DNA from: Terebella lapidaria
Lineage: Eukaryota > Annelida > Polychaeta > Terebellida > Terebellidae
NCBI GenBank assembly: GCA_949152475.1
Contig: OX424568.1
Span: 11,693,667 to 11,757,666, forward strand
Direction of reading: 5' to 3'
DNA: 64,000 bases
The stretch's first letter is position 1, and the number at the start of each line of letters is the position of its first letter. The notes below the pieces were generated by a model. That model saw only the letters and a list, made by a program, of their open reading frames with translations, was not told the origin of the DNA and did not search any database. A program made the translations under genes and the position numbers. This document shows, one piece after another, positions 1 through 64,000 of the stretch.

Positions 1-480
1 AACTGCTTGGGTTTTTTTCTTGTTTGTATATAATGTTATTGAACATATAATTCTAGATTCACAACTGGCATGTTGGTTTGTAATTGTGACTACTTAGCAG
101 TCTATTGCATACAAGGCAATAATATTGTTTGTTTACAATTTGCAATGTCTCATACATGTAAGCCTTTGTATACCTAAATGTATGCCTGAGTGATCATGCT
201 TTTTATTCAAGTCAATACTGTATAATATTAGCTACTAGTATACACTATAATGCATGCTAAATCAAGACTTGGATATGTTAGTTTCAATTTATCTATCATG
301 CACATCTTTGTAATGAGCACATTATCACAGCCGAATGATTCTTTACTCATGATGCATGAAATCATGCCAGGGTCAACTCTTACATACCGGTATTTCAAAA
401 ACCAAAATAAATATTCCTCAAAAGAAAATGAAATTCACAGACAATGGCAGAATGAGAAAAAATTAGCCCAAGGGCTAAGA
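1..480. other. AT-rich sequence without a recognised gene
   Basis: The stretch is AT-rich. Its open frames are short and have no recognisable domain. It ends in a small palindrome, AGCCCAAGGGCT, just before the inverted-repeat element that starts at 481. I see nothing else in it. Confidence 0.6.
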
Positions 481-2544
481 TAGGTTACCGGACAATTTTG
501 GTTTCAAGCATTGTAGGTGACATATGATTTTGAGATTTACCAGTCAAATTCATCTTTGTGAATCTCAATGTCACCATTAGGTATGCTGCATATGACTTTG
601 TATGTTTATAATACAAACATATAAGTTTTATCAACAAGTATTTCGTGTGTATAGGCCAATTTCAGATTTTGAGATTCGTCCTTCAAAGTTAAGGTCAAGT
701 TCAAGGTCACCAAAAAATGTGCCATTTATACATGACTTTTTTTACAGGCTTATACACAATCCTAACCTCTATGTGCAAAAGTTTATGCTTCAGAGGCCAC
801 TTTCAAGATTTCAAGTCAGACATTTAGCACTCAAGGTCATCCAAGGTCAAAATCAAGGTCATCATTAGTTGTTCCATATATGACTTCTTATATGTTCATA
901 ATGCAAACTGAAGCTCTATCTAAATGCATTTCATCTGTAGAGGCAAATTTGGGCATTTTTTCACTCAAAAATGGCTGTTTTGACCTTTCAAGGTCATCAA
1001 AGGTCAAATTCAAGGTCCCCTCCCAACTCGCTATATATGACTTCCTATTTGAAAGTGCCAATATCTAAGCTCTATCTTCAAGCGTACTATGAGTACAGTT
1101 CTGGCAGCTCCCATTATGAAGGAAAAAAGTGCCGAAAATTTTCCAAGTCCGAAATTTTTTTCAAAGGGTGAAAATTTTTTTTTTTGTCTAGAAATGACCC
1201 AAAATGAATAGTAACGCGATTTGGGGCAAACAAAATTTTTTTCGCCGACCCTTCAAAAATTCAAAATTGCCGCCACACGGAGACCGGCGATTCAAGGGCA
1301 ACAAAACTTATAAACATCATAAAGGTACATAAGGAGAATATTTTGAAACAATAATCTCAAAACTGATCAGACAGTTTTCGAGAAAAGACAGGCCAGGTGC
1401 AAATTCGAGCATTTCTCGACCCAAAAATGGCTGTTTTGACCTTTCAAGGTCATCCAAGGTCAAATTCAAGGTCACCACACAAGTCGCCATATATGACTTT
1501 CCATTTGAAAGTGCCAATATCTAAGCTCTATCTTCAAGCGTTCTATGAGTACAGTCCCGGCAGCTCTCATTAAATGAAGGAAAAAAGTGCCGAAAATTTT
1601 CTAAGTCCAAAATTTTTTTCAAAGGGTGAAAAAAAATTTTTTGTCTAGAAATGACCCAAAATGGATAGTAACGCGATTTGGGGCAAAAAAATTTTTTTTC
1701 GCCGACCCGTCAAAAATTCAAAATGGCCGCCACACGGAGACCGCCGATTCAAGGGCAACAAAACTTATACACATCATAAAGGTACATAAGGGGAATCTTC
1801 TGAAACGAAAATCTCAAAACTGATCAGACAGTTTTCGAGAAAAGACAGAAAAGCTGCAAATTTGGGCATTTTTCGACCCAAAAATGGCTGTTTTGACCTT
1901 TCAAGGTCATCCAAGGTCAAATTCAAGGTCACCACACAAGTCACCATATACGACTTCCCATTTGAAAGTGCCAATATCTAAGCTCTATCTTTAAGCGTTC
2001 TATGAGTACAGTCCGGGCAGCTCCCATTATGAAGGAAAAAAGTGCCGAAAATTTTCTAAGTCCAAAATTTTTTTCAAAGGGTGAAAAAATTTTTTTTGCC
2101 TAGAAATGGCCCAAAATGGATAGTAATGCGAATTGGGGCCAAAAAATTTTTTTTCGCCGACCCGTCAAAAATTCAAAATGGCCGCCACACGGAGACCGGC
2201 GATTCAAGGGCAACAAAACTTATACACATCATAGAGGTACATAAGGGGAATCTTTTGAAACAAAAATCTCAAAACTGATCAGACAGTTTTTGAGAAAATG
2301 GCCGCCAAAGTCCAAAATTGGCCATTTTTCGTCAAAAATGGCCGCCATTTTGAGAAAAATGCGAAAATCAAAAAACTAAAAAAAAACCCCCTCTTGAAAT
2401 ATTTTTAGGCATTTTTGTGCAAAATTTCAGAAAAATCCGCCTGTAAACTTTAAAGATACAGCTGTGGACGGACGACGGACGACGGACGGACGACGGACGC
2501 AATGTGACGGCAATAGGTTATCGGACCATAGGTCCGGTAACCTA
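481..2544. mobile_element. Non-autonomous DNA transposon with 13-bp terminal inverted repeats
   Basis: The left end TAGGTTACCGGAC (481-493) is the exact reverse complement of the right end GTCCGGTAACCTA (2532-2544). Both outer dinucleotides are TA, so the element may be 483-2542 with TA target duplications, as in Tc1/mariner-like elements. Inside are GGTCA-rich tandem units and a GACG-type minisatellite (about 2466-2500). No transposase frame is seen, so it would have to be moved by an enzyme encoded elsewhere. The family assignment is inference; the matching ends are seen directly. Confidence 0.75.
971..2340. repeat. Tandem array of about 456-bp units, three copies
   Basis: ATGGCTGTTTTGACCTTTCA recurs at 971, 1427 and 1884, giving periods of 456 and 457 bp. 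Each unit carries an AAGGTCAAATTCAAGGTCA-type segment, AGTGCCGAAAATTTTC and GCCGCCACACGGAGACCG. Open frames of about 65 codons repeat with the same period on both strands and are products of the repeat, not genes. A more diverged GGTCA-rich segment precedes the array at about 600-970. Confidence 0.9.
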
Positions 2545-4234
2545 AAAAATCAAAATTTCCTCTAACCAGGCACATAGAACAAGGTCTTCTAAACAATTGA
2601 AGCTTTACGCTTTCCAAACAACTGCAAGCACAATATTTGCACTTTTCAACATTAATAAATTGTCAAGTCATTTTAGACTGAAAAGAAAACATTTATTTGG
2701 ATTAATTTTCACTGCTTCATTTGATGAGGTACTCTGCAAAATGACGGGTTGAATAACAAAGACTTTAAACATATACAATATGAAATAATTTCATCAAATA
2801 TGCAACAATGATACAATATCAATCAACAGTCACCAAACTTTTATACCTTAACGATTGTTTTTCAATCTTTTATTTCAACTACTAGTATACTTAGGACTTG
2901 ACAATGAATTCATCATGGTTGAAAGTTCTGCAATTTGAATTGACATAAAAGATATCTACTGAATTGTCACAAGATAAAGTTGTATTCTATCACACAATCG
3001 TTTTACCTTTTATATACTACTTTCAGGTCTTTCCATTCAAGGAAACTGCACATTTTGGGTTTTCTAGCCAGGATGGTGGTGATAAGTTCTCTGGTTATCT
3101 TCTTCTTGAGTTTGTCGGTTTCTGGACCGTACCATTTCTGCAGTCTTAGTTTCCCTTGTCGACTGAATAATAGCATAAACTGCATCTGTAAGAGAGAATA
3201 TATTCCATGGATACACCTCATTACAATTACTCACATGTATACAGCAGACATAATCAGAGTATGCTGTACATGTTTGTGATATAGCGTGGTGGAACGGTCA
3301 GACCTATGATCAGATCGGCAGGTACCATTGATCGGCCCCAACAATATAACAACCAATCAACACCTGTTAAATCTAACGAAAGACTAGTCAAGCCATTGCT
3401 GCACAAACAATTTTAAGCTTGAACAGGCTTTTAATGAAGTCTACAATACACTCTACATTAACTTTTATAAACGATGTCCTATCATCAGGTACCTGGCCGA
3501 TCAAAGGTAGTACCTAACACTAGGAGGGGACGATCTATTGTTTGTGACTTCGTTTGGGTGAGAGGGGGAGTGTGATTCAGAGGCGCTGGTCACTCACAGC
3601 AACTCACTGTCACTGTGAGTGTCGTGAGTGGATTGGCTCTGACAGTGTGAGTGTCAATCATGGTGTCAATCAACATGTTTTTTGTCGATCGAATCACGAT
3701 ACGAACATGGTTTTTATCGGAAAACTAAATCTTACCATTTTTAAAAGTTGTTTAATAGTATTCTGTTGGACACATGCACGAGTAAATCACTATATTTTGC
3801 TCTGAAATAAACAACTGTCAAAAAATGCTTCCCCTTGATTAGCTACACGTAATTTGATGACGTCACATTTCCCGCGTACCGTAATTTGTTGAGCTGCGGT
3901 CGTCGAAAAAACGCGAGCCAGACCGAACAGCGAAATTACTACAAAAAACCATCGGTTCAACTGCAGGGGCAAAAAAAAAAGAAGAAAAATAGACCAAAAA
4001 AAAAAGAAGAAAGGGGGAAAAGGAGGGAAGGAAGTGATTTCAAGATAAATTACATCGGAAAGTAGCTTTGGCTTTCGCTCTACAGCCAACCCACTTGTTC
4101 TCAGTGAAAACACTTTATGGCCTGCACCTTATATACAAAATTGAGAGCATTGAATGGGCAAATGCACATAATCCTTTGATGGGGTCCAAAACCAAGTAAT
4201 ATTTCATGCCATATTCTATTTCAACTACAGTGAT
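2545..4234. other. Gene-free sequence with one small inverted repeat
   Basis: No gene is recognised. GGTACCATTGATCGGCC (3321-3337) is mirrored by GGCCGATCAAAGGTAGTACC (3495-3514), giving an imperfect inverted repeat around about 160 bp. A purine-rich run of AAAAAGAAGAAA type lies at about 3965-4030. The open frames here are short and overlap on opposite strands. Confidence 0.5.
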
Positions 4235-5643
4235 TGTAACGTTCACGCGTCCGGTACGGGACGCGCGGGTAATACCCTACAGGTATCACGACCAGGTACC
4301 AGTCCGTCCGGAACGAGCCCGGATCTCATACATCACCACATGGTACAACACATCATCATCATCATCAACATCATCACATATCACATGCATTGTACAACAT
4401 AATAGTAATGTAGCCGTGCGTAGAGCCCGAGATGCCATGGGAGCGGCACCACGGAACCCGTACGCGTGGGCATATTGCTCTCCGGTCTCGCCGACGGCCC
4501 TGAGGCAGAGGTAGAACTCTGCACCAGCCCGACGGTCTGCCAGAGCCTATGTCACACCGTCCCGGGAAGGGAGAGAACTGGCGATCCACAGGGCTTGCGC
4601 CCCCGAGTCAGCAACTCGTCTCTCCCAGCCCGGGCCCCCCTATGGAAATCGTCCCCTGGGCCCCCACAGGGCCTTACCCCAGACCAGGGAACGCAAAGCT
4701 CATGGCGAGCCCTGCGTGCGTCCTGTCGTCTCTCTCTCGGACAATCTCCTCGATCGAGTAGCTTCCAGTGTATATATAATACACTACAAACTGAAGGACG
4801 CACGCGAGGTGTAATCAAACCATTGTTATAGTTTACTGGAATAACGTAAATTACAATGCGTCGCCGTAGCAACGCCCGCTCGAACGGAGCATGTCAAAAC
4901 AAGGCCAAGACAGAAAAGGCCACACAAATGGCATGTAGTCTTACAATCACCTGCCGCGATCTTAGGGCAAAATCGCCACATGGTTATGCATTTGTGCTGA
5001 TTTTGCCCAAAGATTGCAATAGGAGTTTGGCTATTCACACACTATTCCTGTTTCGGCCGCTTTGTGTTCGAAGCACGTGCGTCGCCTAGTGATGCATTGT
5101 CTTTTATCGACCCACTATACTGTAACAATGGTCTGATTCAGCCCTCGCTCTTGTGAGCTATCAGCTATATAAGCCGTCTTGCTTCCTTGGAGTTGTCTCA
5201 GAGCAGTCAAAGCGAGAGGATGACAGCGAGCACGGCCATGTGCTCCACGTCCCCTTTTCCTGGCTAAAGTGGGTCTGTGAGGACCCCGGGGGCAATTTCC
5301 AATTGGGGGCCCGGGAGGGGGGCTACTTAGATCCCGGGGCACACGCTCCCTGGAATGGCTCTCACCCTGGGTTGGTGCGACACAGGCTCTGGCAGACCGT
5401 CGGGCTGTCCAGGGTTCTATCCCCATGGCAGTGCCGTTGGTTTCTGGGCGCAACGCCCATGGCATTCCGGGCTCGTCGCAGCGAGCAACATTACAGTGAT
5501 AATGCAATATCTGAGTAATGTATGACAGCTGGACTTGTTCGGTGGATTGTTACCTGGTTATAGTTAAGTAATTACGGCGCCTGCCGTGACCGTGCCGCAG
5601 TGCGGGGTGCTTGGGCCCTAGGTAGCGGGCGTCAAATGTTACA
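4235..5643. mobile_element. 1.4-kb imperfect palindrome with TGTAAC...GTTACA ends
   Basis: The left end TGTAACGTT and right end AATGTTACA are inverted. The two halves match in inverted order along their length: the GAGCCCG-ATGCCATGGG block near 4427 with its mirror near 5465, CCCGACGGTCTGCCAGAGCC near 4528 with its mirror near 5390, and GATCTTAGGGCAAAATC (ends 4974) with GATTTTGCCCAAAGATTG (starts 4999). The arms are about 740 and 645 bp around a loop of about 24 bp. The TG...CA ends suggest LTR-like arms facing each other, but I found no clear target duplication and no coding domain. It looks old and inactive. Confidence 0.7.
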
Positions 5644-5689
5644 CATTTATGGGTGTAAAGTAATGTAAAGTAATAATCAGACCCAGGAG

Positions 5690-6245
5690 AGCTCTGGAAT
5701 GCTGTATTAGGCACGCGATTACCTCCAGCTTCTGGGGCCCTTCAGCAGGCCCCAGATCCCCTGCCGAAAGGAGCTTGCTCCAGCTCGCTTAGCAACATTT
5801 CACAACTGGGCCTTCCCTCGAAATTTTAGATCGGCCCCAAATCAGCCATGCAGAAACTCTTTAGGGGAATGGTAAATGAACCAAAGGGAACATCTTAAAC
5901 ACACCACTGGGCGTGCAAATCCCTTCAGCTTCTGGGGCCCTTAAGCGGACCCTCCCAGACCCTCCACCTTCACCAGCGCACTTCGCGACATTTCACATCT
6001 TGGTCCTCCTTCAGGACCCTGGATTCGCCCGAGAACAGGCATTCATAAACTCTCCAAGCCCTTGGAAATTGGACCGAGGAGAGCCCTATAACACACCATT
6101 GGCGATGTATAATTCTTCAGTGTCTGGGGCCCTGGAGCACGCCCCAGGCCCCAAGCCGAAAGGGGCTCACCTCGTTCGCTGCTGTAACGATCAAATGTTT
6201 GGGCCCCCTCTCCCAAAAATCCTCGAAGAACAATCCAATTGTGAT
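5690..6245. repeat. Tandem repeat of about 195 bp, three diverged copies
   Basis: TCTGGGGCCC recurs at 5731, 5931 and 6122. Each time it follows a CTTCAG-like word and precedes a CCCCAG, GCCGAAAGG or similar GC-rich block and an ACATTTCACA-type segment. The copies differ by many substitutions, so the array is old. Frames through it are not recognisable proteins. Confidence 0.7.
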
Positions 6246-8051
6246 GGGTTCATAAACTATATGTATTCGAAAATACATGTGATAAGAATGGTATTCTAGT
6301 ATGGCATGACATGCAGCATACTTGGATAGGCCAGGGATAGAGAGTAAGTAAAGATGGGTAGGACGAAGGTGACTTAGTCAGCTCCCATGTGATAGTGTGG
6401 AATATTTCACAAACTACACCTGTCGCCCGTGTCAGAGCGAAATATTCAACCACCATGGACGAGTTACCACAGACATCACTACTGAGTCATCTTCAAGACA
6501 GAACCTAAAAATTTGAAAATTTAGCCCACAGCTTCTTTTACGAACATCAGATCAATTTGAAATAAAATTTTAAAATTTGTCTTTTTGAGCAGATGTTTTT
6601 ACCAAATTTTTGACTTCAACTTCAAAACTGAAAAAGTTGGCAACCATGTAGCAAGACGCAAAAGGCCTCAAGATCCTAATTAAAGGGTAACTTTAAGGTA
6701 TTCTCCTTTCCAAGATTTGTTGCTTGACGCTTCAAGACTGTTCTATTGATAAAACAAAATGTCAGATTACATCAGACAGGGGGCAAGCACCTCAGAGAAA
6801 GTGATAGTCATTTCGTCAGACCAATTAACCAAGCAAAAGCCTGAGAGAAGTCATCCGCTTTGGTGTCATTGGTGCTACTCATAGCAAGAGAACTTGCGTT
6901 AAATCATGGTCAATTGCAGAGGAAGAATATCCCTGACCATCGTATGCACCCCAGTCTGTGATGGCTACAGAAGAGGCTGATCGCGAGCCATGATCCACAT
7001 ATAGGCCATATCGCCTCTGCTGGACTTGTCAACCAGTATGGATTCACTGACACAAATGCCATCTCTAGAGGAAAGCTCTAATGGCCAGCTCTCGGAGGAC
7101 CAGAGTATATACATGTATGTTTGCACCTTCTCGAGCTGTTCCCACATCTTGGAATTTGTGAATGGTGGGGGGAGGGGGGGGGGCTTGAGAAGACGACTGT
7201 CTGTCTCGGCACTTGAGTTATAACATTTTACGACCTGCATCCAAGTGGGATGTCAATCGTCACTCTCGTAAAGTTGCCCTCTAAGTGAGTGGGGAGGGTC
7301 ATGCCCTTGTTTGTCCTGGTATAGCCATGGGCAGAGGCCATTTGGCGAAACTGAGAAAGAAAATTACCCAGGTCAAAGCTATATCTTATTTCATGGGGGG
7401 GGGGAGGGGTTGAGGGGAGAAGCAAAACCAAGGTGTGAAGCAAAAGCAATGCATATTGTTCCGTGGAGACACACCTCGTGGTGGAATGCTGTGTTCATCG
7501 TATTTCACTCAATATCCTTTTGTCTAGGTCGGCAGGGGTTTAAGACAACACCAGTGTCTAACAACATTCTGAGAGAGCTTTATGGCCCCATTTCAGGAGA
7601 GCTGTATGGCCCAAGGATGAGAGAGCTTTACCATGCAGATGGCTGTCAATTGAGAGAAATCATAAACAAGCTTTTCCACTTCCGATCAGCTGTCTATCAA
7701 TATCATGGACATCCAGCCGAGTCAAGAACTGGCTTATTTGGGATTGATCACAGATAAAAACCAGTTTGATCTTGACCAGCAAGATCACGGTCATCAGCCA
7801 AGCCAGCCAAAATCATAGAGGACTGTCAATTGTCTGGTGGCACAAACAGCGCCTGGTGAGACTTTCTGGTCCTGTTGACCTTTATGCTTGCTTTTATGAC
7901 CATATTGATTTCATTTAGAAAGTTGGGAATTTCAGGTGAATGCAAACATCCAGGGGGAATTGACATGAGGATCAATGATGCAGGCTCGGGTTATTCTAGC
8001 TCAGGGTAACATTATTGTGGAAAATTTTACTTCCCAACTTTACTGTACTAA
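6246..8051. other. Gene-free sequence with a long unrecognised open frame
   Basis: No known domain is seen. A plus-strand frame at 7311-7757 (148 codons) contains an internal near-repeat, ELYGPISGELYGPRMRELY, coded by AGAGAGCTTTATGGCCC-like words. It may be a remnant of a repeat rather than a gene. The AT-rich segment at about 6480-6690 resembles the arms of the inverted repeat at 8052-8580 (both contain AAAAAGTTGGCA). G-runs lie at about 7165-7180 and 7395-7410. Confidence 0.4.
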
Positions 8052-8580
8052 AGTCAAGTTCATCCATCAGTGATCGGATAAACTTGAAATTTTTGTGCTT
8101 CTCAATTGGGGACCATTCCGTAATTTTTCACCAAATTTCAGAGTTCTGTCTCAAAAACTTAAAAAGTTGGCATTCTAACCCAATGTTAAATTTCAGTCCG
8201 AAATGGGATCAAGTAAATTTCAACAAATTCAGGGCTTTTATCGTGTTTATGCCCATACAGAATGAACCTATTGCGTTGATTTGGAGTCGGAAGGCATAGT
8301 TGGTGTATAATAAATAAATATATTTATTCTGAAGCAATATGTAACCCGTACATCGAATAAAAGTTCTTGTTATGTGCAGAATCTGAAATTTCATGTTGGG
8401 GCTGAAATTTAACATTGGGTTAGATTGCCAACTTTTTCAGTTGTTGAGATAGAACTCTGAAATTTGGTGAGAAATTATGGCATGATGCCCAATTGATACA
8501 CACAGAATTTCAGATTGATCCGATTATTAAAAACAAAACTACTGCCAAAAAACGTGTTTCACTGATGGATGAACTTGAGT
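8052..8580. repeat. Inverted repeat (foldback), about 530 bp
   Basis: AGTCAAGTTCATCCATCAG (from 8052) is mirrored by CTGATGGATGAACTTGAGT (ends 8580), with one mismatch. Inner blocks also mirror: CCAATGTTAAATTTCAG near 8180 against CTGAAATTTAACATTGG near 8400, and AACTTAAAAAGTTGGCA against TGCCAACTTTTTCAGTT. The arms are about 150-180 bp with an AT-rich centre. No coding capacity is seen. A foldback or MITE-like origin is inferred; target duplications are not clear. Confidence 0.65.
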
Positions 8581-8689
8581 TCACCCCATCCTTGGCTGTT
8601 GAATAAAACCCTGTGGGGTTGCAAAAGAAGTTGCCACCGGGTCAGTCCTCAAAGATCTGCTTGTGCAGGGCATGGCAGGTGGGTCTGGA

Positions 8690-9058
8690 AATGGACTCCA
8701 CGAAGGCAGCCCTCTTCGCAGCTGTTGACAGAGAGGAAGCAGAGGCTGATCCAGATAGCGCTTGATGAATACAAGCATGGTCAGCTCTCTGTGCCGAGCT
8801 CAGATCCTACGATCCCTCACAGTCCAGGGATAACCTCGGCCAGTTCTCTGTCCGGCCCCCGGTCCCCTCGCATCCGTACGTGCAGGTGGCCCAGCACTCT
8901 GGCCACACCTCCGCCGAGGCTCGGAGGAACCATCCAGTAGTGGATCCTGAGGTCAGCTTGACGGGTCTCCCGGCTCCAGCAGGCACACTAGGATCTGGCT
9001 GGCAACCCATGGATCTGGCCCCCGAGTTATGCTAGCTGCTCTTCTCTGTCCACTCCCT
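8690..9058 (+). repeat. Direct repeat unit, copy 1
   Basis: This segment is repeated at about 10240-11030. Shared landmarks are CTGTTGACAGAGAGGAAGCA, TACAAGCATGGTCAGC, GTGGATCCTGAGGTCAGCTT and CTCCAGCAGGCACAC. A frame in it reads LLTERKQRLIQIALDEYKHG, also present in copy 2, so it may derive from a coding sequence of unknown kind. It ends where the foldback element at 9064 begins. Confidence 0.7.
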
Positions 9059-9063
9059 ATTCA

Positions 9064-10221
9064 CACAGGGAGGAAATGTTTGTCTGATTCTATGTGCATT
9101 TGTCTGATTCTATGGGCAAAAAGTCTGATTCTATGAGCAAATTGTCTGATTCTATGGAAAAATAAGCAAGTAAGCAGTAGGGCACCAGTAAAACATGCTG
9201 GATCTACGACAAATTTCTCAACTCAATCTGATGGCATATGTTCTATTTACTCCATAAATCATTGCAGAATATGGATTATGTTCAGTTTCTTATGCAGTGT
9301 TCACCGTTGTTCATACATTTGTCGTACAACTGGAACGGCCAGGCGATGGAGCAGTTATCCATGGGTATCTGGACAAAATTAGTCCAGTTGACATTCTGAT
9401 TGTTCCTGGACGTGAAATCAGCTACCTAATCAAACAAAATTGATCATAGATTAAAAATAAAAGAAACAAACCTAATTCTATAGGAACAAACCTGATTCTA
9501 TGGGTAGGTTTGTTTGATGACCATGGAACTATGGGCTAAGATCTGTCATCCATGCTATTGACCTTCTCCTAGAAACAGAACATAAAATCAAGCTTCAGTA
9601 ATATATTTATTCAGGATCAGCATCGAGAAGCTCTTAGTTCCATGGCTATAACAACAACCTACCCAAAGAATCAGGTTTGTTCCCATAGAATCAGGTTTGT
9701 TCTGTTATTTTTTATTCTATGATCAATTTTGTTTGATTAGGTAACTGATTTCACGTCCAGGAACAATCAGAATGTCAACTGGACTAATCAATTTTGTTGG
9801 ATTACATAGCTGACTCCACGTCCAGGAACAATCAAAATATTAACTGGAATAATTGTGATGCAATTGGGGTTAAGATATCGTGGTAAGTAGCTGGCAGCGC
9901 TATGCCTTTGGTGATTTATGATGGCTAACTGCTCCACTGCCTAGCCGTTCCAGTTTTGTGTGACAGATACATGAAAAGCGGTGAACACCAAATAAGAAAC
10001 TGAACATAAATCATATTCTGCAATGATTCAAGAAGTAAACAGAACATATGCCATCAGATTGTGTTGAGAAATTAGCCATCGATCCAGCATGTTTTACTGG
10101 TCCCCCACCACTTACTTGCTTATTTGCCCATAGAATCAGACAATTTGCTCATAGAATCAGACTTTTTGCCCATAGAATCAGACAAATGCACATAGAATCA
10201 GACAAACGGTTCCTCCCTGTG
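9064..10221. mobile_element. Foldback element with long terminal inverted repeats and 5-bp target duplication
   Basis: The ends are CACAGGGAGG (9064-9073) and CCTCCCTGTG (10212-10221). ATTCA lies on both sides (9059-9063 and 10222-10226), as expected of a 5-bp target duplication. Each arm starts with several copies of TCTGATTCTATG, followed by GCACCAGTAAAACATGCTGG on the left and its mirror on the right. Inner parts (CAAACCTGATTCTATGGG, GATCAATTTTGTTTGATTAG) also mirror around about 9590. No transposase frame is seen. The element separates the two direct-repeat units at 8690 and 10240. Confidence 0.85.
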
Positions 10222-10239
10222 ATTCAGTAAGGGTGCACA

Positions 10240-11030
10240 ATAGCCTCCTTCAAAGCTGTTGACTGAGAGGAAGCAGAGACTGATCCAAATAGTGCTTGAT
10301 GTATATGTTATAGGTTTCGGAAAAATCCACTTGCCCGAGAGGGGATCCGAACCCAGGACCCGACGAACAGAAATCCAACACTCAACCAAGTGAGCTAAAG
10401 GGATATCCCACTAGCTGAGCTAGTAGGAATGTTGACTACCAAATTGGGTGAACCCCGAATGGGCCCTGGCATATATTCCCCCCTCTTCGGAAATCTCGTC
10501 CCCGAGATTTGGGCAAGTCCCACATTGGGCACCAATGTTACAGGGTTCGGAAAAATCCACTTGCCCGAGACGGGATTCGAACCCAGGACCCGACGAACAG
10601 TAGTCCAATACTCTACCAAGTGAGCTAAAGGGATATCCCACTAGCCGAGCTAGTAGGAATGTGACTACCAAATTGGGCGAACCCTGAATGGGCCCTGGCA
10701 TATATACAAGCATGGTCAGCCCTCTGTACCGAGCTTGGATCCGTCGATCCCTTACAGTCCAAGGTGACCTCGGCCAGTCCTCTGGGCCGGCCCCCGGTCC
10801 CCTCAACTCAGTACGTGCAGGCGGCCCAGCACTCGGGGCCCGCACCTATGCCAGGCTTGGGGGAACCACGCAGGCAACGGTATATCTGCTGTTCCAGTGG
10901 TGGATCCCGAGGTCAGCTTGACGGATCTCCCTGCTCCAGCAGGCACACCAGGATTTGACTGGCAACCCGTGGCTCCAGCCCCGAGTTATGCCGGCTACTC
11001 TCCTCTGTCCACCCTCTATTTGAGTGGCAG
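10240..11030 (+). repeat. Direct repeat unit, copy 2, split by a miniature LTR element
   Basis: This is the second copy of the unit at 8690-9058. It is colinear from AGCTGTTGACTGAGAGGAAG to CTCTGTCCACCCTCTATT. It is interrupted after GTGCTTGATG by the element at 10306-10702 and resumes at ACAAGCATGGTCAGCC. Copy 1 has no insertion and so shows the empty site. The downstream part holds extra sequence (about 10860-10900) missing from copy 1. Confidence 0.7.
10306..10702 (-). mobile_element. Miniature LTR-type element (TRIM-like) with tRNA-like boxes in its repeats
   Basis: Two direct repeats of about 165 bp (10306-10471 and 10536-10700), roughly 92% alike by eye, flank 64 bp. On the minus strand each repeat runs TGCCAGGG...TAACA, that is TG...CA. 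The centre then starts TTGGTGCCCAATGTGGGAC, like a lysine-tRNA primer-binding site, and ends in a purine run AGAGGGGGGAA just before the second repeat. TATA lies on both sides, and the uninterrupted copy of the host repeat near 8770 supports a 4-bp duplication. Each repeat carries TAGCTCACTTGG (A-box-like) and, in one copy, a perfect B box GGTTCGAATCC. It has no coding room. The alternative is a tandem pair of tRNA-derived SINEs. Confidence 0.65.
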
Positions 11031-11800
11031 GTAGATTCCCTCCATACCTGTAGGAGGCAGGATGTACCCGAATCTCTACGTTCCGGTAGCGGCAGTGGCT
11101 AACCCTTCCTCTCCTGTGGGGTACGGGCCTACTCTGGTGGATCCTCCTGCGAGCGGAGACCCGCACCGCGAACCACAGACACTGCAGATGATTGCGTACT
11201 GCGTCGGGTTGAGTCTCCGCTTGCCCGGCTGATTGCTGTGCCTTCATGTATGGACAGAATGCCAAACGACCTAACTATTATTGCAGTAATTAAGCAGATC
11301 ACTTCTGGCTTCAGTGTCAGGGTCTTTGGAGTGGTTGCGGGAGCCTATAGTGGCTATTGGGAAAATATGCCCGAGCCATGGCGGAGGCGCCTCTTCTTTC
11401 GATCAGGCCCTTCGGGACCACAACCGGGACCACTGTTCATCAATATTTTGATGAACCAAAAATGCTTGGACAAAATTGCTGCACACGGTAGCTATAGTAT
11501 TTCAAGGCCAAAATCGATGCAAGAAAGTGAGTATCTGTGACATTACGGTATTATGAACACGTCCACATGTATTCATACGCGTTATACCTTTCAATGTGTT
11601 ATTGCAAAGAAAGCAAATATGATTGCTATATTTCATCAGCAATTTCATTATCGTACAGTTTTCTCGACAAAAACATATGAGGTCCTATAAGGTCTCATGC
11701 GCTATGAATTATAGTAATCAATTTAAGAACTATATTTTAGCCGAATGCGGATGAATCGTGTTCGCATCAGTCGATAGTGTGAGAAGTCTCTCGGATGAAA
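11031..11800. other. Gene-free sequence upstream of RAMP4
   Basis: No domain is recognised. The first part (to about 11420) is GC-richer, with overlapping frames on both strands, and probably belongs to the repeat unit before it. From about 11540 the sequence is AT-rich and presumably holds the RAMP4 promoter. A TATA-like stretch, CTATATTTTA, lies at about 11732. Confidence 0.45.
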
Positions 11801-11807
11801 ACATTCA

Positions 11808-11819
11808 ACGTGGACCAAC
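11808..11819 (-). promoter_or_regulatory. ERSE-II-like ER-stress element upstream of RAMP4
   Basis: The plus strand reads ACGTGGACCAAC. Its complement, GTTGGTCCACGT, differs at one base from the ERSE-II consensus ATTGGNCCACG, which is bound by ATF6/XBP1-type factors in mammals. It sits about 70 bp upstream of the RAMP4 start codon, where a promoter-proximal or 5' UTR position is expected. Mammalian RAMP4 is an XBP1 target, so the match makes functional sense. A single short motif can still occur by chance. Confidence 0.45.
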
Positions 11820-11888
11820 GCTGAAACATACGGCGAAGAAAACATTTGAAAGATAACTGCTACGACTTCTCCAATTCAACTCGATAAA

Positions 11889-14800
11889 ATGGCAGTCAAA
11901 CAGCGAATGCGTGTGGCTAATGACAAACATGACAAGAAAGTTACAACGCGAGGAAACGTGCCCAAAACTTTGGTATGAAATGTGCAATACACAACTCAAA
12001 TTCTCACATTTGAAGTTTTCAATGTCCCGGTGCAGATGGGGCAGTGGGGCAAGATCAAACAAACGTTCAGTTCACCATGCAATGATGCATCATCAAGCAC
12101 TGACCTGGCTGTTGATTGACATGTGCAGGCTGTTGAATGCTGACTGAGACTGACTGATTGACCGACAGTGATACTGTCGACTCCTGACAAACATAATGAC
12201 GTTTGAAAAGTTGACAAGTTTTTGTTTTTTTTAATAGATCTAGATCTACCCGAGTTCTGAAATGTTTTCAGGTCAGGTCAAGTGGTATAAACAAAGCTAC
12301 AAAGCTCGTGTTGTCACGCTACCATTGTCAAGTCACTGTCACTGCCACTCTAGTCGATTTCGCCTGTGCGATACTAAGTACTTTGTTCACTTCGAGTCTA
12401 CCGCGTAAGTCGTAACTCTTGTTGTGTGTACAAACGATTTGTTTATACCACTTGACCTGACCTAGAAACATTTACGAACTGGCTTATTTTGATACAATCA
12501 TACACAATATATATGCAATAGATCTACATGACAGTTGATGCACAGTCCCCATCGACTGACAACACACACCGAATTCCATTCCTTCGGAATTCAATGTGTG
12601 TACAGTTGTCAGTCGATGGGGACTGTGAGTTGATGGGAGCGTGTGGTGCAATAAATTTAGCAATCTTGAAATTGAACAACATGCGAAAGCGTCAAATACT
12701 TAATGACTGATCAGTGATGGGTCGTTAATGTGTATTATAATCTCGAAAGTGGTTCTATCAATTTGGTTGTAAGATTGGATTACAAAGGATAACTTGTAAA
12801 CAATTTGTACCATTTGACCTGACCTAGAAACATTTCCGAATTGGCTTATTCTATAAATCTATTACGAGCTATCTACATGATCCATCCCAATTGTGTCACA
12901 TTCTTAAATTCGCCAACAGGCTTGTTGGAACCAGTTCTATTTTCATGATTCTGTTGACATTGACAGATTGATGCTATTAAAAAGTCAAATATTTCTGCAC
13001 TTAGTCATGGTTTGAGTTTTAGTGGCTGCACATGTAAGATGGGAACACACAGCGACATTGATGTTCGGTTACTTTGCAGATGCAACAAAATTAGGATGCA
13101 TACTGCACAGCTCTAGCTCGTACCAGAGTCCTGAAGGGAACAAAAGTTCATGGGATTTCCCAAAAAGCAGAACATGTTGAATCTAGTGACAGTATGGGCA
13201 AATATTGGCGCCACCAAACGGTGCCAAGCTATCTGGCCCATATGACCATTTTTTACCACAATATTACAAGTTTAACCCACATATTTTCTTGAATTTCAGA
13301 AACAATTGGAAGAGAAAGCGCCAGTTGGTCCTTGGCTTCTTGGTCTCTTCATCTTTGTGGTTTGTGGCTCAGGTAAGTTAATTGTACATGGGAGGAGGGG
13401 GGGGGGGGGGGGGTGTCATGTTTGTACCTGTATCCAAGCATGGCAAGTGGTTCTAGAATTAATTATAGACACTACAGTTATTCTATTATTTGTCGCTGAT
13501 GTTCATTATTCGGGTATAGAACTTGAAACCGAATATTCTTAAAAAATAATCCTTTCCCCTATATGTTTGTTAAACTATGTCCCAGTTAAATTGATTAGTT
13601 TTACAATTTGCATTATCACTTTTTATAGCAAGAAATTGGTTTTTTTTAGACAGTTTTAGTAGATTGTGACAAGATGAAAAAAACTGACAATTTTTCAAAT
13701 ATTTTTCAGTGACAAGGGTTTATTGAATACTTGGTTTTAAAATTCTGTACTTTTAGTGCCTCTAGAATTTATATGCACATGTTTCTATAGAAAACTTGAT
13801 TAATACTGACCCCACCAGAATAATTGGTAGGATACATTAGAAAGTGACATTGAGTATGCAATATTTCAGGATATAAATGTTGTGAAACTTTTGAGAAATT
13901 GATCAAATTTCAATTCTATGTTCATTTTATGGTGTTGTAGTACTATTAGTAGGGAACAGCCTTATTTTCCATGTCTTAGGGTAGGGAAGAAAAGGGTTGT
14001 GATTTTGGTAGGGTTCTTGCTTCACAGTTAAAGTGACATATTTATAGCAAGCTAGGGGTGTTCAAAACATGTTCATGACTTCAGTAACTTGCACCAATGA
14101 CAACATTGCATTCTTGATCATTCACATACAATAGTTTATATAAGTAACATTTAAGTCGAACTAATTTGTAATAACACAATGTTTGTATAGCGGTAGATGT
14201 ACAATATTGGATAATAAAAAGAAATGAATTCAGAAGCATGAACTTTTTATCTTGATCGATATAAAATAACATACGGTACATGTGACTTGATTTTGTCATG
14301 TCTAAGACTACTAGTATGGCCTAATTGATAAAATGCTAGATTTGATATCTCCTGTATTCTAAAAACTAGGATAAATCATATGTTATTTGCTTGATGTTTT
14401 GAAAGATGTGAAACTTCACAGCTGTGTTTAAAACAAAATAAACTGCGTCATATTTTAGTGCGGAAGATATATTGACAAGCGACAGCTGTGGTGAACAAGT
14501 GGTTTTTTTTCTAAAATATATGCGCATTAGGCTTACTGTGACTGGTTCACAGAAATCTGGGTCATGAATTAACGTCGTTGTTTTGAAGAAATGTAATATT
14601 CCTACGGTGTCAAATACCATACAATCAGCAAGACTATAATCTAAATGAATGTATTGCAATATTTTCCAATTTATGCTTTTGATTAAAGTGTTGTTCTCAT
14701 TGTTATATAGCTATATTAAATAGGTATTATACATGTAATATAGTCAGTCAGATTTTGATGCCATTTGAGTTTGGGTGTAGGACATACCTTTCAGGTTATT

Positions 14801-14911
14801 AATTCATAACATTACCAACTTGACTGAATTGTTTTAATAATTTATCATTATGTATATTTTCTTGTATTTTCAGCTGTGTTCCAAATTATCCAGAGCATCA
14901 GGATGAGCTAA
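11889..14911 (+). CDS. SERP1: RAMP4/SERP1, stress-associated ER protein, three exons
   Basis: The coding exons are 11889-11972, 13300-13372 and 14874-14911, with GT-AG introns in frame, giving 64 residues (the family is about 66). The N-terminus MAVKQRMRVAN...RGNVPKTL is the basic cytosolic part that in RAMP4 binds ribosomes and Sec61. Residues 37-61 (VGPWLLGLFIFVVCGS then AVFQIIQSI) are the single membrane segment, and RMS is the lumenal end, so this is a tail-anchored ER protein. In mammals RAMP4 associates with the translocon and supports glycosylation and membrane-protein stability under stress. The start is the first ATG and matches the family N-terminus. Intron 1 holds several hairpins; intron 2 holds a 17-G run at 13397-13413. 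The gene converges with TSC22D. Confidence 0.95.
12270..12463. repeat. Inverted repeat with perfect 24-bp arms in RAMP4 intron 1
   Basis: AGGTCAGGTCAAGTGGTATA (continuing to 12293) is exactly mirrored at 12440-12463. The right arm and what follows (TTGACCTGACCTAGAAACAT, to about 12488) recur as a direct repeat at about 12809-12850. The pieces are probably parts of a broken-up DNA transposon family. No coding sequence is present. Confidence 0.75.
12541..12627. repeat. Near-perfect hairpin in RAMP4 intron 1
   Basis: The outer arms (12541-12563 and 12605-12627) are perfect reverse complements over 23 bp, starting CACAGTCCCCATCGACTGAC. Inside them ACACACCGAATTCC pairs with GGAATTCAATGTGTGT with a few mismatches, leaving a loop of about 10 bases. 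The whole 87-bp block would fold into one stem. It could be a MITE or a miRNA-like hairpin; nothing in the sequence decides. Confidence 0.8.
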
Positions 14912-15164
14912 ACATGGATCAGCCAATCAGCAGCCACCATTCATTCCACTCCTATCGTCATGGTAACAACTGCAATGCCCCAGAATAACGAATATGGATC
15001 ACCAAATGGCAACCGAACGGGAAATTTTTTGTGCGATGACCCAAAAATGCAATTGTACATAAGAAATAATATATGTGTGAAAATGCTCGGCCCACATGTG
15101 ACGATTGTGAATCGTTACCTGTGTGAACTCCTCTTTTGGTGAACTACTGTTCTGAAAATATCAA

Positions 15165-15170
15165 AATAAA
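15165..15170 (+). terminator. Candidate proximal polyadenylation signal of RAMP4
   Basis: AATAAA lies about 255 bp after the RAMP4 stop codon and could end a short 3' UTR. Another AATAAA follows at about 15213. Confidence 0.4.
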
Positions 15171-15786
15171 AGAATGTTACCACAAGATTTGCTATTTGCA
15201 ATGTGGAGCACAAATAAATCAAAGAAAAATATTGATTTTATTATTAAGTGTTGTTCGTTTTAGACAGAGTAGCATTTCTTCACAAGGTGTGAACAGTATT
15301 TTCATTATTCAGTGTTTTTAAGTTGTTCCTTTTGAGATTAAGTGCTGCTGATTTAATTTAATAAGAACTGTATAAGTCAATTGTTGATGTGTGGGTGAAA
15401 ATGCTTAAATTATTTTGAAGTCGCAAGTTTAACAAATTCTATGTTAACCTTGATAGTCGGCATGTACGTAATATAAAGTGCATAATTTAAATGATGTATG
15501 GCCTTCTATTTATCTGGTAACATGGATACTTAATTGTCATTTCTTTCGATGTATTATTCAATTGCTTGATATTCAATTGTCAGTCTGGTCATGATCAGAA
15601 AATGTGTTGGGTCATCAGTTGGGATTTCCCAGACTGGATTTTCCCGTATTTGTTTCTCTTTGTCATGGAACAGGTTGTCTGTCAGAAAGTCGCATTGTAC
15701 CTGTACATAAACTGCTCTCTACATTTCATCTCATTCGAATGTCGACATCTAAATGTGCAACAGATTGCTTGTTCCATAGATTGCGT

Positions 15787-15792
15787 AATAAA
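15787..15792 (+). terminator. Candidate distal polyadenylation signal of RAMP4
   Basis: AATAAA lies about 880 bp after the stop codon, followed by TG-rich sequence (TGTTTTGGTTTGATC, GTTTCG, TTGTG), the usual layout of a cleavage site. Confidence 0.45.
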
Positions 15793-15799
15793 ATATTGA

Positions 15800-18700
15800 A
15801 CAACCCGTCATGTTTTGGTTTGATCATGTTTCGTAATTGTGCTAAGGTCAAGGTCATGTGTATAATGTTATAATATGACCATACGCTTTCATCATTCAAG
15901 CCAAAGACTAGACACGAAATGCCCATCACTCCACATGCATGTTCTGATACAGGTACCTTTCATGTAGGATTAACATAATCATAATGCAAACATGTGTATT
16001 GTCATAGCGTTCTGATATCACTGCCCACTTTACTTGCACTAAATATCTATTTCGAGAAAATTACAAGCTTTTGGTGACTTGTGCATCGAATGATTCCCAC
16101 GAATTGAAACAAAACAACAAACTTTCAAGTGTGCACCAAAGAAATTAACCTTACCAATTGTTTTTGGTTTGCAAATTGTAAAAGCACTGTGTCATTCGAG
16201 CAAAATCCAGTATATCCTTCATGTCAAACTTTAAAGATTTGTGTATTGCAAAGTCATAAGCTGCTTGTAGAATGCTCAAGTGGCAATAATATAAGGGGTT
16301 TTCAGGAATCAGACGCAATACTCAAAGTAAATTGACAGGCTTTATTGATGTGGGCGGCATTTAGTGATGTAACACGCTTCATTTCAAACAACATCCACAT
16401 TTCAACAGTGGAAACAACAATTCTGTCTATTCATAGTTTTGCTTGATTTTTCCATTTGAATGTACCTTTTAGTTCGTAACTTCAGGTAACAAACACTAAT
16501 GCCAATAAAATCCTGTGCGATTTATTTCCTTGCAATGGCGATACATCAGCATTTATAGTCTAATACGTATGCCCTCATTGCCGCCTTTTCCTCAATAAAA
16601 TACAATAATAATCTTCATTTTAGAAATTCATATAAATTAATTTCATATTTAATACTTTTGTGTGCAAACATACACAACTGGAATAGTGAACTGCACTTTG
16701 CTTGCAGAGGTTAACCAATTTATTCACATTTTCTCCGAGTGGACTGCTCTCGAACACCATTCAAATTGTGACATCTTTCCCATGCAAGCGGAAGGGTAGC
16801 AAAGCACATACACCTCGCAAGATTTACAGAACATTTACTCAAATTCCCTAAAACAGGAACTTATGCTCAGCTTACTACCCTCGGTCGACAAAATCTAACT
16901 GCTCATAATACAAATACCGAGCATTCCAATCACAACAAAAAATGCATAAACTGTACAGCTTGAATATCGCACAAGCTGCTAAATCAAATGAAAATTCTAT
17001 AAAATTATCGTACCATACGTCCTCTTTGCAAGGCACAAGCTTGACAGGGTTTCTATCCGATCTGAAAATCTCACGCATGCACAAATTTTCACAGACAGTC
17101 TTCATACAGGCATGCTACATAACATGTTATTGACACCATTTTTGCAAAGTGATTTTGTACATCATGGCCACACATATATCGTCAGCTTTTACATTGCTGA
17201 CTGACTACATTCATATTCATTCACAAGAAAATGCACCGAGGGGGGTGGGGGTGGGGGTCCAGAAAAGAAAATGTCATATACATGTGTCGGCAAACAAAGT
17301 TCATAATTGCACCATTTTGTATCGACTTGTTTGCCAATTATATGCTACATTATGTATTTACATATGTATTATACGATAGGCTACATAATACAAATAATGA
17401 AATCTTTACACCTATTATTCACAAATTTCAGAAATCAGTTGCAAGTAATCTTCGTTGAAAAGAGACTGGTTCAACATGAACCACTAAGTTTGAATTGAAT
17501 ACAAGGAAATCGCTATACAAGAGAAAAGTTTTAGAAGCAGTGAAAATTTAAAAATTGGTTTTACTGACACCTAAGTTTTATATGACGTGCATGAACTTGT
17601 TTCTACTAATTCTTAATCACTCATGATTTTAAATAATATACAGATATACAGAAGTTCACAATAAAACACATATTTTTTTTTTCATCTTATTATGAATACA
17701 AGTACAAAATTATTTTACTGATAGATTGTTGAATATATAAGTTATGATTTTATGCTAATATATTTGACCATAAACTACGAACACAATATACTGCAGGCAA
17801 ATTTTAGCCACAGAGTGAAAGTTTGATCTCACAAAGCCCAACTCTTCATGTTAGAGAGGAGGCAAACAATCATTATCGAAAGAAATACGTTCTCTAAAAA
17901 AAAAATCACAGATTAAGCAATGTATGTAAGAATTTAGTCAGTTGTCTGCAAAGTTTACAACAATCATGTCGAATACTGCATACAAAGATTTACTACCAAC
18001 AACATGGCAAAGCAAAACTCACGTGTTCAGTTTGGGACCTCAAATATTTTTAGGGATCACTAATTTTCAAAATAAATGCTGTATAATGACAAACTAACTA
18101 TGTTACATCTGACCCCCCTCTATTCTAAACAAAGCATCTAATTTGCAAGATATCTACAAAGAAATGCAGCTACAGCGCCACAAATTAGGAAAACATTTTC
18201 AATGATTTTATAATAATGAAATGAAAGGAAAAACAAATACAAACAGGTCTGCAGGACTTCAGCATACATGCACGAAAATTGCACCACACATCCACAAATT
18301 GTGCTCATTCTGAGCCAACTACACCCAATATCTATCTATATACACACTTCTTTCTATCCATCTGTCCATCCGAATTTCTTCCCAATCCAAGTGAATACTG
18401 CGAAACTGAGGTTACTACGTTGAATGTGGAAAGAGAAATATTGTACAGTTTGCGTCGCGTGACAGGGGTAGGGGGACTCGCTGAAAACACGGTTCGCTTG
18501 GACAGAAATCTACACCTTTTTGATATGATCAGGGATAAAAAAAAAAAATCAGATAACTATCGCAACATGATAGATAGCTCATCTGCGAACTATTACGATA
18601 TATTAAAAAAAAAAGGATTGGAGTACGATGTAACATGCATCCAGATATAGCAGGAGATGCCTCCTTTGGGAATGTGCTAAAAATCTGCAAAGGTTATAAT

Positions 18701-19483
18701 TCATAGAAGACTAAAAGATTAATAGATTATATCATGTAATACATGTGAAACAGTGAAAGTACGTATTCAAAAGTAGTGTTGCATGACGCCCAAATCCGGA
18801 CTCATCAACGAATGTTTTATTTGTTAAAACGATGCACGAATCATCAATTTACCACATGGGATGATATACAGTAGATAATAGTCTAATACTGGCATACCTT
18901 ATGTATTCTAGTCACAGCAAATGAGTAAATACTGAAAAATCTCATGACAATTCAATAAATGCTACATGTACTATTATTAAAATGGCACTGTAAGAACAAT
19001 TCCAACCCCAGTCTTGAATCACAATATTGAAGTGATATATATCATTAACAGGCCTGCCCCGTGTGATGAAATGTTGCAAACTAGTTATTTGTGCATTAAA
19101 TAATCACAAGCAACAGAAATATTGATCTCTATACAATTCACATGACATCTGCAGCGAACATAAGCGCGGACAAGCATACGATGAACACTTGACGATACAC
19201 AACATTTGGACATGGCACGATGAACCAAAGTTACGCAACATCGCACAAGCAACATTGACAACGAACATCCATGATTCAACAGTTAAGCAATGACGATGAA
19301 GCGATGGCGAAGACGGCAAAAAATCGATGACTTGGCAACGTCGAAAACCGGCAGAACTTAGCCAGGGGAGAGAGCGTAGAGGGACTCCACGTGGCCGCGA
19401 CTGGCGCCCGCGGAGAAATGACGATGATGACAACGAACAGTGTCTATGGAAGAAACATTGATGAACTTAAGGACGAAATAGCG
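15800..19483 (-). other. Convergent intergenic space and probable TSC22D 3' UTR
   Basis: No open frame of note. On the minus strand AATAAA occurs at 16346-16341, 16526-16521 and 16724-16719, so a TSC22D 3' UTR of up to about 3 kb is possible. A G-rich run that could form a quadruplex (GGGGGGTGGGGGTGGGGG) lies at about 17239-17257 on the plus strand. The rest is AT-rich. Confidence 0.4.
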
Positions 19484-22400
19484 CTAGGACGACGAAGATT
19501 GCGAGGAGGCGGCTGGCGTGGCTTGTGACAGTTTGGCGAGCGTTTCCGGTGTCGCACTCGAGCGCAAAATGTTGTTTTCTATCTCAAGCTGACTGTTCTT
19601 CTCTAAGAGTTCTTTAATCTGTTCCTTGAGCACCATGACCTCCTCGTGTACGGCGAACATCAGGTGGCTCTTCACCAGGTCCTGGCGGGATTGAAAACAA
19701 TATGGCTATACTTTCAGATGGTTTTGATATTTTCATAAATATATAATTGTGTGCTATTATAAGCATATACAAACAGATTACATACACTTCATTAACTTTT
19801 ACATTTCTTGTGTAGAGTTGTTATTCATAAGTGAACAAATATATCACATAACAACATTCAAACTTCAGTGTACAACTTAAATCATGTTTTGAATCACACT
19901 ACTATGAACATTACGACATCCTAGTACAGGACAGTCATATATTATCACATGGTTCATCACATCAAACATTGAAGGCCAGTCGATTAGACTCATACATGAT
20001 ATCAATCTGCACAATCAAATAATTTTTTTGTGTAATGAGACGTTATGATTTATATTCCTAGTGGAACAGCACTGCCACCTAGTGAGTATGTACCACGCCT
20101 ATTACGTGATGTACTCACTAGGTGACAGCGATGTTTCCCTAGGAATAGAAATCATAACGTCCCATTACACAAATTTGAAGTAATACAGGCTATTGAACAT
20201 CAAAGAAGCAAATTATCAACTTTTCATTAAATCCACTATCAATTGATACATATTATTAGGTAAGCGATGTAGATCGATATATTTTTGGAAACATGAACAG
20301 CCAAAATTTTCCTCTATTATTTAATGTTACCTACCATAGCCTGTTCGATTTTGTGGTCGATGGCAACCGTGCTGGCTCCACTGTAAACAGAGAAGAATAC
20401 AAAATATATTGTGAAGTTTTGCAATTTAGTGTAAACGAGACAAAACACATTTAAACAATTGAGACAGTTATAAATATATTTTCTCAAGGTCACAGAAACA
20501 CCCAATTGCACATGTAATATATTAGCAACCATTTATTGATAATGCAAAAACATTTCACTGGTGTCAATCATAATCATTCTGAAAAGTGGAAAACCACACT
20601 TGTAATGAGAACAAGATGATATTGACCTCATTGACCCGTGTCACAGATCATGCCATTGAGTACCAGGAATATCATTTGGTGCATGTAAAAATGCTAACAT
20701 CACCACACAGCGAACTGTAAGTACAGATACATGACCACTATGATCGGCATGGCGAGTCATTACCGCTGGCAACTCACTAATTATGTTGACATTCTAATGC
20801 TAACTGTCTTTGAAACACATGTAAATGTAGCAGACATTCACTAGTCTACCTTCATGGCATAATAATTTGCCATCACAAATAGCTCCTACATGTATCTGTG
20901 TCTGTCTATTCTATTTACGGTATATTGCATTTGAACTTCAATAACAGTAACTATGGTAACTAAAACCCTGTTGGAAAATCACTGAACTCAGACAAAGCAT
21001 TGTAAAACTGATAAACCTGTGTTGAAGGAACTTCAAACATTATGATATGATATGATATGATATGATATGATATGACCTGTGTGTCATAATGTTTCCATGT
21101 ATGCGGACAGCCCAGCAACATGTTGGTAGATTAGATCAGTGATAAAAATATCTTGAAATCACTCAGTCAGCTTACAAAATATGTGTGACACAAGTCCTGG
21201 TTATATATTATATTATATTTTGTTGTAATATTGGAGTACTTCAGTCCACGAAAAAATATGGGTTTTGAACATGAAGATATATGTACATATTTCAAACATA
21301 TTTTTAGACATATTTTGTGGGTTTCAACTGCTTGTATCCAGACAACAATGTCTCAATATTGATTGTTTGGATTGCTCGACTCATGGCAATACCTTGTCGT
21401 AACAAGGAAATAGCTCACGAGTTAACATATAGTGAATATGATAAGGAAGTTTATCAGGGTGTAACCAAATAGCATTTTGCATTATGTTTGACAAACAGCG
21501 GTATGTTATTACACATGCAATACACACACACGAGCCATAAATACACTCGAGCCCAGCTATGACTAATCTGTGTGCATGCCAGAGTTTTAAACATGTAAAT
21601 GCAAGTAAACTGATACTTGAAAGTAGGCGAACTATAATTATACAATTACAGTGCGCCAGGAAGGATATTAGTTATATCCGATTTTTGTTTTCTGAAAATG
21701 TATCCGCCCCGAGGCGAATTTTAACAACAGAATTGGCTGCTGTCCAAACTCTTCGCCATGAGTTCAAACTAAAGATAGATCGTATATATCTTGAAGATAA
21801 CTCCAAGATAACAGAATTTTTTCAACGAAATGAATATATATACCTGTGTTCATTAAGTGAAATGAAATCTGTTCATTTAACAAAATGAAACGAAATATAC
21901 CTGTGTTTGTATGACAATGCTTGAACAAGCAAATCTAGAAACGCATGAGCCGCCTGCTTCGTATGATGTGTACTTTTATTATCGACTGGTGCAGTTCGAA
22001 GCTGTTTACATCGATGATCTTCCAAGCGAATTGCAGGTACACTGTATCCATGGCAACTTGAAGTCATGAATCCATTCTTTTTACAAGCACAATTGCGATT
22101 AATCTCCTCAGTGCTACAACTTGTTGGCGAATTTACTTGTAGCCTCGTGTCCGGATTTTCACAGTGTTCACTGCATTTGCAATTTTGATGATCTTGGTTG
22201 AGTATCGGCTCGGGGGCGATGTGCGGGCGTAAACACGAATACGCGACTTGACTGTCACTGTTCACATTGGCGTAAGAATACATCTTGCAGTTCCAAGGGG
22301 AAGCTTGAATGTTCATTTCTGAGAACTCCTTATTGCAGAGACCTTCTGTGAACATTGCCACCAAAAGAAGATTCACTCTTCGGACACACTTTTAGCGTTC

Positions 22401-25400
22401 ACAGTTCAGATATAACTTTCTTTTCTCCCATACGTATATTACAAACTAACGTAAAATCAAGGCATGTATTGACAGTTTGACATTTGCCGTCAAAGATCCA
22501 CTTCAGAGCTCAGACAGATTGATTGAAAGCTCTGCCGTGAATGAAATCCATTAATTTACACCACTTTAAAATATCGATTGTAAGTGTTTCCTTTCACGAC
22601 AGCAATCAATATTGAAATTTCCGAATAGAAAGTCACTGAAGCCACTCTGAGCGAAATAAACAAGACGCTGTTTTCGCCAACGTTATCGTTTCAGGCCAGA
22701 CACTGACAGATCTAAGGAATGTCTCTTGATTGCCGCAGATTATCGACGTATTACGACATCAACGTCCTTCAACACCAGCGTCAGTCAGTATTCCTCAATG
22801 AAGAACCGTTTTCTGGAATATTCCGTTTTGAAGTAAACAGCCGCTGGTTGCTCCACATGCTTTATACGCTAGCGGCTCGATCAATAGTTTGGTCGTCCTT
22901 GCGGTGGTGGGGGTTGGGCCAGGCACGGTCTACTATATAACCACTACCGTTTGTTGTTGCGGACCGGCAGAGGCCAATGTTTTGCTCGCGTGTAGTGGCG
23001 TGTTTTGGGGGTCTTCTAGCACTGAGGTAACATTTCCTTTTCTCAAAAACCATCGGGTGTGCACCCTCCACCGGGTGTAGCCGCTTGCTTGTTCCTGGGT
23101 CTTAGATTACAATAACAAGTGTTCTACGGGGAAACCAACAGTCGAGCATCTGTCTGGGCTAAAGTCATTGCCCTCAAAATAGTGATGATTTTTCCCGCAG
23201 GCTTGTTTACAAGTTTGGATCCACAGTGAGCTGCTGCAATGCGGCGTAATACGCATATATACATTGAGGCAACAGTTTTTGCTAGTATCCAGGTTTCAGT
23301 TGAAAATTCAGTAGATGTTTATACACATAATAGTATACCATAGAGAGTCAGCAAGACTTGCAGTCAATGAAAATCATGATATTTATTTCGCAAATCCAAG
23401 TTCAAATCTCGTGTCCCACAATATACCGGTGTTAAGTGGCCCACATGTATATATCTCAATATATATACAAATCCGTTGCCGATAAAATCTGCTATACATC
23501 TGTCACTTGGGATATCAACCGTCAATCTTTGTGGACAGTTAGAAACACGTCAAACACACCCCTTCAGTTCCAATACATGCCAACAACGGCTACCAATGAC
23601 AATAGCTCGGGCGTACATTCACGCTCCAACAACAACTTGTCAACGACCTGTCGTACGAATGCATCCTGTGTCTGTCCCATACCCTCATCATGCAAATAAT
23701 AAACGAGCAAATTATGAATATTCATCGGAGGAAAATTCCACTCCTGCCTTGGCAAATTGCATGCACTGCCCTAGGCTTAGGGTTGTCTTGTGGTTGGCAG
23801 TTGGCATTGCCTGCCTTGTGCCCCCATCTTTCCCCGTCAGCATGCTAACAGTATAGCACCTCCCTCTGGGGGCCAACTCATGGGGCAAACTCGTGGAAAA
23901 AGTGACAAGACACAACAGGTATACACTAACGAGGGGGAAAGGAGAGGGAAACGATGGTCGTTGTCATAAACAAAACCCAAGCGGGAGAATTTAAAAGCAG
24001 GTCAGACAATACACGCTGGTTTCCCGCTTTTTCCACCCTTCATATTTCACCTTTTGACCCTCAGGGGTGGGGTGGGGGGGGGGGGGGAGGAAGAGTGAAG
24101 GAAGATGGGGTGGGAAAGGGGAAAAAGGTCATTGGAAGGGAAAGGGAGGAGGGGGGGGGGGGGGGAAGGGTGCAGTTAGGTACATGTATTTGGGGTTGAG
24201 AACAGATGCTTTAGGGTACAGCTGGTACATTGTGTATTGCAGGAAATAGGGGACACTCAAACAATGTCTACTTTGGTCTCCTTTTTGTATTTGCGTAATT
24301 TTGTTAATTAACCAGCATGTTAATCTGCAAATTGGATTTACAGTACGTAATTACAAAAGGTTGTGAACCATGACTAACAGACTTGTACTGATAGATGTAT
24401 TTTGCATGAGGTAAGCTACAGGGACCAGGTTTGACAAAACGCATTTGTGTAAGTATTTATATTCATAACTGATGATGTTTTTAAGTAATGGTGATCCAAA
24501 TGGAAGAATCATACCGCCAAATAAAATTTATTGCTGAATTGCTGACTTCAGGATGTATATTTCAAAACATGTTTTTTTTTCCCCCAATTATACCAACAGT
24601 CCAACCAACATGTTACGATTTCTTGACAGCAACGAATGCTGATGTAAGGCGAGTGGTGTTCTGAAAACTTGAATTATGAAATCACAATGAAATATGCCTC
24701 ATGATTCCATTCAAATACAATCAACACGCAGACGGAAAGATGTTACTTTAACCACTCGAGCAAATACTGGAAGAGAAGGTATTCCCCTTCTTTTGATAAT
24801 GTCATAGAAACCATGACATAACCCCGAGCGACCATTGAAGACTTCATTTCAACTTGGCAATTCAGCACATTTCCCATACACAACTACATGTACAATGGAG
24901 TGTGTACGCAACCAAAACGTCAATTCAATATCAAGCCAAGAACAACAAACATGGGCACACTGCGTTAATGATATCATAGTGCGATAAATAATAAATATGC
25001 GATCATCAAAAAGACAGCCCCCATCGACCAACACAAAGTATTTCAAAACAATATATATATAATATGCATGGCTGCATGGTGTCAACATTCCAACGAGTGT
25101 GATCAGAAATTCAATGCGTAGGTGTGGTAAGCCGGTAGCATACCACGCAAACAGACGTGCTACATTCTCGAGAAATACTGAGTAAATATTTTTGTCAGAC
25201 GCCACCCAAAAATACACACAGCATATTTTGTCATATACATATACATACAAACGGATCATAAATGGACCAAAGACTGTATATGAAATATATATGCAGGGCT
25301 CGCAGTCACAAAATGACAAGGTCATTATTGTCACAGAAGCTTCAGTGTTTCTATATTAAACGTTCGTAATGAAGGATGAATGTTGTTCGATCGGTGTGAA

Positions 25401-28400
25401 ACACCTACACTCAACAACATGTTATCACTTAGCAACCATCCCCGGCAAACAGTCGCCAGGCCTGGGCACCAGCGTAAAAAAAAAGAACAAAAAATTTTTT
25501 CCACTTCCCTGGGATGAAAGCTAAATAATGCTCAAGTTTTTATTTTGCTTTTTTTTCTCTCTGGTTTCGAGGTCAACCACCTATTTTACCATGAGTGTTC
25601 ACTTGAAGAGCCACTCATCAGTATTCTAGCAGACAATTCTTCGGAAATATTATTGTTATGGTTGAAGCTTATTTTTTCACCTTTTTCCAGCGATGATTGG
25701 CATGAGTTTGACAAGCAAATTTGTGCAAAAGTGGCCTAGTTAATGGCAAACAAGTTGTTTATTACTTCTAACATTTCTCCTTGCGTTTTATACACATTTT
25801 GTAAGGGAGTTACGAAAAACGCCTGGATATATGACCACAATTGCGCACCAAATAATATATTTTGGAACGAAACATACAATGCAAATCGGCTCAATATACA
25901 CGGAAATTGATACATGTACACGCACATAAAGTGCATGAACCAGGTTTTCATGTGAAATCGATAGCAATTTGAAGAGGGTGTGATTCGTAAATACTGCAAC
26001 GTTATAAACCTGATTAACCCTTTGCATGGCCTATTCTGCCCAAAGTAATATTTGTGTGATATCACGGAATTACAGAGTTCACAAATCATAAAATCCACCA
26101 GCAAAAAACACCAACATCCTTAAACCACAAAAACACATCAGATACATAACTTTCAAACTTGTTTGACCCTAGAGGTTCGACCCTAGAATGCCCTCAAAGT
26201 AACCACATATGCGGACGGATGTGTTCACTGTTTGGGCACGGTGGCACCTGATGAACTCAACTCACTCACCCAAGAGATGCCATGATAACGTACACGGCAT
26301 GCAAGAAATGTCCGGGCTGTTCGGCATCTTGTAGCGTGTTTCGCAGCGATGAGGACAGAAAGTCCTCCATGTTTCGCTTGTCCTTCGAATGTGTGCTGCC
26401 ACCTACTTGTGGGCAGCTGATTAGTCCCGATACAAATTGCTTTGAATTTGTTTTCAATATTTTATATATTTCATCTGGTAATACCGTCCGTGAATATTAA
26501 TGTTTTCATTACAATCCCTTGCGGTGGAGTATCGATTGTTCAAACTCGGGAGTAATTCGCAATATCCCTAGAAGCACTTCAATACGCCAAATATATTCCA
26601 CGAATCCCAAAACTTGTAATGAAAATTCAGAAGGTGGTGTCGATCCATCAAATTCCAGCACGTCACTTGTCGTTTTTGATCCTTTCTGGTGGCAAAATGG
26701 AGCGAAAAAGAATAAAGAACTGAAAAGCGAGGTCCATTAATTCCATATCAGTCCGTGAACTAGGAGAATGCTCCAATGCCGTGATGAAATTCTGCTTCTG
26801 GTTCGGCACTGGGAGCCAGTGAACTGTGCCAACAAATACATTATTGGCCAATGTTAATTTCCCTCGGGGTACTCCGCAGGTTCACCCTGTTTTCGCCCCA
26901 GTTGTCTACATTGTGTCTATGGATGCAGCATCAACAATAGAATATTGTCGCATTATCCTAATACGACTTCAATATAAACAGTAGACATTGTATAATATTT
27001 ATATCGTAAATTCATCCTAATGGATTTGATGATTTTCACTCCTTTCAGGAATTTTCTGATGCTATCCCTGTTTTATAAGAGGCAGTTTTCAAAGTAGACA
27101 TTAATTTATTTCAAGTTTTACACGTTAATATGTCTGAGATTCCACCGTTTTTACAGAGTATTTTCTCGTCTGAAATGGAGCACAAAATCTGTCTATTTTC
27201 GAACTGGTCCAGAAGGTACTAGGCTTATTTTGGAAGCAATCAAATTTTTTCAGCTTTTGACAATTCGTTTGGCAGATACAGAGATCACAAGTTTGGCAGC
27301 ATCAATCCTCAAAATAGTTCCATTTCTAACGAGATCTCTGGCAAGTTATCCAATTTCAAAGAAAATAAAAATGTCCTGAAATCATTCATCAAACTATCCA
27401 AACTAAAAATATGATCTTTTTTCTTCGCCCAAAACTGTAAATTACAGATCAGATCGTGGCGTATTCAATATATGTGGAAACCTTCAAAGCGAAGAACGTT
27501 TTACAGACAATACCAATTGTCTTCCAACTTATTTCCTTCAATCTACAGATGAAGCCTGATTGCAGTAATACAGTTGGGGTAAGGCTTCTGCCCACGGCTG
27601 AGAAGGGAGTTCACTTTCTGGGATTGGAGAAAAAACATGCAAGGAAGAATAACAAATAGTGCAAATAGAAGGAAAACAGGGAACACCCTTGTTCCTACAA
27701 CGGGGAATTTGCTTGGAGCTCTATTGTTCATGCCAAGATATGTAATGGTATTTTGTGTATTGTTTCCCATAGGGCTCACGAAATAAAAATATCACCAGAA
27801 TAATATCATGTACTTGCATGATTGTGTATTCGTGTATATAGCTAGTATCGTTTGTTGGTTTCTGGTCCACTGTTCATGCCCAAAGAATGCTTGAAATGTT
27901 GATGTGACAAAAATTGTGCCTTAGATATGGTGCAACGATCACCCGCAAAGATAAGGAAATTTTGGTTTTATCTGCAACTGTATCGCTACTTCATACTGTG
28001 GAGATACTAATTTTGGAAATCTTCCGATATCTAGCTTGATGCTTCATTGCTTCTCAAAGGTGCGGAAAAAAATAAACAAGTAACATTTTTTTATTTGTCA
28101 TGATTTCCTGCCTTCAGATTCAGAAATAGATTAGCAATGACGTGAAAAAGCAATTGCATAAGAGAGACAAACCTCTATCTCATTACAAAACAGTAAAAAT
28201 GTAACATCTTGACAGATAGCATTATGACGGATCAGAATACCACGGAGCATTATGATAGGATGATCACCAGCACAGTAAACTTTCTGTTCACAACCATTTG
28301 AAGCATTCACATACATGTATTTTAAGTACAGTGGTCGCCCTCGGATAAGACAAAATCGAGGTCTTATCGAAGGGGGAGTCTTATTAGAGGGGATTAATTA

Positions 28401-31400
28401 ACATATTAAAGTCATCCTAGCACCGAGGATTAACGGAGGAGGGTCTTCCTGTATAAATCATGAAACAGAATAAATCACCCGAAGGTTGATCCGAATCACA
28501 TTTTCAGACGAACCAGATGAAAATGGGAGGGTGGTGGTATTCCTTGCAACTGATCAATGCTGGTGGAAGATGATAGCAACAAATTCTACATTATTCTAAT
28601 TTTTTATTTCTGCACTCTGAATACCACTCAAGGTGTCAAAAAATTCAGAAGAATTGACTCTTGAACACCTCACTTTACCACTGTGGAATTGATTTTTTAA
28701 AACACCTTTCAAGTCTACATGTATGCAAACTCATCGATCATCATCAACCCCTTTACTCACATGATTGCTGAAGCGCGTCTCAGCTTGAAGTAGGCATGAT
28801 GCCAGGCGACATTATCCATCATCGTCGCGTTTTTGGCGATGTTCAAGTCCGCTGGCATGGCGACACCTGGTGGCATTTGTAGGAAGCGATAATCCTCATC
28901 CGGAATAATGTTGTTCGTCGGGGGGCTACAAAAAGTCACGCTGAGCGTTGGATCCAGTGCTCTCGTTTGGATGGTTGTGGCGGTTGCTGCATGGTTGAGG
29001 TACTGCGGTGGGGATGGTTGCGGTGTGTTTTCAGATATGTGAAGAAGTCTGTCTTGTCGATTGAAGGGGAGGGTCGGGTTGGGTGTTTGGGGGATCGCCG
29101 TGGGTTTTGAGACCTGATTCATCATGCCTTTATGGTGCAAGCCGTTTCCAGTTTGAAATCGGTCGCAAATCCGTCAACTCTTGTGAACAGCTATAAACCG
29201 TATGTCCTTTTCCCATGGTTGAGAATTTCCGTGATAGTTTATATCTTGCAGATATTCGGTCCGATTATCTGCAAGATAAGTGTCATGAGAAATCCAAATC
29301 TATCCACAGCTTATGAACACTTGTCCCCCTATTTCCCCTACTGGTGACAATTTGTACCAATAACTCAGAGCTGTCAAGCCAATATATCACTATCCTTGTC
29401 TGTCATCTCAAATATATCACTGTCATATCATCGCCGAAGAATACGCAGCGAGCAAACGATAGTCCTCTGAGATTGCGAGACATCAAATTCCACACACTAC
29501 CCGAGCACTAGTGTCTATCTGTCACTGGTGTTTTAGGAGAAGATATCACGGTTTTCATCCAATGTTGAGACTGGATTATGCCCAGGGCTCTCACAACGTT
29601 CCACTCAAAGATATGCTACCGCGGATGCGTAATAGTCCTTGTACTTATCTGTTTAGTGTCACGCAGCAGTAGCGTTCAAGTTGATGAGGTATTTATCGAT
29701 GAGCTGTGCGAGGAAGCAGCTCAGTATCAATCATTGATTAATCTTTTTTGTCAACTTTGCACCTAGGTAAAGTCCATAATCTCTCTGGTACTGTATCAAA
29801 ACATATTTATGATTATGAGCATACTGTGGTATTTAGATACAACAGCTTCAAGCTAATGCAGCTTACAATTTTATGTGTCAAGCGATCAGTCACTGCATAC
29901 AATATTGTTTATATCCAGGCACAAATCCAGCCTTGTTAAACTGCGGTCATAATGAATCCATCAAAGTTTCCACAAATATGCACGATAATCATAATGTCAC
30001 CATGTATACATGTTGTAAGTCCACTTCATCAGACACCCAATTTGTGAAATCTCCTATGGGTTTCTGACAGTTCGAAACTGCAATATCCTCAATGTATAGT
30101 TGGCCTCTGTTTCCCTGCCTATCGAATTTAAAATTTGGCTAAATTCATTTATATTTTTATATCAACATTTCAGTATTGAAATACAATGAATTTACCAAAA
30201 CTGCCTGAATAGGCCGCTGCCCATGCTAAATCATGATTGTAGTATGAATTAATTTATTGGCGCAAATACTTGGGTGCAAATATGACTATATTAAACATAG
30301 ACAACTCACATTGCAAATATCATGTTTACACCATACTGCATGTCAATATTAATCCTGAGTAAGTATAGCTAGATCCTATTCGAGTACAGGTCATGTGACA
30401 GACAGCGTATATATGGAAATTCTATGCACTATAATATGCTGTGCACAGTGGCAAATATGGAGAAATAATTGGTCTGTATTTTCAGACATGTAAATCAATG
30501 GAATACTGAGCATAAACCAATGTTTAGAGGTACTCAATAACAAGGAAATAGGTCACAAAACGTATTACTTTTTTTATATCACTACCATCAGAAACCCATC
30601 AGGTTTCTGCTACCATCTGTCAGTATTGAATGTTATGAAATCACAAGCCTAGATCTGGCAGAGATACAGGTAACATTGGCTGTAGTTTTTACATCCTGGA
30701 CAAATCATTCCCAATATATATGCAAGTCCAGATTCTCTTCATTAGAACCACACTATACTGATGTGCCAAAATTGCATCATCTTTTTGGATCCTCAGTACA
30801 ACAGTAGTCCATACATGTATAAAAATCAGACTAAAGTCCAGTGTTGTGTATCCAATTTCATGTTCCACACCACACTCCAAAAGTACAGTGAGAAAAAAAT
30901 TGACATGATTTACGTCAAGAAAACCCATATAAAATCCAAAAGCTACTTCCCGTTTTTTTCTGCTTTAAGTGTCTGCACACAGTATGCACTATTATGTGGT
31001 TGGTGTTTCGTTTTTTTTGCACAAGGAAAATTATCTACTTTCAGTGCATGCGACAAACCACACTGATGACCTTGAAACCAATATCCGTGTGAATATCCAG
31101 GGTATAACTTATGCAAACAAGTTACATGTGAGATACCTCTGTGCAGCATAAAGCTCAGTATAAACAGTATATTATTACATACGATGTATATACCAATGTT
31201 CTGTAGCTCAGTGCGCTCAAAAACATGTATCCTTTTTCATCCAGATCAAGATAAATATTCCCATCAAACACCAGGTCACAGTTTTCAAATATACATTATG
31301 TGCTTGTATAATGCCAGTCTGTGTTTCAACCCAATAATCCGTAAAGCAGATAATTATAATCTGTCACTTTCTGAAAGCACACTGCACAACACAGAAAATA

Positions 31401-34400
31401 TTTATCTGTTGTGTCGGTCCGTCGACATATCCTGAGTAAAAGCTCTGTGCAAAACTTCCTCATGTACGAGCTCGTATACAATATTTAATGTTCTATGTCA
31501 GCACACCCATGGTAACCATCTAAATTATATGTGATTTATGGGTGAAAAACACCGCAAAGCAAGTGCACATCTCTCCTCAGCAAACCAACCACTTTCAACA
31601 TTGCACTCTGTAATCATTGAATAAGTCATCATGTTCCTTCCCAAGTCACGGTCAACTGGGTGGAAAACCGACTACCAGTAGTCAGCTGAGTTTGCCTGAG
31701 GAAGAGATCTTTGCCGAAGCGTCTCCAATCAGTTTCCACAATACATGTAGATCTAAACAGGTATCCATGGAAACAATCGCATAAAAAATCCTAACTGCTA
31801 AGAAGTGATTAATTGAAGATACTCTGCCTTCTCCTTTTGTCTCAGCATATTTAGCAGTAGATACACGTACTGTTGCCATGGCAACAGTAACTAACAACGA
31901 TGGTTTATCACCTGTGTGCAGGTGTGATTATGAATACTGATTGGGCGGACACATGATGATCCATACATGTAGCAATATCATGTATCCAAGGTAAAGATCG
32001 TCATTCGTCAGCACTGGTCATCAGGTGTGTTAAATTCTTAGAATTTTGCTTGTCGCTGTCCGGTTGTTGCACAATACTAGTAGGCATAATATATATGATC
32101 CCATTTGCCATTGCTAGATTCATTTTCCAAATTACGACCCCCATGATTGAACTGAAGAAACAGTTCAACAGTACTATGAAAACATCTATATGGCCGTAAG
32201 TAAAATTTGAATTAAATTTTCACTTCCCAGTGAAAGCTCAATTCAGCATGTTTTGTAGGAGACTCAACAATCTTTTGAGGTCCAAATGAGTGTGACAAAG
32301 TTTCGGCATAAATTCCAATGTTCACGTTCATTATTTAAATACAAAGTGTAGCTATTTTTTCAGTACTCGAGGCCCAAAGGGTGCTGTGCACATACGTTTC
32401 ATGTAATTTAGAAGACCTAATGTACTAGTATTACAGCTGCAAGGGAACACTCTGACATTCTACTTGAATCCAATCTCAACAATTCAGTCCATCGTAATAT
32501 AAATGCTAATACCTAGACTTTAATTGTAATATGTTGTTACACCTCTATGAACTGCTAGTACTTCAAATCAAAAAGCAACATGACTATCAAAAGTGTTGTA
32601 CAAAATGTAATGGGTAGGTAGTACGGTTTACAACAATTTGAAGCTGCCAGTACATGATGTCCAACTTGTCAAACGAAATTTCATAATAATATATCCATGT
32701 ATTTAACTTTCAGCAAAATTATGTGTGTAATGTGGACGACTAGTATACTATAATATTTGTTCAGCATGAAGTTGTTACAATGCTCACTCCCGACGTGAAA
32801 CACTTTGCTCGATGAGTATCCTGACCAGTGTTCCCCACTCAACAGTCAACACAAATCACATTCCACCTTCGTACGAGAAATGCTGTATTCCTGCGGGCAA
32901 ACCATGCAGCTTTGTTTGCATCCCAGCACAGTGCTATTCCCAGTATCAAGGCCCTGCTGACATAGTCTCTACAGCGATCGATCGTGCGGCAAATGTGCTA
33001 CAACGGTTCCGCAGGCTTTGCCCAAAGGAGTTTTGAGTGATCGCCACTGCGTTAGAATCTGATTGAGTCCCACGAATTCCTAGGGAAAATCTTGCACAGT
33101 CCCTATAAGAAAATTGGTTGAGGAAGATTTTTATGTATTATCCTCCTCGCAACTGATATGCATTATCCACAATTTCAATGGCAAACAGTTGTTCTATCAG
33201 GGTTGAAAAATATTTCTTTTTATTCCCTGCCTGTAGAAACGGAAACTCCAAATTCTCCATTTCCACTAAACGCAAGAACAACAGCTATTCCCGATCATTC
33301 ATCTGGCTAACATTTTAGCCGTAGATGCTCCAAGAACAGCTCTGGCAAACGTTTCCACGTTCTGCGAGCCTGCCAGCCAGAAATATCACTATCCTCGTAG
33401 AAGAAGCAAAAGGGGTAATTGGTAAACAGAATGGGTAAACAGCAGAAATGGGGCACTGGAGAATAGCTATAATAAATAGGATGCCAGTCGAGATATGAGA
33501 AAGATCATAAATACGTGTCGGCTGGCAAGGCAGCCCCAAAATGGCAAGCGGGTCTAGGACTAGGGCAGTAGATAAGGGTAGCGTTGGGAGACTGGGGTTA
33601 GGGCGGTAGCCGGGTAGCCGGGTGTAACAGGAAGATTGATTTACAGGGGACAAATTTGGTCGCCGCAGTCCAAATCATGGAAGCTGACGGGTGAAGTAAC
33701 AAGCACTTCATCACTGACTGGTCACCATGGTGACACTTCCCGTGTTCGGAGATTTCGTGGCTGATCAGATTTGGGGAAAGACGACACAGGAGAACCATTA
33801 TGTGTGATTATATGAGAAATATTGGTCCATGTGTATCACATACATGTGTATTGTAATGCATCTATAGGTATATGTGTCAAAAGTTAAAACTATCAAAGAA
33901 TTTCTTCAACATCGTTATGGTCAAAATGTATTTACAGAATGTAAAAGTCTGCATGGGAAAGCATTTTGTTAAACTTTTTCAGAGAATGAGTATTCATTGA
34001 TATTTCACAAAATATTATATTGCAACTGCTTTCCACAGGCGTCATCAAATGTTTATCACCAGGTGGCAGCACTTATGATCAAGAATATTCTGTATATTTT
34101 GCCTCACATTCACCAGGTGGAGCCACTGTACATACTAGTACACTGCACTGACAATGGGCCCCACCAAACAAGGAGAAATATTCTCGATAAATTTACCGAC
34201 ATGCCCCAGATTATGGTTTTGTAACTGATCAGTAATTTGAGAGATGAAGATTGATTTTCTAAAATATTTCTGCTTCCTCTTATTCTAAATCAATAAATGA
34301 AGTGAAAATAGTAGTACATTAGAAACATTTGACCAAAATCAGCAAATCAGTACAGCTTGACTCTAGATGCAATTGATTTGTACTAAAAGTGCCAAAAAAA

Positions 34401-37400
34401 ATTCAATATTTTAAACAATTACCGAACGCAACAATGAACCTTTGGTTTGCAGAATGGTATCAAATGGTGTACCGGGTAACACATGATCCAGTGACAGATG
34501 TCCAAAACAGCGAACACACCCATAATATCAATATTTGAGTGAGTGATGCAAAGCTGTTTTGTGCACTCGCATATATTCTGGCCCCATTTCTACCAGGGCA
34601 TGAACAATAAATCATAAAGATCAGAGGCAGAGAAGAGCTATTTCGTGTTGGTTTTATGTGCTGGGCCAAACATAATAAAAGCAACATTATTGTCATCATC
34701 GGGCGGTTATTATTTCCGTGTAACGCATTATGTACACATAGCAACGTCACTGGCCTATTGTATATACATATAATTATTGCATATTTCCTGGTTTTCATGG
34801 AATGCAAACAGCATGTCAGACCTGGAATATACCTGATGTCACTGCTGAATGCTGCACTAAGCTTCACTTTTACTTTATAATACATAATTATGGTTTTTAT
34901 GAGTTTGATAAATTACCATTCGATTTTAGGTTTTTATAACCACACACTTGGGAAATACTAATATCATTAATCCTTGTAAAAATTTGTTTTCAAATTGTCG
35001 TTCACCTCTACTCCTGCACATCTTTCCCATAACTCATGACACTAAAACAAGGCCATGGGTCACGGAAAGGTCACAGAAAATTTTCATGTACATGTACAAC
35101 TCTCTCGGATTTTTTTTCGCACTTGGTTTGAGGTTTTTGTAGGGATTCAGTACACCCATCTTGGCAACTCTCCACATACACCCGGCCAATGACATAGATC
35201 TATCACAGAGAACTGACAGTTCATTAACTGATCAGAGAGAGAGCTTGGGGTACGTAGATACAACCTTGATAGCCTCAACACCACACAATCACCATTAGCC
35301 TCCCATGGTTAAGACACTGTAAACTCGAGAAAATTTTTTTGCACCTTTTATACACTCTGCATTTTGTACCGTATTACCTTTGTTGTTTGCAATGGCTATT
35401 GTGTGCCTACGACTAGAAAATTATCTCTACATTCATAAAAGACTAGATACACCTAGAACATGTTTGCATGGGTGCGAACAAGAACAGAATTAAAAAAGAA
35501 CGTCAAATTATTACCAAGTACAGCTACAAAGTCAGTTATCACTGATAGTCTAGGCAAACATATTCCTCACCCCCCCCCCCCCCCCCCCCCTTGTGTAAAC
35601 ATTTAGGGACAAGTCACCCACAGATAGGATGGTAAGTGGGTCAGAGACGGACCAGTCAGTCACTGCCAGCCATGTGTGTACACAAATATGACCTTAACAC
35701 TTGTAAAAGTAGGCCCAATCTGACAGTCAAACATACAACGGACACTAGTACATGGAGTAGTGCTGGTTGAATGGTTAGCTTCTACCAAATGCTTCATACT
35801 TCATACAATGGATTCACACACTTTAGTTTTTTACTCCAATAAATGGGAATATTAAAATTTTTTTTTTTTTGCGTACTTAGTCGGCAACTTGATATGTGAA
35901 AATATTGATACAACAGAAATTGTGTACCATCATTAATTGCACCTATATAACAAATTTTCTGATAAATATACTGACCCATATTATGCCATATATGTCATTA
36001 ATCATTGTGAAAACAACACATATATGTGCAATACCAGGACGAATTTTATGTGTTCCATGTAAATTACAGTTTTTATTACTAATACATTCAGTCTAGACAC
36101 AAGTAGTATGTAACCTGCAGGGTGAGGATAGCAACGAACGAAACCAAGAATTCAAAGAATTCATCTGAGTCGTCACTCAGGTCAAACAATGTTCCCAAGT
36201 TACTAGTATCTAGCAAGTATATTTCAATCTGACACCGTTTAGTAGATACGCTTGTCTTTTCTTATTAAATGTTAAATTTATTGCAAACAGGGAATTTTTC
36301 ACATTTACATAATATCAGTGTATGCAAGTACCTTCAACTCCTAGTTAGGTTTTAAGACTCCAAGTTTAAGTCCAAAATATTCTCTGTCCCACATAATTTT
36401 ATGTAACTTCATTATTTCTCGCATCATTCAAAAGGAAATGCGAGAAATCTGAACTTACAGACCCATCAAGGCACCAGATAAATAGGCTGGTAAATCAGTA
36501 AGTTACATATTGATGTTCCATAGTCAAAGAAAACCTTATTTTATTGACTACATGTACAGACTGTAAACCCATTTAAGTTCGTTCCCATTAATGATCGCGT
36601 TCCTGAATATTGACTGTTCACTAACCATAAAAGTTCGTGTTTTGTTCATTATCCCGTAATTTTCAATGTAATTTTAAAAGTTTGCATCCAATAAAGTACG
36701 CGATTTCATTCAAACCATGAAATCCGCCAGATTAGAAGTTGGCGAACATTATCGGGTTTACAGTACACAAGTTTGTAACAGTTGTGTCCTATTTTACCCA
36801 CTATGACTCACTTCAGACATTTATTCTGCCACAATACGCAATGATGTCTAAATTCTTTTGCAGAAACTGGAAATAAGAGATGCCTGGAAAGCCAAAGAAA
36901 AACAGATGTCTCTGATACCTACACTAGGCATGATGTGTATTGTATTATTCTACTGTAAATGGCAGCTTAATAAATTGCATATATACAGATGATACATGAC
37001 ATTTACATCATAAATATGATCAAATTTTGTATCCACAAATAGTGTCATATTCATCATGTTCATTGTTCACTTTGATCACGTTTTATGATGTGTGCGGCAA
37101 TGTGCCCTCACGTGGAATTTATGACTAAAGTATTGTTCATACCAGAACCTACAATTATCATATTACAGAATTTCGTAACAGCTTAGATCTACCAGTAGTT
37201 GAACAGACTGCTATAGATTGAAGATAAAACTAGACGCTTCCGGTCGCCTACGACCGCTTGGGTGTATCCCCCGTAGCCCTATCATCCCTGTTGCCCCAAA
37301 TATATCGCTGATGTACACTGTGAGTGTGAAACCTTTCAAGCTTATTGAAGGTCGAATTCAAGATCACCACTAAAATCACTGCATGCGAATTTCCATTTCG

Positions 37401-40400
37401 ACATGTTCGAAAAAAATAACGAAATTACAGCCAGATAAAAGTTTTCACCTAAAGCTATATTTCAACTCAGAATATTTGACAAACTTGGTTCGCAACTAAG
37501 TTGCGAGATGACTAAATTGGAGCCAGATCGAACTTTTCACTGTAAGTTATATTTCAACTCATACTATGTGCCAAACAACTCATACTATGTTCCAAGTTGA
37601 AATTCAAAGTAAAAGTTCACCAAAACTACATTTCAAGATGACGAAATTGGAGCCAGATCAACTTTTCACCATAATTTAAATTTTAATTCATAATATGTGC
37701 CAAACTTGGTTTCAAGCTGAAATTCAAGTAAAAGTTTACCAAAACTGTATTTCAAGATGACGAAATTGGAGCCAGATCGATCTTTTCACCATAAATTATA
37801 TTTTAATTCATAATATGTGCCAAACTTGGTTCCAAGTTGAAATTCGAAGTAAAAATTGACTTTACTGGTAAAAATAATGTTAACTTATCCGGTTACACCC
37901 ATGAAATCTCTACTGGACAAAACTTTTAAATTGTTGAGTTCAATAATAAATGTTTCTTGTCTTAACTATTTTTCTTGAGGTCAATAATAGACTTAACTAG
38001 TAAAAATGATGTTAACTTATTCGGCTACAGCCATGAAATCTCTACTGCACAGAAACTTCACCTTGTTGAGCCCAATAATAAATGTTTCTTGTCTTAACTA
38101 TTTTTATTGTGGCCAATAATAGACTTAACTAGTAAAAATAATGTTAACTTATTCGGTTACACCTGTGAAGTCTCTACTGGACAAAACCTTTACCTTGTTG
38201 AGCTCAATAATAAATGTTTCTCGTCTTAACTATTTTTATTGTGGTCAATAATAGACTTAACTAGTAAAACCAATGTTAACTTATTCAGTAATATTGTTCT
38301 TTTTTCACCAAAAACATCAGTTCTGTATTCTGAACAAGAATCCAGTGCAATTTGCTTTCATAGTACAGGTTATTGGAGTGATCACACATGTCAAAGTAGG
38401 TATTTTAATTGTCGTAATAAGTTAACCTCTCAAACTTATTAATATTTATTCGATCATTCTGAAAAACAATAGGTTTCGTCTGATGGTCTTTCTCATTGAG
38501 CCTGTGCAATTTCATCATCATTCATTGAAAACTCCCACCCGTAGTGCGTTCACAACCGATGTGTGTTAAACAGGCTAATTTGAGCACAAAATGTTACGCC
38601 AATCGGCTATTTTGGTTGCTATGGCAACCAAAATCGATAGGTGTCCAGATCTCACCATAAGACATGTCCATATAAAATATTATCAAAATCGGTTCATATT
38701 TGCAACCTGCAGCTCGTTCACAAGAAAGTGTCTGCGGACGCGGACGCGGCGGCGGCGCGACGATCGTAAATCCATAGTATCCGCCGAACTTTGTTCGGGG
38801 GATACAATTAACAATGATCAATGGATGAAGACTCAAAACTTGATATATTCCGGATATATCACCAATCCCACATCTCATTCAACCAGGTCCACCAGCTAAT
38901 ATTAGTTGAGTTAAATAGGGAAAAAATGTCAAAACTTACACTTTGCAGTGGGCAAAATCGCAATACACTTGCCCGGAGGATGAAAACCGATACATCGTGA
39001 TGACAGATCTATGGCCAGTTACGCAATGTTCATAGGGACATTACTTGCTGGCATGAGTTTGCTGGCTGCATGCATAATGTCATTAATGTGCACATGCAAC
39101 TTTGTACCTGGACCACAAGTCTCATGAAGATTTGATGAATCGCAATGCATTGATCAGAGTTACATCATGCACTGGGAACAGAATGACTATCAAAGTTTGT
39201 TCTTTGGGAATGCTGCATTTTAAGTAACGTTCAACGATTTTCATTTTCATGAATTTTTTGCAGACTTCTCCCTGTGTACTACTATGTGGTCATTATTCCC
39301 ATATTTTTAATATCAAAATCACAGTACCTGAAAAACATAATAATGACTTCATAACATGGCAACAACATTCAATTGAACACCTACTTTTTTTTCACAATTT
39401 TTGATACAATTTTCAAGGAATGTAAACATTGAACTACAAACAGTTCAAAGTGGTTTAAAAAATTTGTTGGGAGAACCTCAACTTTCAATTTAAACCGCCT
39501 GTAACAACTTCTTGTACACAAAACATTGCAGTCTTTTATATACAGGGTATAAATGTACATGTACACGAGTTCTATTTTGACCACATTCCATGAATAAGGC
39601 GACGGAGGACTGCATGACCTAGATATTTCACGTCTGTCTGTGCAGCAGGCCCTGGTGCAGAACCGATAAAAAAAATTGACAAGGCCATTACAGTACTCAC
39701 TAATGACTCACTTGAATACCATTTACAATGCAGTCTGGCACGTTTTGACAAAGCTACACACCCCACCCGAGTGTAAAACTAATTGAAGTTTTATTGGGGG
39801 GAAATTCATGTGTATGCAGAAATACATAAGAGAGACTCTCTTATGTATTTCTGGTGTATGTAAGTGAAGTCGTACTTGATGCCCTGTTAAACGACATTGA
39901 ACACAAGTCAAGTTATTAGGGCTAAAAAGATTATGAAAATGTGTAATCGATTAATTGTGTGTGTGTAATCGTATCGAATCCGATTAATCGTTACTGGAAG
40001 ATTAGACACTAGAATGACGTATATCGTATATGTTTCTGATGTAAATTAGTTCACGGAGTTTGACATCGATTATTGCAGGAGGCACAAGGAGTGAGAATAT
40101 GGCAGGTGTTTGAATGATATTAGACGAATAAAGTGAACTATTTGACGTGAATAATCATGATAAACAAGTGAAAAACAAATGTGTTTTGTTATTTCTTTCA
40201 TCACATGAACACTGACAAATTTTACATTCGGTAGCCATTTTGGCCAGCTCCGTGGTGTTGTAAAATGTGGACTGCGAATTTTTTGTTTTTGTTTTATAAC
40301 AATAAGAACATTCAAGTTGCGATGGTAACCACGCTAACACTTTGCAGTTCACAAATACACTTCGTTCTGGAACTCTTCAACCAGCGTCCATATGTTTACT

Positions 40401-43400
40401 TCCGGCTAAACACAACGAGTTTTTGATGTTGATACGAGTTTTGTTGCAAATAACTAGGGATTTGTATCTTTTTGTACTGAATAAAGGAGTAGGATACACA
40501 GAAACGATTACCGATTTTCAAATTCTGTAATCGATTACACACTGTAAACGTGTCGTTCTAGATTAATCGTATTAATCGTTTTAGCCCTACAAGTTATAGA
40601 TACAGCTTTTTCAATTCACAGATGCTTCTATTTTTAACAAATACATTTAATATTCAGTTCACATTCAGTTCACATTATGTGCTGGAGTCTTTGCTGTAGG
40701 AGTTGACAAAATCAAACAGTGGTTCAGCATCTTCTTTCCCATGAAAGGTGAAGACATGTGCAACAAGGTGTATAAGGATGTGAACAAAAGCTGCAAGGTT
40801 AAATATGTGTCAGATCGCATCAGAGAAAGGGTCCGAGTACATTTAGGGTGAAGCATTGCCAGCATAATGCCATCTTGAATTGGCACAGTTGTAAATGATG
40901 AATGATACCACATTTATAGATCATGGAAAATAGACCATAGCCTTTCTTTCAAGGCCACTTGGTAATAGGCATATTCAGAGGTGAAGGGAGGGCAAAATGT
41001 TACATTGCATGAAGCCAATTTGGAATGAATCCAATCTTCCCTGTGCTGTAACCTTCCAAAGAGCAACATGTGAAAATGTTAGATGTTCCCAGGTATGCAT
41101 GTTAATTAGTTTACTAGTATTTGATATTTATATTGGGTCATTTATTGCTGATAAATTCAGGTATACAGAGAACTTCATAACTCAAAATGTTATAAGCCAT
41201 TGAGTGGCAGTGAGTGCAAACCAGGCAATGGCATTGATATATTTTATGACAGATGGCCAGAAGCTGTCTGGTAGAAAGTAACACAAGACCTGCCATAAAA
41301 TGATGCGCTGTAACGCAGTTTTATAATGTCATCCCAAAATTAGCTCAGTTGAGCTGGGTTCCGTATTTATACATGTACATGGTATGTATACTAGGACAGT
41401 GGATAGACAGAAATTCAAAATGAACCTCACTTCATGGATGTTAGTAAAACCATACATGATTAATTTGCCAGATTTTTTATCAATATTTTTGCTAGCATTC
41501 AATGATTTTCACAGACATTCACAGTAGCATCTCTATTTGGCATTGATTCGATTCTGACCATGACATATTTTAAAGATACGATCAATAAAACAAACCTGCT
41601 CATATCCAAGTGCACAGCTGTCAAACCATGAGTCACTGGGCTTTTTTTTCTGGTGAACATCCTAAACACGACATAATGTACCGTACCGTACCGTACAGTG
41701 TACCGTACTGGTCCGTACATTAGTTGCAAAGCTATTTTATAAATGCGAAATAATTTTTCATGTACATGTATGGCAGATTTACTGAAAGTACATGCAGTCA
41801 ATTCATCTGTATTGAACTTGACCATATATACAGTACATGTGAAAACTTGATATTTAGATTCCTAAGTTGTCTAAATATAAGTAAACATGGAAGTACAATG
41901 TCATTTGTACAATTTGGAAACTGAAAGTATTTTTTTTTGGAAAATTATTAAAATGCTGACATTCGAACCCAGGGGTACTACTGACAGCGAACTCAATTTA
42001 GGGTTTTACAGTAGTTCGATGAACACTGAACACAGAGACAAGGCTTCACAGTGTACTGTTTGTTTCAAACAAAACAGTATGGCCCATATCAGATGTATCT
42101 TGATGTTTTCAAGCATTGCGAGTCTGCGAGTCTGCGAGAGGAATGCGTGCCACAGAAGTTTGGTAATTCCAACAACCTGCTTGCAGATGGTACTGGACTA
42201 CTGGTAGCATCTCTAGAAAAGTAGCAAAAAGTAGTGACTGAGCAGTGTACACTGTTTTAAAGCATGCTCGGAATGTAAAGTAAGTGCATGACCTGTCAAT
42301 GTATCAAGTGATCTGCCAGCAAGTAGATCATCACCGTGCTCGTGTGAGCTGATGATCTGGCAATACTAGTACATGAGCAACTTGGTCTGTTTTACTTTTT
42401 TATAATTTCTCACAGTCATGAGTTACCAAAATGTAGTGCAAAGTTCACATTCCAAATTTAATGTTTCAATGTTTCTATAGATTTTTATTATCATTTCACA
42501 TGCAGCATGCCATGGTGGAATTTGCTGAAACTGGAGTGAGTGGAATGTCCTAGAATTCTATTGGAAGATCAATTTTTAAAGCTAAAATCAATTTAATCTT
42601 CATTGATTGACATGCAATTATATGCTCATTAAATAGCTATGTTTACTCATTCACCCTGTAAATATTGGTTTGACTTCTAGAGCTGAGCACTTCAATCATT
42701 GATGACGTATATGAACTGTCTGTATGTTATCAACATCTGGAGAGATCTAGCATCGATATCCAATCGTCAAATTCACAAGTCACAAGTGAACACCAGACAC
42801 CATAGATCTAGGCCTAGTAGTAAACTGCTTCAATGTGGAATTAATGTTTCTATTCAACGCAGAACTTTCAATCAAATTTTTACTTGGCCACAAATGTCTG
42901 AGGCTCAGAGCAAAGATTACATAAAATTCAGACAATGATGTCAGAAAGCTCCCTAAAGCTAAATGTTTTATTGGTTGCCACAGCTACTGGTATTACGACT
43001 GCAGGTTCATCTCATACTAGTTTTCACTTTTAACTAGTTTTTTATTTTGATTTATAAACAAAGTAGAAAATAAACTTACCAAACTTCATCATAAAATCCT
43101 TGATACGCGTAGGAATCCATGACCATGTTTCTTTGTGAAAAAAAATCTTCTCTCAAATGTACCAGCAACACTGTATCATATTTGGTAGTGTGCTGTTAGG
43201 TAGATCTAGTTTAGCCAGGGGCCAAATGGCAAATAAGGACACACAAGCTACAAGGCAACATTGTCAAACTGATAATGCTGCTGATTACAGCAAAAAGCCC
43301 ACCACTTGTTTGTAGTCAAGCTGCATGATGGCTCAAAAAAGTATCCTAGATGGGTGGATACTGATTAGTATCGAAGCTTAAAAAGCTACTAGTATCTATA

Positions 43401-45941
43401 AGGAGTAGTGATGGTTTCTTCACACATTTCTATACAGTATTGTCTACTAGTATGCCTTCCTATCACAAACTCTACCTGTAGACACCCCTCCCCCCTCTAA
43501 AAAGATAGCTCTATTCTACTCCTGCACTAATACCTTACAAATACATTTACAATCCTCAAGTAAATAAGGGTATTGTACCTGTACCTGTAACTTTCCCACA
43601 CACATAATGCATGCCGTCTAATACACGTAGCTCAAAGTAGTGATTACAGTCCTGGAAGAATAGGCAAGTTGCCAACTTGCCATCATATACACTCCTGTAG
43701 TACTATCCACTTGCAAGCCTCAATATATGAAGACTAAACTGCAGGCAAATTCATTACGGCATTTCCAAGGATTATTATATGTGACGTCAATTTTTGTAAT
43801 AAAGTTTATGCTTCATGTACACTAATACCCGTTGAATGACAGTTTACCAGGCACATTTTCACTTTCACCTGAGAACAAATTTGTATGCAATAAGCGCATC
43901 ATAATATTATGTCAACATCATGTAAACATGAGTGCTTGAACTGCACCAATCAGTGAAATCAAATCACTAGCTCACCACACATGCATGTACATCAGAACAT
44001 CATCGACACAAATTGGGTTCATTTCTGTGACCTTGACTTCACTTGGATATAGTGAAAGGAACAATACAACATAAAAATTGCTTCGAACAATTCAACACTT
44101 GTAACACAACACAATAGGATTTAAGAATCTCACCTCTCATCTTCCGTATCTTTCTGTGGGTAGTGCATCGTCTGTACCATCTCAAGTAGCGGCTGCGTCA
44201 GGCCAACCTGCATCATCAGCGGCTTCATCATCGGCACATCATCCCGCACGTGAAGTTGCTGAGACAAGTTCCGCTCACTCTCCTCAACCGAAACCGTTGA
44301 CTGCTGGTCATCGGGCACAATGTACATTCCGTCCGTAGGAGCCGTTGACTGAAACTCCGAACCCTGGACGTTGCCATCACTGGGGCTGGCATTGTTACTC
44401 TGACCGGAATTCGGGTTGAAGTCCGTCACGTTTGCCTTGCCTGTTGTAGGCTGCACTGAAGACGCGGCAACGTCTCCAAGCGATGACTCAGCCTGATTCT
44501 TCGATCCTTGACCACCATTGTTAAATTCAGGGCCTGGAGCGGTTTTCTGGGATGTTGTCTGATTGGGGGCCGTTTGCTTCTGTTGCTGCTGTTGTTGTTG
44601 TTGTTGTGGAATCGTTTGAGTAGTTGGCTGGGTGGCTTGCTGTGTTTGGCCCAAGAAGTCCTGATGAGACGATCCTGGATAGTCCTGCAGCTTTGTGGTG
44701 CTGGTGCTCGTCGTGACTCCAGAGGTGGTCGATGTTGGTGCAGCATACGTTACTGGGGGCTGCTGTGAATGTTGCTGTGACGGTAATGACTGCGAGGCTT
44801 GTTGTGACGGCTGAACAATCGAGCTTGACAATTCATGAGCACCTGTTTTCTCAACGCTGACTGCTGGATTGCTAGCCATCGACTGAGCAGTGTAATCTCC
44901 ATTCTGAAGTTGCGACTGGTTGACTGACTGTGTTTCTGGTATTGAAGGAGTAGCTTCCCCAGGAACAAGTGATGCCAGAGGATTTTTGCTTGGGTCGTCC
45001 ACTCCGGGCACGTAATGCACAGAACTGGCAGCACTTGAGTTTCCAGAGCCCAAGTCTTCGTTCGATTTCTCTCGTTGCGTCCTCTCTGAGTCCTGGTAAT
45101 CAACACAAGTCCATCGACCTCGAAGGAATCTCTCATTTGAAACTTTAACAATCCTGAACCTATTTTCACCAAAATTAGGATCTGTATTTTCGTCCTTGAT
45201 ATTGGAAAGTGTCCGCGGCACATCAGCGCCTGAGGACTTGGAATATTGTGGAGTTTCTTCTTTGGTCTGTGGCAAGGAAGCAGTTAGGTGTTTGCCTTCA
45301 TGTTTTAAGTCTTCAACAACAAGGCTCTGAACTGTGTCTTCAGAGGAAGGATCTTGATCGATATCAGTCATTTTAGATGTGTCCATAATCTCAGAGCTCA
45401 AATCCTCAGTGTTTGTCTCGTCAAAATCATCACCGATACTATCCGCATCTTCTGCGTGATCAACAGTGTCCATTTCCAACTGTTTACGATTGATAACGCG
45501 CGTGATCTGGAACGAGCCTTTCTTGGGCTTCTGGGAGTTGGCGTGTATCATTTGTGAAGCAGTCGGAGCAACTGGGGTGCTTACATCCAAAAACAAACTA
45601 TCAGATGCTTTTCGCTTGTTTGTTGCTCCATGTCTCGCATCTTGGGGTTGGGGTTGGGAACCTTCCCCAGATGACTGTGAAGTGGGACCCATTTTCACAG
45701 ATCCGCTGCCAGTTCCAGACGAAGGCACGCCCCCACTTTCTGTGGATTCCCCGTCGGCGTCGGAGGCCATCGACACGTTAACGTTTGTGGCGCCCGATTT
45801 TCCGTCCATTTTATGATTGTATTCCATGGAACTTACAGCCATGTTTGGTAGGAAATATCCCGATCCATGATGTTTTTGATCAGCACCTGCTGTAGCCTTT
45901 GTCCTAAATCTAGAACTGACGGTAACAGCGACCATATCCAT
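19484..45941 (-). CDS. TSC22D: TSC22 domain family protein, long isoform (bunched-type)
   Basis: The exons are 45941-44134, 20380-20335 and 19681-19484: 2052 bp, 683 residues. The large exon ends in AG and the next begins with T, restoring the SGAS codon found in this family. Family landmarks: [12 protein letters not shown] and [17 protein letters not shown] (about 139-188, conserved motif 1), [19 protein letters not shown] (about 261-279, motif 2), a polyQ run (about 446-454), [11 protein letters not shown], then the TSC box and leucine zipper ([20 protein letters not shown] onward, about 622-665). The zipper dimerises. Long isoforms in flies and mammals bind Madm/NRBP1 through the N-terminal motifs and promote growth or volume control. 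Translation could instead begin at 45842 (AACATGG context), giving 650 residues. The middle is Ser/Gln-rich and disordered. Confidence 0.93.
20028..20174. mobile_element. MITE-like hairpin in the last TSC22D intron
   Basis: TTTGTGTAATGAGACGTTAT on the left is mirrored by ATAACGTCCCATTACACAAA on the right, and the pairing continues inward through ATTCCTAG and CCACCTAGTGAGTA. The arms are about 65 bp around about 17 bp. Each arm holds a CTAGGTGGCAG-like word close to the CTCF core. No coding sequence. The superfamily is unclear. Confidence 0.8.
21041..21075. repeat. (TATGA)n microsatellite
   Basis: TATGA is repeated about seven times without interruption. It lies in a TSC22D intron. Confidence 0.95.
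21901..22355 (-). CDS. TSC22D alternative first exon (22.4 kb), cysteine-rich
   Basis: ATG at 22355 opens a frame of 151 codons plus AG before GTATAT. AG plus T gives Ser, so it joins as YKH-SGAS in the same way as the long exon; the protein would be 232 residues. The N-terminal part is rich in cysteine (for example [21 protein letters not shown]). The last part, [16 protein letters not shown], looks helical, somewhat like the short N-termini of vertebrate TSC22D1/D3. The donor is weaker than at 26.4 and 29.1 kb. Confidence 0.55.
22356..26269. other. TSC22D intronic or promoter sequence between alternative first exons
   Basis: No additional gene is recognised. Long G-runs (about 24063-24166, several tracts of 7 to 15 G) could form quadruplexes. 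An open minus-strand frame at 24849-25334 has no domain and poor composition. The segment just above 22355 should hold the promoter of the 22.4-kb first exon. Confidence 0.45.
26270..26370 (-). CDS. TSC22D alternative first exon (26.4 kb)
   Basis: ATG at 26370 lies in a strong context (AAACATGG). The frame [20 protein letters not shown]...VIMASL ends in GG before the donor GTGAGTGAG. GG plus T of the next exon gives Gly, so the frame continues into [15 protein letters not shown] and the zipper: 114 residues in all, the size of the short TSC22D1/GILZ-type isoforms. A CTCF-like motif lies about 26 bp upstream of the ATG. Support comes from context, donor and phase; no transcript was seen. Confidence 0.6.
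26371..28760. other. TSC22D intronic sequence with a pogo-like terminal repeat
   Basis: No exon is recognised. TACAGTGGTCGCCCTCGGAT (28327-28346), then AAGAC and later AGTCTTATTAGAGG, resembles the CAGTGG... terminal repeats of pogo/Tigger-type DNA transposons. Only one end is clear, so it is probably a fragment. Confidence 0.4.
28761..29125 (-). CDS. TSC22D alternative first exon (29.1 kb)
   Basis: An open frame from ATG at 29125 ([15 protein letters not shown]) ends in AT followed by the strong donor GTGAGT. The two leftover bases join the T of the shared exon at 20380 to give Ile-Gly-Ala-Ser, keeping frame into the TSC22 domain and giving a 202-residue protein. The N-terminus is Pro/Thr-rich, with a hydrophobic end ([13 protein letters not shown]). 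I do not recognise it from other TSC22D proteins. There is an in-frame stop upstream, so it reads as a first exon. No transcript was seen; the phase match is the main support. Confidence 0.6.
29126..37231. other. Large TSC22D intron, no additional gene seen
   Basis: Open frames here (for example 33315-33653, 34460-34885) lack domains and conserved composition. CTCF-like words TCACCAGGTGGCAG (34056-34069) and TTCACCAGGTGGAGCC (34110-34125) stand 54 bp apart. A run of 21 C lies at 35570-35590. A short MITE lies at 36561-36763. The rest is AT-rich. Confidence 0.45.
36561..36763. mobile_element. Short MITE with CTGTAAACCC inverted ends
   Basis: CTGTAAACCC at 36561-36570 is mirrored by GGGTTTACAG at 36754-36763, and inner words GTTCG and CGAAC also mirror. 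On the right the flank is TA. At about 203 bp with no coding sequence it fits a Tc1/mariner-type MITE, but the left TA is not present. Confidence 0.55.
37395..37860. repeat. Tandem repeat of about 120-130 bp
   Basis: AAATTGGAGCCAGATC recurs at intervals of 119-130 bp (block starts at 37507, 37637 and 37756, with a more diverged copy near 37412). Each is followed by CTTTTCAC and a TTCATAATATGTGCCAAAC-like stretch. Confidence 0.75.
37862..38290. repeat. Tandem repeat with 132-bp period
   Basis: ATGTTAAC recurs at 37877, 38009, 38141 and 38273, exactly 132 bp apart, within well-conserved units containing TCTCTACTGGACAAAAC and TCAATAATAAATGTTTCT. There are about three and a quarter copies. Confidence 0.9.
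39817..39853. repeat. Perfect 18-bp palindrome with 1-nt spacer
   Basis: CAGAAATACATAAGAGAG is followed by A and then its exact reverse complement. It lies 64 bp before the hAT-like element. It may be a small insertion relic or a hairpin-forming regulatory site. Confidence 0.85.
39917..40589. mobile_element. Non-autonomous hAT-like element with 8-bp target duplication
   Basis: The ends are TAGGGCTAAAAAGATTA and, inverted on the right, TAGGGCTAAAACGATTA. The sequence CAAGTTAT lies on both sides (39909-39916 and 40590-40597), an 8-bp target duplication typical of hAT transposons; TAGGGCT...CGATTA ends are also common in that superfamily. At 673 bp, with no transposase frame, it is non-autonomous. 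It lies in the large TSC22D intron. Confidence 0.9.
40598..44133. other. TSC22D intron 1, proximal part
   Basis: No gene recognised. A short (CCGTA)n run lies at about 41680-41700. The sequence is AT-rich, with scattered CATGTACATG words. It ends at the splice donor of the long exon (AG|GTGAGA at 44134/44133). Confidence 0.45.
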
Positions 45942-46177
45942 GACATGGTGATGAGTGCATGACGAACTTCGTCAAACTTGTCCAGGAAGCCCGCTGGCTT
46001 CGGACGCAATTTACTCCTCAACAGGCGTATTCCGTGATTAACTGGCTATCGGGAATAAATTCATCGTTAGTTATAAGTCAATTAGTGTACGATTTAGGGA
46101 CGAATCCCCAAATATACACCGATAAAACGCTGAAAACAAGCTACTGACTTGTTGTAATCTTCCACTCCCGTCTGTCA

Positions 46178-46192
46178 AAGATGGCGGCCATT
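46178..46192. promoter_or_regulatory. YY1-like motif in the probable promoter of the long TSC22D isoform
   Basis: The plus strand reads AAGATGGCGGCCATT, the extended YY1 motif common at metazoan start sites. It sits about 240 bp upstream of the first ATG of the long isoform, in a CpG-richer patch (about 45.95-46.3 kb). The motif points along the plus strand, opposite to TSC22D, so it may mark a divergent start or work in either direction. CATTCTGGGAAA follows. Confidence 0.45.
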
Positions 46193-47880
46193 AATGCGCA
46201 AAGCATTCTGGGAAAATGTTACAGACGGCGAATTTCTGCCGCTTGTGATGGCGAGAAAATATCAAAGCTGCACCCGTGGAAATTCTTTGATAACGTTCAC
46301 GTCATGAGCAGAAGAGGGGGTTCACTCCCAGTGCGAAGTGATTAGGGATTCTAAGCTATTCTATATACAATTGTTCTCATATGTAAATCGTTTTCTTCCA
46401 TGTAGATCATTGTATATTTGTCCGAACAGAAGAGAGAGAAAATAATATATAGGTAAAGGCCAGATTACAGAATCCACTGTGACTTTGCCAATGTCTACAG
46501 TCCTATTATATGGCCATATGTCTATTAATTCAAATCTATGACATCATCTATATCAATAAATTCTACTTCAATGACACCAACTGAGGTACTGTAGCTTACG
46601 GTAAATTGTTCAGACTTTGTTATATATTTTCCGTGAGCAGTCCTATTTTGTCAAAACGAGGGTCTTATAGGCCCCAAATTAAATTACGTAATTAACCTTG
46701 AGTTTGCTTAAAAATGTATTTATTCATTTATTTATGACCAATTTGCAGGTCCTAATGTAACCTAAAATTTATTTATTTATAAATAAATTAATTGAAAAAT
46801 ATATATATTTATATACATTTCCAACACCCAAATAGGTTCATCAAGATACAATGTATGGGACTCACTGTGCTCAGTGGTAGATTATATGTGTACCCGATTT
46901 TTGGTCTAGGCCTATTTAAATATGATCTATTTCGTTTCACCGAAAAAACTAATGATGACTACACAGGGAGGAACCGTTTTTCTTATTCTATGTGCAATTG
47001 TCTGATTCTATGGGCAAAAAGTCTGATTCTATGAGCAAATTGTCTGATTCTATGGGCAAAAAAGCAAGTAAGCTGCGGGGCACCAGTAAAACATGCTGGA
47101 TCGACAGCTAATTTCTCATATTCTCTGTGTGAATATAGCTTATAGAAGAGCGTGATAATCTACCTCAGACATGTAATAACCACAATAGATCGATATCACC
47201 AACAAGTTCAAGGACGTTTCTATGCATGTTGTTTGCTTTGGTGTCTAGGACCATAGATTGTATTATAGCAAACAAGCAAAATCTTTGTTGTTACTATACC
47301 ACGGGAATATACATTCGAAGGTAGGTCACTTCTTGATCATTACCGTCATCAAATGGTGAATCACGGGTAAACCAATTTATTCTGAAACCTTTGTCTTTGT
47401 TTCAATTAATAAACATTTACCGTGTGATTGTATTCGGTTAACGCTATTCAACTGAAATATGATGGAAATAATATATGGTTTCCTCCACTTTCATACGGAT
47501 ATTAACATACGATCTTACGATTCGGACACACAATTGAATGTTTTGTTTCAGATACGAAGTTACATACATAGGGCATATATATGTAACCTAGCCTACATGT
47601 AGAATACATTTTCCAGGCCTATAATAACAGGCATAATCGTGATTGTTGATATCAAATTATTGCGATTTTATCCGCCAAAATATTCAGTTTCGTTGTCTAA
47701 CAATGATGTGCGGTATCGGTTAACTTTTAGGCCATTGGTTTGAATTGAATAAAATCTAGGCCCTGTGGTGGACGAAATTCAGTCATTCCACACGTGACAT
47801 ATTAAAATATAACAGTTTTTACCCTATAAACATGTGATATTAGCTAGTATTACTGAACTCCAGTGTCGTGATAGCTTTAA
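46193..47880. other. Intergenic sequence between TSC22D and the 47.9-kb foldback
   Basis: No gene is recognised. It is AT-rich, with a TTTATT/ATTTAT-rich patch at about 46700-46800 and the foldback arm at 46972-47119. Confidence 0.5.
46972..47119 (+). mobile_element. Solo arm of the 9064-10221 foldback family
   Basis: It begins CACAGGGAGGAACCGTTT, continues with four TCTGATTCTATG-type units (the first altered) and GGGCACCAGTAAAACATGCT, then stops matching soon after TAATTTCTCA. This is colinear with the left arm at 9064. No mirrored partner follows, so it is a truncated copy. Confidence 0.8.
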
Positions 47881-48774
47881 AGTACTAGTATAGTGAAAAT
47901 ATGATGTGAACTTATATGAAAGATCTCATTGATCTGAGCAAAATGGTTTTTACGGAATGTAAATATCACAATCCGTTCAAAAGCTATAGCACTTTAAAGA
48001 CTGAAATCGGCAAATTTGCTTTTTCAAAACAATTTAGCTAATTAGTATGCAAATGAGATATTCATGACGTCATCGGGGGAAGTTGTTTTAATTAGGTACT
48101 TTGATATGTATTATTCATTCATTTAATGTTATGATTATTCATCAAAACTTATTCTATACAGATTTTAATATGAAAAATCAGTGTGTTCACTTTTTCTGTT
48201 GTTGTCAAGGCAACCAGTGACCTGATATGGCCCATAGCAACCATGGTTGCTAGGGCCAGAAACCCACTTAGAACAGGGTATGCACAAATAAAAATGGTGC
48301 CAATTTGAGCTCTATTATAATGTATTTCATAAATAATCGACAGAAAGTCTGTGGATAGACTGACTTGGCAGTTAATGGCCATGGCAACCATGGGTAACTA
48401 CGGCTATAGGGAACGACTGGTAACCATAGCAACAGCACAGTTTGTGTGGATATTGACTATGTATGGTACATAATAATATGCACTAGTCAGATCGTCAGAA
48501 CCTTCAATAAGAATCATTATATCATGGCTTGAAATATCCTAATTAAAATTTGTTCCCCTCGTGACGTCATGAATTCTCATTAGCATCTAATTTGCATATT
48601 AATGAGTTGCTAGAACTTTTCAAGTGGCTTCTGTAATGTAGTGCCGGAATGGCAGTTTCAAATGGCTGTAACTTTTGAACGGATAGAGATATTGAGATAC
48701 TGTAAAGACCATTTTGCTCAGATCAGTGAGATCTTTCATATGACAGAACATCACATTTTCACTTTACTAGTACT
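47881..48774. mobile_element. Foldback element bounded by TTAA
   Basis: The ends AGTACTAGTA (47881-47890) and TACTAGTACT (48765-48774) mirror each other, and each is flanked by TTAA (47877-47880 and 48775-48778), the target used by piggyBac-type elements. Pairing continues inward over about 150 bp: GAAAGATCTCATTGATCTGA against TCAGATCAGTGAGATCTTTC. Further in, ATTCATGACGTCAT pairs with ATGACGTCATGAAT. No transposase is seen. The centre is rich in CAACC/GGTTG words resembling RFX X-boxes. Confidence 0.85.
48201..48433. promoter_or_regulatory. Cluster of RFX X-box-like palindromes inside the foldback centre
   Basis: GTTGTCAAGGCAAC (48201-48214), GCAACCATGGTTGC (48237-48250), ATGGCAACCATGG (about 48381) and GTAACCATAGCAAC (48420-48433) resemble the X-box, GTHNYYATRRNAAC; the last fits it fully. 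A fully matching GTTGCTATGGCAAC also lies at 38615-38628. RFX factors control ciliary genes in animals. Whether these sites act on the gene at 50.6 kb, about 2.2 kb away, is conjecture. Confidence 0.3.
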
Positions 48775-48778
48775 TTAA

Positions 48779-50604
48779 CTAGCAACTGATCATGTGTTGG
48801 TGACGGCGGCTTTACTTCGGTATATTACACGTGCATGTATATAGCCTAGATGTCACTCTCACTGTCGGGGCATTCCACTTCTGAAGTATCTAATATGATA
48901 CAATATTAGGATTGTCATCACCAGGTCCTATTATTCTACTCCATGACAGGAAATTTGAATATTTTTACCTGATTTTTTCTTCATATAAAGATATTGCTCA
49001 AAACAACGAGAAGGGAACGAGTGTAGGATCTCAAACATCCTATATGTACCGAGAAAAAAGTAGGCTTAAGTCTATATGACACTTATTACCTACACAAAGA
49101 AAGTGACGCGACTCGTCAAATTTATTACAATTTTCTTAATGGTTGATCAATTTAGTAGCCAATCAATAACTTCTATAAACGGGGACATCATTACCCCGAG
49201 AAGTTGCCATGGTTTCCGGACTAATTGACGGTCGCCTGCAACAATGAGAAGAATCCGCTAAAGATGTCCTGCCCAGGTGAATGACCGCCGCGGTCTAGAC
49301 GTGACCCCGTGACATGGGGTCATGACCACCGATGGGAGAAAGTTATTTATAGTGCAAATAACGCTGTCGGACGCACCAGAATACACGTTTGACCCCGCTT
49401 TCCTAGGAACGGGTGAGGGGGGTGGGTCTTATTTCATGGGGGCGTTCCCGTAGTTAAGTTTAGATAGCTCTTTTTTTACGAGTCTTTAATGGATTTATTC
49501 GAGACCATGTCTGGCTGAAAACCCTAGTCTTTTGTCAGTTGTATATATGATACATCATACAACACCCATGCATACGCATAGGCTATGCAATCAAGTTAAA
49601 CCACATAATTCTAATAAATCATGGCAAGGTTTCTTTTATACCGCAGAAAAAAATTTGCAATGGGTCACAATTTTGCATGAATTGTTTCGCAATTTTGTAT
49701 GGACCATCCTCGTGATAACATTTAACATGGTGATGTCAGATATGGACAGAAGAGGCCAAAAATTGATATAGAGCGGTATTAGTTGCAGATAGAGCCCATA
49801 AATGTTGATTATATTGAACTCTCATATTTTGTCTTGAAAATGGGCGACCTTTGATGACCTGTGTTATATACTGATTTTTGAGGTCGTTCTCATTCTGAAA
49901 ATTGAGTGTATGGCTTAAAGGATTTCAGATATATTGTGCATTAGTATTAAATCCTTATATATCCAACCTGGAGACTTTATAAATTCGAAAATTGAAGACT
50001 CTCAAATCAATTCTAAGGTGTACCAGAAGATACTTTTACATACACTTTCGTATATTTTTTGAAGTACATTATTGAAATTGCAAGACATGAAGACGTAAAA
50101 AAGGTTAGCCGCCCAAGAAAATTTGCAAACTTGAGGTCTCTCAGGTCATTTTCGAGGTTACAATTCAGCGTTGGGCCGTGATGCCCCTCTGTCTTTTCTG
50201 GCGATTTTAGGAGGGGGCCGGATGAGCCCCCCCCCCCCAGATCCGCCACTGTACATTTAACAGTATTGAAGCCTCAAGTCAAATATGGCCTTCAAAATGA
50301 TGATAAAAAATTTGACCTTAGATGACCTCCAGAGATGAAACACTGCCGAATTCACCAATTTCATATTTTGCTCCATAATGAGACATGGATTGTCTGGCTG
50401 GCTTTATCAAGATCAATCTTCAGTCTCCGATAAAAAGGGGGCTATGAGAAGGGGGCGTGATAAGAATACAATCAACCTTGTCGGCCACAGCAACAGAACG
50501 TCTAGTTTGCTAGAAAAATTTTCAGATTATGCAATTTTAACTTACCAATATTGAAAACTTTGCATATTCATGCATTGAATTTTTATATCACTTTATTTCC
50601 ACAG
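48779..50604. other. Intergenic sequence and likely 5' region of the 50.6-kb gene
   Basis: The acceptor at 50604 implies an upstream exon, which I could not place. GTTGCCATGGTTTC (about 49204-49217) is a partial X-box in a GC-richer patch (49.2-49.4 kb) that could be the promoter. A run of 13 C lies at about 50227-50239. Confidence 0.35.
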
Positions 50605-50624
50605 AAAATAAGCTTAGCTTGACC

Positions 50625-51149
50625 ATGGAGCAGGAAAGAATTGCGGAGATGTACGAAACCACGAACCAGACGTACGGCAGTGGCTTGTACATGACTCCGA
50701 ACCCAGGTCGTACAATGTCGTCAACTGGCACTAGAGGGAGCACGCGTACACTCCCCAAAGACAAGAACTCGATGGCACTTGTACAAAACCCCGCCCATCC
50801 TTGTGGCATAATGTCCATGTCAAATGTCCCCACAAATACCCGCGGGGAATTCACGAACGTCTTCAAGGATTTCCACGCGGATCGCCAAGGCCTCTGGTGT
50901 AATGCAAGTTTCAACACCCCTGGAGCAACGATAGAGCGCGGAGTGGGAACATACTCGAATCTGCAAGGCGGCTGGGCCAGAATTGGGCCGAGCACTTACG
51001 ACGCGACCCACGGGCACGGGGCCTGGGCCCATCAGTGGGCTGGCACTTGCTCCTATGAGCCGGCAACGTTGAGGTCACTGTATGACCACAGGAATGTCGA
51101 CCCTAGGGACAACTGCGTGCCAATAGACAACCGACCACAGAATATGTGA
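50625..51149 (+). CDS. Hypothetical protein, possibly a ciliary microtubule inner protein
   Basis: The acceptor TTTATTTCCACAG ends at 50604 and the exon opens with ATG at 50625 in a strong context (ACCATGG): one exon of 174 residues. GC content and codon use are higher than in surrounding DNA, which supports real coding. It is hydrophilic, without signal peptide or membrane segment, and rich in Gly, Thr, Asn and aromatic residues. YETTNQTYGSG near the N-terminus loosely resembles the YxTSNxxYG motif of PIERCE1/2, and GLWCNASFNT their GMFRNNTLN motif. That likeness is weak and from memory. Other landmarks are NVFKDFHADRQGLW, YSNLQGGWARIGPSTYD and DPRDNC. I cannot assign a function. Confidence 0.65.
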   Translation: MEQERIAEMYETTNQTYGSGLYMTPNPGRTMSSTGTRGSTRTLPKDKNSMALVQNPAHPCGIMSMSNVPTNTRGEFTNVFKDFHADRQGLWCNASFNTPGATIERGVGTYSNLQGGWARIGPSTYDATHGHGAWAHQWAGTCSYEPATLRSLYDHRNVDPRDNCVPIDNRPQNM

Positions 51150-53069
51150 AGCACTAGCATATAAATTTCATTTGAAAAACATATTTTAGAGGGCGACTGT
51201 GAACTGACTTGTTTATAAATATCTATATACAACGAAAATATTTTATTGTTGAACAGTTCTACATATGATGTGTATGTAGTTTTGTATTCTTGTGTACTGT
51301 ATTTTATTAACAGAACACTGTTTATTTTCAACTGTACACAGGAGTACAAACCTTAACTGTAAAATTCACAATTAACTCGTTGCTGTATCAGTATTTTAGT
51401 GATCAATATTTACTATCTTTTCTGACAATACCTCGCAACCATGTACAGTGGAGTTTCTCATTCCTACTGTGCCGAGACTGTTTGCTATATATTCTGTAAA
51501 TATATTGCATACGAGTGTACATTATTGTAAATGTATTCGGGAATTTTGTTGTGAGTTATGTCGTCTTTATTCCATTTATTCCTCACACAGAATATAGTAA
51601 TCATACAAATACAAAAGTAGGAAGAAGTAACAACACCACGGGTATTTCTTTTTTCGTCTTTGACAATCATTCAAAATATTCCTGCTTATCCCTCATATAC
51701 TCTTATATATACACAGATATATGAATATGTTTATTCCATTGAATGATAAGACTTATATTATCAAAGAGCAAACTACATAAAGTCAAATTTTTGCACCACC
51801 ATACATACTGTGGTCATGACCATGATCAAGATGGTTTACAAGTGAAAATACACAGAAAATGTTAGACCCCAAGTATCAGGCAATACCTCATGTCCTAAAC
51901 TCTCCATGATCGTTTTATCCTAGGATTTAACTACTGAACAGAAAGCATTAGAAATCATGCAGCCGTGACTGAAACATTGATGCCATCAGTCAATACAAAT
52001 GTACATGCATCTTTCAGGGAAGCTTGGTAATTTACGAATATTCAAACAACAATGAAAAACAATCTATGCAATAGGTGGAAGAATCTGGCAGAAAAAAAAT
52101 CATAATTCTTGGATCTGATGTTTTTAAAAATCACTAGTCACTGATTGAAAATAACAACTGTTATAAAGACCTAATGTCTAACTTATCCAAACATTAGTTC
52201 ACTTCAGGAGCACCAACTCGATACACTGTACACAATTCACGAATATGTATATATACAAAAGAATTGCAGGCCTACATGTGTACAAACAGACAAGCATCAT
52301 CACGTGTATACATGCCCATGCAAAGCTTGGGATACAAATGTCTTTGGTCATAACGGGGAAATATGGAATGATATTATACAGTATAAAATGCAAGTAAATT
52401 ATTGATCATTGAATATATACATCACGAAATTTGTAAAATGTGCAGATATTCCGAAGTGCAAAATTTGTAAACTATGCTAAAAATTCACTAAAATCACTAA
52501 GTACATTTGATCATGTTTAAATTTTATTAAGCCGTGCTTTTATTTTTTTGAAGCTCGTGCCAGTGTAGACTCAAGAAATAAGGATGTTACATCCTACAAA
52601 ACAACTCCACGACACAAAATATCCCAGTGCTACTTTGCGAGACATAGAACATCATGGATACAATGCAGCCTGTACTGGGCCGAATTAGGGTTCCACATTC
52701 AAACATAGACTCAAAGAGATACACTATCAAATGGTTATATTTTGTGCTATAACCGACCAGTTATAGGCAAAGAGAAAATCAAAAGCATAAATATATGATT
52801 TCAAAATCACCTTTACATACCAATACGCTACATTATCTTCAATTATGTTACTCATTGCGGCAAGAATTTTCAGAGGTGTTAATGCCAGCTTAACACTTTG
52901 GAATACATTTAGATTGTTGTACCATTCACAAGATCAATAAATATTCCAATTTTTAAACAATTTCCATGACAGTTGCTACCTGTATTCATGTAAAACATCT
53001 AAATAAACTAGACGTCAAGGCCTAAAGATGCCTTGGAGGCATTTCGGTGTGATGATTAATTTATAATAT
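51150..53069. other. Gene-free sequence after the 50.6-kb gene
   Basis: No exon or repeat is recognised. It is AT-rich and probably includes the 3' UTR of the gene ending at 51149. No clear AATAAA lies close to that stop codon. Confidence 0.45.
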
Positions 53070-54715
53070 ATGCTAGATATCGACGAAAATGAAAAATGTC
53101 GACTCCGCAAAAAAATTTACCGTTAAAATAATACCCCTTAGACATGTTTGTATAGGGCGACGAGTCCGAAAAAAAAGTCTGTTTCGCTCTACGACTCAGT
53201 GTTTCCGAGATATCGACGAAAACGAAAAATGCCAACTCGGCAAAAAATTTTTTAGTCAAGGTCAAAGTTCATCCATAATACATATAAGATAAATGTTGTC
53301 TAGAGCGACAAGTCCGAAAATAACGTCCGTTTCGCTCTACGACACACCGTTCCCGAGATATCGAAGAAAACGAGAAATGCCGACTCGGCAAAAAAATTTC
53401 GGGTCAAGGTCAAAGTTCATCCATAATACCCCTTAGACATGTTTGTCTAGGGCGATGAGTCCGAAAATAACGTCCGTTTCGCTCTACGACGCACCGTTTC
53501 CGAGATATCGACGAAAACGAAAAATGCTGACTCGGCAAAAAAATTTCGGGTCAAGGTCAAAGTTCATCCGTAATACCCCTTAGACATGTTTGTCTAGGGC
53601 GACGAGTCCAAAAATAACGTCCGTTTCGCTCTACGACACACCGTTCCCGAGATATCATAATACCCCTTAGACATGTTTGTCTAGGGCGACGAGTCCGAAA
53701 ATAACGTCCGTTTCGCTCTACGAAGCACCGTTTCCGAGATATCGACGAAAACGAAAAATGCCGATTCTGCAAAAAAAATTCGGGTCAAGGTCAAAGTTCA
53801 TCAATAATACCCCTTAGACATGTTTGTCTAGGGCGACGAGTCCGAAAATAACGTCCGTTTCGCTCTACGAGACACCGTTCCCGAGATATCGACGAAAACG
53901 AAAAATGCTGACTCGGCAAAAAAATTTGGGGTCAAGGTCAAAGTTCATCCATAATACCCCTTAGACATGTTTGTCTAGGGCGACGAGTCCGAAAATAACG
54001 TCCGTTTCGCTCTACGACGCACCGTTTCCGAGATATGCAGGATGCCTCAAGGATGACTCAGCAAAAAATTATTTCGACCTCTAGGTCAAAGGTCGTTTGA
54101 CATATCGATCCCAAAATCAATAGGGTTCTTCCCTGTTGATATATAAACCTCCGTGCAAAATTCTGCAACTATTGCCTGAATATTTTTTGAGTTATCGTCC
54201 GGAAACCAAGTTTCAAGATCAGCCTCGATTTCATCCTCAAGGACCTCACGGACCTCGGAGCCGGATCAAAAAAAATAATACACCCTAGAGATGTTTGTCT
54301 AGGGCGACGAGTCCGAAAATAACGTCCGTTTCGCTCTACGATGCACGGTTTCTGAGATATGCAGGAAGCCTCAAGGATGAATCAGCAAAAAATTATTTTG
54401 ACCTCTAGGTCAAAGGTCGTTTGACGGATCGATCCCAAAATCAATAGGGTTCTTCCCTGTTGGCATATGAACCTCCATGCAGAGTTCTGCAACTATTGCG
54501 TAAATATTTTTCCAGTTATCGTCCGGAAACCAAGTCTCAAAATTAGCCTTGATTTCATCCTCACGGACCTCGGATCCGGCTCAAAAAGAATAGGGTTCTT
54601 CCACATATCATTTCTGACTTGTGGTGAAAATTTGACGAGGATCCGTCAAGGCAATCTAAAGTTATCGTCCGGAAACCAAAAGTGACGGAAGAAGAAAAAG
54701 AAAAAAAAAAAAATT
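53070..54715. repeat. Satellite block, about 147-bp period, ending in longer units
   Basis: GAGATATC recurs at 53206, 53354, 53502, 53649, 53736 and 53883, then GAGATATG at 54030. The spacing is 147-148 bp except for one copy short by 60 bp. Each unit holds TAGACATGTTTGTCTAGGGC, GACGAGTCCGAAAATAACG and TCAAGGTCAAAGTTCATCC. From 54030 a longer unit of about 324 bp follows (repeat starts 54030 and 54354), with TTATCGTCCGGAAACCAAG. The block ends in GGAAGAAGAAAAAG and a run of A. Frames through it are not genes. Confidence 0.9.
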
Positions 54716-55142
54716 CTGCTAAAACCATAAAGGCATTAATTATAAAACACATATACACGAAAATTATCAAATTCACTTCATTTGTTCATAATTGTATGCC
54801 TTGTGATCAAATGTGCACAAACTTTAGGTTCACCTACCTTCACTAACAATTGTAGTTTGATTGTCTGCATACATCACACAAAACTTTGATAATGTGAGAC
54901 ACAGAACATTCTAATTATTACTATCAAAACAGGGCAAGAATTAACGATGGAAGCACACAATCAACACGAACAATGGATGAGGAAAACTAGCAACCGTTTG
55001 CAGCAGAATGCAAAGTCAAACTTTGATTAAGATACTGTTGTGACAACACTTGCATGCTAGTACTGAATAAACCTCCAGCTTTAGATATAATGAAACGGCA
55101 AACAAATCTTCCTCCTTTTCCGTCAAATAATGAAGGGCAAAT

Positions 55143-58100
55143 CTAAGATGCAGCCAGAGTCGCCATATTTGGAAGAGTGACGTTGGAATATCGGTGAATG
55201 CTGGAGAAGAAAGTGTGCAGGCTCTTGAATGAAGGCCGCTTGGATGCTTCGTAGTTCCAACATTCTCGCATCTTTTTGTAAATCTCGTCCGGACAATCAT
55301 CCGGCTGCTCAAGGCGATAATTCTTCTCGATCATTTGAACCACCTGTTAAATGATTTAGAACATGCAGTACATACATTTGGACAACATATTATCCAACAC
55401 AATATTATCCGCCTAGTTTCAAGAATAGTTCTCACTTATAACTTTCTTTGAAATGGCACCAAGATTTATTGGTACTGTTTCGAATCTGGTATTGAACAAT
55501 AATTGTTCTAACTTTGATGAATTTCAGAAAAAAAATAGCAAAAAATTATTCTCTATCTACTTCTACACAAAGTTTGTTACCATAGTTACCTCAGCACCAG
55601 TTTTCTCCTCATATGGCTGTTCACCGTAGGTAAACATTTCCCAGAGTGTGACGCCAAAGCTCCATACGTCACTGGCGTGGGAAAACATCCCATAATACAT
55701 GCACTCTGGCGCATACCTTTGGGGGGGGGATAGAATATGGTATTGAGAATTGTCAGTTGAAAGGCACCTCTTCCCAAAATTCGATGAGGATTATATTGTA
55801 TTTGCACCTTTTCTCAGTTCCTTCTATATTCAGGATATACAGTTTGTAGAAGGCAGGTTTGGTCCAATTTAACTTGTGAGCAAATTTTATGGGAAATATT
55901 GATGATTATTTTGATCAGAATTTACTACAAAATTTGTGATAGCCTTGGCAAACATTTTAGCCTTGAATTCTAGTTCAGAGAACATACCACTTGACAGGCC
56001 AGCGTCCACCCTGTGTAGCCTTGTAGTAATCATTGTCACCCACCGCTCTCGACAGGCCAAAGTCTCCAACCTTTGCCTGTGCAACAATAAATGTCAATAT
56101 CGTTATGTAATGTCATAATTTATATACTATTACTATCAACATGTAACTATATTCTGCATGACCCACCCCCTCCCCTCTGAGGAGTTCTTGTGTCAATTTA
56201 TGTCAGTAATTTTAAACTAACTTAATTTTTTTAAATTTTTTAGTTTTTACGGGATTCTGAGAGGAAGGCTATATTGGACGAGGTGCAATTTCCAAAAGAA
56301 AATCGCTAATAGTGCAGGTCAGTTCACATGAATACAACAGCAAAATATTTAATACTTATCTTATTACTCAAGTTGCACGGAAATGTGTCAACACAAAATC
56401 TCATCAAAACTTACGTACCGTGCCTTTGTCTTTGAGCAGCACATTTCTAGTCGCTAGATCTCGATGTACGAATTTTTTCTCCTCCAGATAATTCATGCCG
56501 AGGGCAATCTGTCCTGCCCACCGAAACAGATCTGGCTTCTGGATGTTATCGGGATAGTCAAGCAGAAAGTCCTGCAGGGAGCCGTCCGTTAGAAGCTCCT
56601 GTATCTAGCGGGTGAGGATATGAATGATTATTCAGTTTTGTTTTATTCTTCGTCCCATTCTGCTGAAAATATCGGACAATAACCATTTTGTAGAAAATCA
56701 AGAATCGTTGCAAAAGCATTACTTCTATTTTTAAACAAGATAACGTTTACAGTTCCGTATTATGTTTTAAAGCATGAAACTCTATATAAATGTTCAATGC
56801 CAAAGTTGTATTAACAATAATTTCACATGAGTCATGTAAACAAACGTAAAGATTTACTTACAAGCATGAGCGGTGGCCCTTCACACACCCCCAGTAGTTG
56901 TACAATGTACGGGTGATCAAATTTAACCATGATCTGCGCCTCTTGTAGAAAAACCTCCCGACTGTTTGACATGTTTTCTTCATTCAATGTCTTGATGGCG
57001 ACTGGTTGCTGAGGCAAAAAGCAGCAATATAAAGTAAATTATTTTTGATTTGAGTTTTTACTGAAAGTATTCATATGTAAGATTAACTTATCGTTTATGA
57101 ACCAATGGCTAACATCCATCCATAGTGATCTGTACACTGAACATATCTACTGGGTATTCACTCTAACTAGCACACTAATTGAGACACTAAGGGAACAAAT
57201 TTGATACTTTAAATAACATGGATGATGGAACAGACATCATTTTCATGCGTACCTTCTGGCCGTGACCTGTTGTCCAAATTCCGTTTAGCACTGATCCGTA
57301 TTCTCCTTGACCCAACTCCGAACCTTGAAACAAAACAAACGACAATATAATACATTGCCCTGTAACTTCAATGTTTATTTCAGCATTTGACATTGTTCAC
57401 ACATTGATATAACATTAAGGTGTCATCACAAGGTCATGAATGGTGTATGAGTTGCAGAAAAAACAAACCTAGGTCGATTTCTGATCTTGGTATCTTCAAG
57501 TAAGATCCACCATGCGAAGCCTGAAGAAATTATAACAAGAAGAAATCATTAGTAGTGCCGTACGCATTGAGTTCCTTGTACAAAAGCATATTCATACTAA
57601 AGTATACATGTATTGCAACACTTGTGATATCTCATGCATGTATTGTCATTTGAAATTCATTTTTCCCAACTTATATGCGTTTGTTGATACCTTTATTCTC
57701 GGTGGTGGAAGGGGCAGGGTGCCTTCAGGATTTGCCAGGGTGTCGTAGACTCCCTCTGGATCGTTCTGAGGGACCTTCTCACCAGTTTTAACCAGAGTTA
57801 CTTCCTTGTCTGTTCGAAATTTGAAAACAATATGAAAATTTCATATCATGCAACATGAATCAACAACGGCGAACAGATTTTATGAAATCTTGCACAAAAT
57901 TTTCAAAATATGTACAGTACTAATTTGTCTCAGCAATAAAATTGATCAAAATTGAAGCAACCACCATCCATATTATTTTTATTTTTCTGTATCAACCAAA
58001 GAACAAAAAGTATAATGAATTTTGACAAACTGAACATGACTTGAGTTAGTACCAGGAGATACTGCATGTGTGAGTACACAGCCTATGCCGTCCATGTAAG

Positions 58101-61100
58101 TAGAGTAATGTTGTACAACGTGTTCCAAACTTGTGAACACCGGGCCTTCCGACAGGAAATATGCTTTGTCATTCTGGAAAATATAGGAAATACAATCATT
58201 TACAAATATGTTCCAACTATGATTGCAAAAATATACCCCACCTTACTACATGAAACTGAATGAAATACAACAACACATACATCAAACAGTGGCAGAATAG
58301 AATGGTGCAATATTAACAAGTGTTTATTTTAGACGATCACATATAAACATAAATATATACATCAAACAGTGGCAAAAATTTGACAATTTCTGTGCAGTAA
58401 CTACTCAAGTATTCAGCAAAAACGACCAAACAGTTCAACATACACTAGATTTGATCATGTGATTGCTGACTTGGCTCTTGCTGCACATGCTGAGGACGTA
58501 AGTTCCCGGACCTTTGGAGCTTGTGCGCACCAGGAAATAGCCGTCTAACACTCCTAGGGACTGTAACAGGCCTGTCGAGTCCTGGTGAGGGTACAAGAAA
58601 ATCATATAACTCATTAGGCAGGAATGTTGGGGAATAATTGCCAACATGTTCAAGTTCACAGAAGCATGCTGAGCACAGGATACTGTGAACACAGGATTTT
58701 GACTACTTCGAAATCACGTCAGACAGTTCCACTTTTATCTTTCTTCACTTCTCTACTTAGATTTACAAATTAAATTGTTATCACTGCATGTATCTAATAT
58801 ATTTTCATCTACAAGTATGTGTTTCCAAATATCATAAAACCATTTTAGACTCACCTCTCTAGTGATATCTGGATGGAACCAGAGTTCTCTCCGAGTCGTA
58901 GGGGCCGGCGCTGTGTATCCCTCTGAAAATCAACGTGTCTTTATGTCAGATGGATGCTTTTTTAATCGGTAATAGAATTTAATTAAAAAAATTTTTGATA
59001 AGGCTTTTGCTGAAAATTGAATTTTTACCCGATCTGGAAAATACCTACAAACAACAACATTATCGAATATCACATTATTACAAAGCAAAAGCTTACCTAT
59101 CTTCAAACCGCATGACTTTTTCCCATGCTTGACAGCAAGATCGTAAGGACACAAACCATTCTCATTCCTTGGCCAAGCTGGTGCACCATGCAGCAATAAA
59201 GCCTAGAGAGTGAATGTATTGAAAAAAATTTATTACGTACATTTAAAAATTTGGAGCATTTGCAATAACATCACTGAATCAAAATATATGTATTCTTACT
59301 TGTTTCTGGTAGATTTTTTCATGGAACTAAAAATTGCCCCCTAAACACCATATCATCATGTTAGGAAAACTCATCTGACAAACAATATCATTTACGGTGA
59401 GAAATAATGTCGTGCACTACCAATAATCCAAGAGAACATTTCACCACTGACCATCACACAACTGTCATGACCTTCCCTAGCCGCCTCGTGAAGTGGGACA
59501 TTCATTGATGGACGTTGCGATTTCTGCGGATTTGCCTTGCCTTCCTTCAGGAGCATATCAACAATCGACGCGTGGTTCTTTTGGCAGGCTCGCTGATAGA
59601 TTCAAATATGAATAGATGGGTATGGTACCATTAATATACAAATGTACACAATCATGTGCTACTCATATAAACTAAATTTCACAATACATATATTTGATAT
59701 TAAAGAGTGTTTTAAAAACAGATTCTGAATGATAATGATGTAGACGACAAATTTACCAGTAAAAAATTACACTTCAACTTCCAACGAGTAATGTTCAGCG
59801 AACAGAATCATGCATGTTGTACCAATACATTTGATAAGTAAAAGAATATTGAAATCCCTAAAATATCCATGTTTATTCTGGTATGAAATGTATGGCAATA
59901 ACAGATTTAGGACAAGATTTAGCATACATGGAGAGGCGTATAGCCCTGTCGATCTAGTCCATTGACATCTGCTCCAGCTTTGATCAGTTTCTGGACGACT
60001 TTTGCCATTCCCAGCAAGCAAGCTATGTGTAGAGCTGTGCTCCCTGTGAAACACAACACAGATCTCTTGGTACCTAAAGGTACATACATGTAACTGAGAA
60101 ACATGTGATCCCTGTGAGATAAGATTTCACTTTTTGCTGATAAAATGAAGACTTACCTGACAGGAAGTCTTATTTCACAGGTTCATTTACATACTGGTAC
60201 TGAATTGATCTTTGGGGGGATATTCAACAAAGTCTTCATAGACAGGGAAGTCTTATTTTAGAGGGGTCTTATCTCACATGAGCCAGTGTACATGGTGTAC
60301 TGCATAAAATATAGTAGTACTCAGTGATAGATTTATATCTCTCGTATCTAAAATCTTGATGTATTGTAAAATATGTGCATCCCAATTTAGAGATGATTCC
60401 GTGATGATTTAGGAATCTTCTTCAATCAAGTTCATTGTTACTGTCGACACATTCTATCATCATTTGAGAGGAAATACTGATAGTGCATTTAGAACATCAT
60501 GATAGTATGGTAAGGAGACGACGTGAAGACAAATATAAATACACACCATCGTTATCTTTCCAGTTCAAATCTGGACACTTGGAATGTTTGAGAATGGCTT
60601 GTAGCAGGTCCTTCTTTCCTGTGAATCAGTCAAAGAGGAAGACGTGAATAAAGTATACTTAACTTTTAATACTCAACATTCAGGACTTATGTTCACATAG
60701 ATATCTGCACCTTTCTCAGTATTATTACTGCACTCTTGACATTTCTGCTATGCACTGTTGGTGACTTTGAATGAACAAACTGAAAATCATTTCACTGTGA
60801 CTGGTGTTTCTTGTGTATCATCTACATTGTTTAGAGGTTCTTTAAAAAAACAGAAAAAAATCATTTGATTCAACACGAATACACATATTGCAAATCTGAG
60901 ATTTTTGCAAGAATCCGGAAAACCATTCTCATAAAAATTTCTCATGAAATGGCCCTTAATTTTCCCAAAATATAATGGAGCACAACAGGATTTTCACAAA
61001 ATTTGATGAAATATTAACCCTGGCAAAACATCACCTCCTTTGACAGCCTTGTGTAGGACATTGGTGTAGCCAGTGAGAACACTGTGAGGAGGCGGGACCT

Positions 61101-62206
61101 TCGCTTCCGGACATGGATCCCGCAGACATGATGGCAGTCCGTGCTCGGCGGTACGATGATGGTCCACCAGCTCATCCAGACCTGTACGGCAGAGTACCAG
61201 AGTACAAGGCTTATGTTCTGATATGAAGGATCATGGACAAGCTTTTCGAAGTTATTGTAATTTTAGGTCATGATGAATTTACGAACATTTCACAGGAGGT
61301 CCCAAGTGGCCTTTTATCATGTAAATGAACCTGCCATGAGAGACCACCTGTCATTTAAGACCACCTTTTTGGGGTCCCTTGGGTGGTCTTAAAACACAGG
61401 ATCCACTGTATTTCTAATAGAATAAATGTAATTCAATTTTTTTTTATAGTTTAGCACTTTTGTTTCTTTCATGGTGACTCTTGGACAAAACGACCAGGTA
61501 GGTACCATGCTTATATTGAGAAAATATTCACAAATACTAGTATAAACCTCAACTTTCATTCAGTGTTTACTATGTTAGACACTCTCCAATCACTGATGAA
61601 ATGCAATAAATTAAATTTGATCACATACTCGCCTCTATAAGTAAAAGGGAAAGGCAGAAATGTAGTGGTAGAATATTGCAATATAAACATTCCGATCACA
61701 AACCTTCTATCCTAGTTCCTGCTGGAACCTGGTAACATCTGTCTCCACCCACGTCCTTGATCAGGAAGTGAGAACAGGAGCCTTTAGCGAACATTGACAG
61801 AACAAAATCACCTGGACACATCCGGCTCTGGCGTATCAGAAACATCCCATCCTGTTTCACTGTGCAAATTGTATAAGACAGACAATGATAAATAGCTTTA
61901 TTAATAACAATCCGTTATTGTAAATAATATTTATTGCAAATCATACATTGATAAATAATTAGGTATTGTGAAAAACACATTTTACTCAAGCTCGTTATAT
62001 TTTATAGTAATTTACCACCTATATTATAGATTGAAATTGTTCAATTGAAATTCTAAAATGCACACAATCAAATTGCAATATTATTTACGTTTCATGAGGG
62101 TATTTTCTGCTCTTGTTCGACTGATTTCCCCATAGAACCAGCGGACCTTGTGGAGGGCCTGCATCATCGCTTCCGCGTCCTCAGTCAGTTTCTTATCCAG
62201 CGTCAT
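55143..62206 (-). CDS. Shark: Shark/HTK16 tyrosine kinase: SH2, ankyrin repeats, SH2, kinase; 18 exons
   Basis: Exons: 62206-62089, 61859-61704, 61181-61035, 60618-60547, 60043-59928, 59592-59452, 59202-59097, 58922-58855, 58581-58444, 58173-58053, 57809-57691, 57520-57469, 57323-57253, 57008-56862, 56604-56419, 56076-55988, 55716-55590, 55343-55143. All introns are GT-AG and the frame is kept for 724 residues. Domains: SH2-1 from W23 ([15 protein letters not shown]), with its phosphotyrosine Arg in FLIRQS (R49); about five ankyrin repeats (132-290); SH2-2 from W300, with FLVRTS (R327); kinase about 446-715 with [12 protein letters not shown] (K481), Glu498, HRDLATRN (D573), DFG (591) and APE (620). 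No key residue is missing. Fly Shark binds the ITAM of the engulfment receptor Draper and signals with Src42A, a Syk-like role in the cytoplasm. ATG 62206 (ACCATGA context) is chosen because the SH2 follows at once. The gene converges with the 50.6-kb gene. Confidence 0.95.
61290..61410. mobile_element. Pogo/Tigger-like terminal fragment in a Shark intron
   Basis: On the minus strand the right side reads TACAGTGGATCCTGTGTTTT, then AAGACCACCC. This matches the CAGTGGATCC... terminal style of pogo-type transposons. GACCACCTGTCATTTAAGAC lies inside. Only one end is clear. Confidence 0.5.
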
Positions 62207-63515
62207 GGTGGTGTCTTCTGGTTACTCGGGCAATCCCAGTATTCTAGGTATCTTCCCCTGATATCATACAGCCAAAAAGAAAGTTTTGTCCTGTATCATG
62301 CGATTCCAATTACATGTTTACAAAAGCCTGTCATTACCTGCTCATATATTTAGCATTTTCTGTTAAGATATATTTATGTGAATGTATTATCCATTTTCTT
62401 ACCCAAATATATAATTGCTTTTCTATAACACTGCTATTCTTCTTTTGACACCACATCACACAAAGCCACAGATTTCATGTTTTCCCTTGGAAAATGTGAC
62501 TATGGGCTTATTTCTGTAAATGGTGGAAACTTTTTATTCACATATAAAATTCATGTAGAATTCAATTGCTCATGTACAAAATCAATAGAGATGAGGGAAT
62601 TTCTTATCAGATTAAAATTAAATACATATGTTACATTGTAATCGAAACTTCAATTTTTGTCTACAATCTAGAATGAAAAATACAGCCACTCGAGTAGGTA
62701 AGTAATTCACTCTGAGGTGGATGGCCCGACCCACAGAGTAAAGTAGCTTTACCTACCACTGGAGCTGCTTATCACTGAAATCACATCGATTGCACACAAT
62801 CTCATAAATGTAAATATAAGTTTACTTTAATATCAAAATCAATATGTATACAACAAGAAAATGCGGCTACTAGTAACTGCGGGAGACGACATTAGAGCTC
62901 GAGCAAGTCATCAGCACCACGACAGCTGAATGTATCTTACACAACGTTACCCTCTCCCCCCCCCCCCAAAAAAAAAAACCCAGAAGCTATCATTTCCTCC
63001 CCCTGCATGATTATGATTCCGATTCATTTCCGTATATTAGGATGAAAAACATGGCCTACTTCATTCATATTCCTAATAAGTAAACATTTATTTTAAAATC
63101 AATCAATGGAACAGATACGCCTGCTAAAATGATATTTAGGGATATCCTCATTAAGATATCCCTAAAACATTGGAAACTATGAGGAATATCTGCATCTGAT
63201 ATCATCAGATATAGCCTAACACATGCCTTTACTCATGTTACTGGGCAAATTAAAAGACCAGTTTAAAATAAAAAGGTTTCGCAACCCAGCACGGAATATC
63301 AGCTTAATTGTCATGTGATGAAATACGTCAAATTACGGTAAATGTAGCCGTGGTACTGCAGACGAATCGTTGTGTTCACTTCATAACGCCAAAGATGCCT
63401 ACACGCAGATGCCCACATGCATGTATGCATGCACGAATTGCTGAACAGAAAATTGTGTTCCAAAATACGCGTGATTGTGGTAAAATTTGCTTTTGCATTC
63501 TGGGAACGTCAATTT
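62207..63515 (-). other. Probable first intron and 5' UTR of Shark
   Basis: A possible acceptor (minus strand ATGATATCAG|GGGAAG, around 62260) lies shortly before the start codon, so the 5' UTR is likely split, with its first part near the promoter at 63.5 kb. No other exon is recognised. A run of 12 C followed by A lies at about 62956-62978. Confidence 0.4.
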
Positions 63516-63520
63516 CCACC

Positions 63521-63540
63521 GGCTCCGCCATTTTGAGACG
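63521..63540 (-). promoter_or_regulatory. Probable Shark core promoter with a YY1-like motif
   Basis: The minus strand reads TCAAAATGGCGGAGCC, a YY1-type motif in the sense direction of Shark, the usual place for a TATA-less start site. About 1.3 kb separates it from the start codon, which fits a 5' UTR intron. The ATG inside the motif opens a 51-codon frame (63531-63376, MAEPVEIDVPRMQK) that could be an upstream frame or an untested alternative first exon. Confidence 0.45.
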
Positions 63541-64000
63541 TTTTTAATATGAACATTTTACGTAATTTTCTCAAACCTAACACATCGATTTATGCCTAAA
63601 ATATCTGTGGATTAGTCAAAGTTTCCCATCAATTCGAGAGATTTATGTTAAGGACAAACGTTTACATGCCAAAACGAGCGTCGATAGGTTGGCATGAAAC
63701 CTCCATAAAAAAGCACATAGACATGTAGAGGGTTGGTGGCTTCGCCCCCAACGCTCTAATGTCAAAAAAAATCTTATGATCTTAGTGAAACGGTCCCCTG
63801 GCCCTGGTCACTACTTGATTTGTGACAGTGCGCCACTGCAGGACGGATCAGTCACCTGCAGTGCAGTCACAGTGCAGTGCTGCAGTGCAGTCAGAGTGGG
63901 CCAGTGGGGGGAGGGGGTGGGGTGGCGGAGGCAGGGCGGAGGGGGGGGTCAAAATTCAAGTACTTCGGACACGCAAAAAAATGCCGTGACACAACCTGGT
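63541..64000. other. Sequence upstream of Shark with CTGCAG and G-rich runs
   Basis: A CTGCAGTGCAGTCACAGTGC-type minisatellite lies at about 63856-63893. A strongly G-rich segment follows at 63898-63948 (tracts of 3 to 8 G) and could form a quadruplex. No gene is seen. Confidence 0.55.

Follow-up and report, generated by a model that had tools for sequence, protein, structure and literature searches.

Structure of the element and its insertion site

The window analysed, a 64,000-nucleotide stretch of the Terebella lapidaria genome, contains a non-autonomous element of 397 bp with the order LTR, primer-binding site (PBS), interior, polypurine tract (PPT) and LTR (Table 1). A sequence-only reading had proposed a miniature LTR-type element at 10306..10702; the alignment with other genomic copies confirmed this anatomy and added that its sense strand is the minus strand. 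The repeats had been described as 165 bp each around 64 bp; two LTRs with a short spacer were indeed found, and the sizes were refined to 167, 62 and 168 bp. Within the window, the direct repeats agree at 93% (10305-10432/10535-10662) and 95% (10433-10476/10662-10705). The TG...CA termini assigned to the repeats did not hold for the LTR starts of the window element, both of which read TATGCC, but most other copies start with TGTGCC, and the TG was therefore mutated to TA in the window copy.

The internal signals that had been read from the sequence were all recovered, the purine tract among them. The lysine-type site is complementary to the 3' end of the host tRNA-Lys(CUU), CCA included, with one mismatch in the window copy (TGGT for TGGC). 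Boxes A and B, predicted at tRNA-like spacing in each repeat, are separated by 44 bases from start to start, and TATA occurs on both sides of the element as anticipated. The uninterrupted copy noticed near 8770 was confirmed as an empty site: the joined flanks of the element aligned with this paralogous stretch over 116 columns with zero gaps and AATA stands where the element has TATA, so that the empty site is correct within one base.

Table 1. Features of the element and of its insertion site (positions in the window)
Feature	Position	Strand	Basis
Non-autonomous LTR element, 397 bp	10306-10702	-	Alignment with other genomic copies
Target-site duplication TATA, left copy	10302-10305	.	Exact 4-bp duplications in 29/36 related elements
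Target-site duplication TATA, right copy	10703-10706	.
5' LTR, 167 bp	10536-10702	-	Direct repeats and copy alignment
3' LTR, 168 bp	10306-10473	-	Direct repeats and copy alignment
Interior, 62 bp	10474-10535	-	Copy alignment
PPT, AGAGGGGGGAATA	10474-10486	-
Inverted repeat AAATCTCGGGGACGAGATTT, possible hairpin	10491-10510	-	Spotted by eye
PBS, TGGTGCCCAATGTGGG	10519-10534	-	Pairs with the tRNA-Lys(CUU) 3' end including CCA
Box A, 5' LTR, TAGCTCACTTGG	10616-10627	-
Box A, 3' LTR, TAGCTCACTTGG	10386-10397	-
Box B, 5' LTR, GGTTCGAATCC	10573-10583	-
Box B, 3' LTR, GGTTCGGATCC, one change	10343-10353	-
T5 run 3' of the tRNA-like stretch, 5' LTR	10551-10555	-
T5 run 3' of the tRNA-like stretch, 3' LTR, possible Pol III terminator	10321-10325	-	T>=4 in 71/83 LTRs
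GGGATATCCC, inferred RNA start region	10630-10639	-	Junction sequences of L107/L142 (compared with L144) and of L135
Empty site, paralogous stretch without the element	8714-8829	+	AATA at 8768-8771

Next to the element (about 9080-10215), an extended inverted repeat containing many CATAGAATCAG-type units was noticed by eye; a copy of the flanking sequence stands on either side of it, and it is fold-back-element-like in appearance. Elsewhere in the window, the minus strand of 44130-45971 holds an open frame of 613 aa, which we take to resemble animal TSC22-domain proteins and for which a Pfam search returned no family.

Genomic copies and relation to known elements

The host genome (761.6 Mb, 438 contigs) was searched for further copies and at least 48 element matches were obtained, the best 40 of 682 first-look candidates having been scored. 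The copy set consisted of 39 fetched stretches and the window copy, and most of these 40 loci showed an LTR-interior-LTR organization with identical ends, a few carrying additional LTR pieces. Among 36 elements with near-complete outer LTRs, target-site duplications (TSDs) of 4 bp were exact in 29, matched at 3/4 positions in three and were unmatched in four, against a chance rate of 3.9% for an exact duplication (all cross-pairings, true pairs counted in). Shared flanks in L011, L012 and L017, and in L039 and L040, indicate that the copies are not all independent. The two LTRs of one element diverged by 0 to 10.9% (median 1.2%, 40 loci; 6.7% in the window copy), a distribution in which old copies are under-represented because the loci fetched were the best-scoring candidates. 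A 54-nt LTR pattern gave 120 genome matches at <=3 mismatches and its reversed control none. The copies are dispersed and partly young.

The search suggested by the sequence-only reading, for solo repeats and for repeat-spacer-repeat units with target duplications, returned both kinds with exact TSDs; the solo LTRs, judged by eye, were L050, L054, L055, L060 and L068 among 20 singleton places fetched. That reading had also named the pattern expected of a tandem tRNA-SINE array, namely variable head-to-tail numbers without constant ends. Such an array, or a segmental repeat in place of an LTR element, would be in keeping with the two interiors and at least three LTR pieces seen in L027, L028, L031 and L046, but these LTR-int-LTR-int-LTR forms keep the same LTR ends and, together with the 4-bp TSDs, the PBS and PPT in place and the solo LTRs with TSDs, this makes the array extremely improbable. 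The element is an LTR-PBS-interior-PPT-LTR unit with a 4-bp TSD, a tRNA-like stretch in both LTRs and dispersed copies. In L056, L061 and L064 the LTR is truncated from the 5' direction, close to where the tRNA-like stretch starts (LTR positions ~69-83), and its U5 end is intact; these are perhaps inserted R-U5 pieces.

Class membership was then evaluated on these features. tRNA-derived SINEs are single units without LTR, PBS and PPT, and retrozymes carry a hammerhead ribozyme in the LTR. Both assignments were rejected: the element has the order LTR-PBS-PPT-LTR with TSDs outside, and no ribozyme match was found by Rfam in the window element or in five other LTR loci. Like the element, Cassandra is a terminal-repeat retrotransposon in miniature (TRIM) whose LTRs contain the promoter sequence of a small RNA, but this is 5S rRNA rather than tRNA and the hosts are plants, as described in PMC10886601; no 5S rRNA match occurred in the same six loci (Rfam). 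The biv-TRIM elements of bivalves (PMC6934838) are likewise animal TRIMs with solo and tandem forms; however, their terminal repeats of 202-218 bp surround an inner domain of 77-80 bp without clear PBS, and their PPT is GGGGAGA in most copies according to the accessible text, against LTRs of 167-168 bp and the PPT AGAGGGGGGAATA here, and membership was rejected. PbTRIM of the harvester ant (PMC3532108) is an animal TRIM with a 4-bp AT-rich TSD and similar LTR length, but it measures 480-781 bp and has a leucine PBS, and the accessible text does not mention a tRNA-like LTR.

The closest correspondence was with Helenus, a group of TRIMs whose LTRs include tRNA-derived stretches and which was described from fungi, a single plant species and six animal phyla (Kojima 2024, PMC10886601). 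According to the accessible text of that paper, Helenus elements have two LTRs flanking a PBS and a PPT within less than 1000 bp (range given, 311-1263) and, in animals, 4-bp TSDs and Gypsy-like PBS regions; their Pol III transcription is expected and unproven, and an animal helper was inferred from the likeness of the PBS region. The window element is 397 bp long with PBS and PPT between two LTRs, has TAGCTCACTTGG and GGTTCGAATCC in a stretch scoring 60 against tRNA-Lys, exact 4-bp TSDs in 29/36 of its relatives and a PBS complementary to the 3' end of tRNA-Lys(CUU) with CCA. Boxes A and B in both LTRs, the tRNA 3'-end PBS, the PPT, the TSD length and the solo LTRs are thus common to both, as are the Lys primer (used by Helenus in bivalves, wasps and fishes), tandem arrays (in one Helenus family) and the Gypsy-like PBS region. 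The host differs, since Annelida is absent from the list in the accessible text of PMC10886601. The window element is probably a new member of Helenus, defined by its features and not by a Repbase family sequence, and carries Helenus to a further host and probably to a new phylum. The resemblance in idea to Cassandra, raised from the sequence alone, had already been drawn by Kojima (2024) in naming Helenus as its tRNA version, and the kind is therefore not new.

The putative tRNA-like promoter and the predicted RNA start

The LTR was aligned with the host tRNA-Lys(CUU), as the sequence-only reading had recommended, and reached a score of 60, compared with 19.2 +/- 3.5 (maximum 37) for 2000 shuffles and 20 for the opposite strand. 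Lys was the best tRNA match of the LTR (48/66 positions), followed by Cys, in a comparison set of 77 distinct tRNA-like sequences with 11 labels from which most isotypes are absent. With the Rfam tRNA model, the LTR went unreported both in the window element and in five other LTR loci, the latter giving sub-threshold matches only (tmRNA, 9.7 bits, in two; snoRNA, 26.9 bits), and it matched the full tRNA copy in L117 with 66.6 bits. Judged by its sequence, the stretch is promoter-like and not a tRNA. Box A was present as a pattern in 58/83 LTRs, box B in 69/83 and a run of T>=4 in 71/83. When conservation was ranked among 156 LTR windows, box B came 33rd and box A and the T-run 117th and 140th; as these two do not stand above other LTR windows, box A conservation was dropped as a proof of function.

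A tRNA-type Pol III start is expected ~12 nt upstream of box A, and the first strand transfer normally takes place at the RNA 5' end. In a chimeric element on contig C9, described below, the LTR junction lies within GGGATAT, and L135 shows a fold-back at GGGATATCCC. From these two loci we infer an RNA 5' end ~12 nt upstream of box A, near GGGATATCCC, and Pol III transcription of the element is predicted from the sequence together with these two cDNA junctions. It might instead be transcribed by Pol II, the tRNA-like stretch being a non-functional remnant of a SINE that inserted into the LTR long ago. This agrees with the missing Rfam tRNA match and with the ordinary conservation of box A and the T-run; on the other hand, the boxes stand at tRNA spacing in both LTRs and recur in most LTRs at the frequencies given above, the RNA start indicated by two junctions is 12 nt ahead of box A, and the LTR of the C9 element retains only ~8 bp before that point. 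Transcription by Pol II with such a remnant in the LTR is regarded as unlikely. The T-run of the 5' LTR would be expected to halt Pol III, a point against the promoter reading, and a transcript made by Pol III would have to read through it.

In L042, the LTR switches to sense tRNA-Lys at GGTAGAG inside the tRNA-like stretch, a further sign of switching between both. The genome contains 209 matches to tRNA-Lys(CUU) at <=3 mismatches, and nearly all of the ~100 matches listed fall in a cluster at C4:27.54-27.61 Mb.

Primer-tRNA junctions and Gypsy chimeras

In four of the 20 singletons (L053, L058, L059, L065) the PBS forms part of a longer antisense tRNA-Lys sequence that includes CCA, with three mismatches in L058 and none in the others; in ordinary TRIM copies the tRNA sequence ends after ~16 nt. 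A 37-nt pattern spanning the LTR end and the tRNA matched 36 genome places (control, 0), and all 36 were read. With four further loci added and one duplicate merged, 39 loci were obtained in which an LTR is followed by a longer antisense copy of tRNA-Lys(CUU), 29 with this LTR and 10 with other LTRs. The 39 end points leave out L116 (L115 flanks), L131 (17 nt), L134 (positions 4-20 only), L135 (16 nt) and L042, L043 and L062 (19 nt, then ordinary interior); L111, with two readings (27 and 32), was set to 27 by eye. Eight copies ended at tRNA position 32, 18 in all at 31-39 and 12 at 21-27, the remainder singly at 1, 4, 17, 44, 48, 52, 55, 56 and 57. Under uniform ends over 57 positions, eight at one position gives p ~2e-5 and 18 in 31-39 gives p ~8e-6, the intervals 31-39 and 21-27 having been picked post hoc, after data inspection. 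The end points cluster at the anticodon loop and the D arm, and the 31-39 peak would fit both a stop of plus-strand read-through and cleavage in the anticodon loop.

At the far side of the tRNA copy, a second LTR piece with exact TSDs was found in L103 (CACA) and L113 (TGTA); the corresponding TSDs match at 3/4 positions in L101, L118 and L109 and are unmatched in L120. A TSD at the tRNA junction itself occurred in 0/13 loci (4-mers taken by hand), a test that says little about other loci because L100, within the 13, has its far end 6 kb off. The tRNA copy is internal to a TRIM in L102, L109, L110, L019 and L022 and leads back into the TRIM interior, at GGGA in L110 and CCC in L102. The copies in the full TRIMs L109, L110 and L102 make some inheritance possible, as if a long PBS region had been inherited and later trimmed by deletions; recombination between LTR and tRNA gene was weighed with it. 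Both are regarded as unlikely, as the end points vary by locus, what follows them is unrelated sequence, pol, gag or an LTR piece, the junctions occur across several LTR families, and the tRNA copy is joined through its 3' end including CCA, which does not directly follow the host tRNA-Lys gene in L130. LTR::tRNA-Lys junctions of other lysine-primed LTR families were observed in L126-L128 and L139-L141, in L114 and L121, in L124 and in L136.

Gypsy gag or pol sequence was detected by tblastn downstream of the tRNA copy, on the same strand, in 10/41 loci, a lower bound because 11/41 loci are only ~0.4 kb long; the search gave 0/9 for ordinary LTR loci of ~3 kb. The tRNA copy is followed by pol in L107, L112, L121, L123, L128, L136 and L140 and by gag in L100, L126 and L127 (L128 has an opposite-strand gag match as well). 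Helenus LTRs are present in L100, L107, L112 and L123, and the remaining six have LTRs of other families. A likeness to a Gypsy 3' end was also seen at the end of the TRIM interior (38 bp, 79%).

Two of these loci belong to bounded chimeras. The C9 chimera (C9:25110744-25114301, 3.6 kb; L107, L142) is flanked by exact ATAG duplications. In it, a shortened LTR is followed by a PBS whose tRNA copy reaches position 23, an open pol frame coding for RT, RNase H and integrase, a PPT and a second copy of the shortened LTR. A pol stretch on C11 is 99% identical to the C9 pol and is followed by an LTR starting TGTGATGGGGATATTCATT (L144); an upstream frame at this C11 locus matches PNMA (29.8 bits, cut-off 25). 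The C9 LTR starts TGTGATGGGGATAT and continues as Helenus LTR, which places a template switch within GGGATAT. The C1 chimera (C1:41436721-41442911, 6.2 kb) has TATG on both outer sides, a full Helenus LTR, a tRNA copy to position 35, gag-like frames (L100) and a Helenus LTR 6 kb on. The chimeras point to a probable Gypsy helper and to an RNA start near GGGATATCCC. An LTR pair 3.1 kb apart on C5, considered as a third chimera, was rejected as a duplicated stretch with the same flanks.

We therefore read the element, with a probability of about 0.8, as a Helenus-type TRIM whose RNA is made from a tRNA-like Pol III promoter, primed by tRNA-Lys(CUU) and served by Gypsy proteins in trans. Its RNA would start near GGGATATCCC, 12 nt ahead of box A, from the promoter in the 5' LTR, pass the T-run of that LTR and terminate at the corresponding T-run of the 3' LTR. 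Reverse transcription would be primed by the host tRNA-Lys(CUU), and a Gypsy element that encodes a PNMA-like gag together with RT, RNase H and integrase may supply the proteins. Plus-strand copying of the primer tRNA would occasionally continue past the usual stop, and the strand transfer, then misdirected, would yield the LTR::tRNA junctions and the TRIM/Gypsy chimeras.

More broadly, we lean towards the view that aberrant reverse transcription has left a chromosomal record in the lysine-primed LTR elements of this host, in which over-copying of the tRNA to the anticodon loop, D arm or 5' end and a subsequent template switch give inherited tRNA copies and full-size Gypsy elements with Helenus LTRs and their tRNA-like promoter. 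The strong-stop model is an old proposal for the origin of tRNA-derived SINEs; such a record, if true, would be its present-day counterpart and a working route for tRNA sequence into retroelements. One genome presents here the putative RNA start, the primer tRNA, the extent of primer copying and the co-copied larger element. According to the accessible text of a review (PMC13191261), plus-strand synthesis in HIV-1 usually halts ahead of m1A58, with minor products that extend to t6A37 or, when the tRNA is unmodified, as far as its 5' end; products beyond m1A58 are common to both systems, but the copies described here are chromosomal junctions with their top peak at position 32.

Titles and abstract openings on integrated strong-stop DNA and primer-tRNA copies, among which subscription papers are thinly covered, contained no report of chromosomal LTR::primer-tRNA junctions. 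The accessible text of PMC10886601 mentions neither such junctions nor chimeras with Gypsy gag or pol, and both go beyond the Helenus kind as published there. Kojima (2024) deemed long LTR stretches common to TRIMp3 and its helper unlikely; here, both the C1 and the C9 chimera are of full size and carry Helenus LTR sequence.

The mitochondrial contig of the assembly, read with the invertebrate code, has the order nad3-nad2-cox1-cox2-(short frame without Pfam match)-cox3, which corresponds to the annelid ground pattern. A plant origin of the DNA, considered at first, was rejected on this mitochondrial code and on the TSC22-like open frame of the window. On a further contig of 61 kb (C417), COX1 occurs a second time, in split form and with in-frame TGA, alongside two high-scoring tRNAs; this contig is perhaps another organelle genome within the assembly.
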